Origin: Luminiphilus syltensis NOR5-1B
GTDB lineage: Bacteria; Pseudomonadota; Gammaproteobacteria; Pseudomonadales; Halieaceae
NCBI RefSeq assembly: GCF_000158175.1
Contig: NZ_DS999411.1
Location: forward strand, 902,596 to 966,595
Length of the DNA stretch: 64,000 nucleotides
Reading direction: 5' to 3'
Both the position numbers and the translations under genes were made by a program. Positions 1-64,000 of this stretch are shown here, piece by piece (positions within the stretch are counted from its first letter, which is position 1; the number at the start of each line of letters is the position of its first letter). The notes beneath the pieces are model-generated. The model ran no database searches and was not told the origin of the DNA. It saw nothing but the letters and a program-made list of their open reading frames with translations.

Positions 1-199
1 CCTTTAACTGGGGTGCACGGGAGAAGAGCCCGGCGGTCACGGGCGTATTCAGGGTGCAAAGCATGCCATCGGCGGACTGCAGCCATTCGTCCGGAATCAC
101 ACCTGTCGCCGGATCGCAGGTCAGCAACTCACAAAAATCTGACAATTGGGAACTGACCGACTCCGGCGGAGCCATGGTGGCAATCACTTTCGGTAACAT
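1..199 (-). CDS. D-2-hydroxyacid dehydrogenase, N-terminal part (runs off window)
   Basis: The minus strand is open from an ATG at 199 to the window edge, giving 66 residues. The sequence starts MLPKVIATMAPPESV and continues with a pattern of alternating strands and helices ending in TPVTAGLFSRAPQLK. This resembles the N-terminal half of the catalytic domain in glyoxylate/hydroxypyruvate reductases (GhrB-like) and phosphoglycerate dehydrogenase relatives, where a 'leaf' strand, a short helix and an xxLLxxxPxLK motif recur. A GGGAG ribosome site lies just upstream of the ATG. The NAD-binding domain lies outside the window, so substrate cannot be judged. It is divergent from the cupin gene across a 42-base gap. 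Confidence 0.55.
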   Translation of the reverse strand, partial: MLPKVIATMAPPESVSSQLSDFCELLTCDPATGVIPDEWLQSADGMLCTLNTPVTAGLFSRAPQLK

Positions 200-241
200 A
201 GGACGCTCCCGCATCTTATTTTGGGCAAGAGGACGACGGTA

Positions 242-913
242 ATGTCCACGGAGTTACAACTCAATACCCGGCTTGATAAAGCCCTGCGCATAGACACCGC
301 TGCGATGGAGTGGGAAGCCAGCCCCGCATCGGGGGTCTGGCGCAAACGCCTCTATCGCGCAGGCCCCCAGGAGTCGGGCCGCGTCACATCCGTAGTCCGT
401 TATGACCCTGGCGCACGCTTTCATTCTCACCCCCATCCCGAGGGCGAGGAGATTCTCGTGCTTGAGGGTGTGTTCTCCGATGAACGCGGCGACTGGACAA
501 AAGGTAGCTTTCTCCTCAATCCCGAAGGATTCGAGCATGCCCCCTTTAGCGAGGGAGGATGTGAGCTGCTGGTTCGGCTACGCCAGTACCCGGGGGAGTC
601 ACGCCTGCAGTGCGGCATTACCCCTGAAGACTATCGCTGGCAGGGGTCGCCTGGCGACGTCCAGACCATGCCGCTCTATCATCAGGAGCCGTACCGGGAC
701 ACCCAGCGTTTAGAACACTGGCCCGAAGGTTGGAGGGGCTCGCTGGTCTTTGCTGATGGCGCTGAAGTATTCGTAATTGAGGGTGCTATCGCCGTGGACG
801 GCACTGAGCTGCGCGATCGCGGCTGGCTGCGGCTGCCGCCCGGCCGGTACCCGGCGACCGCGCTCAACAGCGCCCAGCTCTATATTAAGGAGGGGGGCCG
901 GCTTTACCTCTGA
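242..913 (+). CDS. Double-cupin protein (ChrR-like cupin family)
   Basis: This 223-residue protein probably begins at the ATG at 242, which has AAGAGG nine bases upstream; a TTG 21 bases earlier is also possible. Residues about 55-110 carry a good cupin core, with FHSHPHPEGEEILVLEG supplying the His, His and Glu metal ligands. The second half repeats the fold (FADGAEVFVIEG and later WLRLPPG) but has lost the His pair, so only the first barrel is likely to bind metal. The arrangement resembles the cupin domain of ChrR anti-sigma factors, but there is no zinc-binding anti-sigma domain and no sigma gene nearby. The enzymatic or sensing role is unknown. Confidence 0.75.
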   Translation: MSTELQLNTRLDKALRIDTAAMEWEASPASGVWRKRLYRAGPQESGRVTSVVRYDPGARFHSHPHPEGEEILVLEGVFSDERGDWTKGSFLLNPEGFEHAPFSEGGCELLVRLRQYPGESRLQCGITPEDYRWQGSPGDVQTMPLYHQEPYRDTQRLEHWPEGWRGSLVFADGAEVFVIEGAIAVDGTELRDRGWLRLPPGRYPATALNSAQLYIKEGGRLYL

Positions 914-922
914 GCCAGTCTT

Positions 923-2185
923 TCAATCACCACTGCCGTCAGCGCTGCCAGGAGATGGCTTTTGCACCGGCTCACTATCGCGCATACCAAAGCGGGCAAA
1001 GCGCTTGGCGTCCGTCACTGCCCAGTAAAGAATCAGCAAAATGGGAACCAGAACCGCTAGCCAGCCAACGGGGAAACCACCCACACTCAGCACAAACCCG
1101 GTCACCAACGGTCCCAGAACTCGCCCAACGGCGGCGCCGGACGCCGTAATACCCATCATCTGACCCCGCTCCTCCGTGCTCACGAGCAAGCTGGTCACCG
1201 TGTTCAAAATCGGGACGCACACCGTCGAACCACTGAAGGCCAAAAAACCTGCGGTGACTATCAGCCACTCCTCATCAGCGAATACCGCCGCCAGCACAGA
1301 GCCTGCAAACACCACCATTCCGACTTTCAGTACCGGAAGCACGCCGAAGCGCGTGGTCAGTGGCCCGATCAGAACACCCTGCACGAGCACCATGGCAATA
1401 CCGACCACGCCGTAAAATACGCCCACCTCCCGGGGTCCCCAATCGAGCATCGCCGCTGACCACAGGGGATACAGGTAGAGAGCGCCAGTGACGGCAGCGG
1501 TGTGCAAAATATACTGGGCGACCAACAGCTGACTGCGATCGCGCGCCAGAAGTTGAACGCTCGAAAGTACCTTGATTGCTGGCGTGTCCTCACCGTCTCT
1601 CTTGCCCGAATCATTACGCGGCTCCCGCGGAATCAGAAAGCTGCCGAGAATAACTGCCAGAAGCGATGAAAATCCGGCAAACAGACAGGGAACCCTAAAA
1701 TCACCTTGCTCCCCCGCCAGTACCCCCCCCACAACCGGTCCCAGTATCAACCCCAGGCCAAAAGCGGTTCCAATCAGCCCCATGGCCCGCGCGCGCCGGT
1801 GCGGCGGGCTTAAGTCAGCCATCAATGCAGTCGCCACCGGCAAATTACCCGAACACACGCCGGCGAATGCCCGCGCTAAGTACACCATCCACAGTTCATC
1901 TGCGAATCCCAGCATGGCGTAGGCCAGGGCTCCGCCGGTCAGGCAGATCATCAGCACGGGCTTGCGACCGATCCGATCGGAGAGTCGCCCCCATAACGGA
2001 GTGACCAGCGCACCACATAAACTGAACACAACAATAATCGCTGCGATATCCACCGCATTGCCGCCGAGCTTCGGTGCGAGGAACGGGAGGATGGGAATAA
2101 TGATGCCAAAACCGATAAGGTCGATGACCACCACCACAAATACCAGCCACAGCGCCAGACTCGATTCGCCGCCGCCCGTCTTCAC
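923..2185 (-). CDS. MFS transporter, DHA1 drug:H+ antiporter type (TetA/MdtG-like)
   Basis: A 420-residue inner-membrane protein with about twelve hydrophobic segments. The first helix (LWLVFVVVVIDLIGFGIIIP) and the loop 2-3 signature GRLSDRIGRKPVL are classic for 12-TM drug:proton antiporters of the TetA/MdtG group. Motif C-like GLILGPVVGG lies in helix 5, which marks antiporters. The GTG start overlaps the ubiX stop codon (GTGA), so the two are co-transcribed and translationally coupled. The family exports drugs or metabolites; the actual substrate cannot be read from the sequence. Linkage to ubiX may be incidental. Confidence 0.85.
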   Translation of the reverse strand: MKTGGGESSLALWLVFVVVVIDLIGFGIIIPILPFLAPKLGGNAVDIAAIIVVFSLCGALVTPLWGRLSDRIGRKPVLMICLTGGALAYAMLGFADELWMVYLARAFAGVCSGNLPVATALMADLSPPHRRARAMGLIGTAFGLGLILGPVVGGVLAGEQGDFRVPCLFAGFSSLLAVILGSFLIPREPRNDSGKRDGEDTPAIKVLSSVQLLARDRSQLLVAQYILHTAAVTGALYLYPLWSAAMLDWGPREVGVFYGVVGIAMVLVQGVLIGPLTTRFGVLPVLKVGMVVFAGSVLAAVFADEEWLIVTAGFLAFSGSTVCVPILNTVTSLLVSTEERGQMMGITASGAAVGRVLGPLVTGFVLSVGGFPVGWLAVLVPILLILYWAVTDAKRFARFGMRDSEPVQKPSPGSADGSGD

Positions 2186-2742
2186 GATTCGGTCCAGCGG
2201 CGGGTCCCTTCAACGTCGATTCCGAATAGATCCAGTACCCTGCCGACACTCTGGGTCACCATCGCGTCGACGGAGTCAGGTTGAGTGTAAAAAGCGGGTA
2301 CGGGGGGCGCGATGACAGCGCCCATTTCTGTCGCCGCAACCATGTTTCGCAGATGGCCCAGATGCAGTGGTGTCTCACGGACCATCAGCACCAGACGTCT
2401 CCGCTCCTTCAAGGCCACATCCGCCGCGCGGGTCAGCAGGCTTGACGTATTGCCGGAAACAATTTCCCCCAGGGTCCTGATCGAGCAGGGTGCAATCATC
2501 ATGCCCATACCCGAAAAAGAACCCGAGGCGATCGACGCGCCCACATTGCGTACGGGGTGGTATTCGTCCGCCATTTCGCGGATCTCCGCCGGTTTCAGAT
2601 CGAGCTCATAATGCACCGTCAGCTCAGCTGACTTTGACATCACCAGATGAACCTCAATGGGCAGCGGCGCCAGCAATTGCAGCGCGCGGACCCCGTAGAT
2701 CACGCCCGATGCGCCGCTAATCCCTATGACTATCCGATCCAT
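2182..2742 (-). CDS. ubiX: UbiX flavin prenyltransferase
   Basis: UbiX makes prenylated FMN from dimethylallyl phosphate and FMN, the cofactor of the decarboxylase UbiD in ubiquinone synthesis. The 186-residue protein opens with MDRIVIGISGASGVIYG, the FMN-binding glycine loop, and contains IAPCSIRTLGEI and the LVLMVRETPLHLGHLRNM segment typical of the family. Length matches the usual 185-210. It is the first gene of a two-gene unit with the MFS transporter, whose start overlaps the ubiX stop. ubiD is not in the window. Confidence 0.95.
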   Translation of the reverse strand: MDRIVIGISGASGVIYGVRALQLLAPLPIEVHLVMSKSAELTVHYELDLKPAEIREMADEYHPVRNVGASIASGSFSGMGMMIAPCSIRTLGEIVSGNTSSLLTRAADVALKERRRLVLMVRETPLHLGHLRNMVAATEMGAVIAPPVPAFYTQPDSVDAMVTQSVGRVLDLFGIDVEGTRRWTES

Positions 2743-2804
2743 TGTTTCCCTCCGTCAGGCGACAAGGGTAGCAGGATCGACGACGCATCGGATGCGACTG
2801 GCTT

Positions 2805-4961
2805 CTAGAACGTCAGGCGCACGCCCGCCTCGATACTTTCTCCCGGCTGCGGCGCGTAGTTACGCAAAAAAGAGGTGCTCAGACGAATCTCTTCATCGGT
2901 AATGTTTTTCAGTTTGAGGAAGGCAAACAGCTCACTGTCGCGGGACAGCTGAACGCGGTAATCGATACCGGCGTCCCAGCGGCTATAACCGTCCGTCTCG
3001 GGTTCAAAATCACCCGGATTATCCTGATCACTGGCGTTGAGAACGCGAACATAGGCCCCCATTACCTCGTCACGCCACGATAGTTCACTACCTACACGCA
3101 TCGGTGGAAGACGCGGTACATCGCCCGCACGATCAAATTCACCGGTAATCATGTCACCAAAAATGCCTATTTCGATCCTGCCATCACCAATGCGGCCAAG
3201 TTCAAAGCTGGACTCAAACTCCACACCGTAAAAGTCAGCATCGTCCTGCTCATAGAGATAGACCGGGGTCTCATCGATATCCTCTCCTGAATTCAGTAGG
3301 AAAATGTAATCACTGAACGTGTTGTAGAAGACCGTCAACTCGGCGAAGGACCGCTCGTTATGCCAACTCAGTGACACGTCCGCGTTAATCGACACTTCGG
3401 TGTCAAGATCGGTGTTACCAATTTCGATGATCCCGGTTGCCGCATGGGTCACCAGCGCTTCGCCCGTATTATTCAAGTTCGAGAAAAGCTCCTCAGTTGA
3501 AGGCGCGCGTTCGGACCGCGCCAGCGATATGCCCAGATTCCAGTCGGGGGCTATCGAGTACAACGCCGTCCCCGACAGGCTGAAACTGGTGAAGTCTTCA
3601 CTCGATCCTGTGGAAGGATCGCGCTCTACGGCATCAACACGCCCGCCCGCCTCGAACAACCAGTCGTCGGTATGAAAATCCTGAACATAAAATACGCCCC
3701 ACTCCGATGACTCGGTCTCGGGTACATAGGCCTCTTCACCCACGGCCTCAAAGTCATCAATACGCCACTGAAGGCCCAAAACACCGTGGTCAGCGCCTTC
3801 GCGCACCAGTTCAAGCCGTCCCTCGTAGGTCTCTCGATTAAATCGGGTGCCCACTTCAACACCCTCCAGTTCCACATGCTGGTAATCGGTGTAGGTCAGA
3901 AAACCGCGCATCACGTCCACCAGACCGGGCATCAAGTTATGCATATGCAGCTGGGCGTCATAGCGCTCCTGCTTCATATCGATACGAATAGTCTCTTCCT
4001 CCTCGTCGTCCACATCCCCAACATGTTCTTCGCCGTCGTGCTCCTCCTGGTTCCCGTCATGCTCCTCTTCATGGCCATGCTCGTGGGCACCGGGGGGAAT
4101 CCCGTAGTTGGTCTCAAAACGGTTGTAAGCCAGACCAAAAAAGTCGCGCTCACCAAAATGATAGGCCCCGCCCAGGGTAAGTACGTCGGCATCACCATCC
4201 GTGTTGGCAATAAAACCATCGGAGTTGTCAAACTCTTCTTCCTCGTGATCGTGATCCTCCCCATGGCCTTCTTCATGCTCGCCACCCAGGAGTTCCTCCT
4301 GCATCTCGACCGCTGACTCGTCAATGGCCAGGCCCGGAACGTCGAGGTCTTCAAAGTCGCGGAAGGTCCCGCTCACGTGAAAGGCAAAGTCGCCTGTGCC
4401 TCCCTCCAGCTTCAGCACGCCGGTATTCATTCCAGGCGCATCATCGTAGCGGTACTCGACAGCTCCGTTCAGCCCATCGATCCGTTTACCTGGGATCCGG
4501 TTATCCAGAGTGTTGATGACGCCGCCAATGGCACCACCACCGTAAAGCAGTGTCGACGGGCCACGCAGCACTTCAACCGACTCCGCCAGCATAGGCTCTA
4601 TACCCACGGCATGATCGGGACTGAGGCTGGAGACATCCGCGGCGGCAATACCGTTGGTTAGATTGATGGTTCGCGGACCCGATTGCCCGCGAATAACCGG
4701 TCGGCCTACCCCAGGACCGAAAGATGAGTTGGAGATGCCCGGTTTATCACCCAGGGTTTCACCTAATGTGCCGGAGACCAGACGCCGAAGTTCGTCGCCG
4801 CTCAATACAGTGACGGGCAGGGCGGTCTCCGCCGCTTTTTTATGAAGAGGCACGGAGACAAGCACGTGCTCCATCGGGGTGTTGGTGGTGCTGTCATCCG
4901 CCGCTGCGGGCAGGGTCACGGCAGCTGCCACAAGGCAGCCGCAAAAAATATCGCGTTTCAT
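2805..4961 (-). CDS. TonB-dependent outer-membrane receptor, ZnuD-like (probable zinc uptake)
   Basis: A 718-residue receptor beginning at the ATG at 4961, where MKRDIFCG starts a signal peptide ending near AAADD; the frame stays open upstream but without a signal peptide. A TonB-box-like HVLVSVP follows, then a plug with GRPVIRGQSGPRTINLTNG and VEVLRGPSTLLYGGGAIGG, very close to the neisserial zinc receptor ZnuD. The barrel ends in the terminal aromatic VRLTF. Two external loops, about residues 218-245 and 289-322, are packed with His, Asp and Glu, as in ZnuD. Zinc is therefore the likely substrate, though other divalent metals are possible. A small His/Cys secreted protein gene sits 46 bases upstream in the same direction. 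Confidence 0.88.
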   Translation of the reverse strand: MKRDIFCGCLVAAAVTLPAAADDSTTNTPMEHVLVSVPLHKKAAETALPVTVLSGDELRRLVSGTLGETLGDKPGISNSSFGPGVGRPVIRGQSGPRTINLTNGIAAADVSSLSPDHAVGIEPMLAESVEVLRGPSTLLYGGGAIGGVINTLDNRIPGKRIDGLNGAVEYRYDDAPGMNTGVLKLEGGTGDFAFHVSGTFRDFEDLDVPGLAIDESAVEMQEELLGGEHEEGHGEDHDHEEEEFDNSDGFIANTDGDADVLTLGGAYHFGERDFFGLAYNRFETNYGIPPGAHEHGHEEEHDGNQEEHDGEEHVGDVDDEEEETIRIDMKQERYDAQLHMHNLMPGLVDVMRGFLTYTDYQHVELEGVEVGTRFNRETYEGRLELVREGADHGVLGLQWRIDDFEAVGEEAYVPETESSEWGVFYVQDFHTDDWLFEAGGRVDAVERDPSTGSSEDFTSFSLSGTALYSIAPDWNLGISLARSERAPSTEELFSNLNNTGEALVTHAATGIIEIGNTDLDTEVSINADVSLSWHNERSFAELTVFYNTFSDYIFLLNSGEDIDETPVYLYEQDDADFYGVEFESSFELGRIGDGRIEIGIFGDMITGEFDRAGDVPRLPPMRVGSELSWRDEVMGAYVRVLNASDQDNPGDFEPETDGYSRWDAGIDYRVQLSRDSELFAFLKLKNITDEEIRLSTSFLRNYAPQPGESIEAGVRLTF

Positions 4962-5007
4962 TGCTGGATTCCTGAATTGATCTGAATGGGGTGGTGCTGA
5001 TTCGGAT

Positions 5008-5277
5008 TCAGGAAAAGAGAGGCGGGCCTCGGGAAGGAGGAACAAGAACCGCGTTCCTGGCAACTTGCAAAAGCGGCCGGGATACAACGGCGAGCCACAG
5101 GCCCTCGGGGTGACTAAGCGACGGCGTGTCGGTGGCAATAGCCTTGGCGCCGGAGTGACAACTCTCGCAAACCAACTGATCGTCGACAGCGTGATCGTGC
5201 TGTGTCGCCGCCACCTGGACCGTCAGAAGCGCAACCACGAGTGCCGCCAGGCACCATCGAGCCTGGGTTAATTTCAT
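5008..5277 (-). CDS. Small secreted His/Cys protein upstream of ZnuD-like receptor
   Basis: An 89-residue protein starting at MKLTQARW (ATG at 5277); an ATG at 5298 would add seven residues. It has a clear signal peptide (LAALVVALLTVQVAA), then a short mature part with HDHAVDDQ and a VCESCHSG motif. His and a CxxC pair suggest metal binding in the periplasm, but this is inference from composition. The C-terminal half has no recognisable domain. Its position 46 bases upstream of the ZnuD-like gene on the same strand argues for one operon. Similar short His/Cys proteins accompany metal-uptake genes in other proteobacteria, but I cannot assign a named family with certainty. Confidence 0.6.
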   Translation of the reverse strand: MKLTQARWCLAALVVALLTVQVAATQHDHAVDDQLVCESCHSGAKAIATDTPSLSHPEGLWLAVVSRPLLQVARNAVLVPPSRGPPLFS

Positions 5278-5322
5278 GGGCGGTGTGAACAGGCGCATGA
5301 CTATCGGGTCATCCGGTGTAAA

Positions 5323-5338
5323 ACGATTGCGGAATCGT
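5323..5338. promoter_or_regulatory. Inverted repeat in front of the zinc-receptor operon
   Basis: ACGATT-GCGG-AATCGT is a perfect 6-bp inverted repeat, 46 bases upstream of the ATG at 5277 of the small His/Cys protein. It could be an operator or a small hairpin. It does not match the usual Zur box closely, so I do not call it a Zur site. Confidence 0.3.
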
Positions 5339-5390
5339 AGCATAACTAAAATGCCATCAGAGGACGAGTCAGCCCCAGGTAAGAGGAACA

Positions 5391-5602
5391 ATGTCCCTTG
5401 GAGTTGAGGATATTTTAAGCGGCGGATACCGCCGCGACCCCATAGGAACTGCGACAGGATGCACAGAAGACGCGGTCGGCGATCGAGGAGCAAACGCAAC
5501 GCATCAAGGAACTGGCCGCGGAGCATCGACCGGCGGAGGAAAGCGCTCTGCAGCGCTTACAGCAGAAGCGGGAGTGGGTTGAGCAGTGTTTCGAGAACTC
5601 GC
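5391..5602 (+). pseudogene. Frameshifted remnant of a small charged, coiled-coil protein
   Basis: An ATG at 5391 with a good AAGAGG ribosome site starts MSLGVEDILSGGYRRDP. After about codon 18 the coding character moves to the next frame (+1), which from 5446 reads ELRQDAQKTRSAIEEQ and later KELAAEHRPAEESALQRL and KREWVEQCFENSP, a charged heptad-like sequence. A TAG at 5443 blocks that frame upstream. Removing one base at about 5441-5446 would join the two parts (YRRDP-MELRQD). The second frame stays open to 5781, but beyond 5602 it runs antisense to the next gene. A sequencing error or a truncated pseudogene both fit. The protein family is not recognised. Confidence 0.4.
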
Positions 5603-5935
5603 CTAGAGCTCTGACTCCCGTTCAAAGTCCAATGCAGCGCGTTGTCGAAGTTCATAACTACGCTGCCCGCGCATTCGATCCGCCTGTTTCAGGCGCTGCT
5701 GGAGCCGCCGACCGCGGTAATGCCGCACCAGGTGGTCAAATTTTTCAGGGTCGAGCTCACCGGCAACCAATGACTCAATAAGCGCAATATCGATGCCAAG
5801 GCGGTAAGCAATTCGTGCGGGGCGTATACGGTAAGCGTGGAACTCTGCCACCAGCTCGATCTGCCGACCGAGCGGCAGATCGCATTCACAGGAGTAACCC
5901 AGCGGGGGACTTGGTGTTCGCTCATCGTTGCACAT
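5603..5935 (-). CDS. Conserved-looking hypothetical protein, possible HTH
   Basis: A 110-residue protein from the ATG at 5935 (MCNDERTPSPP); a TTG at 6016 would add 27 residues and neither start has a convincing ribosome site. The middle segment RIRPARIAYRLGIDIALIE looks like a helix-turn-helix, as in proteins where a short DNA-binding motif precedes a basic tail. The C-terminus is strongly basic then acidic (RGRRLQQRLKQADRMRG, ending FERESEL). No signal peptide or membrane segment. Four cysteines lie in or just before the N-terminus if the longer start is used. It is alone between a gene remnant and glpQ. Function unknown. Confidence 0.55.
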   Translation of the reverse strand: MCNDERTPSPPLGYSCECDLPLGRQIELVAEFHAYRIRPARIAYRLGIDIALIESLVAGELDPEKFDHLVRHYRGRRLQQRLKQADRMRGQRSYELRQRAALDFERESEL

Positions 5936-6115
5936 GACGCAGGGATAGCAGACTTTTGACCCTTTCGCCAAGCACTGGACCAAACTGCGATAGTGCGCAA
6001 CGCCAAAGCAATGCAATACTGCAAGCCCTGACAGCGAAGGAGAGCAAAAGTTGGCACATTGGTTCGTTAGCGGCTTATCCGCTGCTCGTCTGACCTATCG
6101 CCTACAGGTTTCCCC

Positions 6116-7087
6116 ATGACCAGCGCCCGCGGCCGGCCCATTGTTATCGCACACCGTGCGGCCAGTGGCTACCTCCCCGAACATACGCTGCCAGGGGTAG
6201 TGGCGGCGTATTTGCTCGGGGCTGATTATATTGAGCAGGACGTGGTGCTGACCTCGGACAGCATTCCTATTGTACTGCACGACATTTATCTCGATTCCAC
6301 AACCGATGTTGCCACCGTCTTTCCAGCGCGCTGCCGCGATGACGGCCGCTACTACGCGATGGATTTCACGCTTGCGGAGATCAAACAACTGGAGGTCGTT
6401 GAGCGCCGTCAAGCCAACGGCGATGCCGTTTTTCCCGACCGTTTCCCCGTGGTAAACCTCGGACTGCGGATACCCACGCTGAGTGAAGAAATCAATCTTA
6501 TCGAAGGGCTTAATCGGACCCGGCAACAGAGCATCGGGTTTTATATCGAGCTGAAGGCGCCGCGATTACATAAAGCGGCCGGTCTGGATATTGCTGGAGT
6601 GCTGCTGGACGTGCTCGCCCGTCACGGTCTTCACGACAAACCTGACCGGGTTTACCTGCAATGCTTTGATCCGGATACCCTGCGCCGTCTGGCAGAGCAG
6701 TCGCTGGGACTACCCCTGGTTCAATTGATCGCGGACAATGATTGGCAGGAGACCCCCGGCGTCGATTATGATGACATGCAAACACCGCAGGGACTCGCGC
6801 AGGTGGCCGAGTACGCCGATGGCATTGGACCGTGGATTCCACAGCTGTTCAGTACCGACGGTCTGGCGTTGTCGCCACTCGCGACGCACGCCCGGGCGCT
6901 GGAATTGGCAATACATCCCTATACCTTGCGCGCGGACGAGCTACTGCTGGGTGCGCCCACCTTCGACGCGCTGCAAGCGAGATTATTTATCGATGCCAGG
7001 GTCGACGGCGCTTTCACGGACTTTGTCGATTTAACCCGAAAGTTCATTGATACCCACATTTCACAGAATGGAGACCAAACCCCGTGA
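6116..7087 (+). CDS. glpQ: Glycerophosphodiester phosphodiesterase, GlpQ type
   Basis: It hydrolyses glycerophosphodiesters from phospholipid turnover to glycerol-3-phosphate and an alcohol. The 323-residue protein contains the family's catalytic set: IAHRAASGYLPEHT (His-Arg and Glu), GADYIEQDVVLTSD (metal ligands) and PIVLHDIYLD (second His). The PARCRDDGRYYAMDFTLAEI segment matches GlpQ rather than the shorter UgpQ. Unlike E. coli GlpQ there is no signal peptide, so this version is probably cytoplasmic. The stop overlaps the GTG start of the pyruvate kinase gene, so the two are co-expressed. Confidence 0.9.
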   Translation: MTSARGRPIVIAHRAASGYLPEHTLPGVVAAYLLGADYIEQDVVLTSDSIPIVLHDIYLDSTTDVATVFPARCRDDGRYYAMDFTLAEIKQLEVVERRQANGDAVFPDRFPVVNLGLRIPTLSEEINLIEGLNRTRQQSIGFYIELKAPRLHKAAGLDIAGVLLDVLARHGLHDKPDRVYLQCFDPDTLRRLAEQSLGLPLVQLIADNDWQETPGVDYDDMQTPQGLAQVAEYADGIGPWIPQLFSTDGLALSPLATHARALELAIHPYTLRADELLLGAPTFDALQARLFIDARVDGAFTDFVDLTRKFIDTHISQNGDQTP

Positions 7088-8538
7088 GAGGCCATCCCAC
7101 CGTCCAACGACGTACCAAGATTCTGGCAACCATTGGCCCGGCCAGCGAAAGCGAGGACATGCTGGGCCGACTGATCAAGGCGGGGGTGGATACTTTCAGG
7201 CTGAATTTCAGTCACGGAGACCCCGCGAACCATGCCGAGGTCGCCAGGCGTATCCGCCGGCAGGGGAGACATCAGGGTCGTTACGTTGGTATTCTTGCCG
7301 ACCTGCAGGGACCAAAAATCCGAATTCGTGGATTTGCCGATGGCGCTGTTTCGCTTGTCGCCGGTGATCCGTTCCGACTCGATCTCGATATTGACGCCGA
7401 GGCGGGTGATCACTCCGGTGTCGGTGTCGAATACCAGCCACTGCCTCAAAGTGTTGCAGTCGACGATATTTTACTTCTGGACGACGGCAAATTACGTCTG
7501 CGAGTCGACGAGGTTAGCGAGCGAGCCGTCGACTGTACCGTCATTATTGGTGGGCGTCTGGGATCCCGCAAAGGTGTGAATAAGCTGGGCGGCGGCCTGG
7601 CGGCACCGGCACTGACGGAAAAGGATCTTCTCGACATTCGGGAAATGGCGCAAGTGCAACCGGATTTTGTCGCCGTATCCTTCGTATCCAGCCGAGATGA
7701 TATTGATCAGGCGAGGGCACTATTACTCGATGTGGGCCAGACACCCGCCATCGTCGCGAAGATCGAGCGCGCCGAAGTGGTCGCCGATAGCGAACTGCTG
7801 AACAGCATTATCGAGATTTCCGACGGCATCATGGTCGCCCGGGGCGATCTTGGCGTGGAAGTCGGCGACGCCGAGCTGATTGGTATACAGAAAGACCTGA
7901 TCTCGAGAACACGTCGCATGGATCGCCTCGTGATTACCGCGACACAAATGATGGAATCGATGATCAGCAATTCGATGCCCACCCGCGCCGAAGTCTTTGA
8001 TGTGGCGAACGCGGTTCTCGACGGCACCGACGCCGTCATGCTCTCCGCAGAAACCGCGGTCGGAAAATTTCCTGTAGAGGTGGTCGCGGCCATGGCCGAT
8101 GCTGCGCTGGGCGCCGAAAGACACCCTGTCGCGCGCACTTCGCGCTATCGGCTCGACCGGGAATTCCGATCCGCACAGGAAACCATTGCGCTATGCGCCA
8201 TGTATGGTGCCAACCACTTTCCCGGTGTGCGGGGAATCGCCAGCATTACCGAAACGGGAAACACCCCCACGATGATGTCGCGACTCAGCTCGGGACTGCC
8301 CATTTTCGCGCTGAGTAGAAGTGACAAGACGCTGCAAAAGCTATCCTTGTGCCGTGGCGTGATTCCGCTCTATTTCGACGCCTCTGCTTTTGATCCTATG
8401 GATGTTGAATCACGCACGCTGGAGTTTTTGGTAGATGGCGGCTATATCACCCATGATGACTACATTTTATTCACCAATGGCAGCGCAGTCGGCCAGGTCG
8501 GTGGGACCAACATCCTGAAAATTCTACTGGTCGAGTAA
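7084..8538 (+). CDS. pyk: Pyruvate kinase
   Basis: Pyruvate kinase converts phosphoenolpyruvate and ADP to pyruvate and ATP. The 484-residue protein begins with a GTG overlapping the glpQ stop; GGAGACC lies upstream. Recognisable motifs are [21 protein letters not shown], the active-site AKIERAEVV (catalytic Lys), [13 protein letters not shown] (Mg-binding Glu/Asp) and [11 protein letters not shown]. The length and the N-terminal TVQRRTKIL fit the PykA (type II) branch of gammaproteobacteria, which responds to AMP/sugar phosphates, but allosteric class cannot be settled from sequence by eye. Confidence 0.95.
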
Positions 8539-8560
8539 TCCGGCCCGTAAATAATCGGCC

Positions 8561-8582
8561 AAAAAAAGGGGCGACAAGCCCC
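8561..8582 (-). terminator. Possible minus-strand terminator between pyk and csp
   Basis: On the minus strand this reads GGGGC-TTGTC-GCCCC followed by seven T, the shape of a small intrinsic terminator. No minus-strand gene ends here, so it would only stop antisense transcription coming through the csp gene. On the plus strand it is a hairpin preceded by A residues and would not terminate. Confidence 0.35.
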
Positions 8583-8732
8583 GAGACAGTGCTACACTCG
8601 CGAAGTCGGTGGTACGCCGGCAATGCTTTTCAGAGCCATCGCAGGTTTCCAACTTTCGGTTTCGTTCTAAACAAGCACGGTTTCCCGGTCTTATACCGGG
8701 TTTGTAATTCAGCAATACAGGTAAGTTTTAAC

Positions 8733-8939
8733 ATGGCAACAGTATCAGGCACCGTAAAGTGGTTTAACGAAACCAAAGGCTACGGCTTCATCGAACAGGA
8801 AGGCGGCCCGGACGTCTTTGTTCATTTCAGTGCAATCCAAGGCGATGGCTTTAAAACCCTCTCCGATGGTCAGAAGGTAGAATTTACCGTGGCCAACGGC
8901 CAGAAGGGTCCTCAGGCTGAGAACGTCGTTCCTGCTTGA
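8733..8939 (+). CDS. Cold-shock protein (CspA family)
   Basis: A 68-residue single cold-shock domain, the usual length. [20 protein letters not shown] contains RNP-1 (KGYGFI) and VFVHFS is RNP-2, both used for single-stranded nucleic-acid binding and RNA chaperone activity. The ATG at 8733 has AGGTAAG upstream; in-frame codons further upstream do not fit the family. There are 194 bases between pyk and this gene, room for the long 5' leader common in csp mRNAs. A strong terminator follows at once, so the gene is monocistronic. Whether it is cold-induced or constitutive cannot be told. Confidence 0.95.
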
Positions 8940-8952
8940 ATCCTGCAGTAAT

Positions 8953-8982
8953 AAAAAAGGGGCCTTAGGGCCCCTTTTTTTT
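8953..8982 (+). terminator. Intrinsic terminator of the csp gene
   Basis: A-tract, GGGGCC-TTAG-GGCCCC stem and eight T residues, starting 14 bases after the csp stop codon. The flanking A and T runs make it symmetrical and it could work in both directions. Confidence 0.9.
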
Positions 8983-9191
8983 GGTTCATCGAGAACGACA
9001 GCGATCGTCACTGTCCCTGCATAGGTTTAGCGTATGACGGCGTACCTGATCTGGACAGACCAGCCATTAGCACTCGAGCTGCTTAAAGTGGTTCCATCAT
9101 CAAGGCAGTGAGAGGCGGGATTTTCGAATGACGTTTACCGGCCTCGACGGGCGCGCAAACTAAGCTGCCCGAGCGTCCACTCCAAATGGTG

Positions 9192-10514
9192 TCAGATCTC
9201 CTTGGCGAGCTGCTTCTGGCGATCTTCCTCACTCTGAATATATTTCAGCCACTGCCGCGCATAGCTCTCGGAGCGATCATCTTTCGCGGCTACGCGAAAG
9301 ACTTTGCGCGCGCTCGAATAGTTGCCCAGATTAAAATGGGCCATGCCCAGCGCGAGTCGTGCCTGATCCGGCCGCTTTACACCGCCTTTTTTGAGACCCT
9401 TTTCAAGTGCGGTAACCGCCTGCTTAAACTGATCGCCGTCAAGGTAGAGGTTGCCCAGGCGGACAAAGAGTTCCCCTTCATCCGATTTGCTGGCCGCCTT
9501 TTCCATGTACGGAATAGACTTCTTACGCTCCTGAGCCTGACGCCAGGCGGTGCCCGCCAGCTCGTAGTTCGTCGACTTGTCTTCGATCACGTCGGCCTCA
9601 AAACCAGCGGTCATCACTTTGGCTGCAGGGTAGGGGACCTCGGCGTTGAGATACAGGTAAGCCAGTGTCACAAGGTCCGAACTCTTGTCGAGTAGACCCT
9701 GCTCGTGGGCAGCTTCAAGCATCGCCAACTGGTTCCCTTCCTGCTTCTTTTCACCGTATAGGTGCGATGCCTGAACCCAATAGGACTTCTTCGGGTAGTA
9801 CATCAGCAACAGTTCAAGTGTAGCGAGGGCATTGTCGATATCGTTTTTATCGAAGTAGAGAAAGCGCGCAAGGTTGTACCACTGCTCCTTGGGCAACTTA
9901 CCTTTGGCCTCGTACATTGAGATCGCCGTCTCAACATTGACGAGCGCCTCGTCATAGTCCTTCTTCTGATAGTAACCCTGCGCCAACAGTACGTAAGCAT
10001 TCGCGTTCGGCTCATCAGTCAACTCAAACCAGGCGAGCAGGGTATTGATACCTTTGTTCCAGTCTTCCTGAACAAAATACAGCTGGGCAATGGTGAACTT
10101 GGTATTTATCTCCATTGCCAGGGGAATATCGGGCTGTGCAATCACCTGCTCGTAGTAGCGGACAGCGCCGGCATAGTCTTCTGCCGAATAGCGCAGGAAC
10201 GCATACAGATTGTAAACGTTTGCAAGCTCGTAGCTGTTCAGCGCCTTCTTGCCCTCGCCCGCGATCATGCCGTCAAGTACTTTGCCAGCAGCGGTGTAAT
10301 TCTTTTCTTCGGCGAAGGTTTGGGCTTCAGCCAACTTCTCGTAAACCTTGTTGCGCAGTGCCGGAGTGCGCCGTGTTTCCCGTTGTGGCTTCTTGTCATC
10401 CTGGGCGGCCGCGGCGCTTACCAGGCCGGTAACCGGCGCCGCCTGATCAATAACGACGCTGGCGGTGGATACTGCCAGAGCCAATGCGGAAACTGTTAAA
10501 ACACGCGATAGCAT
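9192..10514 (-). CDS. Periplasmic tetratricopeptide-repeat protein of the TonB2/TtpC operon
   Basis: A 440-residue protein with a signal peptide (VLTVSALALAVSTASVV, cleavage near AAAAQ) followed by TPR-like helical pairs across most of its length, such as NYTAAGKVLDGM, DYAGAVRYYEQVIAQ, DYDEALVNVETAISMY and QFKQAVTALEKGLKKGG. The start is taken as the ATG at 10514; a GTG directly precedes it. It is the last gene of a seven-gene TonB operon, 22 bases after tonB. In the same cluster of Vibrio and Shewanella relatives a TPR protein also ends the operon, probably as a periplasmic scaffold; its exact role is not established. Confidence 0.8.
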   Translation of the reverse strand: MLSRVLTVSALALAVSTASVVIDQAAPVTGLVSAAAAQDDKKPQRETRRTPALRNKVYEKLAEAQTFAEEKNYTAAGKVLDGMIAGEGKKALNSYELANVYNLYAFLRYSAEDYAGAVRYYEQVIAQPDIPLAMEINTKFTIAQLYFVQEDWNKGINTLLAWFELTDEPNANAYVLLAQGYYQKKDYDEALVNVETAISMYEAKGKLPKEQWYNLARFLYFDKNDIDNALATLELLLMYYPKKSYWVQASHLYGEKKQEGNQLAMLEAAHEQGLLDKSSDLVTLAYLYLNAEVPYPAAKVMTAGFEADVIEDKSTNYELAGTAWRQAQERKKSIPYMEKAASKSDEGELFVRLGNLYLDGDQFKQAVTALEKGLKKGGVKRPDQARLALGMAHFNLGNYSSARKVFRVAAKDDRSESYARQWLKYIQSEEDRQKQLAKEI

Positions 10515-10536
10515 CACTTAACCCCTGCTCGCTTGA

Positions 10537-11139
10537 TCAATTCTCGAGCTCAAATGTGAACTTGTTCTGGACGCCCGCGACCTCGATCGCCTCGCCATCG
10601 ACAACCCTGGGCTTGTACTTGAACTTCTCCGCGGCTTTCACCGACGCACGTTCAAAAATACCTGACGGTTCGCAATCTACCGCCTGCGGATCGCGGATTG
10701 CCCCAGTGGTGGTCACCGTATATTCGACGATGCAATAGCCGGTGATACCGCGGGTTTGAGCGCGTCGCGGATAGATGGGAGCAACCTTCACGATGGGCAG
10801 ATACTCGCCATCACCCGAAGCCATGCCGGAGGAACTGATACTGACATCGACACTCGCGACCGGCGCGCTGTTTGAGACATTCATATCGATATCCGTATCG
10901 AACTGAATCGGCTCCAGCTCGGGCGGAGGCTCTTCGGGGTCCTCCACCTTTTCGGGTTTCACCTCTTTAAGATTGGTCTCAACCTCTTTCTCCGGAACAA
11001 CGATATCCGCGATCTTACGGTTCTTGACGTCCTCCTGCTCATAATCCCGATCAACCAGGCTGAGCATGATAAAAAAGAGGCCGACAGCAACAGGTACGGC
11101 GAGCGCCGCACCGACAATAACTCGAACAGAGCTATTCAT
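10537..11139 (-). CDS. tonB2: TonB2-type energy transducer
   Basis: A 200-residue TonB: short cytoplasmic start, one membrane helix (VIVGAALAVPVAVGLFFIML), a modest Pro/Glu-rich spacer (EDPEEPPPELEPI) and a C-terminal domain with PIYPRRAQTRGITGYCIVEY and the final KFKYKPRVVDG repeat that contacts receptor TonB boxes. It transmits proton-motive force from ExbB/ExbD to outer-membrane receptors. It is smaller than classical TonB, as in Vibrio TonB2. It lies six bases after the second exbD gene. A second TonB-like gene occurs at 44.5 kb. Confidence 0.9.
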   Translation of the reverse strand: MNSSVRVIVGAALAVPVAVGLFFIMLSLVDRDYEQEDVKNRKIADIVVPEKEVETNLKEVKPEKVEDPEEPPPELEPIQFDTDIDMNVSNSAPVASVDVSISSSGMASGDGEYLPIVKVAPIYPRRAQTRGITGYCIVEYTVTTTGAIRDPQAVDCEPSGIFERASVKAAEKFKYKPRVVDGEAIEVAGVQNKFTFELEN

Positions 11140-11144
11140 AACGA

Positions 11145-11567
11145 TTAAACCTCATCGTCCGTAGAGATGCACGGCGGCGCGCTCAGGATGGGCCTGACCG
11201 CATCGATCAGCTCCTCAACCGCAAACGCCGGTGTCTCACGATCAACCTGAACAACAACGTTGGCCTGCGGAGCGTCTTTCTTCGCCGCCTCCGCCAGTCT
11301 CAGGGCGCGATCCAACGGAACCTTGTTCTTGTTGTAGTAAATATCGCCACGATCGTCGACAGCAAAAATAATCGTGCCGCGCTCACAGGCCTCGGTAGTG
11401 GTCGCCTGGGGCTTAAAGATCTCGACGCCAGGCTCTTTCACAAAAGACGAGGTAACAATGAAAAAGATCAACATGATAAAGACGACGTCGAGCATCGGCG
11501 TCAGGTCGATCTGTCCCTCGTCGCCACCCGATTTGGGGCGGCGAGTTGCTTGATCCCGCATACTCAT
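11145..11567 (-). CDS. exbD: ExbD-type biopolymer transport protein (second copy)
   Basis: A 140-residue ExbD/TolR family protein: cytoplasmic N-terminus, one membrane helix with the conserved Asp (IDLTPMLDVVFIMLIFFIVT) and a periplasmic domain. The helix is nearly identical to that of the exbD gene just upstream, yet the periplasmic domains differ strongly (GVEIFKPQATTTEACERG here). The two genes are separated by four bases. This copy carries extra cysteines and an acidic C-terminus. Paired ExbDs probably form a heteromeric complex or use different partners; this is inference. Confidence 0.9.
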   Translation of the reverse strand: MSMRDQATRRPKSGGDEGQIDLTPMLDVVFIMLIFFIVTSSFVKEPGVEIFKPQATTTEACERGTIIFAVDDRGDIYYNKNKVPLDRALRLAEAAKKDAPQANVVVQVDRETPAFAVEELIDAVRPILSAPPCISTDDEV

Positions 11568-11571
11568 ACCA

Positions 11572-11976
11572 TCAACCCCCGGAGGCCCAGTTCACTGCAC
11601 CGACACCGGCCTCTCGCGCCGCGTCAGCCACATCGACCACAACACCCGCCTCGGCGCCCTTGGTCACCTTGATGGTGACCGGTGCTTCGGGGTCCTCAGC
11701 GAGCATTCGCTGGATATTCGCTCGAACCGCACGCGCATCGACGCGTCGATTCTCCATCCAGATCTGGTTGTCGGCTTCGATTCTCACAAGAATGCTGGTT
11801 GACTCCTCGGGATTCTGTGGCTGGTTGTTGTCGGGGCGATTCACCTCGATACCCGCCTCCTTGATAAAGGAGGCCACCACGATGAAAAAGATCAGCATGA
11901 TAAAGACGACGTCCAGCATGGGCGTCAGGTCGATCTCAGCACTCTCTTCCTCTGCTTGTTTAGCAATTCTGCGCAT
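11572..11976 (-). CDS. exbD2: ExbD-type biopolymer transport protein (first copy)
   Basis: A 134-residue ExbD/TolR protein with the proton-path Asp in its single helix (IDLTPMLDVVFIMLIFFIVV) and a periplasmic domain starting KEAGIEVNRPDNNQPQ. It works with ExbB2 to harvest the proton gradient for TonB2. It follows exbB2 after 26 bases. The near-identity of its helix with the downstream exbD copy points to a tandem duplication that preserved the channel part. Confidence 0.92.
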   Translation of the reverse strand: MRRIAKQAEEESAEIDLTPMLDVVFIMLIFFIVVASFIKEAGIEVNRPDNNQPQNPEESTSILVRIEADNQIWMENRRVDARAVRANIQRMLAEDPEAPVTIKVTKGAEAGVVVDVADAAREAGVGAVNWASGG

Positions 11977-12002
11977 GGATTGTTAATCCTCCAGACGTCA
12001 GA

Positions 12003-12521
12003 TCAATGATCTGACGTGAGTTGATCCTCGAGGAACTGTTGTTCCCTTCCGGCGATCCGCTGCAAATAGGTGTTGGCAAAAAGCCCGGACAGTGCTGCCA
12101 CCATACCGGCCATGGTAGGAATCGTTGAACGCTCCACACCACCCGCCATGGACTTGGCATCACCACCGCCGGTTACTGCCATGACATTGAACACTTCGAT
12201 CATCCCCGTAACGGTACCCAACAGCCCCAGTAGCGGACAGAGAGCGACGCAGGTCGTGATCACGTTCATGTTGTCATTGATCAGTTGTCTGGACTCGGAC
12301 AGAAGCCGCATGCGGATCTGTTTGGCATTCCAGGATTTTCGTTCGCTTCGGCCTTCCCAACTGTCGACTGCAGCGGCGCGATCGCGCTTCCAGGCAATGG
12401 TGAAGTACCAGAAGCGCTCGAAGATCAATGTCCACATGAAGAACACCAACAGCGCAATCAACCAGAGTACGTTGCCGCCTTTATCCATAAAGGCAAAGAT
12501 GGGATCGAGTATAACTGGCAT
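12003..12521 (-). CDS. exbB2: ExbB2 proton-channel protein
   Basis: A 172-residue MotA/TolQ/ExbB family protein, short like Vibrio ExbB2. Three membrane segments are visible: GNVLWLIALLVFFMWTLIF, a long second around VITTCVALCPLLGLLGTVTGM, and a third near IPTMAGMVAALSGLFANTY. The family signature LLGLLGTVTGMI is intact. It forms the inner-membrane motor with the two ExbD proteins. The preceding TtpC-like gene belongs to the same family but has a large extra N-terminal domain. Confidence 0.93.
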   Translation of the reverse strand: MPVILDPIFAFMDKGGNVLWLIALLVFFMWTLIFERFWYFTIAWKRDRAAAVDSWEGRSERKSWNAKQIRMRLLSESRQLINDNMNVITTCVALCPLLGLLGTVTGMIEVFNVMAVTGGGDAKSMAGGVERSTIPTMAGMVAALSGLFANTYLQRIAGREQQFLEDQLTSDH

Positions 12522-12545
12522 CGTTCAGACTCCCTCAGCAGCCAA

Positions 12546-13970
12546 TTACTTACTGTGCTCGGCTTCTGCGTGTTCGGCGACAATACCGGTAGCCTGCTCG
12601 TTCAACACGTGGATGACCCGCTGCGCGCGCCCATTGACCACTGTGTGAAGGAGAACCGTCGGAATCGCGACCAACAGACCCAATACCGTGGTTACCAGGG
12701 CGCCGGAAATACCGCCGGCCATGGCTTTGGGATCGCCCGCACCAAAGATAGTGATCGCCTGGAAGGTGATAATCATACCGGTCACCGTACCCAGGAGACC
12801 CATCAGCGGCGCTACGGCAGCGATAATCTTCAGTAGCGTGAGGCCTGATTCCAGCTTGGGCGTTTCCTTGAGCACGCCCTCGGCCATCTTCAGCTCGAGC
12901 GTCTCGGGATCCATGGAAGGGTTGTCCTCGTGTAGCTTGAGAACTCGTCCCAGCGGGTTGTTTTCATTGGCCTTGTCGGCCTTGAGCTGAGCACTCACCT
13001 TGCCGCCAACAACGGTCAGCACGATCAGACGATAGATGGCCAGCAGGAAGGCAAAAGCACCCACTGCGGTAATGGCATACCCGACATATCCGCCCTGGTG
13101 CCAGCGCTCTTCAAGGGTTGGGCTGTCAATGATAGCCGCCAGGAAGGAACCGCCGGTAGGACCCGTGGGGTCAACACCGAACTGGTGCAGACCCGAGGTA
13201 GCGTTGGCGAGCTCCGCGGCCTGAGCCGTGAACGCACCACCGGGCTGACGAGGCAGCTCGGATAGCTTTTCGTTTTCGTAGGCGAGGTAATTACCGTCAG
13301 TATCGATGACGTTGAAGGCACCGACACGCACCACTTCACGGTTGCTCAGCTCACCCGCTGGCGTTGCAACCTCAGCCGTAAACTTGGCGATGTTGCCCGA
13401 CTCACTGATTTCGCGAAGCATCTCGTACCAGACCTTTTCCAGCTCCTGAACGCTGGGAAGCTGGTCGGTGCCGCTCATCTTGGCGATGAGGTCCTTGAGG
13501 AACTGCTGACGCCCGGGATACTGAGCACTCACCAGCGACACATCGATGTTGGAGGCGAGGTCACCCGATGCCGCTGTCAGGTGTCCAAACAGCTCTGACA
13601 GGGTACCGAGACGCTCCTTCAACTGTTCCTGCTTGCGGGCAATCAGCAGTTCGTTTTCTTCGAACTGCTTCTCGAGGCGTGCCGAGCGGGCTTCTTCATC
13701 TGCCCGCTCTTTCTCAGCGCGACGAAGCTCTGCCGCCTGATTCGCCTTGTCCTGGGCAAATCGCTGCTCGCGAGCTGAGTTGTCCTGAGCAGCACGAGCC
13801 CGACCCTGCTTTACCAGGTCCAGCAGCTGATCCATGTTCTCCGCCGCGACTTCCTGCGGAGTCGGACCCGCCGGGACTTCGGGCTGACCCTCTTCCTGAG
13901 CAAAAGCGCCGGCAGAAGCGAACGCTCCCATAACTACAAGCGCAGTGGCTTTCACAAACTTAGCACTCAT
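12546..13970 (-). CDS. ttpC: TtpC-like MotA/TolQ/ExbB protein with N-terminal coiled coil
   Basis: A 474-residue protein with signal peptide (MSAKFVKATALVVMGAFASA), a long charged coiled coil at about residues 45-120 (RRAEKERADEEARSARLEK), a periplasmic domain, and a C-terminal ExbB-like channel with LMGLLGTVTGMIITFQAIT and AGGISGALVTTVLGLLVAIP. This is the layout of TtpC, an added component of the Vibrio TonB2 complex needed for siderophore uptake through that system. The gene lies between a DUF3450 gene (one base gap) and exbB2. Its exact mechanical role is not settled in the literature I know. Confidence 0.88.
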   Translation of the reverse strand: MSAKFVKATALVVMGAFASAGAFAQEEGQPEVPAGPTPQEVAAENMDQLLDLVKQGRARAAQDNSAREQRFAQDKANQAAELRRAEKERADEEARSARLEKQFEENELLIARKQEQLKERLGTLSELFGHLTAASGDLASNIDVSLVSAQYPGRQQFLKDLIAKMSGTDQLPSVQELEKVWYEMLREISESGNIAKFTAEVATPAGELSNREVVRVGAFNVIDTDGNYLAYENEKLSELPRQPGGAFTAQAAELANATSGLHQFGVDPTGPTGGSFLAAIIDSPTLEERWHQGGYVGYAITAVGAFAFLLAIYRLIVLTVVGGKVSAQLKADKANENNPLGRVLKLHEDNPSMDPETLELKMAEGVLKETPKLESGLTLLKIIAAVAPLMGLLGTVTGMIITFQAITIFGAGDPKAMAGGISGALVTTVLGLLVAIPTVLLHTVVNGRAQRVIHVLNEQATGIVAEHAEAEHSK

Positions 13971-13971
13971 C

Positions 13972-14754
13972 TTAGTTCGCCTCCGGAGCCGCGATGGGCA
14001 TATTCAACAATTCAATAGTGGCTTGCTTATTCGCAATTCGAATACCCGTTCGGACAGCCCTGGCGTAGTCACCTGCAGACAGCGGCTCCCAGGATCGGGT
14101 TTCGTTGTTCCAGGCCCCGGTCTCTGCACCATCGGTGCTTTGATAAATCAAGGCAATGCGGCCGATGCGAAGAATATTAACCTCGCGCTCGACGCCATTG
14201 AGCTCGATGGTCTCTGCATAGGATTCGATGCCGCGACCGTACTGAAGCTCGATGCTGTACAGCTCAAGCACCTGCCGAAAGGCTTCCGCAGAGGTCACGT
14301 CAGAGCGATCGAGATTCGAACGAACCGCCTCAATGTTGCCTTCGCGACGATCGAGCTCAAAGGGATAATCGAGGGCAACAAACTGCTCCAGACCATCCAG
14401 CATACGCGCCACCAGGGGTGGAATTTGCCGCTGAATGACCGCCGCCTCGGCCACGGAGCTGTCGATATCCGTGATGCGCCGATTCTGGTTGGCAATCTGA
14501 CGCTCGAGTCGAGCGTTGTAGACCTTGAGGCCATCGATTTGCTTCATGACCGTTTTATAGTCAGAGAGCAGGTCGCGGGTCTCATCCGCAAGCCGATCGA
14601 TTTTTGCCTGAGAAGCCTTGGCATCAGCGGTTCGCTGCTTGCCCACTTCAAGGATGGGTTCAAGTGATTCGGCGCTGGCCGACGCTGCGACACCCAGGGC
14701 GCCGCTAGCGACGCAGGCCGCGAGCAGAACAGATTTGAAACGATTCATAGTCAT
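13972..14754 (-). CDS. DUF3450 periplasmic coiled-coil protein of the TonB2 operon
   Basis: About 260 residues starting at MTMNRFKS (ATG at 14754, or ATG 14748), with a signal peptide ending near SASAES. The frame extends to 14796 but the longer start would bury the signal. The mature N-terminus is a coiled coil (AKASQAKIDRLADETRDLL, RLERQIANQNRRITDID) followed by a globular part with PPLVARMLDGLEQFV and RIGRIALIYQSTDG, the features of DUF3450. The family regularly precedes ttpC-exbB2-exbD2-tonB2 operons. It is the first gene of the seven-gene unit, so the promoter should lie in 14755-14950; no Fur box was obvious there. Confidence 0.85.
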   Translation of the reverse strand: MTMNRFKSVLLAACVASGALGVAASASAESLEPILEVGKQRTADAKASQAKIDRLADETRDLLSDYKTVMKQIDGLKVYNARLERQIANQNRRITDIDSSVAEAAVIQRQIPPLVARMLDGLEQFVALDYPFELDRREGNIEAVRSNLDRSDVTSAEAFRQVLELYSIELQYGRGIESYAETIELNGVEREVNILRIGRIALIYQSTDGAETGAWNNETRSWEPLSAGDYARAVRTGIRIANKQATIELLNMPIAAPEAN

Positions 14755-14950
14755 GGGGTCGTTACTTCCTCTCGTGGACAAAAACTGAAGACTCATCCTT
14801 AAGGACCATACTTCAGATCGTTGGGGTTAAAACAATGACGCGTAAACTTTGTAAGTTATCGTTGAACGTTCGCATTTTTGACGAGGTAGGAACCATAAAT
14901 GATTGTCAGTAACAAAGGCAAATTTGATTAGTCGCTTTCTGACAGCAAAG

Positions 14951-15487
14951 TCAGGCGGCTTCCGGCCGGCACAAGTCAACCACGGCGAAGTCATGGCTGT
15001 TGCGCGTACCTGCAGCATACTCCGCTCTGGATAGCTCAACCCAATCCGAGAGCTGCTCCAGATCAAAAAAAGCGTCGCCCTGCACCTCGGCATGAACCGC
15101 CGTAAGAATCACTCTCTCCGCGTAGGGAAACGCCAACTGGTATACCTCACTACCGCCGATCACCATCAGGGCGTCGGCACCATCGAGCATCGCCTGGTCC
15201 TCGCCCCGTTGAATAGCGGCGGGGAAATCGTGCACGGTGTCGACACCGGGCGCCTGCCACCCGGCGTCACGGGTAAGCACAATGTTGGTCCTTCCAGGCA
15301 GAGGCCGCCCGATCGACTCGAAGGTCTTACGACCCATCACAATGGGACGGCCCATGGTCGCCGACTTGAAGTGCTGCAGGTCGTCGGGCAGGTCCCAGGG
15401 AAGCCCATTGCCGCGACCGATCACGCCGTTCTCAGCGACAGCGACCACCAGAACTACAGGCAAATGCGCGATCGGCCCCATCGTCAC
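14951..15487 (-). CDS. folA: Dihydrofolate reductase
   Basis: FolA reduces dihydrofolate to tetrahydrofolate with NADPH, recycling the cofactor consumed by thymidylate synthase encoded directly upstream. The protein (178 residues from the GTG at 15487, 176 from the ATG at 15481) shows [20 protein letters not shown] with the catalytic Asp, [19 protein letters not shown] for NADPH, and [15 protein letters not shown]. The GTG overlaps the thyA stop as GTGA, so translation is coupled. It is the last gene of rppH-ptsP-lgt-thyA-folA. Confidence 0.95.
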
Positions 15488-16317
15488 ACCGCTACCGGTG
15501 CGGGTATAGGGGGCTGCGGGTCATAATCGTGCAGCGAGAAATCCTCAAAACGGTAATCGTAAATCGTATCGGGTCGCCGCCCGATCGCGAGCGTGGGAGC
15601 ACTACCGGGCTCACGGGCCAGCTGTGTCTCTACCTGCCGCTGGTGGTTTGAATAAATATGCGCATCGCCAAGGGAGACAATCACCTCAGCTACCGAAAGA
15701 TCAGCCTGTTGGGCCAGCATATGGGTCAGTAGCGCCAGCGATGCGATATTGAACGGCAAACCCAGAAAAACGTCGCTTGAACGAATGTAGAGCTGCGCCG
15801 AAAGCGCCCCGTTGGCCACATAAAACTGATAGAGCAGATGGCACGGCGGAAGCGCCATCCGGCCCGCGGCAACATTGTCCTGGGGCGTCATACTCTCGTC
15901 CGGCAGGTATTCCACATTCCAGGCATGAAAAAGAATACGACGGCTTTCGGGGCGATTACGCAGGCAGTCAAGCACGTAATCAATCTGGTTGATACTGCCG
16001 CCATCCCGGGTGGGCCAGGCGTGCCATTGTGCCCCGTAGAGCGGACCCAGATCGCCGTCCTCGGTGGCCCACTCGTCCCAGATGCTGACGCCGTTTTCTT
16101 TGAGCCAGCGGGTATTGGTGTCTCCGCTTAGAAACCAGATCAGCTCGTTAACCACGCTCTTGAAATGGATTTTCTTGGTGGTGAGCAGAGGAAACCCCTC
16201 GCGCAAATCGAATCGCAACTGCCGACCAAACACGGAGCGTGTTCCGGTGCCGGTTCTATCACCGCGGTCAACACCGTGGTCGCGAATATCGCGCAATAAC
16301 TCTAAATAAGCCCGCAT
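15484..16317 (-). CDS. thyA: Thymidylate synthase (ThyA)
   Basis: ThyA methylates dUMP to dTMP using methylene-tetrahydrofolate. The 277-residue protein has the catalytic Cys159 in [26 protein letters not shown] for phosphate binding, and [19 protein letters not shown] stretch between HAWNVEYLP and the active site is longer than in E. coli ThyA (264 residues), a known variant in other proteobacteria. It follows lgt by 13 bases and overlaps folA. Confidence 0.97.
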
Positions 16318-16330
16318 ATCTCCCTCTGAA

Positions 16331-17146
16331 TTATCGGTTTATTGCGTTCGGATGTCCCGACGGCCGGGCTCGATAGGCGAACCCGATCAATGCCAGACCA
16401 ATGACAACCATCGGCACGCACAGCACCTGGCCCCGCGTCATCCAGCCGAAGGCGACGAATCCCAAATGTGAATCCGGGGCACGGAAAAACTCAACGATAA
16501 AACGCAGCACCCCATAGCCCACCAGAAAAACGCCGGAAACGGACCAGCGCGGCCGCGGCCTGCGACTAAATCCGGCGACGATGATAAACAACAAGCAACC
16601 CTCAAACGCAAACTGGTAAAGCTGCGAGGGATGGCGAGCCAGGCCCAGCGGATCCCTCGGAAATACCATCGCCCAGGGAACATCGGTTGGCCGACCCCAC
16701 AGCTCCTGACCGATGAAGTTACCCAGGCGCCCCAATCCGAGCCCCACCGGTGCCAGCGGCGCGACAAAATCGGCGATATCGCCAACCGCGACGCGGTGCT
16801 TGCGCGCAAAAAATACCGTGGCAGCAACAACACCGAGCAACCCACCATGGAAAGACATACCGCCCTCCCAAACGCGAACCAGCCAGCTTAAATCCTGTGA
16901 CAACTGATCGAGGCCGTAAAAGAGGGCATAGCCGACGCGACCACCGAGAACAATGCCCACCGCGGCAAAAAAAATCAGATCGTCGACGAGCTCTCGTCGC
17001 AGGGGCGAGTCCGGCCGCCGGCACCGGCGCGTCGCCAACCACCACGCAAACCCCAGGCCCGCGAGATAGGTCAACCCGTACCAGTGAACCTGAAGGTAGG
17101 GTCCGATCGAGAATGCGACCGGATCAATCTGGGGGTAGGAGATCAT
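16331..17146 (-). CDS. lgt: Prolipoprotein diacylglyceryl transferase
   Basis: Lgt adds diacylglycerol from phosphatidylglycerol to the lipobox Cys of prelipoproteins at the inner membrane. The 271-residue protein has about seven membrane segments, the signature [31 protein letters not shown] near the start, [12 protein letters not shown] with the essential His, and [12 protein letters not shown]. The ATG overlaps the ptsP stop (ATGA). Length is close to the usual 260-290. Confidence 0.97.
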
Positions 17147-19416
17147 TGATCGCGCTGCTCACCCAGTTTGATAAAGCGAGTAAGCCCACGCTCATTCATC
17201 ATGTGATCGATGCGGTCGACCACCGCCTCCGGTGAATCAAGCTTGAGTACCGATTGCAACAAGGCATCACTATCGTCGCTGCGCAATGAGCGCACAATCT
17301 GCTTAATCCTCGGTATGCTCGCGGCGTTCATCGACAGTTGATCGAAACCCATGGCAAGCAGCAACGGTGCCGCACGAGCATCACCCGCGAGCTCACCACA
17401 AATACTCACCCCGATACCGGCAGTATGGGCAGCCTCGACTACGGTCAGCAGCGCGGATAGCACCGCCGGATGCAGGGGGTTGTAAAGATCGGCGACACGG
17501 GGATTGTTTCGATCAACGGCGAGCAGGTACTGGGTTAAATCGTTGGACCCCACCGAGAAAAAATCGGCGTTACGCGCCAGCGCGGGGGCAAGAAAAACCG
17601 CTGAAGGCACTTCGATCATTACGCCAATCGGCGGCAGAGGCGCCGTACAGCCCTCATTGAGCACCTCCTCATGGCAGCGACGAATCAATGTCTGGCTCTC
17701 TTCAAGCTCCGACAGACCTGAAATCATGGGCAAGAGGATACGCAAATTACCGAGACCCTCATTCGCCTTGAGCATGGCGCGGACCTGGGAAAGGAATATT
17801 TCGGGATGATCGAGGGTTACGCGAACCCCGCGCCAACCCAGAAAAGGGTTGTCTTCCTCGATCGGAAAATAGGGCAGCGGCTTGTCGCCACCCACATCAA
17901 GCGTCCGCATGGTGACAGGGGCGGGCGCAAATGCCTCGAGCTGGTTGCGGTAGAGCTGTCGCTGCTCCTCCTCGCTGGGAAAACGGTCCCGAACGAGGAA
18001 GCTCACTTCGCTTCGATAGAGACCCACGCCTTCAGCACCCTGCTCCTGCCCCCGCTGAACATCGGCAGCAACGGCGGTATTGACCCACAGCGGGAGATGC
18101 TTGCCATCGAGGGTTGTTGCCTCCTCATAGCGAAGCTCGGCAAGCTCTGCCGTCATCGCCTCCTCTTCGGCCACCAGTTGTTCGAAGCGCCGGCGTACCT
18201 CCGGTCGCGGGTTAACCATCACCGTACCGTTGTAGCCGTCGATAACCAGGTCGCGGTCAGAGAGTCGGGTAAAGGGAAGCTCAGCGGCGCCCAAAACCGC
18301 TGGCACCCCCATGGCGCGGCACAAAATGGCGGCGTGGCAATTTGCCGAGCCACGCATGGACACCACACCAGCCAGGCGATCACGAGGAATTTCACCGAGC
18401 GCCGATGCCGTTATTTCCTCAGCGACAAGCACGGTGTTTTCCGGATAGGTGACACGGGTTCGATCATCGTCCTGAAGATAGGCGAGCACCCGGGTGCCTA
18501 AATCACGCACATCGACCGCGCGCTCCCGGAGGTAGGAATGCTCCATGCGCTCGAAGTGCCGGATGTGCCGCAACATGACCTGTGAAAGAGCACCCTGCGC
18601 CCACTCCCCTTCCTTGATGAGCGACGCTACCTCCCCGCCCAGTGTCGAGTCATCAAGAATGCCAAGGTATACACCGAATAACGCGTGGTCCTCGGGTCCA
18701 AGTTCTTCGCGCAAATTTTCCGCGGCAATTTCAATATCATCCCGAACACGGGATAACGCCGCACGAAACGCGCGTAATTCATTCTTACGATCGTCTACTT
18801 TGCGCGACGGCACCGCTTGCAGATCAGGCGCGGGCGACACCAGTACACCGGTGCCTATAGCAATCCCGGGCGAGCCCGGAACACCCACAAAGCGGGTAAG
18901 CTTTTCCGGTGTCGCGGAAGCGTGGCTAACCGCACCGGTGGCTTCAGCATGAGCGATAACCCCGGCCAGCTGGGCCGATACCGTAATCAGGAATGCTTCT
19001 TCATCGTCGCTGAAACGCCGGCGCTCGGCCTGCTGGACGACCAGTACACCGAGCAGGGCACGCTGGTGGATGATCGGGGCACCGAGAAAGGCCTCAAAGG
19101 GCTCTTCACCGAGCCCGGGGACCAACTGGAAGCTCGGATGGGCCATTGCATTGTCAAGGTTCAACGGTTCACCCCGCGTGGCGACATGGCCTACCAAACC
19201 CTCATCAAAGCCAAGACTGAACTTGCCGACCTTTGAGGTATTCAGGCCCTCGGTGGCGCGAAACAACAACCGATTGGTCGCCGTATCGAGCAGATATATG
19301 GTGCAGACCTGAGTGTTCATGGCGGCGCGGACGTCGCGCACGATCAAGCCCAGAGCGTCCTCCAGCGAATCGGCGTTGTTGACCGCCTGAACGATTTTGC
19401 GCAGGGTTTCAATCAC
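17143..19416 (-). CDS. ptsP: PtsP, PEP-protein phosphotransferase (enzyme I-Ntr)
   Basis: First enzyme of the nitrogen-related phosphotransferase chain, passing phosphate from PEP to NPr (PtsO). A 757-residue product from the GTG at 19416 ([12 protein letters not shown] matches the family start); the frame stays open to 19482 but those residues do not fit. Residues about 20-150 form a GAF domain ([20 protein letters not shown]). Then come the EI N-domain and phospho-histidine site [20 protein letters not shown], and the PEP-binding barrel with [32 protein letters not shown] and [11 protein letters not shown]. It overlaps rppH by eight bases and lgt by four. Confidence 0.95.
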
Positions 19417-19921
19417 GCCGGGGTCCCTTACGGCGGCGCTTTTTCCTCGGCGCAAGCCCACCGTGGAGCTCGCAAAGCGCACTTCGGTAGACGCCGCGTT
19501 TGAAGTCGACCACGCCGGTAATCGGGTACCAGTAGCTCACCCATCGCCATCCCACGAACTCGGGATCCGGGTGGGCATCAACCCGGACATCGCTGTCAGC
19601 GCCCGTCAATCGCAGCAAAAACCATTTTTGTTTTTGCCCCACACAGACCGGTTGCTCATGGCGACGAATGTAGCGCGCGGGTAAGCGGTAGCGAAGCCAC
19701 CCTCGCGTCGTGGCCAGAATACGCACCTGATCCCGCGACAGCCCCACCTCCTCGTCGAGCTCGCGATACATGGCCTGCTCGGGGCTCTCACCCGGGTGGA
19801 TGCCACCCTGGGGAAACTGCCAGGAGTCCCGGCCCGCAATCCGCTTGCCCCAGAGCACCTGCCCCGCGTCATTGGCGATAATCATGCCAACGTTGGGACG
19901 GAAGCCGTCGGCATCGATCAC
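19409..19921 (-). CDS. rppH: RNA pyrophosphohydrolase
   Basis: RppH removes pyrophosphate from mRNA 5' ends, opening them to RNase E decay. The 170-residue protein is taken from the GTG at 19921, since [18 protein letters not shown] aligns with the family start; a TTG at 19948 would add nine residues. The Nudix box is intact ([23 protein letters not shown]). [20 protein letters not shown] and a basic tail ([12 protein letters not shown]) are typical. It is the first gene of the rppH-ptsP-lgt-thyA-folA operon. Confidence 0.95.
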
Positions 19922-20076
19922 TCGCTGGCTGTCTTGTGCAATACCCAAAACCCGAAATCCCTATAAAGAAATGGTGCCGCCACATTGTGACGGCCACGTG
20001 ATGGTATTCTTCCACACCTGCCGCCCGTTTCGTTAGCGGCTTTGAAAAAATAAGCCGTAAAAGGATAAATCACCGC

Positions 20077-20730
20077 GTGACACTCGCCATTTTCGACCTC
20101 GACAACACGCTTATCGCCGGTGATTCAGACCATTTATGGGGCGAGTTTGTCTGCGATATCGGGCTTGCGAACAGCGCCTCGCATCGGGAGAAAAATGCGC
20201 AGTTCGCCGCCGACTACCGGCGCGGTGAGCTCGATGTTCTCGCCTACCTGCATTTTGCGCTCGACCCCATCAGGGGCATGGATCCTACTCAGGTTGAAGT
20301 CCTGCAGAATCAATTTATGACGGACTATATCGAGTCGCTGATGCTGCCCCGGGCAGACGCGCTAATCGCAGACCATCGTGCCCGCGGACACACGCTGCTG
20401 ATCATCACCGCGACCAATACCGTTGTGACGCGACCCATCGCTGACCGGCTCGGTATTGAGCACCTGATCGGCTGCGAACCTGAGATAATCGGGGGCTGTT
20501 ACACGGGCGCGTCGGTAGGCGTGCCGTCCTATCGCGAGGGCAAGGTGGTCCGGTTGAAACAGTGGCTGGGGACGCACTCCGAATCCATGGCCGACGCCTG
20601 GTTTTATTCGGACTCACACAACGACCTTCCCCTATTAAGGGAGGTGGCGCACCCCGTGGCCGTGGATCCGGATACCACACTGAAGCAAATCGCCGACCAA
20701 AATCAGTGGCCCGTGATAAGCCTGCGCTAG
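20077..20730 (+). CDS. HAD-superfamily IB hydrolase (SerB-like phosphatase)
   Basis: A 217-residue HAD phosphatase from a GTG at 20077. Motif I is IFDLDNTLIAGDSD, motif II ITATNTVVTRPIA, and motif IV YSDSHNDLPLLREV; the helical cap between residues 20 and 90 fits subfamily IB, which includes SerB and the CicA-like family (TIGR01490). These enzymes dephosphorylate small molecules such as phosphoserine, phosphoglycolate-like compounds or lysophospholipids; substrate is not predictable here. It diverges from rppH across about 155 bases and converges on gcvH. Confidence 0.88.
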   Translation: MTLAIFDLDNTLIAGDSDHLWGEFVCDIGLANSASHREKNAQFAADYRRGELDVLAYLHFALDPIRGMDPTQVEVLQNQFMTDYIESLMLPRADALIADHRARGHTLLIITATNTVVTRPIADRLGIEHLIGCEPEIIGGCYTGASVGVPSYREGKVVRLKQWLGTHSESMADAWFYSDSHNDLPLLREVAHPVAVDPDTTLKQIADQNQWPVISLR

Positions 20731-20740
20731 CTCGTATCGA

Positions 20741-21133
20741 TCAACTGTCCTCGTCGCACATCGCCGCGTATTCCTCCGCGGTCATCAAGACGTCCAATTC
20801 GCCGGTATCAGCGGGTTGCAGACGAAAAAACCAGCCGTCGTTATAAGGATCTGAATTGACACGCTCGGGTTCGTCCTCGAGTCCTTCATTCACTCCGATC
20901 ACTTCCCCGCCAACGGGTGCGTAGATATCAGAGGCGGCTTTGACCGACTCGACCACTCCCGCCTGATCTCCGGCAGCAATGGCATCGCCCTCTGTGGGAG
21001 TCTCGACGAAAACCACATCGCCCAGCGCCTCCTGGGCATGATCAGTAATTCCAATCGTGACCGAACCGTCTTCCTCCAGACGCGCCCATTCATGGCTCTT
21101 CGCGTATTTCAACTCGGGGGGGTTATGGCTCAT
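20741..21133 (-). CDS. gcvH: Glycine cleavage system H protein
   Basis: GcvH carries the aminomethyl group on a lipoyl arm between the P, T and L proteins of glycine cleavage. The 130-residue protein has the lipoylation site [18 protein letters not shown] (Lys65) and the usual start [12 protein letters not shown]. It lies 84 bases downstream of ubiI on the same strand. gcvT and gcvP, often adjacent, are not in the window, so the rest of the system must be encoded elsewhere. Confidence 0.96.
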
Positions 21134-21217
21134 GGTTTACAGACCTCTAATGAATAAAAACTGGACTGCGGCTAAGGGTAAGTGGCTGCCTCAAGCATCG
21201 CAATGGCGGCGGGTAAA

Positions 21218-22420
21218 TCAATGCCCGAGCGCCTGCTTCGCCAACCACTGTTTCAGGGGAAGCGCGCCATCGACCCAGCTAAGTCCCGCGTTTCGCAGAA
21301 CCCGGAGGAGCGGCACATCGGACCCAAATCCGCGCTTGAAGCCTTCCATCGCCGCCATCATCGCCAGGTTCTCGGTCTTACGCTGACGCTGGTATCGCCT
21401 GAGCACGGTCTGATCGCCCCAATCCAGTCCGTTGATGGCTGCCTCTGCCAGTTCCTGAGCCAACACGCGGACATCGCTGAGGCCGAGGTTAATCCCCTGT
21501 CCGGCCAGCGGATGGATGCTGTGCGCCGCATCCGCCACCAGTACCACGCGGTCATCGACGTAATCGACGGCGTGACACTGGCGCAATGGGAATGCAGCGC
21601 GCCTTCCTACACCGGACACGACCGGGCCCCGGTTCGCAATCGCCGCGTTTAATGCCGCGCAGAACTCCGCTTCATCGAGCGCCATGAGCGACTCCCACCG
21701 GGAATCATCAATCGACCATACGATGGAGCATTTCTTGCGGTCAGCCAGGGGTAGCAATGCCAGGGGGCCGGTGGGCAAAAAGGCCTGGTAGCAGGTGCCG
21801 GCATGGTCGTTTTCCAGAGCCACCGTCGCCACGATGGCGCGCTGTTGGTAGCTCCACTCTCTCACCCGCATGGAAGCCAGTGTTCGGATCGGAGAGCGGG
21901 CGCCATCAGCCCCCACCAGCAATCGTGCGCTATAGCGGTCACCGGAATCGGTACTCACCGATGGCAGGCCCTCCTCGGTACGGTTGAGCGCACTCACCCG
22001 CGTGGCCCAGCGAACATCGCAGCGGGAGGACGCCGTAACCTGCGCCAGTAGAGCAGCTATGGTTTCCCGATTCTCCACAATATGACCCAGCCACTCGGCA
22101 CCCTGCTCGGCAGCGCTGAAACGGATTGACCCGGTTCCCTGCCCATCCCAAACGGACATGAACTGGTACGGACCGGTGCGCGATTGTGGAATATGTCGCC
22201 AGGCACCCAGGGCCTCGAGCATTGCCACCGATACCGGGGTCAGCGCACTAACCCGGGAGTCCCATTCCGAAAGTGCCTCGCCACGGGGCACAGATCCTGG
22301 CTGCTCACCACCCTCCAGCAGGGTGACTGACAACCCCGAACCCGACAGCGATGCGGCGAGGGCGAGCCCGGCGATACCACCGCCAACGATCAACACGTCA
22401 ACAGGCCCGTCGCGACTCAT
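21218..22420 (-). CDS. ubiI: UbiI/VisC-type FAD monooxygenase of ubiquinone synthesis
   Basis: A 400-residue flavoprotein hydroxylase with the dinucleotide fold [20 protein letters not shown], the DG motif LLVGADGARSPIR, and the GD motif VVLVADAAHSIHPLAGQGINL. This family includes UbiI (C5 hydroxylation of the ubiquinone ring), UbiF and UbiH; position downstream of ubiH, as visC in E. coli, favours UbiI. The ATG overlaps the ubiH stop. UbiF/UbiL identity cannot be fully excluded by eye. Confidence 0.88.
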   Translation of the reverse strand: MSRDGPVDVLIVGGGIAGLALAASLSGSGLSVTLLEGGEQPGSVPRGEALSEWDSRVSALTPVSVAMLEALGAWRHIPQSRTGPYQFMSVWDGQGTGSIRFSAAEQGAEWLGHIVENRETIAALLAQVTASSRCDVRWATRVSALNRTEEGLPSVSTDSGDRYSARLLVGADGARSPIRTLASMRVREWSYQQRAIVATVALENDHAGTCYQAFLPTGPLALLPLADRKKCSIVWSIDDSRWESLMALDEAEFCAALNAAIANRGPVVSGVGRRAAFPLRQCHAVDYVDDRVVLVADAAHSIHPLAGQGINLGLSDVRVLAQELAEAAINGLDWGDQTVLRRYQRQRKTENLAMMAAMEGFKRGFGSDVPLLRVLRNAGLSWVDGALPLKQWLAKQALGH

Positions 22421-23637
22421 CGCACGGCATCCATAACGGACGCCATCGACGACGGCTGGCCCGTCCCCATTGCCGCAATCTGCCGGCGTAAGGGGGCCAA
22501 AGTATCCAGCGCGACCAGGGCCACATCGCGGGGAAAGTCCAGTAGCCAGCCGCGCCGATTGAACAGCGTTGCCAGTAGATCAGTGGCGTCAATAATTCGG
22601 CGCTGATTGTCCGCAGCCCGTTCGGTGTATTCGTCGAGGGCCTCTCGGCTACCCACCGAACGACCTTCAGACACGGCTGCGGCCGCGACCGCGGCGAACG
22701 TATCCGCATCCCGCAGCGACAGATTGAAGCCCTGACCCGCTACCGGATGAAGACCGTGCGCTGCATTCCCGGCGACGAGAAAACCGGGACGGGTCTGCTC
22801 CCGGGCAACGGTTCGAACCAACGGCCAATAACTGGGGCGGCCCACGGCGGTAATGGCGCCAAGGCGCCAACCGAAAGCGCGCTGAAGCTGTTCCATGAGG
22901 GCATGCTGATCCAGATCCATAATGGTTTCTGCCGCCGGCTCCGGGAGCGACCATACGGTATTGAAGCGGGCAGAATGGCGTTGCACCGAGGGTAGCGGGA
23001 GCATTGCGAGGGGCCCACTGGCGGTAAAGCGCTCAAATGCCCTGTGTTCCTGTTCACCGGCAAAAGCAACATTGGCCACAACCGCCACCTGGCCGACGTT
23101 ACGGGTTTGAACACCGATTCCGAGACTTTCGCGCAGGGATGACTGGCCGCCGTCAGCGAGGACAACGAGATCGGCTCGCAGCGTGCGGCCATCGGACAGC
23201 GTCACGCGCGAGCCGTCGCCATCCTCCGAGAAACCCTCGACCGATACCGGCGCCTCAAGGTTGATGCCGAGCTGCTCGGATCGTGCCAGCAGGCCACGCC
23301 CAATATGGTGGTTCTCACAAACATAGCCCAGCTGGGCCTCACCCACATCGGCGCAGTCGATAACGCTGCTGCCAAAACGCCCCTGGTTCGACACATGGAT
23401 GGTCTGTATTGATGCTACGTGGGGGTCGATTTCCGGCCAAACGCCACTTTCGGTTAACAATCGCCTGCTGTAGAGGTTGAGTGCAGAGGCGCGGGTATCC
23501 AATGGGTCGGGCTCACCACTGGGCAGCTCTCTCGCCTCCAGCAGGGTCACCACGATGGTCGGGCAGCGCACACGCAATGCCACCGCGAAAGCGAAACCCA
23601 CCATACCGCCGCCAACAATAATTACCTGCTGGGCCAA
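22417..23637 (-). CDS. ubiH: 2-octaprenyl-6-methoxyphenol hydroxylase
   Basis: UbiH hydroxylates the ubiquinone precursor ring at C1 using FAD, NADPH and O2. The 406-residue protein begins QVIIVGGGMVGFAFAVAL, has DLVVLADGGQSSLRESLG and FLVAGNAAHGLHPVAGQGFN, and the RASALNLYSRRLL substrate-side motif. GNAAH replaces GDAAH in the GD motif, a variant common in UbiH. It lies six bases after pepP and overlaps ubiI, matching the pepP-ubiH-visC order of enterobacteria. Confidence 0.9.
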   Translation of the reverse strand: MAQQVIIVGGGMVGFAFAVALRVRCPTIVVTLLEARELPSGEPDPLDTRASALNLYSRRLLTESGVWPEIDPHVASIQTIHVSNQGRFGSSVIDCADVGEAQLGYVCENHHIGRGLLARSEQLGINLEAPVSVEGFSEDGDGSRVTLSDGRTLRADLVVLADGGQSSLRESLGIGVQTRNVGQVAVVANVAFAGEQEHRAFERFTASGPLAMLPLPSVQRHSARFNTVWSLPEPAAETIMDLDQHALMEQLQRAFGWRLGAITAVGRPSYWPLVRTVAREQTRPGFLVAGNAAHGLHPVAGQGFNLSLRDADTFAAVAAAAVSEGRSVGSREALDEYTERAADNQRRIIDATDLLATLFNRRGWLLDFPRDVALVALDTLAPLRRQIAAMGTGQPSSMASVMDAVR

Positions 23638-23643
23638 GTAGAA

Positions 23644-24963
23644 TCAGCTCCCTGCCATTAACGCTTCGATGGCCTCGGCGTCTTTGGGTACGTTAGCGGT
23701 GAGAATGTCACAGCCCGACTCGGTAACCACCACATCGTCCTCGATGCGAACGCCGATACCGCGCCACTTCTTCGGTACTTTGCGGTTATTGGGCGCGATA
23801 TAAATACCCGGCTCGACGGTCATTACCATTCCCGGCTCCAGCTGCCGCCATTTGCCATCGATTCGGTAGTCGCCCACATCATGCACGTCCATACCCAACC
23901 AATGGCCCGCGCGGTGCATATAAAAATCGCGATAGGCACCGGACTTGATCAGGTCCTTTTCCTTGCCTTTGAGCAAACCCAGTTCAATCAGACCACGGGT
24001 GATAACGCGCACCGTCGCATCGTGTGGCTGGTTCCAGTGACCACCGGGGGCAATCTTCCTGATCGCCGCCAACTGCGCTTTAAAAACAAGATCATAGATT
24101 GCCCGCTGCTCGAGCGAGAAGCGCCCGTTGACGGGGAAGGTTCGCGTAATGTCAGCGGCGTAGCCCTGATACTCGCAGCCCGCATCGATCAGCACCAGAT
24201 CGCCGTCACGCAACTTGTCGCGATTCTCGACGTAATGCAACACACAGGCATTGGCACCACCACCGACAATACTGGTATAGGCGGCAGAGCGAGCCCCGTT
24301 TTCGGCGAATTCATGCAGAATTGCGGCCTCCAGCTGATACTCGAAGCGGTCAGGCCTGCATTCACGCATCGCACGGGCGTGAGCCCCGGCACTGATGTCA
24401 CCGGCCTTCTTCATCAGGCGCAGCTCTGCCGCACTCTTGATCAGACGTTGTTCGTGCAACAGAAAACCGAGATCGGTGAATTCACCGGGAGGCTTGGCTC
24501 CCGTTCTGGATTGGCGCCGCAACCGGTTTACCCACCGCATCACCCGGCGGTCAAACGCGTCGTTGTGACCCATCGAGTAATAGATGTGGCCGCGACCCTC
24601 GATCAGTCCCGGGAGAATCTCATCGATATCGTCGATGGGAAACGCATCGTCCATACCATACCGCTCCACGACGCCCTTGGGGCCGGCGCGATAGCCATTC
24701 CACAGTTCCATGGTCGGGTCGCGATCACGACAGAACATAACGACCTGACCCTGACGTCGGCCAGGTAGTAAAGCGAGTACGGCATCCGGCTCGTCGAATC
24801 CGGTCAAATAGAGGAAGTCGCTGTCCTGGCGAAAAACGAATTCCGTATCACGGCTTCTCGTGACCTCACGCGCCGCTGGAATAATCGCGATGCTGTTGCT
24901 GTCCATCATCGACATCAGATGCTTTCGGCGTCTGGCGAACTCGGCGCGACTTATCTTCATCAA
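23644..24963 (-). CDS. pepP: Xaa-Pro aminopeptidase
   Basis: PepP removes N-terminal residues that precede proline. The 439-residue protein has an N-terminal AMP_N domain (FLYLTGFDEPDAVLALLPG) and a C-terminal pita-bread metallopeptidase. The two-metal ligands are visible: VLIDAGCEYQGYAADITRTFP (two Asp), HRAGHWLGMDVHDVG (His), MTVEPGIY (Glu) and GVRIEDDVVV (Glu). The ATG overlaps the end of the upstream UPF0149 gene. Length matches E. coli PepP (441). Confidence 0.96.
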   Translation of the reverse strand: MMKISRAEFARRRKHLMSMMDSNSIAIIPAAREVTRSRDTEFVFRQDSDFLYLTGFDEPDAVLALLPGRRQGQVVMFCRDRDPTMELWNGYRAGPKGVVERYGMDDAFPIDDIDEILPGLIEGRGHIYYSMGHNDAFDRRVMRWVNRLRRQSRTGAKPPGEFTDLGFLLHEQRLIKSAAELRLMKKAGDISAGAHARAMRECRPDRFEYQLEAAILHEFAENGARSAAYTSIVGGGANACVLHYVENRDKLRDGDLVLIDAGCEYQGYAADITRTFPVNGRFSLEQRAIYDLVFKAQLAAIRKIAPGGHWNQPHDATVRVITRGLIELGLLKGKEKDLIKSGAYRDFYMHRAGHWLGMDVHDVGDYRIDGKWRQLEPGMVMTVEPGIYIAPNNRKVPKKWRGIGVRIEDDVVVTESGCDILTANVPKDAEAIEALMAGS

Positions 24964-25532
24964 TTCCCGTCCTGAATTTGAAGTGCGTTTTCAACCGTAT
25001 TGAGTGCAGCGAAACGCACGTATTCGGCAAGCTCCTCGAAGTCTCGCTCTGCGTCATCGGTCTCGGGTTCGGCGCTATCGACCTGTGCAATGACCGCGAA
25101 GTCTTTTAGCGCCTCGGCGGTATCGGGTGCCACCCCTTCACTTCCAGCACCTGCAATCGTAACGCCTTGGGTGAAACCGGTCAGGAAACCGGTCGTCCAA
25201 AGGCCCAGCGACAGGAGGCGCGCCTCGAGATCATCATCATCCTCGGGCAAAAGCGGATAAAAAGCGTAGTTGCTATCCCGTACCGCCGATACCGTGGCTC
25301 GATGCAAACGTTGCACAAGGTCCACCAGTTCGCCGCGGCATTCGATACCCAGGGCGCGCTCCAATGCCGGTACCATATCGCCATCACTCACTGGGGCGCC
25401 GCTGCCCAAAAGCCCCATCAGGGCACCGTGGAGCTCGGAGGGGTTGGTGGTCAGACCGGCGTCGAACAGCACATCGGCCGCTTCCGCCCAGGTCGGCATA
25501 TCCTCGAATTCACCCAATGAATCAAACAGCAC
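24960..25532 (-). CDS. UPF0149 family protein (YgfB-like)
   Basis: A 190-residue protein from a GTG at 25532 with GAGGGAC upstream. It shows the UPF0149 pattern: ELHGALMGLLGSG early, FYPLLPEDDDDLEARLLSLG, the FLTGFTQGV motif and an acidic C-terminal part ending DFEELAEYVRFAALNTVENA. YgfB, at the same place beside pepP in gammaproteobacteria, dampens ampDh3 expression in Pseudomonas; whether that applies here is unknown. It is the first gene of the ygfB-pepP-ubiH-ubiI run and diverges from the zapA pair. Confidence 0.88.
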   Translation of the reverse strand: MLFDSLGEFEDMPTWAEAADVLFDAGLTTNPSELHGALMGLLGSGAPVSDGDMVPALERALGIECRGELVDLVQRLHRATVSAVRDSNYAFYPLLPEDDDDLEARLLSLGLWTTGFLTGFTQGVTIAGAGSEGVAPDTAEALKDFAVIAQVDSAEPETDDAERDFEELAEYVRFAALNTVENALQIQDGN

Positions 25533-25683
25533 TGCTTGTCCCTCGCCCGACCCGGGAACGCCAAATGATAGTCAGCGTTCGCAATCCTGGGCATTGCTTT
25601 GAATTATAAAAGGTTTCCCGTCGTTGACCGGCTGGAAAGCTCGCCCTATAGTGCTCGTGAATCCAGTCTGCAGTGTAACCCTC

Positions 25684-25893
25684 GTGGCCGAGAAACTCAT
25701 CAAAGCGCTAGAAGCGAAGGTCACCGATCTCATCGGCCTCGCTCGCGACCTGAACCGAGAGAATCAACAGTTGAAACTGCGCGCCGCTGAACTCCAGCGC
25801 GAAAGAAGAGAACTGCTTGAGAGACAACGGGTGGCAGGCGAGCATATCGATCATACGCTCTCCCGTTTACGAAAAATTGAGGGCGGACCATGA
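25684..25893 (+). CDS. ZapB-like small coiled-coil protein (TIGR02449 family)
   Basis: A 69-residue protein from a GTG at 25684, almost wholly coiled coil: LIKALEAKVTDLIGLARDL, NRENQQLKLRAAELQRER and LSRLRKIEGGP. The same short family lies directly before zapA in many gammaproteobacteria and is thought to be linked to cell division. Its stop overlaps the zapA start (ATGA). An in-frame ATG at 25624 would add 20 residues that do not fit the family. Confidence 0.8.
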   Translation: MAEKLIKALEAKVTDLIGLARDLNRENQQLKLRAAELQRERRELLERQRVAGEHIDHTLSRLRKIEGGP

Positions 25894-26207
25894 GTCGCCA
25901 GCCGTCAGTCGCCGTTGAAATCCTCGACAAGGAATACCAGGTTGCCTGCCCTCCTGAACAGGAGGCCGAGCTGGTGGCGGCCGCTCGCTACCTCGACCAG
26001 CAAATGCGCGATATCAGGGCAACCGGTAAAGTAATTGGCCTTGAGCGGGTCGCGATTATGGCGGCTCTCAATCTCAGTCACGAGCTCCTCGGCCTCCGTG
26101 GGGGCAAGCCCAACCAGTCCCTGGAAAACCACGAAGACCGAATCGAAGCGGTAAACACCCGTCTCGATGAAGCGCTTTACCAGCTGAGACAACTCGAAAT
26201 CAGTTAA
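25890..26207 (+). CDS. zapA: Cell division protein ZapA
   Basis: ZapA bundles and stabilises FtsZ filaments at mid-cell. The 105-residue protein has the small N-terminal domain VAVEILDKEYQVACPPEQE, the AARYLDQQMRDIRATGKVIG helix, and a long C-terminal helix (RVAIMAALNLSHELL onwards). Size matches E. coli ZapA (109). It overlaps the ZapB-like gene and is followed by 6S RNA, the standard zapA-ssrS-ygfA order. Confidence 0.95.
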   Translation: MSRQPSVAVEILDKEYQVACPPEQEAELVAAARYLDQQMRDIRATGKVIGLERVAIMAALNLSHELLGLRGGKPNQSLENHEDRIEAVNTRLDEALYQLRQLEIS

Positions 26208-26229
26208 CGGCATTGCTTAATTAGTGCGT

Positions 26230-26235
26230 TATACT
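26230..26235 (+). promoter_or_regulatory. -10 element of the 6S RNA promoter
   Basis: TATACT lies 6-8 bases before the predicted 6S RNA start, immediately after zapA. No clear -35 was found at the usual spacing, so the promoter may depend on other elements. Confidence 0.55.
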
Positions 26236-26238
26236 GGG

Positions 26239-26418
26239 AGCATCCTGGCGTATTCGCGAGGTAGTGAGTCCTCGAGCCGATAATGCAACACCAGGGGACC
26301 ACCGAGCATCGTTGTTGTGCAGGTCCGTCTCGATCGGAAAGCCTGATACGGTGTGGCGGTCACCCACCTTGAGCCTCAGGGTTCAAGGGCGAAACTACCA
26401 GCGGTACGTCGGGTGTTT
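26239..26418 (+). ncRNA. ssrS: 6S RNA
   Basis: About 180 bases lie between zapA and ygfA with blocks shared with E. coli 6S RNA: AGTCCTCGAGCCGATAAT, GGTCCGTCTCGATCGGAAAG, CACCTTGAGCCTCAGGGTTC and AAGGGCGAAACTACC. The two ends can pair (CATCC with GGGTG, CGTA with TACG, GTAG with CTAC), forming the closing stem around a large central bubble that mimics an open promoter. 6S RNA binds sigma-70 RNA polymerase in stationary phase. A TATACT -10 at 26230-26235 sets the 5' end near 26241; exact ends are estimates. Confidence 0.92.
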
Positions 26419-26524
26419 TTCTCTCGAACCGGGAGCGCCCTGCGCGACTCTCGGATGCTGCTTAGCGACCACTTTGCATGGCCGGCGGCCCCCGCCCCGG
26501 GCCGGGAACCCATCGAGGATCCCC

Positions 26525-27103
26525 ATGTCAGCTCTTGACGACCCATTGGCCGAAAAAGCCTCACTGCGCGAGCGCATGAGCGCGCGCAGGCGTCAGGTAT
26601 CCAGTGCGCAGCGCACCGACTGCTCAATCGCTATCAGCAACGCAATCATCGAACTCGAAGAATTTCGCGACGCGACCACGGTGGCGGCTTACCTGCCGCT
26701 GCCCGGCGAAATCGACCCGATGCCCACCCTTTGCCACGCGGCGGATTGCGGCAAGGAAACCGCCGTGCCCCGGGTGATCTCCGCCGGGGTTATGGAACTT
26801 CGCGCCTGGCGTCCCGGTGAGGCCACGGAGGTAGGCAGGGGCCATGTAAGGCAGCCCACTGCATCGAGTCGCTCCGCCAGGATAGACGCGCGAACGCTGA
26901 TCATCGTGCCACTACTGGCCTGCGATTCAGAGGGGATTCGGCTGGGTTTTGGCGGTGGGTTTTACGACCGTCTGCTCGCCGGCAGCGCCGGGTTCAGGGT
27001 CGGGGTTGGGTACAGTTGGCAACAGGTCTCTCGCTGCCCACGAGAAGCTCACGACATCCCCCTCCACGGTCTGGTCACCGAGAACGGGTTTTTCAGATTT
27101 TAG
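26525..27103 (+). CDS. ygfA: 5-formyltetrahydrofolate cyclo-ligase
   Basis: It converts 5-formyl-THF back to methenyl-THF with ATP, clearing a folate dead end. The 192-residue protein starts at the ATG at 26525. Motifs include VAAYLPLPGEIDPMP, the phosphate loop LGFGGGFYDRLLAG and VPLLACDSEGIRLG. It follows 6S RNA as in most gammaproteobacteria; in E. coli the pair is processed from one transcript. The frame is open into 6S RNA, but no ribosome site or conserved sequence supports an earlier start. Confidence 0.95.
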   Translation: MSALDDPLAEKASLRERMSARRRQVSSAQRTDCSIAISNAIIELEEFRDATTVAAYLPLPGEIDPMPTLCHAADCGKETAVPRVISAGVMELRAWRPGEATEVGRGHVRQPTASSRSARIDARTLIIVPLLACDSEGIRLGFGGGFYDRLLAGSAGFRVGVGYSWQQVSRCPREAHDIPLHGLVTENGFFRF

Positions 27104-27124
27104 ACAACTCCCGGGAGGCGCGCC

Positions 27125-27256
27125 TTAGCGAACCATAATCCCCGCTTGCTGCGGGCTCATTTGGGGAGTGGGCTCACCCATTAAGGTGGTCGATGCGATA
27201 CCGAGCGCCACGACAACGGCTACAACCCAAAAGATATCCGGCTTTTTATCACGCAT
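27125..27256 (-). CDS. 43-residue single-span membrane protein
   Basis: ATG at 27256, with AAGGAA 13 bases upstream, to a TAA at 27125. The product is MRDKKPDIFWVVAVVV, continuing through one hydrophobic span (about residues 9-28) into a polar tail with GEPTPQMSPQQAG. A charged start, a clean transmembrane helix and good codon use support a real small protein rather than chance. It sits between ygfA (convergent) and ilvA (same strand). Function unknown. Confidence 0.6.
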   Translation of the reverse strand: MRDKKPDIFWVVAVVVALGIASTTLMGEPTPQMSPQQAGIMVR

Positions 27257-27415
27257 GACTGATAGCTGATTCCTTGAGCTGGTTAGCACTTGGGACACTT
27301 TGTCCCGAATGAGTCTAGGTTTTATACCCGCAAAATTACGAAATTGCCAATCTTATGTCCAAAAATTATCGCGAGCCGGTCAGCGGGCTCTCCGAAGCGA
27401 CAGGAGTAGCCATCC

Positions 27416-28951
27416 CTATGGTGCACTCTCCAGGGAGCCCAGGTACATCTGGTAGGCGTCATTGGCCGTTTCCTCCCAATAGCGGTAGCCGACCTCTTCG
27501 AGCACCTTTCTCAGCGCACCGCGTTTACCCGGCGGCACGACAAAACCGACAAAAATCCTGCCAAACGCCGCACCGTGATTGCGATAGTGGAACATGGAAA
27601 TATTGAAATCGTCTCCAAGGGCGGTTAGGAAGGTCAGGAGTGCACCGGGCCTTTCGGGGAATTCGACACGAAACGCCAGTTCTTCACCCAATGCCGGGTC
27701 GCCCCGACCGCCCACCATGTAGCGGACATGGAGCTTCGCGGTCTCGTTGTCGGTAAGGTCAACCGCCTCGTAATTGAGGTCACGCAGCTTGAGACAAAGC
27801 TGCCCAAAATCGTCAGTGGCGGGGGTAACGGTCAATCCTACGAATACCTGTGCAACCGCGGCGCTTTCGTAGCGGTAGTTGAACTCGGTGATATTACGCT
27901 TGCCCAGGGCGGCGCAGAATGTGCGGAAGGCACCGGGTTTCTCGGGAATCTTGACGCTGATGATAGCCTCGCGGCGCTCACCGATCTCGGTCCGTTCCGA
28001 TATGTAGCGCAGCCGATCAAAATTGGTATTGGCGCCGCTAACCACCGCCAGCAAGGATTGATTGGTAATCTGGTGCTCTTCGACGTACTTCTTCATGCCG
28101 GCAACGGACAGGGCGCCGGCGGGCTCCGCGATCGATCGAGTATCCTCAAAGATATCCTTAACGGCGGCACAGATTTCATCGGTTGAAACGGTGATGATGT
28201 CATCCACGCTTTCGCGAATGATGCGAAACGTTTCCTTGCCCACCTGGGCAACCGCGCAGCCATCAGCGAAAAGACCCACGTGCTTGAGTCGCACCCGTCG
28301 TCCCTTTTCCAGGGCTGCTTTGGCGCAAGCGGCGTCTTCGGGTTCCACACCGATTATTTTGGTTTTTGGCCATACGTAGCGCAAATAGGCGGACATCCCC
28401 GCCAATAAGCCACCACCACCGCAGCAGATAAATACCACATCCAGCGGCGCGCTGGCCTGGCGGGCGACCTCCATGGCGACAGTGCCCTGTCCCGCTATCA
28501 CATCGGGATCATCGAAGGGATGCAAAAAGGTCAGCCCCTCTTCATCGACCAATTGTTCCGCCAGCTGTGCCGCACTGTCGAAGGCATCGCCGTGAAGAAT
28601 CACGGTCGCTCCGAGGTTGCGCACAGCATCAACCTTGATGGTGGGTGTCGTCACGGGCATCACAATTTTGGCATTCACACCCAGCCGCTGGGCCGCCAGT
28701 GCAACCCCCTGAGCGTGGTTTCCAGCGGATGCGGCCACGACACCCTTGGCCCGGGCCTCGGGTGTCAGGTTCACCATCTTGTTGTAAGCGCCGCGGCACT
28801 TGAACGAGAAAACGGGCTGCAGATCCTCGCGTTTGAACCACACCTGATTGGACAATCGCCGGCTCATCAGCGGCGCGATGTCGAGGGGTGTCTCTCGAGC
28901 CACGTCGTAAACGCGGGCATTGAGAATTCGTTTGATATAGGTCTCTGGCAT
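27416..28951 (-). CDS. ilvA: Threonine ammonia-lyase, biosynthetic
   Basis: IlvA deaminates threonine to 2-oxobutanoate, the first committed step to isoleucine. The ATG at 28951 (MPETYIKRILNARVYDVA) aligns with Pseudomonas IlvA and gives 511 residues; a TTG at 28975 would add eight. The PLP lysine is in QPVFSFKCRGAYNKM (Lys51), and the glycine loop is CCGGGGLLAGMSAYL. After about residue 325 two ACT-like regulatory domains follow (KIPEKPGAFRTFCAALGKR and EFPERPGALLTFLTALGDD), so feedback inhibition by isoleucine is expected. Confidence 0.96.
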   Translation of the reverse strand: MPETYIKRILNARVYDVARETPLDIAPLMSRRLSNQVWFKREDLQPVFSFKCRGAYNKMVNLTPEARAKGVVAASAGNHAQGVALAAQRLGVNAKIVMPVTTPTIKVDAVRNLGATVILHGDAFDSAAQLAEQLVDEEGLTFLHPFDDPDVIAGQGTVAMEVARQASAPLDVVFICCGGGGLLAGMSAYLRYVWPKTKIIGVEPEDAACAKAALEKGRRVRLKHVGLFADGCAVAQVGKETFRIIRESVDDIITVSTDEICAAVKDIFEDTRSIAEPAGALSVAGMKKYVEEHQITNQSLLAVVSGANTNFDRLRYISERTEIGERREAIISVKIPEKPGAFRTFCAALGKRNITEFNYRYESAAVAQVFVGLTVTPATDDFGQLCLKLRDLNYEAVDLTDNETAKLHVRYMVGGRGDPALGEELAFRVEFPERPGALLTFLTALGDDFNISMFHYRNHGAAFGRIFVGFVVPPGKRGALRKVLEEVGYRYWEETANDAYQMYLGSLESAP

Positions 28952-29142
28952 GATGGGCTTGGCTTTTTCTGACAATCGCGCATGTTACGGCTTTAACCCC
29001 TCGCCGTCATTGTCAGCCGTTTTTCTCCCTCCTGATTTAAGGGACTCAGTAAAACCTCCGTATTTACCGCGGTTTCATTTGCGGCGACGTGCTGCATCAC
29101 CGACAATACGGGCCCTTTATTTTCCAAGCCGGAGTCCGCGCA

Positions 29143-31143
29143 ATGCCTTCCCGTTATGAACTCGCCAACGCCATTCGTGTGTTGAGCATGGACGCGGTCC
29201 AAGCCGCCAAAAGCGGGCACCCCGGTGCGCCAATGGGCATGGCCGACATTGCCGAAGTGCTCTGGAACGACCACCTAAAGCACAACCCCGCCGATCCCAA
29301 ATGGGTGGATCGTGATCGATTCGTGCTGAGCAACGGTCATGGATCGATGCTGATTTACTCGCTACTGCACCTGAGCGGATACGATTTGCCGCTGGACGAA
29401 TTGAAGCAATTTCGACAGTTGCACAGCAAAACCCCGGGTCATCCCGAGTACGGTTACGCGCCTGGTGTGGAAACCACAACGGGCCCGTTGGGTCAGGGGC
29501 TGGCCAACGCAGTTGGCATGGCGCTTTCCGAGAAAGTCCTCGCGGCCCAGTTTAACCGGGGCGAGCATCAAATCGTTGACCACCATACCTGGGTTTTTCT
29601 GGGCGATGGCTGCCTGATGGAGGGCATCTCCCACGAGGTCTGCTCGCTGGCGGGAACACTGGGTCTGGGCAAATTGATTGCGTTCTACGACGACAACGGT
29701 ATTTCGATCGATGGCGAGGTAGAGGGCTGGTTTACCGATGATACACCCGCTCGCTTCAACGCCTATGGCTGGCAGGTCATCGCGGATGTCGATGGCCACG
29801 ACCCAGCGGCCATCGAATCGGCCATCACCACTGCAAAAGCCGAGGACGGACGGCCCACGTTGATCTGCTGTAAGACCGTCATCGGTAAGGGCAGTCCAAA
29901 CAAAGCGGGTTCTGAATCCTGCCATGGCGCGCCTCTCGGCGAAGACGAAGTCGCGGCAACCCGAGAGGCCCTCGGCTGGGCCCATCCGGCATTCTCGATT
30001 CCCGATGACATCTATGCGGGCTGGGACGCCGGTAATCGGGGTGCCGCCGCCCAGTCTGAGTGGCAGCGGCGCTTCGCCAGCTATAAAGGTGTCCACCCCG
30101 ATCTCGCGGCGAGTTTCGAACGGCGCATGTGCGGTGACTTGCCGGATGATTTTGATGCGGGCATCGATGCCTATATCCGCCAGTGCGCAGAAGAGGGCGC
30201 CGATGTGGCATCGCGCAAAGCATCGCAACAGGCCCTGAACGCGTTGGGACCCATGCTACCCGAGCTGCTGGGGGGGTCGGCGGATCTTGCGGGTTCCAAT
30301 CTGACACTATGGGCCGGTTCGGCTCCGCTGAGCAGGGATGACGCCAGCGGTAACTACGTTAATTATGGCGTGCGGGAATTTGGCATGTCGGCAATGATGA
30401 ATGGGATTGCGTTACACGGGGGCTTCATCCCCTACGGTGCCACCTTTCTGGTGTTCATGGAATACGCCCGCAACGCGCTGCGTATGGCGGCGTTGATGCA
30501 GCAGCGAGCCGTGTTCGTTTACACCCACGACTCGATTGGTCTGGGCGAGGATGGTCCAACCCATCAGCCGGTCGAGCAGCTCACCGCCATGCGCAGCACA
30601 CCCAATCTGTGCACCTGGCGCCCCTGCGATACCGTCGAATCTGCCGTCAGCTGGAAAATGGCGGTCAAGCGCGATACCGGCCCTACAGCCCTGGTATTTT
30701 CTCGGCAGGGATTACCCCACCAGATCCGCAGCGATGATCAGATCGCCAATATCGAGAGAGGCGGTTACGTACTGGTGGATGAAGCGAGTGAACTCGACGC
30801 CATTATTATCGCCACTGGCTCCGAAGTCGGTCTCGCCGTCGAAGCAGCGCAACAATTGACGGCGCAGGGCCGAGGAATTCGCGTGGTATCGATGCCCTGC
30901 GCAGAAGCCTTCAGTGGCCAGGACGCCATGTACCGCGAGTCGGTCTTACCCAGCGATGCCCTGGCACGGGTGGCGGTGGAGGCTGCACACACGGATTACT
31001 GGTACAAGTTCGTCGGCCTTGATGGTCGCGTGGTTGGCATGACCAGTTTCGGCGAATCGGCCCCAGCCGGCGCGCTGTTTGAACACTTCGATATCACCGT
31101 TGAAGCGGTGGTTTCCGCCGTCGAAGACGTCATCCTCGATTGA
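29143..31143 (+). CDS. tkt: Transketolase
   Basis: Thiamine-diphosphate enzyme that moves two-carbon units between sugar phosphates. The 666-residue protein starts at the ATG at 29143 with GGAG upstream; the frame upstream is open but not family-like. Motifs: [21 protein letters not shown], the ThDP motif [18 protein letters not shown] ending in [10 protein letters not shown], and [20 protein letters not shown]. It leads the tkt-epd-pgk-fba operon; its stop overlaps the epd start. Confidence 0.97.
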
Positions 31144-32180
31144 AATCGCAACTTGCCATCAATGGATTCGGCCGCATTGGCCGCACCTTCTTTCGGGTAT
31201 TGCACCAGCGCGCCGACGCTGGTTCCGAATTGGAACTATGTGCAATTAACGAAATCGGGGACGCTGCCACCGTATTGCACCTCGCGCGCTACGACTCCAC
31301 CCACGGCCGCTTTACCGGCGCGCTTGAGGGCAATGATGGTGCGCTCATCGTCAATGGGCGCTCAATTGCCCTGACCCATCAGCCCGACGTGGAAAAGCTA
31401 CCCTGGGCGCAACACGATATCGACCTGGTGCTTGAGTGCACCGGCGCTTTCACCGACCGCGCCACCGCCGAACTACACCTGAGCGCAGGCGCCCACCGCG
31501 TCCTGTTTTCCCAGCCAGCCAAAGCCAACGTGGATGCGACCATTGTCTGGGGCATTAACAACGAACAGCTCCAACGGGACCAGCTGATCATTTCCGCCGG
31601 ATCCTGCACTACCAATGCCATTGTGCCGGTATTGGATGTACTGAATAAGCAGTTGGGCATTACGGCAGGCACTATCACCACCATCCATTCGGCAATGAAT
31701 GACCAGCCCGTACTCGATGCTTACCACCATACCGACCTTCGGAAAACACGCGCCGCCTCGCAATCGATAATCCCGGTGGATACGGCGCTGGCCGTTGGTA
31801 TACAGCGCATCCTGCCTGAGCTTTCGGGTAAGCTCACCGCTCATGCGCTGCGGGTGCCAACGCTTAACGTCTCGGCGATCGATCTTGCGGTCTATACCCG
31901 TGAGCCCTGCTCCGCGGAGACCGTGAACGATATATTGCAAACGGCGTCCGCAGGCTCACTGAAGGGGATTCTCGGCTTTACGACCGAGCCGCTGGCTTCC
32001 TGCGACTTTGCCGGTGAGGCCTGCTCCGGTGTGGTCGATGCCAGCCAAACCCAGGTGAGCGCCGACCACCTGGTCAAAGTGCTGGTCTGGTTTGATAATG
32101 AATGGGCCTATGCCAACCGCCTGGTGGATATAGCGCTGGCGCTGCATCGTATGAATGCCAACGGAGACCGCAATCCATGA
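31140..32180 (+). CDS. epd: Erythrose-4-phosphate/glyceraldehyde-3-phosphate dehydrogenase, Epd-like
   Basis: A 346-residue NAD-dependent aldehyde dehydrogenase beginning with TTG, which overlaps the tkt stop. NAD fold [17 protein letters not shown]; catalytic Cys156 in [17 protein letters not shown]. The next segment, [20 protein letters not shown], is the Epd signature; in GapA this region reads VHATTATQ. The [12 protein letters not shown] and [13 protein letters not shown]-like blocks also favour Epd. Epd oxidises erythrose-4-phosphate for pyridoxal phosphate synthesis and shares the tkt-epd-pgk-fba order of many gammaproteobacteria. A glycolytic GAPDH role cannot be ruled out. Confidence 0.85.
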
Positions 32181-33331
32181 AGCATATGGCCGACCTCAAC
32201 CTCGACGGCAGGCGAGTGCTGATTCGCGAAGACCTCAATGTCCCTATTGCCGACGGCGTTATCTCGAGCGATGCCCGCCTCGTGGCCGCAGCGCCCACAC
32301 TGAAAATGGCTCTGGACGCCGGTGCCGGTGTTCTGGTGATGTCGCACCTGGGCAGGCCCACTGAAGGCGAATTTGATGACCAATTCTCAATGGCACCGGT
32401 AGCCACTCGGCTTGGAGAGCTGATTGGCCGGCCGGTCACGCTGATCAAAGAGTGGAAGCAGGCAGCGATAGTACCTGGATCGATCGCACTGCTGGAAAAT
32501 GTTCGTTTCAACGTGGGCGAGAAGAGTAACGATGAGGCACTCGCCAGGGATTACGCGGCACTGTGTGATGTGTTTGTCATGGATGCCTTCGGCACGGCGC
32601 ACCGGGCGCAGGCGTCGACCCATGGGGTGGCGCAGTTTGCGAAAGAAGCGTGCGCCGGGCCTTTGCTGGTGTCCGAGCTCGACGCACTCGAGAAGGCACT
32701 CGCCGCTCCGAGACCACCCATGGTGGCTATCGTGGGGGGCTCGAAGGTATCAACCAAGCTCGACGTACTTGAGCAACTGGCCGAAAAATGCGACGCGCTG
32801 ATTGTTGGCGGTGGCATTGCCAATACTTTTTTGGCGGCAGCGGGTTACCCGGTCGGTCAGTCGCTCTGTGAACACGAGTTGCTCGATACCGCGCGCCGCC
32901 TGATGGATAAAACCCGAATACCCCTGCCTGTCGATGTCGTCACTGCCAAGCAATTCAGCGCTGATGCGCCGGCCGTGACCAAGCTCGCCGCAGAAGTCGC
33001 CGAGGACGATATGATCCTCGATATTGGCCCCAGAGCGGCAGCCACTATCGCCGAGCAGCTAAAAGGGGCCGGTACCATTTTATGGAATGGCCCCGTCGGC
33101 GTTTTTGAATTCGATGCCTTTGCGAAGGGTACCCGCGCAATCGCCGAAGCCGTCGCCGACAGCGACGCCTTCTCACTCGCCGGCGGTGGCGATACGCTCG
33201 CGGCGATTGATGCCTTCGGTATTGGTGACCGGGTTTCCTATATCTCTACCGGTGGCGGCGCCTTTTTGGAATATGTCGAGGGCAAAACGCTACCGGCGGT
33301 AGCGATCCTGGAAGACCGCGCGCACAATTGA
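32177..33331 (+). CDS. pgk: Phosphoglycerate kinase
   Basis: Pgk transfers phosphate between 1,3-bisphosphoglycerate and ADP. The 384-residue protein starts at the ATG at 32177, overlapping the epd stop (ATGA). Signature [48 protein letters not shown] and the nucleotide loop [14 protein letters not shown] with [12 protein letters not shown]. The frame is open upstream inside epd but those codons belong to epd in another frame. Confidence 0.97.
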
Positions 33332-33350
33332 AAACCCTGGAGGAATTGAA

Positions 33351-34400
33351 ATGGCTTTGATCAGTCTCAGACAACTACTCGACCACGCCGCAGAGCACCA
33401 ATACGGGGTGCCCGCGTTCAACGTCAATAACCTCGAGCAGACCCGAGCCATTATGGAAGCGGCCGATGCCACCGACTCTCCGGTCATCATGCAGGCGAGT
33501 GCCGGAGCGCGGAAGTACGCCGGAGCCCCCTTCCTGCGGGCGATGATGGAAGCCGCCATGAATGAATTCCCGCACATACCCGTGGTGGTCCATCAGGACC
33601 ACGGCACGTCCCCGGCCGTCTGCCAGCGCTCAATCCAGCTCGGCTTCAGCTCGGTCATGATGGACGGTTCACTGGGCGAAGATGGCAAAACACCCACCGA
33701 CTACGCCTACAACGCGCGGGTTACCAGGGCGGTGGTTGATATGGCACACGCTTGCGGCGTCTCCGTCGAGGGGGAGATCGGCTGTCTCGGATCACTGGAA
33801 ACCGGCGAGGCCGGAGAAGAAGATGGCATTGGCGCCGAGGGCAAACTGACCCTCGACCAAATGCTCACAGACCCCGAGGAGGCGGCCCAGTTTGTCGCCG
33901 ACACCGGCGTCGATGCACTGGCCATTGCCTGCGGTACCAGCCATGGCGCCTACAAGTTTACCCGTCCGCCCACGGGCGACATCCTCGCCATTGATCGAAT
34001 CAAGGAAATCAACCGGCGCATACCGAATACCCACCTCGTCATGCACGGCTCCTCAGCCGTGCCCCAGGACTGGCTGCAAATTATCAACGCCAACGGCGGT
34101 GAAATACCCGAAACCTACGGCGTGCCTGTCGAACAGGTGGTAGAGGGCATCAAACACGGAGTACGTAAGGTCAACATCGATACCGATTTGCGCCTGGCCG
34201 CCACCGGCTCGATCCGGCGCTATCTGGCCGAGCACCCTGCAGAATTTGACCCACGCAAATACCTGGGCGAAAGCCTGAAGGCGATGCGCGACATTTGCAT
34301 CGCGCGTTATGAGGCGTTTGGCACCGCGGGACAGGCACACAAAATCAATCCGATGTCCCTCGAAGGTGTTCAAGCCGCCTACGACAGCGGCGCACTCTAA
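33351..34400 (+). CDS. fba: Fructose-bisphosphate aldolase, class II
   Basis: Zinc-dependent aldolase joining dihydroxyacetone phosphate and glyceraldehyde-3-phosphate. 349 residues, with [13 protein letters not shown], zinc ligand and active-site segment [18 protein letters not shown], the metal-binding [34 protein letters not shown], and [10 protein letters not shown]. The pattern fits the Calvin-type (class IIB, TIGR01521) group found in pseudomonads. GGAGG lies seven bases before the ATG. Last gene of the tkt-epd-pgk-fba unit. Confidence 0.97.
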
Positions 34401-34698
34401 CGCCCGCCGCGATGACCTTTCTTTCGCTTCACTGCAGATCTCAGGGATCATCGCGCTCCCCGCACAGGCTTCGTGTATCACATTGTACCTGGCTCCGGCG
34501 GCTCAACCCCCGCTTTACTCGAGCAGCTTGAGCTGCTCGCCGGGCTCGATCGGCACCGGTGTACCAGGCGGCCCACGCGTCGACGCTCCAGCAAGCCGGT
34601 CGACTGCTGCACTGCTTCGGTGTTCATCCCACGGATAGGGCAGTGGCCACTTACGGTGCTTCAATGAAGACGCCGCCATTAACTCTGCCATCGATCAA
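34401..34698. other. Gene-free gap between fba and serA
   Basis: Convergent 298-bp gap. It contains a perfect inverted repeat at 34520-34539 (nine-base arms around TG), which lacks a T run and so is not a standard terminator. Several short frames are open across it but none has a ribosome site plus recognisable protein. I see no RNA gene. Confidence 0.5.
34520..34539. repeat. Nine-base inverted repeat
   Basis: CGAGCAGCT-TG-AGCTGCTCG, about 120 bases after the fba stop. It could act as an mRNA 3' stabiliser or Rho-dependent end; no U tract follows on either strand. Confidence 0.45.
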
Positions 34699-35928
34699 TC
34701 AGAACAACACCCGACAGCGCAGTGTGCCCTCGATCGCCCGAAGCTGTGCCAGTGCACGCTCAGAGTATTCCGAATCCACATCCACAACGACATAGCCAAT
34801 ATCGTTGATCGTCTGCAAATATTGCGCGCAGATGTTAATACCGCTCTCTGAGAAGATCCTATTGAAGGCGCCCATCACACCCGGCACATTTCGGTGCACG
34901 TGTAGCAACCGGTGCTGGTCATCGTGCTCGGGCAACGCGACTTCAGGGAAATTAACTGCGGACAAGGTCGTGCCGTTATCGCTGTAGCGGGTGAGCTTTT
35001 CAGCCACTTCGGTGCCTATATTGGCCTGGGCCTCAACCGTGCTGCCGCCAATATGGGGCGTAATCAACGCGTTATCGATGCCGCGCAGGGGCGATACAAA
35101 TTCGTCGTCGTTGGATTTGGGCTCCACCGGAAATACATCAATCGCGGTACCCAGCAAATGACCGGATGTCAGCGCCTCGGCCAGAGCATCGATATCCACC
35201 ACATTGCCCCTCGATGCATTGATCAGGATGGCACCGGCCTTCATTGCCGAGAGCTCGCTAGGACCTATCATATTGGCGGTAGAAGGCGTCTGGGGCACGT
35301 GCAGGCTAACCACATCGGCGCGACCGAGCAGGGTGTCGAGCTCGGGTATCTGCCGGGCATTTCCCAACGGCAACTTCGCCACCGAGTCGTAAAACTCGAC
35401 AACCATACCCAGGCCTTCAGCAATCACACCGAGCTGCATACCAATATTACCGTAACCGACAATACCCAGGGTTTTCCCGCGAACTTCGAAGGAATTGGTC
35501 GCACTTTTCATCCACTGTCCACGGTGGGCGGCCGCGTTCTTGGCCGGGATGCCCCGCAGCAGCAGAATCGCCTCCGCAATCACCAGCTCCGCCACCGACC
35601 GGGTATTGGAGTAGGGTGCATTGAATACGGGAATGCCCCGCGATGCGGCGGCCTCAAGATCAACCTGGTTGGTACCGATACAGAAACAACCCACCGCGAC
35701 CAGCTTATCCGCGGCAGCGAACACGTCCTCCGTGAGCTGCGTGCGCGAGCGTATCCCTACAAAGTGGGCGCCGGCGATGGCTTTTTTTAGCGCGTCTCCC
35801 GAGAGTGCCTTGTCATGGGTCACCACATTGGTATAGCCGGCACTTTGCAGCCGGGTCACCGCCGAGGGATGAATGCCCTCGAGCAACAGGAACTTGATTT
35901 TGTCTTTGTTGAGCGAGGTCTGGCTCAC
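34699..35928 (-). CDS. serA: D-3-phosphoglycerate dehydrogenase
   Basis: First step of serine synthesis, oxidising 3-phosphoglycerate. The GTG at 35928, preceded by GAGGAA, starts a 409-residue protein colinear with E. coli SerA (410). Motifs: LVAVGCFCIGTNQVDL, the NAD fold LGIVGYGNIGMQLGVIAEG, LITPHIGGSTVEAQ with the catalytic His, and a C-terminal ACT domain (NVPGVMGAFNRIFSESGIN) for serine feedback. SerA of this group also reduces 2-oxoglutarate to D-2-hydroxyglutarate, which links it to the divergent gene at 36082. Confidence 0.96.
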   Translation of the reverse strand: MSQTSLNKDKIKFLLLEGIHPSAVTRLQSAGYTNVVTHDKALSGDALKKAIAGAHFVGIRSRTQLTEDVFAAADKLVAVGCFCIGTNQVDLEAAASRGIPVFNAPYSNTRSVAELVIAEAILLLRGIPAKNAAAHRGQWMKSATNSFEVRGKTLGIVGYGNIGMQLGVIAEGLGMVVEFYDSVAKLPLGNARQIPELDTLLGRADVVSLHVPQTPSTANMIGPSELSAMKAGAILINASRGNVVDIDALAEALTSGHLLGTAIDVFPVEPKSNDDEFVSPLRGIDNALITPHIGGSTVEAQANIGTEVAEKLTRYSDNGTTLSAVNFPEVALPEHDDQHRLLHVHRNVPGVMGAFNRIFSESGINICAQYLQTINDIGYVVVDVDSEYSERALAQLRAIEGTLRCRVLF

Positions 35929-36081
35929 GGTAATTCCTCGGATTCGCGGCAATAGAGTCTCGCGGTACAGGCGCCATCGGCACGTTTAGACCGGGGCGCA
36001 CCCACGAAGGGCGGCGATGTTACCATGGCCTGCGCAGGTAAATGCGTCATTATGGCCGCTATCACCCCACAGGATTAACAC

Positions 36082-37497
36082 ATGTTCACCGCCTCCAACG
36101 AGCTGCTCGACGCGCTGCGGCAACAGCTGGGTCCCGATCAGATACTCACCGACGCCGATTCGCTGACCCATTACGGTCGCGACTGGACCCGTTTTGCGGA
36201 GCCCGCACCGAGCGCGATCGTGCTGCCGAAGACGATTGAGCAGGTACAGCATATTGTTGCGGTCGCGCGCCGCTTCGAGGCGCCGCTGGTACCCTCGGGT
36301 GGGCGCACCGGGTTGAGTGGTGGCGCGGTAGCCGCCGCCGGCGAACTGGTAGTCGCCATGGACCGAATGAATACCCTCTCGGACGTGAACCTGACCGAGC
36401 GCACACTGTGCTGCGGCCCCGGCGTGATTACCGAGCAGATACAGCAGCGCGCCGGTGATGCCGGGCTGCATTATCCGGTGGATTTTGCCTCCAGCGGCTC
36501 CAGTCAGATCGGCGGCAATATCGCCACCAACGCCGGTGGCATTCAGGTGATTCGCTACGGCATGACACGGGAGTGGATAGCCGGGCTCAAGGTCGTCACC
36601 GGCACCGGCGAGTTACTCGACTTGAACCGGGGACTCGTCAAGAACAATACGGGCCTTGATCTGCGTCATTTGATGATTGGTTCCGAGGGCATTCTCGGCC
36701 TGATTGTCGAAGCGACGGTTCGACTCTGCACTCCGCCCCGAAATCCCCAGGTAATTGTTCTGGGACTCCCTGACATGGAGTCCATCATGCAGGTACTGGC
36801 CGCCTTCCAGTCGGAAATCGACTTGCTGGCCTACGAGTTTTTTTCCGAGCTGGCGCTGCAAAAAGTCGTTCAGCAGCAGGGGTTGCAGCGCCCGTTCAAC
36901 GAGGTCACACCCTATTACGCGCTTCTTGAATTCGAGCATCTCGGAGAGGATACCGAGGCGCAGATTCTTATGATAGTTGAGCGGTGCATGGAGTCGGGCT
37001 GGGTCGCCGATGCGGTCATGAGTCAGAGTGTCGCGCAGGCTCGCGCCCTTTGGCGCCTGCGGGAGGATATCTCCGAGACGCTATCCCACTGGACACCCTA
37101 TAAAAACGATATTTCAACCACGGTAGCCAAGGTCCCGGGATTTCTCGCCGCCGTCGAGGAGATTGTCGACCGCCATTATCCCGACCTTGAGGTAGTTTGG
37201 TATGGACACATCGGCGACGGCAACCTGCACCTGAATATTCTCAAGCCCGAGAGCGTACCCATGGATGAATTTCAGGCGCGCTGCAAAACGGTATCGGCGG
37301 AAATCTTTACCGAGATTGCGGCCCAGGGCGGAAGTATTTCCGCCGAGCACGGCGTGGGGCTTTTGAAGCGTGACTTTTTACGGTACTCGCGCAGCGAGGC
37401 GGAGATCGGGCTGATGCGGAGTATCAAGGCGGCATTTGACCCGGATAACATCATGAATCCGGGTAAAGTGTTCCCCGCTCAGCCATCCGCGGAGTAA
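36082..37497 (+). CDS. FAD-linked D-2-hydroxyacid dehydrogenase, probable D-2-hydroxyglutarate dehydrogenase
   Basis: A 471-residue GlcD/DLD-type flavoprotein. The PCMH FAD fold shows LVPSGGRTGLSGGAV and VDFASSGSSQIGGNIATNAGG; the C-terminal cap contains YGHIGDGNLHLNIL and GGSISAEHGVGLLKRD, with His metal ligands and the closing DPDNIMNPGKVF. Candidates are D-lactate, glycolate or D-2-hydroxyglutarate dehydrogenase. Placement divergent from serA matches Pseudomonas, where this enzyme removes the D-2-hydroxyglutarate made by SerA and so drives serine synthesis. I favour that role, as inference. Confidence 0.85.
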   Translation: MFTASNELLDALRQQLGPDQILTDADSLTHYGRDWTRFAEPAPSAIVLPKTIEQVQHIVAVARRFEAPLVPSGGRTGLSGGAVAAAGELVVAMDRMNTLSDVNLTERTLCCGPGVITEQIQQRAGDAGLHYPVDFASSGSSQIGGNIATNAGGIQVIRYGMTREWIAGLKVVTGTGELLDLNRGLVKNNTGLDLRHLMIGSEGILGLIVEATVRLCTPPRNPQVIVLGLPDMESIMQVLAAFQSEIDLLAYEFFSELALQKVVQQQGLQRPFNEVTPYYALLEFEHLGEDTEAQILMIVERCMESGWVADAVMSQSVAQARALWRLREDISETLSHWTPYKNDISTTVAKVPGFLAAVEEIVDRHYPDLEVVWYGHIGDGNLHLNILKPESVPMDEFQARCKTVSAEIFTEIAAQGGSISAEHGVGLLKRDFLRYSRSEAEIGLMRSIKAAFDPDNIMNPGKVFPAQPSAE

Positions 37498-37504
37498 AAC
37501 CCGA

Positions 37505-38191
37505 CTATCGGGTCAGGGATCGAACGCCGTCAGGTGTTCCGAGTAACAGTTCGTCCGCGGCGCGCAGGGCGAATAAACCATTGCACACAACTCCGGGAAT
37601 ATCATTGAGTTGACCTTCGAGGGTCAGGGGCTGGTCGATTAACAGATTGAAGACGTCGAGTATAACATTGCCATTGTCGGTGACTACGTCCTCGCGCCAG
37701 ACCGGCTGACCCCCGAGTGCGACAATTTGGCGAGCCACATAACTTCGTGCCATGGGAATAACCTCCACCGGCAGGGGAAACGCGCCGAGGGTGGGTACCA
37801 GCTTGCTCTCGTCGGCGATACAAATGAACTGCCTGGAAGCCCCCGCAACAATTTTCTCGCGGGTCAGTGCCGCGCCCCCGCCCTTGATCAGCTGGAGATC
37901 CGCATTGGCCTCATCGGCGCCGTCGACGTAGATATCCACTTCACCCACGGCATTGAGATCCGAAACCGGGATATTCATCTCGCGAAGCAGCGTACTTGAA
38001 CGTTCCGAGCTGGACACCGTGGTATCGATGCGCGCTCGCAGCGGACCCAGGAGCTGAATAAAGGCCTCCGCTGTACTACCCGTGCCAATACCCAGCACGA
38101 GATCATCGTTATGCAGCGCGGCAACACGCTCAATCGCCGCGGCAGCGACCTGGGCTTTTAACTGGGCTTTGTCCAAGGGCTGTTCACTCAA
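37505..38191 (-). CDS. rpiA: Ribose-5-phosphate isomerase A
   Basis: RpiA interconverts ribose-5-phosphate and ribulose-5-phosphate. The 228-residue protein has [34 protein letters not shown] with the catalytic acid, and [16 protein letters not shown]. Length fits (219 in E. coli, with an N-terminal extension here). It converges on the flavoprotein gene and diverges from sahR; its -10 box TATAAT lies at 38208-38213. Confidence 0.96.
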
Positions 38192-38207
38192 TCTTAAGAT
38201 AGGCGTG

Positions 38208-38213
38208 ATTATA
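38208..38213 (-). promoter_or_regulatory. -10 element of the rpiA promoter
   Basis: A perfect TATAAT on the minus strand, 17 bases upstream of the rpiA start codon. No good -35 is present; at 17-base spacing the -35 would fall inside the 38227-38242 palindrome. Confidence 0.6.
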
Positions 38214-38226
38214 CACCGCGGCTTCC

Positions 38227-38242
38227 ATCAAAATATTTTGAT
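38227..38242. promoter_or_regulatory. Perfect 16-bp palindrome, probable SahR operator
   Basis: ATCAAAAT-ATTTTGAT lies in the 81-bp gap between rpiA and sahR. ArsR-family regulators bind such AT-rich dyads near their own promoter. It overlaps the TTGATA -35 of the sahR-metK promoter and the expected -35 zone of rpiA. SahR as the binder is inferred from position and family. Confidence 0.75.
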
Positions 38243-38266
38243 AAAAGACAAAGGCGCTGGTAATCT
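38238..38266 (+). promoter_or_regulatory. Promoter of sahR-metK-ahcY-metF
   Basis: TTGATA (38238-38243), 17-base spacer and TAATCT (38261-38266). The start site would fall at about 38273, on the proposed ATG, which would make the sahR message leaderless or nearly so. Confidence 0.5.
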
Positions 38267-38272
38267 GTGCCG

Positions 38273-39286
38273 ATGTCCAATGTCAACACTGTTACCCCCC
38301 TGCCCATGCGCCCCGCGGCGGGGCAAAAATCTGCTGTCGATTATCCGAGCCTGTTCAAGGCACTCGGCGATGCGTTGCGGCTGAATATTTTGCGGGTATT
38401 GCATGGCGACTCCTTCAGCGTATCCGAGCTGTGTGATGTGTTTGATCTCAGACAGAGCGCTTTAAGCCACCATCTCAAAGTCCTGGTCGCCGCCGATCTG
38501 CTGGTCAGGCGCCGCGAGGGCACGGCTATTTTCTATCGCCGGCAGGTGCCCGACGGGCCCGACAAAGCATTATTACAGGCGGTTTATGCGGCTCTTGACG
38601 ACGTCGCTCTCGATGAAGAACTGGTGGATAGCCTGGCAAAAGTGCACCACCAGCGGGAGCTCAACTCGCTGAATTTCTTTCGCGACCACCTCACCCAGTT
38701 TCGCGAAAACAGGGAAATGATCGCGTCCTACAGCGACTATGCCGACGCCTCGCTACACCTCCTCGACACGCTGGCGCTGGCCGACGACGCCTCGGTACTG
38801 GAAATCGGCCCCGGAGAGGGCGACCTCCTCCCCGCACTTGCCGAGCGCGTTACAAACCTCACTGCGCTGGACAACTCCCCGGCGATGCTGGATATCGCCC
38901 GCACCAAAATCGACCCCGGTTTGGCGGTCACGTTTATCGAGGGGGATATCGGCGCCGGCGCCCTCGCAGACCAGTGCTTCGATGTCGTGGTAGCCAATAT
39001 GGTGCTGCACCACACGCCCCACCCCGAGAAAGTATTCGCCGCGTCTGCAGCACACCTGAAGCCAGGGGGCGCATTGATCATCAGCGAACTCTGCGCCCAT
39101 GACCAGGCGTGGGCACGGGAGCACTGCGGTGACCTCTGGCTGGGCTTTGAACCCGCACAGTTGTCACATTGGGCCGAGGGTACCGGTCTTACCGCCAGCG
39201 CCGAAGTATTCATCGCCCAACGAAACGGCTTTCAAATCCAGGTCCGGTTGTTTCGCCGGTCCGAATCTACTGGAGATTTAAAATGA
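38273..39286 (+). CDS. sahR: SahR-type ArsR regulator fused to a SAM-dependent methyltransferase domain
   Basis: A 337-residue fusion. Residues about 22-90 are an ArsR winged helix ([36 protein letters not shown]); from about 155 a class I methyltransferase fold follows ([32 protein letters not shown]). No metal-binding Cys pair of ArsR is seen. This architecture, upstream of metK and ahcY, is that of SahR, a regulator of the SAM cycle that responds to S-adenosylhomocysteine. The stop overlaps the metK start. A GTG at 38267 is an alternative start. The 16-bp palindrome upstream is its probable operator. Confidence 0.85.
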
Positions 39287-40443
39287 GCGAGTACTCACTA
39301 TTTACTTCGGAATCGGTATCCGAAGGTCATCCCGATAAAATGGCCGACCAGATTTCAGACGCCATTCTAGACAGTATTATCCGGGATGATCCCGACGCGC
39401 GGGTGGCTGTTGAGACGCTGGTCAAGACTGGGATGGTAGTGGTCGCCGGAGAAGTGACCACGGATACCTACGTCGACCTCGAGGAAGTGGTCCGCAGAGT
39501 GGTCACCGGTATTGGCTATACCAGCTCCGACGTGGGCTTCGACGGTGAATCCTGCGCCGTGCTCAATGCGATCGGCAAACAATCCCACGACATTGCGGTA
39601 GGTGTCGACGAGGACGACAGCAAGGAACAGGGTGCCGGTGACCAGGGTCTTATGTTCGGCTACGCCAGCAGCGAAACCGATGTTCTGATGCCAGCCCCCA
39701 TCTACTACTCCCATCGCCTTGTGGAAAAGCAGGCGGAGTTGCGGAAAAACGGAACGCTGCCCTGGTTGCGGCCCGATGCCAAAAGCCAGGTGTCCCTGCG
39801 TTATGGCAGCGACGGTAAGCCAATCAAGGTTGACGCGGTCGTACTCTCGACCCAGCACGATCCCGACATTTCCCAGGCTGATATCCATGAGGCGGTGATG
39901 GAGCACATCATCAAGCCCGTTTTACCCGCCGGGTGGCTGCACGGGGATACCCGCTTTCACATCAACCCTACCGGGATATTCGTAATCGGCGGCCCGGTGG
40001 GTGATTGTGGCCTGACCGGACGAAAAATCATCGTCGATACCTACGGCGGTATGGCGCGCCATGGTGGTGGCGCGTTCTCCGGCAAGGACCCTTCCAAGGT
40101 GGATCGCTCCGCCGCCTACGCCGGGCGCTATGTCGCTAAAAATATTGTGGCGGCCGGACTTGCCGAGCGCTGCGAGATTCAGGTCTCCTATGCCATTGGG
40201 GTGGCTGAGCCGACCTCCATTTCGGTCAATACGTTTGGCACCGGAGCGATCAGCGATGAGCAGATCGTTGCGCTGGTACGCGACCATTTCGACCTTCGAC
40301 CCAAGGGCATTATCGACATGCTCGACCTCAAGCGACCGATCTACCAGGCCACGGCAAGCTATGGCCATTTCGGTCGCAATGACGACAACTTCACCTGGGA
40401 GCGCACCGATCGTGCCGATGCACTGCGAAGCGCCGCCCACTAA
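39283..40443 (+). CDS. metK: S-adenosylmethionine synthetase
   Basis: MetK makes SAM from methionine and ATP. The 386-residue protein starts at the ATG at 39283 (TGGAG upstream), overlapping the sahR stop. Motifs: [30 protein letters not shown], and [19 protein letters not shown]. It forms the core of the SAM cycle operon with ahcY and metF. Confidence 0.97.
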
Positions 40444-40488
40444 ATTTTCCAAACACGAAATCCACGCAACCGACCAAGGACGCGAATC

Positions 40489-41880
40489 ATGAATACCGCT
40501 GTAAACACTGCAAATTTTACTGACTACAAAGTCGCCGATATCAGCCTGGCCGACTGGGGACGCCGAGAACTCGAGATCGCCGAAAGCGAAATGCCCGCAC
40601 TGATGGCACTGCGCGAACATTTCCGGGGCGAGCAACCCCTTGCAGGTGCCCGTATTCTCGGGTGCATCCACATGACCATACAAACCGGGGTGTTGATCGA
40701 GACCCTGGTGGCGCTCGGTGCTGAGGTCCGCTGGTCCTCCTGTAATATTTTTTCCACGCAGGATCACGCCGCCGCCGCCATTGCAGGTGCCGGTGTCCCG
40801 GTGTTCGCGTGGAAGGGTGAGACCGAGGAAGAGTACGAATGGTGTATCGAGCAAACCATTCTTAAAGATGGCCAACCCTGGGATGCCAATATGATCCTCG
40901 ACGATGGTGGCGACCTGACCATGATGCTGCACGACAAGTACCCGGAGATGCTCGATAACGTCCACGGGATTACCGAAGAGACCACCACCGGCGTACACCG
41001 CCTGTACGAGATGCAGGCCAAGGGACTGCTTAAAGTGCCGGCAATCAACGTTAACGATGCGGTCACCAAGTCAAAGAACGACAACAAGTACGGGTGTCGC
41101 CACAGCCTGAACGATGCCATCAAGCGAGGCCTGGATCATTTGCTCTCTGGAAAGCGGGCGCTGGTCATCGGCTACGGCGATGTGGGCAAGGGCTCTGCCC
41201 AATCGTTGCGCCAGGAAGGAATGATTGTTCGAATCACCGAAGCCGACCCGATTTGCGCCATGCAAGCCTGTATGGACGGCTTTGAAGTCGTATCACCCTT
41301 CATCGATGGGGTGAATGATGGCACCGATGCTTCCGTTGACACGCAACTCCTGGGCAGCACAGACCTGATTGTCACCAGCACGGGTAACTACGATGTCTGC
41401 AACGCCGCCATGCTGCGAGCGCTGAAATCGACGGCGGTGGTCTGCAATATTGGCCACTTTGATAACGAGATCGACACCGCTTACATGCGCGAGCACTGGG
41501 AGTGGGAGGAAATCAAACCCCAGGTTCATCGCATCTATCGCGACCGCGCACAGAATGATTATCTGCTGCTGCTCTCCGAAGGGCGTCTGGTTAACCTCGG
41601 GAATGCCACCGGCCATCCCTCGCGGATCATGGATGGCTCTTTTGCCAATCAGGTGCTGGCGCAGATTCACGTTTACGCCAAGAAGTTCGCCGACCTTCCC
41701 GCCGAGGAAAAAGCGGCGGCGATTACCGTTGAAGTACTGCCCAAGCACCTCGATGAGCAGGTTGCTGCCTTTATGGTGCAGGGTTTCGGTGGTGTGATCA
41801 CCAAGCTCACCAGCGAACAGGCGGACTATATCGGTGTCGATGCCAATGGCCCGTTCAAGCCGGATAGCTACAAGTACTGA
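40489..41880 (+). CDS. ahcY: Adenosylhomocysteinase
   Basis: AhcY splits S-adenosylhomocysteine, the product of methyl transfer, into adenosine and homocysteine using bound NAD. 463 residues with [20 protein letters not shown], the NAD fold [30 protein letters not shown] and the closing KPDSYKY. AAGGACG precedes the ATG. No SAH riboswitch fits in the 45-base gap after metK, so control is likely by SahR. Confidence 0.97.
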
Positions 41881-41890
41881 GGACACGCCG

Positions 41891-42739
41891 ATGACCAGTA
41901 ACCAAGAGGTCAGCCTCGAGTTCTTCCCGCCAAAAACAGAGGCGGGGAGAGTGAAGCTTGTCGAACAGACACTGCCGGCGCTCGCCCCACTGGCTCCCGA
42001 GTATTGTTCGGTGACCTATGGGGCCGGCGGGTCGACTCGGGAAACCACCGTAGGGGTTGTTGACGGTCTCCAGCGGGAGGGTCAGGACGTGGCCCCTCAT
42101 CTCAGCTTTGGTGCCGACGACGAAGCGGCGATGGCTGCATTGCTTGAGCGCTATCGAGAGATGGGGATTTCTCGATTGGTCGCCCTGCGCGGGGATATTC
42201 CATCGGGTATGGGTGGTGGCGGCCACCTCGTCCATGCCAATGAACTGGTGGATTTCATCCGTCGGCACAGCGGTGACCACTTCTCGATTGCCGTGGCGGC
42301 TTATCCGGAAATCCACCCCCAGGCAAAGAGCTACGAGACCGATATTTTTTACCTCAAACAAAAGCTCGACGCGGGGGCTGACAAAGCCATTACCCAGTTC
42401 TTTTTTAACGTCGACAGCTACTTTTACTTTCTCGATCGCTGCCAGGCCGCGGGGATCGAGCAGCCGATTCACCCGGGAATCATGCCGATCGTCAACTTTA
42501 CCAACCTCGAGCGATTCGCCGGCAGTTGCGGCGCGGAGATTCCACGGTGGATCCGTCAGCGGGTAGCGGGTTTCGGCGACGACCAGGAGAGTGTGCGCAA
42601 GTTCGGCATCGAAGTGGTGACCCAGATTTGCGCCACCCTGCAGGAAAGTGGTGCGCCCGGGGTGCATTTTTACACCATGAATCAGGTAGAGCCGACACTG
42701 ACCATTGCCGCTAATCTGGGACTGATCGATACCCCGTAA
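41891..42739 (+). CDS. metF: 5,10-methylenetetrahydrofolate reductase
   Basis: MetF reduces methylene-THF to methyl-THF, the methyl donor for methionine. 282 residues from the ATG at 41891, ten bases after ahcY. Motifs: LEFFPPKTEAG, YCSVTYGAGGSTRE, LVALRGDIPSGMG, and ITQFFFNVDSYFYFLDRC for FAD. The stop overlaps the rsmE start (TAATG). Confidence 0.96.
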   Translation: MTSNQEVSLEFFPPKTEAGRVKLVEQTLPALAPLAPEYCSVTYGAGGSTRETTVGVVDGLQREGQDVAPHLSFGADDEAAMAALLERYREMGISRLVALRGDIPSGMGGGGHLVHANELVDFIRRHSGDHFSIAVAAYPEIHPQAKSYETDIFYLKQKLDAGADKAITQFFFNVDSYFYFLDRCQAAGIEQPIHPGIMPIVNFTNLERFAGSCGAEIPRWIRQRVAGFGDDQESVRKFGIEVVTQICATLQESGAPGVHFYTMNQVEPTLTIAANLGLIDTP

Positions 42740-43467
42740 TGCGGACCCCTCGAATATTTGCCGATTTACCGCTTGCACAGGGGGCAGAGTTTACGCTCCC
42801 CGACAACGCCAGCTTGCACATAGGCCGGGTTCTGCGTCTGGATTCCGGCCAACCCCTGACTGTATTCAACGGCGACGGCGAGGATTACCACGCGACCATC
42901 ACCACAGTGACAAAACGCAGTGTCAGCATCGAGGTGCATTCGGTAGCAACCAATGGGACGACCTCTCCACTGGAGGTAGAACTGGGGCTGGCGCTGTCAA
43001 AGGGCGATCGATTTGATTGGGCCGTTCAGAAAGCCACGGAGCTCGGGGTTGCCCACATTACACCGCTGGTCAGCGAACGGGTGGAAGTACGGCTGAACCC
43101 CCAGCGGGAGGAGAAAAAACGCACCCATTGGCACAACATTGTTATCAGTGCCTGTGAACAGTGCGGACGCAGCACCCTCGCGGGGGTATCATCGCCGACC
43201 CAGCTTAGGCCGTGGCTTGAACGCGTCGAGGCACCCCTGAAATTGGTGCTCGATCATCGCAGCGCGACGGCGCTTCCCGAAGAAAAACCGGACCGCGTCG
43301 CATTACTGATCGGTCCCGAAGGTGGCCTGACCGAGAGTGAGCTCGAGCTTGCGGAGGCATCCGGGTTTCAGCGCCTGCAACTCGGACCCCGGGTGCTGCG
43401 TACCGAGACGGCGCCGGTTGTCGCACTATCGGTTCTGGGCAATCGCTGGGGCGACCTCCAGACCTGA
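42739..43467 (+). CDS. rsmE: 16S rRNA m3U1498 methyltransferase
   Basis: RsmE methylates U1498 of 16S rRNA. The 242-residue SPOUT-class protein has an N-terminal PUA-like domain (HIGRVLRLDSGQPLTVFNGD) and the knot region LLIGPEGGLTESELELA followed by LQLGPRVLRTETAPVVAL, the family signature. It overlaps metF by one base and precedes gshB. Confidence 0.96.
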   Translation: MRTPRIFADLPLAQGAEFTLPDNASLHIGRVLRLDSGQPLTVFNGDGEDYHATITTVTKRSVSIEVHSVATNGTTSPLEVELGLALSKGDRFDWAVQKATELGVAHITPLVSERVEVRLNPQREEKKRTHWHNIVISACEQCGRSTLAGVSSPTQLRPWLERVEAPLKLVLDHRSATALPEEKPDRVALLIGPEGGLTESELELAEASGFQRLQLGPRVLRTETAPVVALSVLGNRWGDLQT

Positions 43468-43486
43468 GGGAAGCGTACGACGCTTT

Positions 43487-43510
43487 CTTGATACCATGCT
43501 TGATACCATG
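43487..43510 (+). repeat. 12-bp tandem direct repeat
   Basis: CTTGATACCATG occurs twice in a row, just after rsmE. It may be a slippage duplication or paired binding sites for gshB control; no protein start there is convincing. Confidence 0.6.
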
Positions 43511-43591
43511 GGCCACGTCGAGCTATTCGTGGCTTGCGGCTGGCGAGGCTACCTCGTAACGTACAATCTCCCATCAATTGAGGACAACACC

Positions 43592-44551
43592 TTGAGTCGT
43601 CGCGTCGGCGTAGTAATGGATCCCATCGCCGGGATCAATTTCAAAAAAGACACTACCCTGGGACTGCTGTGGGCCGCCCGGGATCGCGGTTGGTCACTCT
43701 TCTATATGGAACAACGTGATTTGTTTATCGACGCCGGTGTGAGTCGGGCAATGATGCGCCCACTCCAGGTATTTGACGATCCCAACAACTTTTACGCGCT
43801 TGATGAACCCGCAAACCGGGAGCTCGCGGAACTCGACGTCATCCTCATGCGAAAGGATCCGCCTTTCGATATGGAATTTTTTTACACCACCCACCTACTC
43901 GAGGAAGCGGAGAGCAAGGGAACGCTGATCGTCAATCGTTGTGAGAGTTTACGAAACTGCAATGAAAAGTTGTTTGCGACCCACTTCCCCCACTGCTGTC
44001 CGCCGCTTCTGGTGAGTCGAGACCCGGAACGCTTGCGTGGCTTCCACGGGCTGCACGGAGACGTTATTTTCAAGCCGCTGGATGGTATGGGCGGCAGTAA
44101 TATTTTCAGGGTTAAACCCGACGACCCCAATTTAAGTGTCATTCTCGAGTCACTCACCCAGCACGGGAGCGAGACCATCATGGCGCAGAAATATCTGCCG
44201 GAGATCTCGGACGGCGATAAGCGGATTCTGATGATAAACGGTACGCCTGTGCCCTGGTGTCTGGCGCGCATCCCGCTCGCCGGCGAGACCCGGGGTAACC
44301 TCGCGGCGGGTGGAAACGGTCGGGTACAACCACTCAGCGAGCGAGATCAATGGATCGCCGAGCAGGTCGGTCCGGCTTTACGCGAGCGGGGCCTTTTCTT
44401 TGTCGGACTCGATGTTATCGGCGACTACCTCACGGAAATCAATGTGACCAGCCCCACCTGCCTGCGCGAGATCGAGCGCGAGGCCTCTCCCGATATCGCG
44501 GGATCACTGATGTCCTGTATCGAAACGGAGTTGGGATCTCTTGGCCGTTAG
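43592..44551 (+). CDS. gshB: Glutathione synthetase
   Basis: GshB joins glycine to gamma-glutamylcysteine. The TTG at 43592, preceded by TTGAGGACA, starts a 319-residue ATP-grasp protein (E. coli 315); longer starts do not fit. Motifs: VGVVMDPIAGINFKKDTTL, FKPLDGMGGSNIFRVK, AQKYLPEISDGDKRILMING and EINVTSPTCLREIE. It is followed by tonB, yqgE and ruvX as in Pseudomonas. Confidence 0.96.
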   Translation: MSRRVGVVMDPIAGINFKKDTTLGLLWAARDRGWSLFYMEQRDLFIDAGVSRAMMRPLQVFDDPNNFYALDEPANRELAELDVILMRKDPPFDMEFFYTTHLLEEAESKGTLIVNRCESLRNCNEKLFATHFPHCCPPLLVSRDPERLRGFHGLHGDVIFKPLDGMGGSNIFRVKPDDPNLSVILESLTQHGSETIMAQKYLPEISDGDKRILMINGTPVPWCLARIPLAGETRGNLAAGGNGRVQPLSERDQWIAEQVGPALRERGLFFVGLDVIGDYLTEINVTSPTCLREIEREASPDIAGSLMSCIETELGSLGR

Positions 44552-45278
44552 TGGCCTTGCCAACGTCATTGAGGATCCAATCTGGCCATCGGCGATTGCC
44601 GCTGCTGCCCTTCATTTGCTGGTTATTTTTGGGATCGGCTTTAACTTTATTACCAGCGATGAGCCCGAACGTCGGCAAATCGCGGTCACTCTGGCGCTGA
44701 CACCGTCAACCGCAGCACCGCTCGATGCCACCCATATCGCCGCCAATGACCAATTCGGGGATATTGCAGCGAGCTATGCAGCGAAGCAGCGCCCAACCAC
44801 CACCGTAGCCATCGCCGCCGAGCCCGGGGGCTCTGTGGGTAACGGCCCGACAAGTGCCGACGCGCTTCGTGCGCAAATCGATGAGCTGGAGCGGGAGGTA
44901 ATGGCCCTATCCGACGCCAATACGCCGTCAAAAGCACGTATTGGCCAGGTCGCTGCGCGACGTGCGCTGGATGCTGATTATCTGGCGCGCTGGCGCGCCC
45001 GGGTTGAGCGGGTGGGAAATACACTCTACGGCGGTGAGCGTTATCGCACCAATGGTGACGTTCGCCTGCTGGTGACGGTTGCCGCCAATGGGACACTACT
45101 GGGAATCCGTATTCTTGCTTCCTCCGGCAATGGCGACCTTGACCGCGCTGCGATCCAGACGGTTCAGCAGGCGGCACCCTTCCCCGCCTTTCCGGCGGCA
45201 CTGCGCGCGCAAACCGATCGCCTTGAAATCGTACGGACCTGGCAATTCCGCGAGCAGCAAACGAGCGACGCCAGCTAA
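44541..45278 (+). CDS. TonB-family energy transducer
   Basis: A 245-residue protein from a TTG at 44541 that overlaps the gshB end by 11 bases. One N-terminal membrane helix (SAIAAAALHLLVIFGIGFNF), a linker with a coiled coil (LRAQIDELEREVMALSDAN), and a C-terminal TonB domain (GDVRLLVTVAANGTLLGIRI, RAAIQTVQQAAPFPAFPAAL). The linker lacks the usual Pro/Lys repeats. A TonB of this kind sits between gshB and yqgE in pseudomonads. Its ExbB/ExbD partners are not adjacent, so it may borrow the 9-15 kb complex. Confidence 0.85.
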   Translation: MAVSGLANVIEDPIWPSAIAAAALHLLVIFGIGFNFITSDEPERRQIAVTLALTPSTAAPLDATHIAANDQFGDIAASYAAKQRPTTTVAIAAEPGGSVGNGPTSADALRAQIDELEREVMALSDANTPSKARIGQVAARRALDADYLARWRARVERVGNTLYGGERYRTNGDVRLLVTVAANGTLLGIRILASSGNGDLDRAAIQTVQQAAPFPAFPAALRAQTDRLEIVRTWQFREQQTSDAS

Positions 45279-45880
45279 TGCCTGCCCGCCAGCAACCGCC
45301 GAGACCCCCGCCCAGGCAGCAGCGCATCGGAGATTCTTTACGCGGCCAACTATTGATTGCGACACCCGCGCTGAATGTGGGCTTTTTTGCACGCTCGGTA
45401 ACCTACCTATGTGAGCACGGCGAGGCAGGCGCCATGGGCATTGTCATCAATCAGCCTCTGGATTTATCCGTTGTTGATATCCTGGAGCACCTGGAGATTA
45501 TCGCCTCCGGATCGCTGCTTGAAGAGCCAATCCTCGCCGGTGGGCCGGTCGATGTCGATCACGGGTTTGTATTGCACAGTGCCGAAGGAGAGTGGGATGC
45601 GTCGCTCGAGGTCACAGCGGGGATCTGCATGACCACCTCACAGGATATTCTGGCCGCGATCGCTCATGGAGCCGGCCCTAAAAAGCGCCTGATAGCATTG
45701 GGCTACGCGGGCTGGGGACCGGGCCAACTGGAGGCCGAGCTGGCCAGCAACAGCTGGATAACCGCACCCGCCTGGGAAGATATTCTTTTTTCAGTCCCCG
45801 CCGGGGAACGTCTCAATGCAGCGTCGCAAACACTCGGGTTCGACATCAATCTGATGACCAGCGAATCGGGGCATGCATGA
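45278..45880 (+). CDS. yqgE: UPF0301 protein YqgE/AlgH
   Basis: A 200-residue member of the UPF0301 family, which has no settled biochemical role; in Pseudomonas it was named AlgH for an effect on alginate control. Motifs: LRGQLLIATPALNVGFFARSV, GEAGAMGIVINQPLDL, LAGGPVDVDHGFVLH and LGYAGWGPGQLEAEL. The N-terminal PARQQPPRPPPRQQR is proline rich and unusual. TAATG overlap with tonB and ATGA overlap with ruvX. Confidence 0.93.
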   Translation: MPARQQPPRPPPRQQRIGDSLRGQLLIATPALNVGFFARSVTYLCEHGEAGAMGIVINQPLDLSVVDILEHLEIIASGSLLEEPILAGGPVDVDHGFVLHSAEGEWDASLEVTAGICMTTSQDILAAIAHGAGPKKRLIALGYAGWGPGQLEAELASNSWITAPAWEDILFSVPAGERLNAASQTLGFDINLMTSESGHA

Positions 45881-46308
45881 ATGACTCCCCGATTACGGTA
45901 ATGGGTTTTGATTATGGCCTGCGTCAAATCGGCGTAGCGATTGGCAATACGCTTTTGGGCCAGGGCAAACCGCTGGCGATCGTCACTGCACGAGACGGCA
46001 AACCGGACTGGTCGCAGATCGAACGCCTGATCGGCGAGTGGCAACCCGACCACCTGGTTGTGGGTAAACCACTGAATATGGATGGTAGCGATAGCGAGAT
46101 GGGCGCTCGCGCGGCCAAGTTCAGCCGACAACTGAACGGTCGTTTTGCGAAACCCGTCGATCTGGTCGATGAACGCCTGACCTCACGGGAAGCGAAAAGT
46201 CAGTCCCGGGATCGTGGTCATAACGGTAACTACACTACCGACCCCATCGATGATGAGGCGGCGGCGCTGATCCTCAATACCTGGTTCGAGCTTCACATGC
46301 CCCGCTGA
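45877..46308 (+). CDS. ruvX: RuvX/YqgF Holliday-junction resolvase family protein
   Basis: A 143-residue RNase H-fold protein of the YqgF family, implicated in 16S rRNA 5'-end processing. Motifs: VMGFDYGLRQIGVAIGN (catalytic Asp), VVGKPLNMDGSDSEMG and LVDERLTSREAKSQ, with the C-terminal DPIDDEAAALIL acid cluster. It ends inside pilU on the opposite strand (16-base convergent overlap). Confidence 0.94.
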   Translation: MNDSPITVMGFDYGLRQIGVAIGNTLLGQGKPLAIVTARDGKPDWSQIERLIGEWQPDHLVVGKPLNMDGSDSEMGARAAKFSRQLNGRFAKPVDLVDERLTSREAKSQSRDRGHNGNYTTDPIDDEAAALILNTWFELHMPR

Positions 46309-47426
46309 CGCGTACGCTCCACTTCCAGATCCAAATCGGCGCCGTCGCGATAGGCGCTCTGACCGCGCTCATGCAGTTTGATTTGAAGTCGAACATCATT
46401 GCCTGAATCCGCGTTCCGTTCAGCCTGTTCGTCGGTAATAAGGCCTTTTTTATAGGCCTCCACAAGGCTTTGATCAAAGGTTTGCATACCCAGTTCTGTG
46501 GAGCGCTCCATCAGCTCCTTGATCATGTGCACTTCGCCCTTCCGGATGTGATCCTGTATCAAGGGTGTCGACAGCAACACCTCAATCACGGGCGTTCGGC
46601 CATCGCCGTCACGACGCGGTAATAGCTGCTGCGCCACCATGGCCTTCATATTAAGCGAAAGATCCATCCAGACCTGTTTTTGTTTCCCTTCAGGGAAGAA
46701 GCTCTGGATTCTGTCGAGCGCCTGGTTGGCATTATTGGCGTGCAGTGTACACAGACACAGGTGGCCGGTTTCGGCGAAGGACAACGCGGCCTGCATGGTT
46801 TCAGCTGTACGAACCTCGCCGATCATGATGACATCGGGTGCCTGACGCAGCGTGTTCTTCAAGGCCACCTCGTAGGATTCCGTATCGATACCCACTTCCC
46901 GCTGGGTCATGAGACAGCCTTTGTGGCTGTGTATAAACTCGATGGGATCCTCGACCGTAATGATGTGGCCGTGACTATTGCGGTTGCGATAATCAATCAT
47001 TGACGCCAGCGACGTGGATTTACCGGTACCCGTACCACCCACGAAAATCACCAAACCCCGTTTGATCATCGCCAGCTTTTCAATAATGGGCGGGAGATTG
47101 AGATCCTCAATCGAAGGAATCTCCGCACTGATGCGACGTAGTGCAAGGCCAGGCAGGCCACGCTGGATAAAGGCGCTTGCGCGGAAGCGGCCAAATTGAT
47201 CATCGTTGATGGCGTAATTACATTCGTGGTGCTCACGGAACTCGCGGCGCTGTACATCGGAGAGCGTTCCGTCAATCAGAGCACCCACCTGCTCTGCACC
47301 AAGCACCTCCTCATCGAGCTTTATCAGCTCGCCATCGACCTTGATGACGGGCTCTGAGGCCACCGTGAGAAAGCCATCGGACGCACTGCGATTCACCATT
47401 ACTTTTAAAAACTGCTGTATATCCAT
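46293..47426 (-). CDS. pilU: PilU twitching motility ATPase
   Basis: PilU assists PilT in type IV pilus retraction. The 377-residue hexameric ATPase has Walker A FVGGTGTGKSTSLASMID, the Asp box IITVEDPIEFIHSHKGC, Walker B DVIMIGEVRTAETMQAALS and the His box GHLCLCTLHANNANQALDR. The C-terminal extension with a basic-acidic tail is typical for PilU. It lies 22 bases after pilT in one operon. Confidence 0.96.
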   Translation of the reverse strand: MDIQQFLKVMVNRSASDGFLTVASEPVIKVDGELIKLDEEVLGAEQVGALIDGTLSDVQRREFREHHECNYAINDDQFGRFRASAFIQRGLPGLALRRISAEIPSIEDLNLPPIIEKLAMIKRGLVIFVGGTGTGKSTSLASMIDYRNRNSHGHIITVEDPIEFIHSHKGCLMTQREVGIDTESYEVALKNTLRQAPDVIMIGEVRTAETMQAALSFAETGHLCLCTLHANNANQALDRIQSFFPEGKQKQVWMDLSLNMKAMVAQQLLPRRDGDGRTPVIEVLLSTPLIQDHIRKGEVHMIKELMERSTELGMQTFDQSLVEAYKKGLITDEQAERNADSGNDVRLQIKLHERGQSAYRDGADLDLEVERTRQRGM

Positions 47427-47448
47427 GGTCTATCTCCCGTGGTCGTCC

Positions 47449-48489
47449 TCAGGCAATAATACTGTCCGGCTGACGCGCCTTTTCACGTGCGACTTCAACC
47501 GAAATCAATTTTTTGTCCACCAGGTTCTGCAAACTTTGGTCGATGGTCTGCATGCCGATCGATTGGCCGGTCTGAATCGCCGAGTACATCTGCGCCACTT
47601 TATCTTCGCGAATCAGGTTACGAATCGCCGAAGTCCCGCGCATGATCTCAAAGGCAGCAATCCGGCCACCGCCGCGCTTCTTGAGCAGGGTCTGCGAAAT
47701 CACGGCCTGCAAAGATTCCGACAGCATCGATCGAACCATCGACTTCTCGGCGGCAGGAAAGACATCAATAATCCGGTCAATGGTTTTGGCCGCCGATGTC
47801 GTATGCAAGGTACCGAACACAAGGTGACCCGTCTCTGCAGCGGTGAGTGCCAGCCGAATAGTCTCCAGATCCCGCATCTCGCCGACCAGAATAATATCGG
47901 GATCTTCCCGCAGTGCGGAGCGCAAAGCCTCGGAGAATCCCAGCGTATCGCGGTGTACTTCTCGCTGGTTGACCAGGCAGCGCTTACTCTCGTGAACAAA
48001 TTCAATCGGATCTTCGATGGTCAGAATGTGGTCGTAGCGGTTGTCGTTGATAAAATCGACCATCGCGGCGAGGGTGGTCGATTTACCCGATCCGGTGGGT
48101 CCCGTGACCAGACAAAGCCCTCGGGGCAGGAGTGAGACATCCCTGAATACCTGGGTCAGGCCCAGATCATCCATGGTCTGCACTTTTGACGGAATCGTCC
48201 GGAACACCGCACCGGCGCCGCGGTTCTGATTGAACGCGTTGACCCTGAAGCGCGCAACACCGGGGACCTCAAAGGAGAAATCGGTTTCCAGGAACTCCTC
48301 GAAGTCCTTGCGCTGCTTGTCGTTCATGATGTCGTAGATGAGGTCATGAACCGTCGTGTGCTCAAGCGGTGGAATATTGATACGCCGAACATCGCCATCC
48401 ACCCGGATCATCGGGGGCAGCCCCGCTGACAAGTGCAGATCCGATGCGCCTTGCTTGGCGCTAAAGGCAAGCAGCTCAGTAATATCCAT
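47449..48489 (-). CDS. pilT: PilT pilus-retraction ATPase
   Basis: PilT depolymerises type IV pili during twitching and DNA uptake. 346 residues, the standard length, with GPTGSGKSTTLAAMVDFIND, ILTIEDPIEFVHESKRC, DIILVGEMRDLETIRLALT and HLVFGTLHTTSAAKTIDRI, plus the C-terminal AIRNLIREDKVAQMYSAIQ helices. It diverges from yggS across 58 bases, as in Pseudomonas. Pilus structural genes are not in the window. Confidence 0.97.
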   Translation of the reverse strand: MDITELLAFSAKQGASDLHLSAGLPPMIRVDGDVRRINIPPLEHTTVHDLIYDIMNDKQRKDFEEFLETDFSFEVPGVARFRVNAFNQNRGAGAVFRTIPSKVQTMDDLGLTQVFRDVSLLPRGLCLVTGPTGSGKSTTLAAMVDFINDNRYDHILTIEDPIEFVHESKRCLVNQREVHRDTLGFSEALRSALREDPDIILVGEMRDLETIRLALTAAETGHLVFGTLHTTSAAKTIDRIIDVFPAAEKSMVRSMLSESLQAVISQTLLKKRGGGRIAAFEIMRGTSAIRNLIREDKVAQMYSAIQTGQSIGMQTIDQSLQNLVDKKLISVEVAREKARQPDSIIA

Positions 48490-48547
48490 AGATAGCGTTT
48501 CCTCATCGTTGGCCGCGCACGGCGCCCGCTTCCAGTATCATGTCATT

Positions 48548-49237
48548 ATGGACGCCCGAGAGATAGCCACGAATGTATCAAAAGTTCGAGATCGCATCGC
48601 CGATGCCGCCGCAGCGGCAGGCCGTGATCCCGAGTGTGTCGCCCTACTGGCTGTCAGTAAGACCAAGCCTGCCGCGATGGTGCGGGCGGCCGCTGAGGCG
48701 GGGCTTCATGCCTTTGGCGAAAACTATCTTCAGGATGCGGAAACCAAGATAGAAGAACTGCGGGACCTGGGCCTCGAATGGCACTTCATCGGCCCCCTAC
48801 AGTCAAACAAGACGCGGACCATCGCCGCCAATTTCGACTGGGTCCACAGTGTGGACCGGCTGAAAATCGCGCGACGACTCAGCGAGCAGCGCCCTGAGGC
48901 GCTGGGACCTCTGAATATTTGCCTGCAGGTGAATATTTCGGGTGAACCGAGCAAGTCCGGCGTGCTTCCCGGCCAGGTCCCCGACCTGGCTGCCACCGTA
49001 GCGTCACTGCCCGGTATCACACTGCGCGGACTGATGGCGATACCGGCACCCGAGACCGACCCGGTAAAGCAGCGGCAGCCCTTCGCCGCACTACGGCATT
49101 TGCTGGAATCCCTGTCCGACTCGCTGCCCCACCTCGACACACTGTCGATGGGAATGTCTTCAGACCTCGAGGCCGCCATTGCCGAAGGGGCCACCATTGT
49201 TCGCGTGGGTACCGACCTGTTCGGTGCCCGCCAATAA
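48548..49237 (+). CDS. yggS: PLP homeostasis protein YggS
   Basis: A pyridoxal-phosphate-binding regulator of free PLP. The 229-residue protein starts at the ATG at 48548; Lys38 in LLAVSKTKPAAMVR binds PLP. Motifs: AFGENYLQDAETKIEELRD, WHFIGPLQSNKTR, VNISGEPSKSGV and SMGMSSDLEAAIAEGAT. It precedes proC and yggT in the usual order. The start may be leader-poor, since ATG is preceded by weak complementarity to 16S rRNA. Confidence 0.95.
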   Translation: MDAREIATNVSKVRDRIADAAAAAGRDPECVALLAVSKTKPAAMVRAAAEAGLHAFGENYLQDAETKIEELRDLGLEWHFIGPLQSNKTRTIAANFDWVHSVDRLKIARRLSEQRPEALGPLNICLQVNISGEPSKSGVLPGQVPDLAATVASLPGITLRGLMAIPAPETDPVKQRQPFAALRHLLESLSDSLPHLDTLSMGMSSDLEAAIAEGATIVRVGTDLFGARQ

Positions 49238-49319
49238 CGGGCTCAAACACAGGCGTAGCCGCCCTGATACGCTGATCAGCGCTATACTCACCGCCTTCAC
49301 GATCGAGGAATCAAGCCCC

Positions 49320-50153
49320 ATGGCATCACAACACGGCGACGCATCACGAATTGCTTTCATCGGCGGCGGCAATATGGCCCGGGCGATCATTGGCGGGCTG
49401 TTGGCAAAAGGCAAGCCCGAAGACACGATTGCCGTCGCCGACCCGTCACCCGACGCGCAGCGCGCACTGGTTGAAATGGGCGTCACGCGTACGGTGGACG
49501 ATGCGGGGGCGATAGTGAGCGACGCCGACCTGATAGTACTGGCGGTCAAGCCGCAGATCATGCGAGCGGTGGCTTCCGGATTCAGGGGCACCATACCCGA
49601 GGGTACCGTCGTCATGTCTATCGCAGCGGGTATCAGTGTCAAAGCGCTCAAATCCTATCTCGGCGAGGACGTCGCCATTGTGCGCTGTATGCCCAATACG
49701 CCGGCTCTGGTGGGCCGCGGTGTGGCAGGACTGTACGCCGATGCGGGCGTCAGTGCGTTACAGCGCGATCTCGCCACGGACGCCATGGCAGCGGTGGGCA
49801 GCACGCTCTGGGTCGACCACGAAACCGATATCGATACCGTAATTGCCGTATCCGGAAGCGGCCCCGCCTATTTCTTTGCCTTCATGGAGGCGATGATTAA
49901 CGTCGCCGTAGAAATGGGTATGGACCGAAAAACCGCTACCGACCTGACATTGCAGACCGCGCTGGGCGCCGCCACCCTGGCGAGCTCGGTGGAGATATCG
50001 GTGTCTGATCTCAGGCGCAACGTCTCAAGTCCGGGAGGCACCACCGAGCAGGCCGTGAAGGCCTTTCAGGAGGGCGGACTGGAAACGCTGGTGCGCGAAG
50101 CGATGCTCGCCTGTAAGTCACGTGCCGAAGTCATGACCAAGGAGCTCGAGTAA
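49320..50153 (+). CDS. proC: Pyrroline-5-carboxylate reductase
   Basis: Last step of proline synthesis. The 277-residue protein begins at the ATG at 49320. NAD(P) fold IAFIGGGNMARAIIGGLL, VKPQIMRAV, RCMPNTPALVGRG, and the signature segment ISVSDLRRNVSSPGGTTEQA. The upstream yggS gene and downstream yggT (two-base gap) form a compact unit. Confidence 0.97.
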   Translation: MASQHGDASRIAFIGGGNMARAIIGGLLAKGKPEDTIAVADPSPDAQRALVEMGVTRTVDDAGAIVSDADLIVLAVKPQIMRAVASGFRGTIPEGTVVMSIAAGISVKALKSYLGEDVAIVRCMPNTPALVGRGVAGLYADAGVSALQRDLATDAMAAVGSTLWVDHETDIDTVIAVSGSGPAYFFAFMEAMINVAVEMGMDRKTATDLTLQTALGAATLASSVEISVSDLRRNVSSPGGTTEQAVKAFQEGGLETLVREAMLACKSRAEVMTKELE

Positions 50154-50155
50154 TT

Positions 50156-50743
50156 ATGGGAGCCACCACCGAGATTGGTATCTACCTGATACAAACCGTT
50201 ACGTCGCTGTACCTGATACTCATCATCCTGCGGCTGATTCTTCACGCGTCGCGGGCTGATTTTTTTAACCCCATATCCCAGTTTATCGCCCGGGTTACCA
50301 ACCCGCCGCTGCGGGTTCTCAGGCGCGGCTTACCCTCGTCAGGCCGAATCGATCTGTCTTGCGTCGCGTTAGCCCTGCTGGTTCAGAGTCTCGGCATCGC
50401 CCTGACCTTGCTCCTGATTGGCTACATGCCCCCCAATCCCGCCATTATTATCCTGTGGTCATGTGTTGGGATTCTTGGCCTGTTGGTTAACACCTATTTT
50501 TTTGCGCTGCTGGCAATGATTATCCTAAGCTGGGTAGCCGCAGGCAGCCGTCATCCCGCCATTCTCCTTATTTATCAAATCACCGAACCCGTGATGGCAC
50601 CGTTTCGATCGCTGCTGCCCAACTTCGGCGGCCTGGATTTTTCACCGATACTGCTGTTTATCCTCATCAATGTTCTGCAAATTGCCCTGCGCCATATGGC
50701 TGTTGCCGTTGAGCTCCCGGCGCGGTTGGTCATTGGGCTTTAA
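50156..50743 (+). CDS. yggT: YggT family membrane protein
   Basis: A 195-residue inner-membrane protein with two YGGT repeats: LYLILIILRLILHASRADFF with NPISQFIARVTNPPLRVLRR, and later FALLAMIILSWV with IYQITEPVMAPFRSLLPN. Four or five hydrophobic segments are evident. In other bacteria family members affect osmotic or cell-division phenotypes; function is not settled. Two bases after proC, three before metX. Confidence 0.93.
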   Translation: MGATTEIGIYLIQTVTSLYLILIILRLILHASRADFFNPISQFIARVTNPPLRVLRRGLPSSGRIDLSCVALALLVQSLGIALTLLLIGYMPPNPAIIILWSCVGILGLLVNTYFFALLAMIILSWVAAGSRHPAILLIYQITEPVMAPFRSLLPNFGGLDFSPILLFILINVLQIALRHMAVAVELPARLVIGL

Positions 50744-50746
50744 ACC

Positions 50747-51889
50747 ATGACAGGCGTCGACTCTGCGGGCAGTGTTGGCCTGGTTATCCCTTTTGTAGAG
50801 GTGTTCGAAGAACCTTTAACCCTGGCCTGTGGGCGAACGCTTGATCGCTTTGAGCTGGTGCTGGAAACCTACGGGGTGCTCAACGCTGACGCCAGCAATG
50901 CCATTTTGATCTGCCACGCGCTCAGCGGCAATCATCACGCCGCCGGATTTCATTCCAGAGACGAGCGCAAGCCGGGGTGGTGGGACGTGGCTATCGGCCC
51001 CGGCAAAGCTATCGATACGGACCGCTTCTTCGTGGTGTCGGTCAACAATTTAGGCGGGTGCCACGGGTCTACCGGCCCCGCCAGCATCAATCCCGCAACA
51101 GGGTCGCCCTGGGGACCCGACTTTCCCCAAATACAAATTGACGATTGGGTAGAATCACAGCGACGCCTCGCGCAACGGCTGGGTATTTCGCGATGGGCCG
51201 CGGTAATTGGCGGCAGCCTGGGCGGTATGCAGGCACTGCAGTGGGCGGTCAGCTATCCCGATTGGCTTGACCACTGTGTAGTCCTCGCGTCAGCGCCTCG
51301 CCTCTCGGCACAGAATATCGCGTTCAATGAGATTGCTCGTCACGCCATTCTGTCAGATCCCGATTGGCTGGACGGCCATTACTACCAAAACGATCGTATT
51401 CCGGAAAAGGGGCTGGGCCTGGCACGCATGGTAGGCCACCTGACCTATATGTCGGCCGACGGTATGAGTGACAAGTTTGGCAGGGAGCTGCGTGAGGGTT
51501 CGCTGGGTAGCGAGGAGAGTGACGCGGTAGTCTTCCAGGTAGAGAGTTATCTCCGCTATCAGGGCGCTCAGTTTTCTACCCGCTTTGATGCCAACACCTA
51601 CATGCTGATGACACGGGCGCTCGACTTTTTTGATATCAGTCGTGACCACGATGGAGACCTGCGCCGGGCGCTCGCCAATACAACCGCGTCGTTCCTGGTA
51701 CTGTCATTCTCCAGTGATTGGCGCTTCTCACCGGCACGGTCCCAGGAACTGGTCGACGCACTGCTCGCTGAAGGCAAACCCGTCACCTACGCTGATATTG
51801 AAGCCAATGAGGGGCATGACTCGTTCCTCATTGATGTTCCAGGTTATCTGCCTTTGTTCACCGCCTATATGGCTCGGGTAGGGTGCTGA
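50747..51889 (+). CDS. metX: Homoserine O-acyltransferase (MetX)
   Basis: MetX activates homoserine with an acyl group for methionine synthesis. The 380-residue alpha/beta hydrolase has the nucleophile Ser157 in [31 protein letters not shown], and [12 protein letters not shown] with the catalytic His. Work on the family shows that MetX paired with MetW in gammaproteobacteria often uses succinyl-CoA, so acetyl versus succinyl needs biochemical evidence. The stop overlaps the metW ATG. Confidence 0.94.
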
Positions 51890-52485
51890 TGCGACTGGAT
51901 TTGACCCAAATCAAGCGCTGGATTCCCAAGGGTAGTCGGGTGCTTGACCTCGGTTGTGGCGATGGCGAGTTTCTCGCCGAACTCGAGCACGAACTCGAAG
52001 TGAGCGGTACCGGTCTTGAGATCGACCTGCATAATCTCAGCGAAGCGGTTGCCAAGGGACTGAGTGTGGTTCAGCAGGACATGGATGCCGGCCTGCCCAA
52101 CTTTCCCGACAACAGCTTCGACACCGTCGTAATGGCACACGCCCTACAGGTGCTGCACCGGCCCCATCGCGTGCTTGAGCACATGGTGCGCATCGGCGGC
52201 GAGGCCATCGTCACCTTCCCCAATTTTGGCCACTGGCGATGCCGTCTGTACCTGGGTCTTCGCGGACGAATGCCAGTCTCCAAGGTGATGCCTTATAGTT
52301 GGTATGACACACCCAATATCCACTTCTGTACCGTTAAGGACTTTGAACACCTGTGCGACTCCCTCGACATCGAACTAATTGCCAAGGACACCGTGGGCGG
52401 TGGCAGCTCGCAAATACTGGCTCGCCTCTGGCCCAATGCCTTTGCAGTCACCGCCATCTATCGCCTGCGGCGGCGCGGTGGCTAG
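51889..52485 (+). CDS. metW: MetW methionine biosynthesis protein
   Basis: A 198-residue methyltransferase-fold protein that works with MetX. RVLDLGCGDGEFLAELEHE is the SAM loop, followed by NSFDTVVMAHALQVLHRP and VTFPNFGHWRCRLYLGLRG. The ATG at 51889 is preferred over the GTG at 51883; the metX TGA overlaps it. Its C-terminal codons overlap the signal peptide region of the DUF4426 gene in another frame. Confidence 0.94.
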   Translation: MRLDLTQIKRWIPKGSRVLDLGCGDGEFLAELEHELEVSGTGLEIDLHNLSEAVAKGLSVVQQDMDAGLPNFPDNSFDTVVMAHALQVLHRPHRVLEHMVRIGGEAIVTFPNFGHWRCRLYLGLRGRMPVSKVMPYSWYDTPNIHFCTVKDFEHLCDSLDIELIAKDTVGGGSSQILARLWPNAFAVTAIYRLRRRGG

Positions 52486-52898
52486 CGCCCCTCCTCCTGC
52501 TCTGGGCAACCGCCGGCGTCGCCCAGCAGAGCGAGCGTTTTGATCGTTTTGAGCTGCATCGCAGCGTGGTTTACACCACCTTCCTCACGGCTGACATCGC
52601 CGCGCAGTACGGTATTACGCGCGGCGACAAAAAAGCCATTCTGACCTTGTCGGTGCGCGACGCAGAAGCGGGCGAGACCGCGGGTCGGCCCATGCAGATT
52701 GAAGGCGAAACCTGGGATTTAATCCATCGCTCGACGCTGGACTTCGAGGAAATTCGCGAGGGCGATGCCACCTATTACATCGCGCCTTTTAAGTTCATCG
52801 ACCGCGAGTGGCGTTTCTTTGAATTCAGCTTTAAGCCGGAAGGTGCGGACACCCGCTATCGCTATAAGTTTAAAACCCAGCTGTGGCTTCAGGATTAA
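52353..52898 (+). CDS. DUF4426 secreted protein (start uncertain)
   Basis: The conserved part runs from about 52476 to 52898: a signal-peptide-like WLAPLLLLWATAGVAQQ, then FDRFELHRSVVYTTFLTADI and REGDATYYIAPFKFIDREW, as in DUF4426 proteins that lie between metW and rdgB in Pseudomonas. The problem is initiation. Between the ATG at 52353, which lies 133 bases inside metW, and the signal peptide there is no ATG, GTG or TTG in frame; only a CTG at 52428. The true start is therefore unresolved, and coordinates give the longest frame. A DUF4426 family role is unknown. Confidence 0.7.
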   Translation: MRLPRHRTNCQGHRGRWQLANTGSPLAQCLCSHRHLSPAAARWLAPLLLLWATAGVAQQSERFDRFELHRSVVYTTFLTADIAAQYGITRGDKKAILTLSVRDAEAGETAGRPMQIEGETWDLIHRSTLDFEEIREGDATYYIAPFKFIDREWRFFEFSFKPEGADTRYRYKFKTQLWLQD

Positions 52899-52899
52899 G

Positions 52900-53508
52900 G
52901 TGGCGAGCCCCCATCCGACGCACCGGGCGGTGCTCGCCAGTGGCAATCGCGGCAAGCTCGAAGAGTTGCAATATGCCTTACAGGACCTCGGCTGGGAGCT
53001 GGTTCCCCAGGGGAACTTAAACGTCGACGACGCCGATGAAACCGGCCTCACCTTTGTCGAAAACGCGCTGATAAAAGCGAGACATGCCGCAGAGATAACG
53101 GGCTTACCCAGCATCGCCGATGACTCAGGGCTGGTAGTCCCGGCGCTCGATGGGCAACCCGGTATCTATTCCTCACGCTACTCCGGCGAAGGCGATATCG
53201 GCAACAATCGAAAACTACTGACGGCAATGTCGGGGCTCAGTGGTGACTCCCGCCGTGCCTGGTTTGTCTGCGTACTGGTTTTTTTGCAGCACAGTAGCGA
53301 TCCGTCACCGATTATCGCTGAAGGTACCTGGCTGGGACGGATTGCCAGCGAGCCCCGGGGCGATCAGGGCTTTGGTTATGATCCACTCTTTGTGCCCGAC
53401 CACACGTCCCGGCATGCGGCCGAGTTGAGCCCGGCTGAAAAGCGTGCCACCAGCCACCGCGGGCTGGCCGTCGACGCACTGAAACGTCTTCTTGAACAGC
53501 GAGCTTGA
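52900..53508 (+). CDS. rdgB: RdgB/HAM1 dITP/XTP pyrophosphatase
   Basis: RdgB hydrolyses deaminated purine nucleotides before they enter DNA. The 202-residue protein starts at a GTG at 52900, one base after the DUF4426 stop, with AGGA upstream. Motifs: AVLASGNRGKLEELQYAL, SIADDSGLVVPALDGQPG, SRYSGEGDIGNNRKLL, and GFGYDPLFVPD with AELSPAEKRATSHRG. Overlaps hemW by 17 bases. Confidence 0.96.
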   Translation: MASPHPTHRAVLASGNRGKLEELQYALQDLGWELVPQGNLNVDDADETGLTFVENALIKARHAAEITGLPSIADDSGLVVPALDGQPGIYSSRYSGEGDIGNNRKLLTAMSGLSGDSRRAWFVCVLVFLQHSSDPSPIIAEGTWLGRIASEPRGDQGFGYDPLFVPDHTSRHAAELSPAEKRATSHRGLAVDALKRLLEQRA

Positions 53509-54643
53509 CCCCCCGCCGCTGGCGCTCTATGTGCACATACCCTGGTGTGAACGCAAGTGCCCCTACTGTGACTTCAATAGCCATGAGGGTTTCAAACCCG
53601 ACCTGGAACCCGTCTATGTCGCCGCGCTGCTTGCCGATATTGAGGCGCAGGAACAATGGATCGATAGCCGTCCCATTGCCTCGATTTTTATCGGCGGCGG
53701 AACACCGAGCCTGTTCAGCGCCGACGCCATCGGCAAACTACTCGATGGCGTAGCCAGGGTTGCACACCTGCCGGCAGGGACTGAGATTACCCTCGAGACC
53801 AACCCAGGTAGTGCGGAAGCGTCCCGCTATATCGGGTACCGCGCGGCCGGGGTGAACCGCCTGAGCATTGGCGTACAGAGCTTTGACGATAAACAATTAA
53901 CCCGCCTGGGCCGAATTCATACGGCGTCAAATGCCAGGCTCGCGACGGAGCTTGCGCGAAGCGCCGGATTCGATCGCTTCAATATTGACCTGATGCATGG
54001 ATTGCCGAATCAATCGGTCGAAAGTGCCCTTGATGACCTCAACCAGGCCTTGGCCTGCGGCGGCGACCACCTCTCCTGGTATCAGCTAACGATTGAGCGC
54101 AATACCGAATTTTTCAAACGCCCCCCGATCCTGCCGCAGGAGAAGGCGCTAGGGGACATTCAGGAGCGCGGTGAAGCGTTGTTACTCGGCCAGGGCTTTG
54201 AACAGTATGAAGTGTCGGCCTTCGCGCGACCCGGGCAGCAATGCCACCATAATCTCAATTACTGGCAGTTTGGTGACTATTTGGGGGTTGGCGCTGGTGC
54301 CCACGGCAAAATCACGGATAGCACCGGTATTTTGCGTACCCAGCGTACCCGGCTGCCGCGGGATTACCTCCAGTCCATCAAGGATCAGGCGCCACCGAAA
54401 CAAACACGGGTTGCGGCATCTGATTTGGCCGGAGAATTCATGATGAACGCACTGCGCTTGCGGCAGGGCTTCAGTACGGACTTGTTGCTTCAACGGACCG
54501 GGCTTGGGACTGGCAGCGTCAACGAAACGCTGCGATCGCTCGAGAGCAAAGGCCTTATCGCGATAGGTGACTCAAACATCAGCGCCACCGCACTGGGGTG
54601 GCGTTTTCTCGACGACGTAGTCGGCGAATTTTTCGACGCTTAA
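53492..54643 (+). CDS. hemW: HemW, radical SAM heme chaperone
   Basis: A 383-residue radical SAM protein. Cys19, Cys23 and Cys26 in CERKCPYCDF hold the iron-sulfur cluster. IFIGGGTPSLFS, GVNRLSIGVQSFDDKQL and NIDLMHGLPNQ are HemN/HemW common motifs; NLNYWQFGDYLGVGAGAHG is typical of HemW, which binds heme, while coproporphyrinogen oxidase HemN differs there. The TTG at 53492 overlaps rdgB. Its stop overlaps the trmB stop on the other strand. Confidence 0.93.
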   Translation: MNSELDPPPLALYVHIPWCERKCPYCDFNSHEGFKPDLEPVYVAALLADIEAQEQWIDSRPIASIFIGGGTPSLFSADAIGKLLDGVARVAHLPAGTEITLETNPGSAEASRYIGYRAAGVNRLSIGVQSFDDKQLTRLGRIHTASNARLATELARSAGFDRFNIDLMHGLPNQSVESALDDLNQALACGGDHLSWYQLTIERNTEFFKRPPILPQEKALGDIQERGEALLLGQGFEQYEVSAFARPGQQCHHNLNYWQFGDYLGVGAGAHGKITDSTGILRTQRTRLPRDYLQSIKDQAPPKQTRVAASDLAGEFMMNALRLRQGFSTDLLLQRTGLGTGSVNETLRSLESKGLIAIGDSNISATALGWRFLDDVVGEFFDA

Positions 54644-55338
54644 GGCCGTTTTTCGAACAGCAAATCCCAAACGCCGTGTCCGAGCCGGGCACCGCGACGC
54701 TCGAACTTCGTTTCCGGTCGATACTCAGGCCGTTCGCAATAGCCACCTTGCGCCGAGCAATTCATCAGCGCGGATTCGCCTTCCATTACCTCGAGCATAT
54801 GCTCCGCATAAGGCTGCCAGTCCGTGGCCAAATGCAGGATCCCGCCAGTGCGGAGCCGTGTCGCCGCCATGGCAATAAACTCGGGCTGGATGAGGCGTCG
54901 CTTGTGGTGCCGCTTTTTGTGCCAGGGGTCGGGGAAAAAGATGTTGATCCCGTCGATGGAGCACGGCGCAATACACTCCCCGAGGACCGCCACCGCATCC
55001 GCTTCATAAACCCGCAAGTTGTCCAGCTTCAGGGTCAGTGCGTCGGCCAGCAGGCGACCCACTCCGGGTCGGTGCACCTCAACCCCCACAAAATTGGTGT
55101 GTGCATCGGCCTCCGCCATTTGGCGCAGCGAATCACCCATGCCAAAGCCTACTTCCAGCACACGCCGGCCCGAATGGGGAAACGCGCGATCCCAATCAAG
55201 AAGACCATCCTCCGGATCCAGCCCGTACCGGGGCCAACCGACCTCCAGCGCCCGGCGCTGACCCTCAGTAAGCCTGCCGGCACGGAGTACGAAGCTGCGG
55301 ATGGGCGGATGGGCTGCGTGGGGCTTGGGATCGCTCAT
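54640..55338 (-). CDS. trmB: tRNA (guanine46-N7) methyltransferase
   Basis: TrmB methylates G46 in tRNA. 232 residues from the ATG at 55338, the standard length; the frame is open 270 bases further upstream but that part is antisense-like DUF423 sequence. Motifs: VLEVGFGMGDSLRQMAE and INIFFPDPWHKKRHHKRRLI, plus TDWQPYAEHMLEVME. It overlaps the DUF423 gene by four bases and converges on hemW. Confidence 0.96.
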   Translation of the reverse strand: MSDPKPHAAHPPIRSFVLRAGRLTEGQRRALEVGWPRYGLDPEDGLLDWDRAFPHSGRRVLEVGFGMGDSLRQMAEADAHTNFVGVEVHRPGVGRLLADALTLKLDNLRVYEADAVAVLGECIAPCSIDGINIFFPDPWHKKRHHKRRLIQPEFIAMAATRLRTGGILHLATDWQPYAEHMLEVMEGESALMNCSAQGGYCERPEYRPETKFERRGARLGHGVWDLLFEKRP

Positions 55339-55733
55339 GACGCCGGCGCCCGCTGGCGAATCGCCGCGACGGCAATGGCCGCCCACCCCAGTATCAGGGC
55401 CGCGCCGCCGAAGGGCGTGATGGCGCCCAACCAGCGCTCTCCGGTCAGTACCAGCGCGTATAACGAGCCTGAAAAAATGAGGATACCTCCGCACCAAAGC
55501 CACTGCGTCCAACGCAGCGCACCCGGAAGCGGTACCACCCAGGAAAACAGCGCTAACGCGAATAACCCGAGCGCATGCAGCAGCTGGTAACGGGCAGCGG
55601 TCTCCCACACTTGCAGATATTCAGGCGCGACCGTCTGTTGCAATGCGTGCGCACCGAACGCGCCTGCGATGACTCCGGTAGCGCCAAAGAATGCCGCCAA
55701 CAGCAGGGGCCAGCGGCGCCGGGCTTCAGTCAT
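55335..55733 (-). CDS. DUF423 membrane protein (YgdD-like)
   Basis: A 132-residue inner-membrane protein with four hydrophobic helices: LLLAAFFGATGVIAGAFGAHAL, ARYQLLHALGLFALALFSW, LWCGGILIFSGSLYALVL and ITPFGGAALILGWAAIAV. The GAFGAHAL and RYQLLHALGL motifs are hallmarks of the family, whose function is unknown. The stop overlaps the trmB start; rpoH ends five bases upstream on the same strand. Confidence 0.9.
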   Translation of the reverse strand: MTEARRRWPLLLAAFFGATGVIAGAFGAHALQQTVAPEYLQVWETAARYQLLHALGLFALALFSWVVPLPGALRWTQWLWCGGILIFSGSLYALVLTGERWLGAITPFGGAALILGWAAIAVAAIRQRAPAS

Positions 55734-55738
55734 TCAGA

Positions 55739-56614
55739 TCAGGCAGCCAGTCCGGTCCGCAACTTCTTCATGGCGTTGGCTTCAAGCTGCCGAATTCGTT
55801 CGGCGGAAACACCGTGCTCGGCAGCCAGCTCGTGCAGAGTCGCCTTTTTCTCCGCCAGCCAACGGCGCGCCAAAATGTCCTGACTGCGGGCATCGAGCTG
55901 CGCTAACGCCGCGTGCAATCGCGTCTCGTCATCGGCGCTGGAATTCGCAGCCTCAACCGCCACCGCGGGGTCAGAAGACAGGTCTTGCAGATAATGCTGC
56001 GGCGCCTGCCACGCGTCATCGTCATCGGCATCGGAGGGCGCATCAAAAGCCATATCGCGGCAGGACAACCGCCCTTCCATGCGCTGAACCTCGGCCTCAG
56101 GAACGCCCAGATCTTCAGCAATGGCCTGAGTTTCACTATGAGTCAACCAGCTGAGATTTTTCTTCGCACTGCGAAGGTTGAAAAAGAGCTTACGCTGCGC
56201 CTTGGTGGTCGCGACTTTGACAATACGCCAGTTACGGAGGATGAACTCGTGCATCTCTGCCTTGATCCAGTGAACTGCAAAAGAGACCAGCCTGACCCCC
56301 TTGTTGGGATCAAACCGCTTCACCGCCTTCATGAGGCCCACGTTGCCTTCCTGAATAAGATCGGCTTCCGCAAGTCCATAGCCAGAGTAGCTTCGGGCGA
56401 TATGCACAACAAAACGCAAGTGAGCAAGTACTAACTCACGCGCAGAGGCAACACATTCGCCATAGTATAGCTTTTCAGCGAGCGCTTGTTCGCGCTCTGC
56501 CGACAACATTGGGATGGTACCTACCGCCTGGATATAGGCCGGGAGATTGGCCCCCGGCGCCATGCTCAAAGCAGCGCCGTGTCCCAGTGAGAGGGCTTTG
56601 TCTGAAGCTGCCAC
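55739..56614 (-). CDS. rpoH: RNA polymerase sigma-32 (heat shock)
   Basis: RpoH directs transcription of heat-shock chaperone and protease genes. The 291-residue protein starts at a GTG at 56614 with GGAGGAT eight bases upstream. Region 2 shows LVLAHLRFVVHIARSYSGYG, DLIQEGNVGLMKAVKRFDP and the -10-reading RLVSFAVHWIKAEMHEFILRN; the RpoH box is QRKLFFNLRSAKK; region 4.2 contains VSAERIRQLEANAMKKLR. An exact CIRCE element lies 32 bases upstream of the start, suggesting HrcA repression of rpoH. It follows ftsX on the same strand. Confidence 0.97.
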   Translation of the reverse strand: MAASDKALSLGHGAALSMAPGANLPAYIQAVGTIPMLSAEREQALAEKLYYGECVASARELVLAHLRFVVHIARSYSGYGLAEADLIQEGNVGLMKAVKRFDPNKGVRLVSFAVHWIKAEMHEFILRNWRIVKVATTKAQRKLFFNLRSAKKNLSWLTHSETQAIAEDLGVPEAEVQRMEGRLSCRDMAFDAPSDADDDDAWQAPQHYLQDLSSDPAVAVEAANSSADDETRLHAALAQLDARSQDILARRWLAEKKATLHELAAEHGVSAERIRQLEANAMKKLRTGLAA

Positions 56615-56645
56615 TGTTAGATCCTCCGTTGTTAACCGCGCAAGT

Positions 56646-56672
56646 TTAGCACTCTCTCTTAGAGAGTGCTAA
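56646..56672. promoter_or_regulatory. CIRCE element (HrcA operator) upstream of rpoH
   Basis: TTAGCACTC-N9-GAGTGCTAA matches the CIRCE consensus with no mismatch; the repeat extends to 12 bp arms around a three-base loop. It lies between the ftsX stop and the rpoH start. HrcA, the CIRCE repressor, is not encoded in the window. Confidence 0.93.
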
Positions 56673-56712
56673 CCGGTAAAAGTTCCTCTCATGCAGCCCC
56701 GGTTACCGGCTC

Positions 56713-57666
56713 TCAGCGAGGCTCCACCCGGCGCAAATGCACTGCTGTTGCCTGCCACGCGCTCATCAACCCGACGGCACCGCCAATCAGTACTAACTGT
56801 AATGCCCCGATGGCACCCAAACCCATGAGCACCTTATCGCTGTCATAGAGCCGCAACAGCTCGTTAACCGGAGGCGCTAGGAGCCATAGCAGTCCAAATA
56901 CGAGGCCGCTGGCGATGACGCCACCGCCAATGCCATACCACAGCCCGGTGTATAGAAACGGGCGGCGCGCAAAACCGTCGCTGGCGCCAATCAGCTTGAT
57001 AACGACAATCTCAGCGCGCCTCGCTTCGATTTCGAGGCGAATGGTATTCGCAAGTGCCAAAAGGGCACCCACAAGCATCATGGCCCCTATGGCATAGGTC
57101 AATCGGCGGCCAAATTCCAGTGCGCTGATCAGACGCTTGATCCATCGCGTATCGAGAACCACCTGCGACACTTCCGGCATACGATCGAAAACTGCCGCCA
57201 GATCAGCCAGCGCCGCCGCACCCATTGCTATCGGTCGTACCACAACCGTATGCGGTAACGGGTTGTCGTCAAGTGTAGCCACTACCGCTGACAGCCCTGT
57301 GTCCGCCGCAAATTCTTGCAGCGCCCGGTCAGCGGGTATAAGTGTCGCAGTCGCCACATCGCTGCGCTGGGCCAGATCAGCAACAAAGTCTTCGGCGGCG
57401 GCCTCTTCGGTATCGGCTTGCAAAAACAACGAGAATTGGGTTGAGCGATCGACACCGGCGGTTAGCCGGTCAATATTATCCAGCGCCACCAGAACCGTCG
57501 CGGGTAACGCCAGAGAAATGCCGAGGACCAGCCAGGTCAACAGCGTGGATATCGGTGTCAGTAGTTGTTTGTTAAGGCTCTCATAAGCCGACTGTCGATG
57601 ATGATGCAACCAACTGTTAAAGCGAGACCGCGGACCCGCCCCCAAACCCTTCGCCTGTGCGCTCAT
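56713..57666 (-). CDS. ftsX: Cell division protein FtsX
   Basis: FtsX is the membrane half of the FtsEX complex that controls peptidoglycan hydrolases at the septum. The 317-residue protein has a basic cytoplasmic start, one helix (ISTLLTWLVLGISLALPATV), a periplasmic loop with TEEAAAEDFVADLAQRSDV, and three C-terminal helices with EIEARRAEIVVIKLIGAS. It overlaps ftsE by four bases. An out-of-frame weak terminator was not seen before rpoH. Confidence 0.95.
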   Translation of the reverse strand: MSAQAKGLGAGPRSRFNSWLHHHRQSAYESLNKQLLTPISTLLTWLVLGISLALPATVLVALDNIDRLTAGVDRSTQFSLFLQADTEEAAAEDFVADLAQRSDVATATLIPADRALQEFAADTGLSAVVATLDDNPLPHTVVVRPIAMGAAALADLAAVFDRMPEVSQVVLDTRWIKRLISALEFGRRLTYAIGAMMLVGALLALANTIRLEIEARRAEIVVIKLIGASDGFARRPFLYTGLWYGIGGGVIASGLVFGLLWLLAPPVNELLRLYDSDKVLMGLGAIGALQLVLIGGAVGLMSAWQATAVHLRRVEPR

Positions 57667-58325
57667 CGACCCTCACCCTCTATGAGTCGACCCTCATGCA
57701 GGGTAATGATGCGATGGCGCATTCGCGAAATCAGTGCGAGATCGTGACTGGCAATCAAAACCGTGACGCCTACACGGTTAAACGCCCGGAACAACTCCAT
57801 AATCTCTGCGGAAAGATCGGGATCGAGGTTTCCTGTCGGCTCATCGGCAATGAGAATTCGGGGACGGGCGACAACCGCACGGGCGATACCGACCCGCTGC
57901 TGTTCGCCACCGGACAGTGAAGCAGGATTGGCTCCCTCGCGATCGAGCAGTCCGACCTTGTCCAGAGCGGCACGTGCGCGGCGATTGACATCCCGGCGAC
58001 CGAAGCCCGCTATGACAAGCGGTAGCGCCACATTGTCGAAAACGCTTCGATCGAACAGCAGTTGGTGGTCCTGGAAGACAATCCCGAAATTGCGCCGGTA
58101 AGCCGCAATACCGCGGCGCTTGATAGCGCTGGTGGGGCGCTGGTTTACCGATAATTCGCCCGAACTGGGACGATCCAGTAGTAGTAGCAGGCGCAACAGC
58201 GTGCTTTTTCCGGCACCCGAATGCCCGGTGATGAAAGCCATCTCCCCGGTATCGATGGTGAGACTGATATCGCGCAAGGCATCATGACTCTCATAGCGCT
58301 TGCTAACCCGCTTAAACTCAATCAT
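57663..58325 (-). CDS. ftsE: Cell division ATP-binding protein FtsE
   Basis: ABC ATPase partner of FtsX. 220 residues with Walker A FITGHSGAGKSTLLRLL, signature ASLSGGEQQRVGIARAV, Walker B RILIADEPTGNLDPDLS and the switch His in LIASHDLALISRM. Four-base overlaps with ftsX and ftsY show a tight ftsY-ftsE-ftsX operon. Confidence 0.97.
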   Translation of the reverse strand: MIEFKRVSKRYESHDALRDISLTIDTGEMAFITGHSGAGKSTLLRLLLLLDRPSSGELSVNQRPTSAIKRRGIAAYRRNFGIVFQDHQLLFDRSVFDNVALPLVIAGFGRRDVNRRARAALDKVGLLDREGANPASLSGGEQQRVGIARAVVARPRILIADEPTGNLDPDLSAEIMELFRAFNRVGVTVLIASHDLALISRMRHRIITLHEGRLIEGEGR

Positions 58326-59446
58326 TCACTGTCTCGCGACGGGTGGGCGTCAAACAGCGCATCCACAAAGTCTCGCGCCACAAAGGGTCGTAAATCCTCA
58401 GCACCTTCGCCAATACCAATGAACCGGATGGGTCGCCTCAGGCGCTCGGCGATCGCAAAAGTGACGCCACCACGGGCAGTGCCATCGAGCTTGGTCAGTG
58501 CGATACCCGAAACGCCGATGGCGGCATCGAACTGGACCGCCTGGGAAACCGCGTTCTGTCCCGTCCCGGCGTCGAGCACGAGCAGCGTTTCGTGGGGGGC
58601 GTCGGGGTCGAGCTTCCGCATCACTCGAACCACCTTTTCGAGCTCGTCCATCAAATGGGATTTATTCTGTAATCGGCCCGCCGTATCGGCAATCAGTACA
58701 TCTGCACCGCGAGCCCGCGCCGCCTCCAGCCCGTCAAACAGCACCGAGGCACTGTCGGCACCCGTATGCTGTGCCACTACCGGCACTCCGTGGCGCTCTC
58801 CCCAGGTTTGCAACTGTTCGACAGCGGCCGCGCGAAACGTATCGCCCGCCGCGAGAATGACCTTTTTACCCTCCCGCTGGAAGCGATTCGCCATTTTGCC
58901 AATGGTGGTGGTTTTGCCCGCTCCGTTGACGCCGACGACCAGAATAACGAACGGCTTTTTGCCCTCAACCGACAGCGGCTGCTCGCAGGGCTCGATGATA
59001 TCCAACAGCGATGCACGCACCGCCGCCATAACGGCTTCGGCATCGGCGAGTTCCTTGCGCGACACCCGGGCGGTCAAGTCGTCGATAACCCGGCTGGTGG
59101 CCTCAATTCCCAGGTCCGATTGCAACAATTGCGCTTCGAGGGCTTCAAGCAGGTCGGCATCAAGCGCTTTTTTGCCCAGGAAAAGATTGCCCAGTCCTTC
59201 CGCGAACTGGCTTCCCGTCCGGCCCAGGCCCCGCTTCAAACGGGTATAAAAGCCGGTCTGCTCGCCGTCCTTCGCCCCCTCTACCGACGCGGGAGGTTCA
59301 TCGTGCTGCGCCTCAGGCACGACGTCCGGCGCCTGATCCGCTGGTGTCACCGCCGGCTCAGGCGGAGACGCTGATTCCTCGGTGCTGGTGGCGGGTTCGG
59401 CCTCGGGCACTTTTGCCTCACTCGACCGACGTTTGAATAGCTTCAT
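58322..59446 (-). CDS. ftsY: Signal recognition particle receptor FtsY
   Basis: FtsY docks SRP-ribosome complexes at the membrane for co-translational insertion. 374 residues from the ATG at 59446. An acidic N-terminal A domain (SEAKVPEAEPATSTEES) precedes the NG GTPase: VGVNGAGKTTTIGKMANRF, DTFRAAAVEQLQTW, DVLIADTAGRLQNK, ALTKLDGTARGGV and RFIGIGEGAEDLRPF. It diverges from rsmD. Confidence 0.97.
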   Translation of the reverse strand: MKLFKRRSSEAKVPEAEPATSTEESASPPEPAVTPADQAPDVVPEAQHDEPPASVEGAKDGEQTGFYTRLKRGLGRTGSQFAEGLGNLFLGKKALDADLLEALEAQLLQSDLGIEATSRVIDDLTARVSRKELADAEAVMAAVRASLLDIIEPCEQPLSVEGKKPFVILVVGVNGAGKTTTIGKMANRFQREGKKVILAAGDTFRAAAVEQLQTWGERHGVPVVAQHTGADSASVLFDGLEAARARGADVLIADTAGRLQNKSHLMDELEKVVRVMRKLDPDAPHETLLVLDAGTGQNAVSQAVQFDAAIGVSGIALTKLDGTARGGVTFAIAERLRRPIRFIGIGEGAEDLRPFVARDFVDALFDAHPSRDSE

Positions 59447-59526
59447 TAAGACGGGCTCTCTATGCTTGAATATTCTATGCTCGGCGACCTCCGGTTTTGA
59501 CGGCCGGCGCTGCATGGTAGCACTGG

Positions 59527-60189
59527 ATGAGGGGCGCAGAAATGCGGCGTAAACAGAGCATTAAAAATCGCGACGGTGGTAACACCGCGCGTCGCAAACT
59601 GCGGATCATAGGCGGCACCTGGCGCGGTCGCACCCTGGTGTTTCCTGACCTTGAAGGCCTTAGACCGACTCCGGATCGCGTCCGGGAAACGCTGTTCAAT
59701 TGGCTGGTTGCCCATATCACCGGTAGTCGTTGCCTCGACCTGTTTGCCGGCAGCGGTGCATTGGGTCTGGAGGCGCTCTCCCGTGGCGCCGCCCGTTGTG
59801 ATTTTGTGGAACGGCATCGCCTGGCGGCAGAGACCATCGAACAGCACATAAGACAACTCGATGCCGCTGATCGCAGCCGAGTCGCCGTTGTCGATGCGAG
59901 CGACTTCATTTCCCGCAGCAGACCTATCGATAGCGGACACGATCAAAGTGGACCCTTCGATATTGTGTTTATCGACCCGCCGTTCGCTGACGCGCTCGTC
60001 GCGGGTATCACTCAGCAGTTGATCGCCGCTGATTGCCTCAAACAGGGATCGCTGGTCTATATTGAGCAATCCACCAAAACGGCCGAAGCCGATCTCGATC
60101 AGCGCCTGGCGTTATTGCGGCAAAAGCGGGCGGGGGAAGTCGACTACCGGCTCTACCAATTTGATAACTCCGGATCGCTTTCAGATTAG
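59527..60189 (+). CDS. rsmD: 16S rRNA (guanine966-N2) methyltransferase
   Basis: RsmD methylates G966 in 16S rRNA. Up to 220 residues from the ATG at 59527; the ATG at 59542 is equally possible. Motifs: RIIGGTWRGRTLVFPD, GLRPTPDRVRETLFNWL, CLDLFAGSGALGLEALSRG and the catalytic IDPPFAD (NPPY type). It stands next to coaD, as in many proteobacteria, and divergent from ftsY. Confidence 0.96.
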   Translation: MRGAEMRRKQSIKNRDGGNTARRKLRIIGGTWRGRTLVFPDLEGLRPTPDRVRETLFNWLVAHITGSRCLDLFAGSGALGLEALSRGAARCDFVERHRLAAETIEQHIRQLDAADRSRVAVVDASDFISRSRPIDSGHDQSGPFDIVFIDPPFADALVAGITQQLIAADCLKQGSLVYIEQSTKTAEADLDQRLALLRQKRAGEVDYRLYQFDNSGSLSD

Positions 60190-60216
60190 TGCGCGTTTGT
60201 GTAGGCTGAAAACTGA

Positions 60217-61523
<1,307 letters not shown>

Positions 61524-61554
61524 AACCGGCTCCAGTACTGGGAATTCAGGTCCA

Positions 61555-61585
61555 GAAAAACAAAACCCCGGCAGCGCCGGGGTTT
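61555..61585 (-). terminator. Terminator after rpmB-rpmG
   Basis: On the minus strand an AAACCCCGGC-GCT-GCCGGGGTTT hairpin is followed by a T-rich run (TTGTTTTT), just past the rpmG stop. Confidence 0.88.
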
Positions 61586-61608
61586 CTGGGTTTTGATCGG
61601 AAAGCGGG

Positions 61609-61764
61609 TTACTTGATCTTGCCTTCCTTGTACATCACGTGCTTCCGAGCCACCGGATCGTACTTCTTCATCTCCAGCTTATCGGGCGTCGTGCGCTTGT
61701 TCTTGTCGGTGGTGTAAAAGTGGCCCGTACCCGCCGACGAATTCATTCTAATCTTCTCTCGCAT
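61609..61764 (-). CDS. rpmG: Ribosomal protein bL33
   Basis: A 51-residue bL33 of the 50S subunit: [37 protein letters not shown] and [10 protein letters not shown], very close to E. coli L33. It lacks the CxxC pairs, so it is the zinc-independent (C-) form. It follows rpmB by ten bases. Its N-terminus is four residues shorter than in E. coli. Confidence 0.97.
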
Positions 61765-61774
61765 GCCGCTCTCC

Positions 61775-62011
61775 TCAGTACTTTTCGCCGCGGGCGCGAA
61801 GCTCCGCCAGCACAGTTTCTATGCCGCGCTTGTCGATGACGCGCATGCCCTTGGAGGACACCCGCAATGTCACAAAGCGGTTCTCGGACTCAACCCAAAA
61901 GCGATGATTGTGCAAATTGGGCAGGAACCGGCGACGGGTGCGATTTTTCGCATGCGATACGTTGTTTCCAGTGATTGGGCGCTTACCCGTCACCTGACAG
62001 ACTCGGGACAT
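61775..62011 (-). CDS. rpmB: Ribosomal protein bL28
   Basis: A 78-residue bL28 with [39 protein letters not shown] and [20 protein letters not shown], the usual length. It leads the rpmB-rpmG operon. The ATG at 62011 agrees with the E. coli start; codons further upstream belong to the radC side and are not family-like. A promoter lies about 40 bases upstream. Confidence 0.97.
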
Positions 62012-62044
62012 CGTGCTATCCATCGATTTAAAAAAAGGGTGCGC

Positions 62045-62073
62045 TTTATAGCAGACGGCCTGCTTTGACGCAA
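62045..62073 (-). promoter_or_regulatory. rpmB promoter
   Basis: On the minus strand TTGCGT, a 17-base spacer and TATAAA. The start site would be about 30 bases before the rpmB ATG. Confidence 0.65.
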
Positions 62074-62081
62074 CAGCGATG

Positions 62082-62732
62082 TCAACATTCACCAAGACTG
62101 GCCAGGGACACGGAGTCGCCAAAACCCACAATAAAATGGTCCAGCAAGCGGATATCAACCAACGACAGGGCTGAGGAGAGCCGACGCGTCAGCTGCCGGT
62201 CCTGCTCGCTCGGAGCCAGCGCACCGCTCGGGTGATTGTGCGCCACAATCACTGACGCGGCATCGTGAAGCAACGCGCCTCTGACCACTTCTCTGGGAAA
62301 CACCGCAGCCCCATCGATAGTGCCAGCAAACAAGTCCTCAGCGACAATAAGGCGATTGCGGGAATCGAGGTACAGCGCACTGAACACCTCGCGTCGCTGT
62401 TTGCCCAACCGGCGCTGAAGGAACCGCCGGCACTCGACCGCAGAGGCAATAAGGTCGCGTTGGTAAAGGCCGGCTTCGGCCAGCAAGTCACCGAGCTCGA
62501 GCGCTGCGATAAGCCGCGCCCTGGCAGCGTCATCGATACCACCAATGGCCGATGGGCCCCCGATAATCCGGCGCATGAGCGACCGCAGACAATCGTTATT
62601 TTCGCGCAGTGCGTTGGCAAGGCTTACACCGGCCTCCCAGGGGTCGAGGCCCATCGCCCGGGCCAGCAGCGGTACACGAACATCTTCAGACCACAGGGAT
62701 TCACCGGATTTACTGTGAATTGGCGCATTCAT
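62082..62732 (-). CDS. radC: RadC family JAB-domain protein
   Basis: A 216-residue protein starting at the ATG at 62732, which has AGGAAGG six bases upstream (an ATG at 62753 is less likely). The C-terminal JAB/MPN metalloprotease-like domain holds the [14 protein letters not shown] motif, with the preceding [15 protein letters not shown] and the catalytic Glu. The N-terminal helix-hairpin-helix part is poorly conserved: the usual PREKL and DAELLAIFL signatures are missing or altered, although position next to coaBC is classic. The family's DNA-repair role is doubtful; biochemical activity is unclear. Confidence 0.9.
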
Positions 62733-62805
62733 TTCGGCCTTCCTGGTATTCATGAGCGATGTTAGCTGCTAGCGTTGCGGGCAGTGTGTACGCGAACCTG
62801 TGTCA

Positions 62806-64000
62806 ATGGGACATCTATTCAATCGCAACATCATCATCGGCGTTACGGGCGGCATTGCCGCCTATAAAAGTGCCGAACTGGTCCGGCTGTTAAGGAAGTC
62901 AGGCGCCAGCGTGCGTGTCATCATGACCCGGGGCGCCCAGGAATTTATAACGCCGCTAACCCTGCAGGCGCTTTCAGGAATGCCCGTTCATACCGAACTC
63001 CTTGATGAAGAGGCAGAACTGGGTATGGGGCATATCGAACTGGCACGCTGGGCCGACGCGCTGCTCATAGCCCCGGCGACTGCCGATGTGATTGCGCGAC
63101 TGTGCCATGGACGCGCCGATGACCTACTAACCACTACCGCACTGGCGACACCGGCACCCCGGTTTATCGCCCCCGCCATGAATCAGCAGATGTGGGCTGA
63201 TGCCGCGACCGCCGACAACATCCAACTGCTTCAGCACCGCGGTTTCACTATCGTGGGCCCCGAAGCGGGAGATCAGGCCTGTGGTGATATCGGGCCCGGC
63301 CGTCTGCTCGATCCTGAGGCCATTGTCGAGACCCTTAGCGGGTCGTTTGCCCAGCAGAAGCTGGCGGGGCGGCGGGTTGTCATTACCGCCGGGCCCACGC
63401 GGGAACCCATTGATCCGGTGCGTTTTCTGAGCAACCACAGCTCGGGGAAAATGGGTTACGCACTGGCGAGAGCCGCAATGGAGCAGGGCGCAGAGACGGT
63501 GCTTATCAGTGGCCCGGTGCAACTCACGCCGCCCGATGGGGTTGTCCTCATCAAGGTCGAAACCGCCCAGGAAATGCTTGCCGCCGCCGAGCAACAGGCC
63601 GCGGGTGCTGACGTCTTTATCGGTGCCGCCGCCGTTGCTGATTACCGGCCCGTCGCCTGTGCCGACCAGAAACTGAAAAAGACCGATACGACCGACTGGC
63701 AGCTCCCACTCACCCAGAATCCTGACATCATTGCCAGCGTCGCGCGCCTGGGGCAGCGCCCGAAAATGGTGATTGGTTTCGCCGCGGAAACCGAGCGCGT
63801 GGCCGAGCACGCCCGTAGTAAATTAACCCGCAAAGCGCTTGATCTGGTGATAGCCAACGACGTCTCACGCCCGGATATTGGCTTCAACAGCGATCACAAC
63901 GCAGTACTGCTCGTCGATGTCGAGGGCGATACCGCTCTACCGATGGCGAGTAAGCACGTCGTTGCGCAGCACATCGTGGCCGCTGCCGCAGAGTGGCTGG
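62806..64000 (+). CDS. coaBC: CoaBC, phosphopantothenoylcysteine decarboxylase/synthetase (runs off window)
   Basis: Open from the ATG at 62806 (or GTG at 62800) to the window edge, about 398 codons without a stop. The decarboxylase domain has IIIGVTGGIAAYKSAELVRL, ADALLIAPATADVI, and FIAPAMNQQMWADAA; the synthetase domain has VVITAGPTREPIDPVRFLSN, SSGKMGYALARAAMEQG, DVFIGAAAVADYRP and VIANDVSRPDIGFN. Normal CoaBC is about 400 residues, so only the last few are missing. It lies divergent from radC. With coaD it supplies coenzyme A. Confidence 0.97.
   Translation, partial: MGHLFNRNIIIGVTGGIAAYKSAELVRLLRKSGASVRVIMTRGAQEFITPLTLQALSGMPVHTELLDEEAELGMGHIELARWADALLIAPATADVIARLCHGRADDLLTTTALATPAPRFIAPAMNQQMWADAATADNIQLLQHRGFTIVGPEAGDQACGDIGPGRLLDPEAIVETLSGSFAQQKLAGRRVVITAGPTREPIDPVRFLSNHSSGKMGYALARAAMEQGAETVLISGPVQLTPPDGVVLIKVETAQEMLAAAEQQAAGADVFIGAAAVADYRPVACADQKLKKTDTTDWQLPLTQNPDIIASVARLGQRPKMVIGFAAETERVAEHARSKLTRKALDLVIANDVSRPDIGFNSDHNAVLLVDVEGDTALPMASKHVVAQHIVAAAAEWL

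Follow-up and report, generated by a model that had tools for sequence, protein, structure and literature searches.

In Escherichia coli, sigma-32 is controlled chiefly through its translation, its stability, and the binding of chaperones, while its gene, rpoH, is transcribed from several promoters without HrcA. The P3 promoter of rpoH is transcribed with RpoE, whose -35 element is GGAACTT (PMC8103513, available part). The activity of HrcA, the repressor that takes CIRCE as its operator, is promoted by GroE in Bacillus subtilis, Chlamydia, and Campylobacter, and the Campylobacter HrcA is itself heat-sensitive (PMC8533110, available part). In 2004, a CIRCE was predicted to precede rpoH of Geobacter sulfurreducens (PMC545781, Table 8, in the part of that paper available). 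Here, we analyzed an rpoH locus of Luminiphilus syltensis NOR5-1B where these systems may meet. A predicted site for HrcA lies on the putative rpoH promoter, and this arrangement recurs in many related bacteria. The results suggest that, directly at the DNA, a first stress sensor gates a second one.

The window, i.e. the whole 64-kb stretch of DNA that was analyzed, was the subject of an earlier note claiming a perfect CIRCE with arms extended to 12 bp in front of rpoH. The motif scan bears this out: positions 56646-56672 show 0 mismatches to TTAGCACTC-N9-GAGTGCTAA, and the two arms (56646-56657 and 56661-56672, 12 nt each, with 3 nt between them) are fully complementary. The element is intergenic, because ftsX ends at 56713, and it lies upstream of the rpoH GTG as claimed, at a distance that we count as 31 nt instead of the 32 bases given. 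Its placement in front of the gene was correct as to position, but the element also contains the -10 box of an overlapping sigma-E-type promoter and contributes to another, weaker sequence that resembles a promoter (Table 1). With up to 3 mismatches allowed, it is the sole CIRCE match of the window, shuffled windows gave a mean count of 0.01 and a maximum of 1 (100 shuffles), and none of 650 shuffled rpoH regions contained a CIRCE at up to 3 mismatches. Hence, these shuffles rule out a chance palindrome, in agreement with the note. We also rejected the reading of the palindrome as a terminator of ftsX, since the scan found no terminator-like site. The note further proposed a search of the genome for hrcA and for additional copies of CIRCE, and both are there. 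The single contig of this genome, 3.26 Mb long, has 2 CIRCEs when up to 3 mismatches are allowed, one at rpoH and one 93 nt before groES of groESL. It encodes one copy of hrcA (PF01628, E 1.5e-63, above the family cut-off), with an uninterrupted frame of 409 codons, an rpoE above the cut-off of TIGR02939, and a single rpoH, with one match above the cut-off in the whole genome.

Table 1. Features of the rpoH upstream region and its neighbors, in positions of the window
Feature	Positions	Strand	Basis and remarks
CIRCE, predicted HrcA operator, TTAGCACTC-N9-GAGTGCTAA, 12-bp arms	56646..56672	.	Exact match, arms, conservation before rpoH
Extended -10-like sequence TGC-TAAACT (right CIRCE arm plus three bases)	56643..56651	-	Last T conserved
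TTAGCA, possible weak -35 of the sigma-70-like sequence	56667..56672	-	Proposed from 4/6 matches to TTGACA and an 18-nt spacer
Sigma-E-type -35, GGAACTT	56680..56686	-	7/7 match; fixed distance from the rpoH CIRCE in the class
Sigma-E-type -10, TCTAA, inside the CIRCE spacer	56659..56663	-	16 nt from the -35; register comparison
rpoH (sigma-32), GTG start	55739..56614	-	TIGR02392, 385.4 bits vs cut-off 323.1; PRK06596 cut-off also passed
ftsX, gene preceding rpoH, context outside the switch	56713..57666	-	TIGR00439, 272.2 bits vs cut-off 255
GGAGG, probable ribosome binding site of rpoH	56623..56627	-	8 nt before the GTG

The palindrome is kept before rpoH in relatives, another point that the note had proposed to check. 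CIRCE at up to 2 mismatches was found in 107 of 146 relatives, and the 30 CIRCE loci taken from this search comprise 14 before rpoH and 16 before groES. Within the genus, 51 of the 57 genomes have an rpoH match, and all 30 loci examined, which are the best-scoring ones, have a mismatch-free CIRCE before rpoH. Among 80 named rpoH loci, CIRCE (up to 3 mismatches) was identified in 17, i.e. 11 Halieaceae-like top matches (L037-L047) plus L054, L061, L098, L109, L110, and L116, and it is absent at this threshold from the loci of Pseudomonas, Halomonas, and Marinobacter in this set. In the class, 353 of the 370 sampled genomes have an rpoH match at E 1e-90, and we surveyed the best-ranked 130 of these by score, a choice in which weaker rpoH matches are under-represented. 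At up to 3 mismatches, a CIRCE precedes rpoH in 106 of 114 hrcA-positive genomes, and is thus missing in 8 of these, against 3 of 16 hrcA-negative genomes (Fisher p 4e-10, ignoring relatedness, i.e. with related genomes counted as independent). The hrcA-negative genomes with the element are G225, with 1 mismatch, and G209 and G324 (loci L218 and L206), where CIRCE is decayed (3 mismatches) while GAACTT, TCTTA, and TGTTAAnaT are retained. Since these two genomes hold decayed copies, remnants do exist, and the rpoH CIRCE of the window might be read in the same way, as a disused ancestral operator, or else as a chance palindrome. We consider this highly improbable, since hrcA is intact here, CIRCE is perfect here and in the 30 genus loci although their flanks and spacers vary, and chance is excluded by the two sets of shuffles.

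The sigma-E consensus used in this analysis places a TCnnA -10 element at 15-17 nt from the -35 element. The rpoH upstream region fits this form with GGAACTT-N16-TCTAA (56686-56659), and in the 64 kb of the window, with both strands searched, GGAACTT-N15..17-TCnnA occurs at this site alone. The rpoE gene of this genome is preceded by GGAACTT-N16-TCTCA, with the same spacing as at rpoH, as expected if RpoE reads GGAACTT-N16-TCnnA in this organism. For E. coli, RpoE with its -35 GGAACTT and the transcription of rpoH P3 are also covered by PMC5493296, in its available part. When the 109 class rpoH sites are aligned on CIRCE, a GGAACTT block becomes visible whose end is 9 nt from the palindrome, on its upstream side. 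Allowing one mismatch, GAACTT occurs 8-10 nt upstream of CIRCE in 79 of these 109 sites, and is exact in 50, as compared with 2.6% of shuffled flanks and none of 17 groESL sites. In the same alignment, a TCnnA placed 16 nt past GAACTT spans the junction where the left arm passes into the spacer. Its letters are partly fixed by those of CIRCE, and therefore its A provides a free test: it is found in 80% of the rpoH sites vs 18% of the groESL sites. A search for the composite pattern GAACTT-N6..12-CIRCE returned 83 of the 370 class genomes, with 0 for the reversed control among the matches listed, and 82 of these 83 genomes have hrcA, vs 277 of 370 overall. All 30 of the composite sites that we examined are before rpoH; outside these, the site of G308 is on a contig that differs from that of its listed rpoH.

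The distances between these elements point to a promoter. In the window, the gap between GAACTT and CIRCE is 7 nt and TCTAA is two bases deeper in the spacer, which keeps the spacing at 16. A GAACTT-like box was found in 120 of 168 distinct sites, and 108 of these 120 hold 15-17 nt to TCnnA, one has 18, and 11 are without TCnnA in either register. The register of TCnnA is shifted by two in all 4 sites with a gap of 7 (window included) and in 5 of the 24 with a gap of 8. Such compensation of the spacing is what one would expect from a promoter, but not from an operator. The box is nevertheless missing from 11 of the 30 genus loci that have CIRCE and the extended -10 (L296, L297, L301, L302, L303, L305, L307, L308, L310, L312, and L315, all with CIRCE and TGCTAAAAT kept). 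Since RpoE is above the cut-off in 9 of the 11 corresponding genomes, we rejected the idea that the loss of GAACTT in the genus follows the loss of rpoE, and it follows that, even within the genus, rpoH can do without control by sigma-E. Conversely, G050 has a GAACTT-like box and no RpoE above the cut-off. Across these loci, CIRCE is the constant part of the arrangement, and the predicted sigma-E box is frequent yet dispensable. Among the named loci, 23 of the 63 without CIRCE, whatever their hrcA status, have a sigma-E-type pattern before rpoH, vs 3 of 1260 shuffles. These patterns, together with the elements retained in G209 and G324, fit an old sigma-E promoter at rpoH with a predicted operator that was retained only while HrcA was present. 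In four rpoH loci without a full CIRCE (L048, L053, L083, and L095), a left-arm remnant, e.g. TTGGCxxTC, is found inside the sigma-E-type promoter.

The right arm of CIRCE is part of a second promoter-like sequence. The last T of TGCTAAnnT is outside CIRCE, and is present at rpoH in 30/30 genus, 14/14 order-level, 17/17 named, and 101/109 class sites, vs 1 of 17 groESL CIRCEs. The left arm, as TTAGCA or TTGGCA, stands 18 nt before this box. The two elements together resemble an extended -10 sigma-70 promoter in sequence, with TTAGCA-N18-TAAACT of the window matching 8/12 positions of the sigma-70 consensus boxes. A scan of 56560-56960, which includes TGC-TAAACT, found no sigma-70 promoter above threshold. 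It could be that HrcA represses rpoH solely via a sigma-70 promoter and that the sigma-E match of the window is a remnant or idle. The near-universal TGCTAAnnT, the lack of the GAACTT box in the genus loci mentioned above, and the fact that most of the corresponding genomes still encode RpoE are in line with this explanation. Yet the -35 element of the window matches at 7/7 positions, at N16 from TCTAA and uniquely in 64 kb, the genus members whose RpoH is closest in identity retain GAACTT-like boxes, and the sigma-70-like sequence is below the threshold of the scan. We thus regard repression through sigma-70 alone as unlikely, and favor an operator over both promoter-like sequences.

A different type of explanation would have the palindrome work as RNA, with a hairpin in the rpoH leader altering the stability or the translation of the mRNA and with the binding of HrcA as a secondary matter. 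The leader of a transcript starting further upstream does fold into the 12-bp stem (-37.2 kcal/mol, z -2.44), but a transcript from the proposed starts is missing the left arm and has an ordinary fold (z +1.50), and no Rfam family matches the leader. We rejected an RNA thermometer or a known RNA family for these last two reasons. Furthermore, conservation falls on the letters of CIRCE and not on the pairing, a hairpin leaves unexplained the asymmetric conserved flanks (GGAACTT before the palindrome and T at +29 after it), and the presence of the rpoH CIRCE tracks hrcA. There is hence very little to recommend an RNA function over an operator at this site.

No CIRCE was found before hrcA in this genome, where the best site has 7 mismatches (locus L003, G000:C1:1918266-1921928). 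Since the 8 hrcA loci examined from the class all have a CIRCE-like site (0-4 mismatches), the autoregulation of hrcA seems to have been lost here. At groESL, CIRCE is accompanied by a sigma-32-like promoter. Sigma-32-like promoters were also observed upstream of grpE (CTTGAAT-13-CCCCAT, at 2413 of locus L003) and of dnaK (CTTGAAT-15-CCACAT, at 3109 of the same locus). We rejected a loop closed through hrcA, since neither a sigma-32 promoter nor CIRCE is present before this gene in this genome. The scan for a sigma-32 promoter before rpoH found none.

Taken together, the operator, hrcA, rpoE, the single rpoH gene, and the conserved promoter-like elements, all of which are read from the sequence, make it probable that an HrcA operator overlies the promoter or promoters of rpoH and silences the gene until GroE is titrated. 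From these elements, we infer the binding of HrcA, repression, release via titration of GroE, feedback, and the use of either promoter in this organism. At rest, HrcA would be kept active by free GroE and bound at 56646-56672, where it would cover the -10 and start region of GGAACTT-N16-TCTAA together with the extended -10-like right arm, and rpoH would be barely transcribed. The operator would be freed when unfolded proteins occupy GroE or when heat inactivates HrcA, the latter by analogy with other species (PMC8533110, available part). RNA polymerase with sigma-E, under envelope stress, or with sigma-70 could then transcribe rpoH. The resulting sigma-32 would raise chaperones and drive the expression of groESL, whose own CIRCE would be opened simultaneously, and the rising GroE would restore HrcA and shut rpoH again. 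The earlier note had proposed an HrcA circuit on rpoH. The presence of hrcA and the conservation of the site support this predicted circuit, but the arrangement is not special to this organism, given the earlier prediction in Geobacter sulfurreducens.

A broader proposal is that, in most members of the class with HrcA, the operator of HrcA and the promoter of rpoH form a single stretch of DNA, in which CIRCE supplies the sigma-E -10 and a large share of a sigma-70 promoter of the extended -10 type. A repressor that reads GroE load would then gate both the envelope-stress and the basal inputs to sigma-32, and P3 of E. coli would be what remained after the loss of hrcA. We find the arguments for this extension about evenly balanced. 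If true, the two heat-shock systems would act in series across a large part of the class, and a repressor responding to chaperonin load would control the master activator. This control would act at the promoter where envelope stress also enters, resulting in an AND-like gate and suggesting how P3 of the E. coli rpoH may have originated.

We found no report of an overlap between CIRCE and a sigma-E promoter at rpoH in the open-license literature, and earlier literature on CIRCE before rpoH in this class may exist. The available parts of PMC3989490, PMC10696704, PMC3135505, PMC5493296, and PMC2824747 do not mention CIRCE at rpoH, and the word HrcA is not found in the available part of a paper about proteobacterial regulons (Leyn et al. 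2016, PMC5343134). The locus shares its operator sequence, the presence of hrcA, and a CIRCE at groESL with the systems where HrcA and CIRCE control groESL and hrcA-dnaK operons. It differs from them in its target, which is here the gene of a sigma factor. It also differs in layout: CIRCE at rpoH overlaps -10 elements, whereas CIRCE at groESL in relatives sits between sigma-70-like promoters, found before it in 11/17 loci, and sigma-32-like promoters, found after it in 13/17. As to E. coli, P3 of strain K-12 is a sigma-E promoter with GAACTT-N16-TCTGA, i.e. with the -35 and the spacing observed here, but it has no CIRCE, and the profile search controls gave no HrcA match in this species. A CIRCE at rpoH is already known in kind from Geobacter sulfurreducens, a member of another phylum in the current taxonomy, and the new part is its overlap with a sigma-E-type promoter. 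In that species, as here, a perfect TTAGCACTC-N9-GAGTGCTAA stands before rpoH (at position -51) and another at groESL, whereas its hrcA-grpE-dnaK-dnaJ operon also has a CIRCE, unlike hrcA here, and its rpoH CIRCE is described without a promoter overlap (PMC545781, available part).
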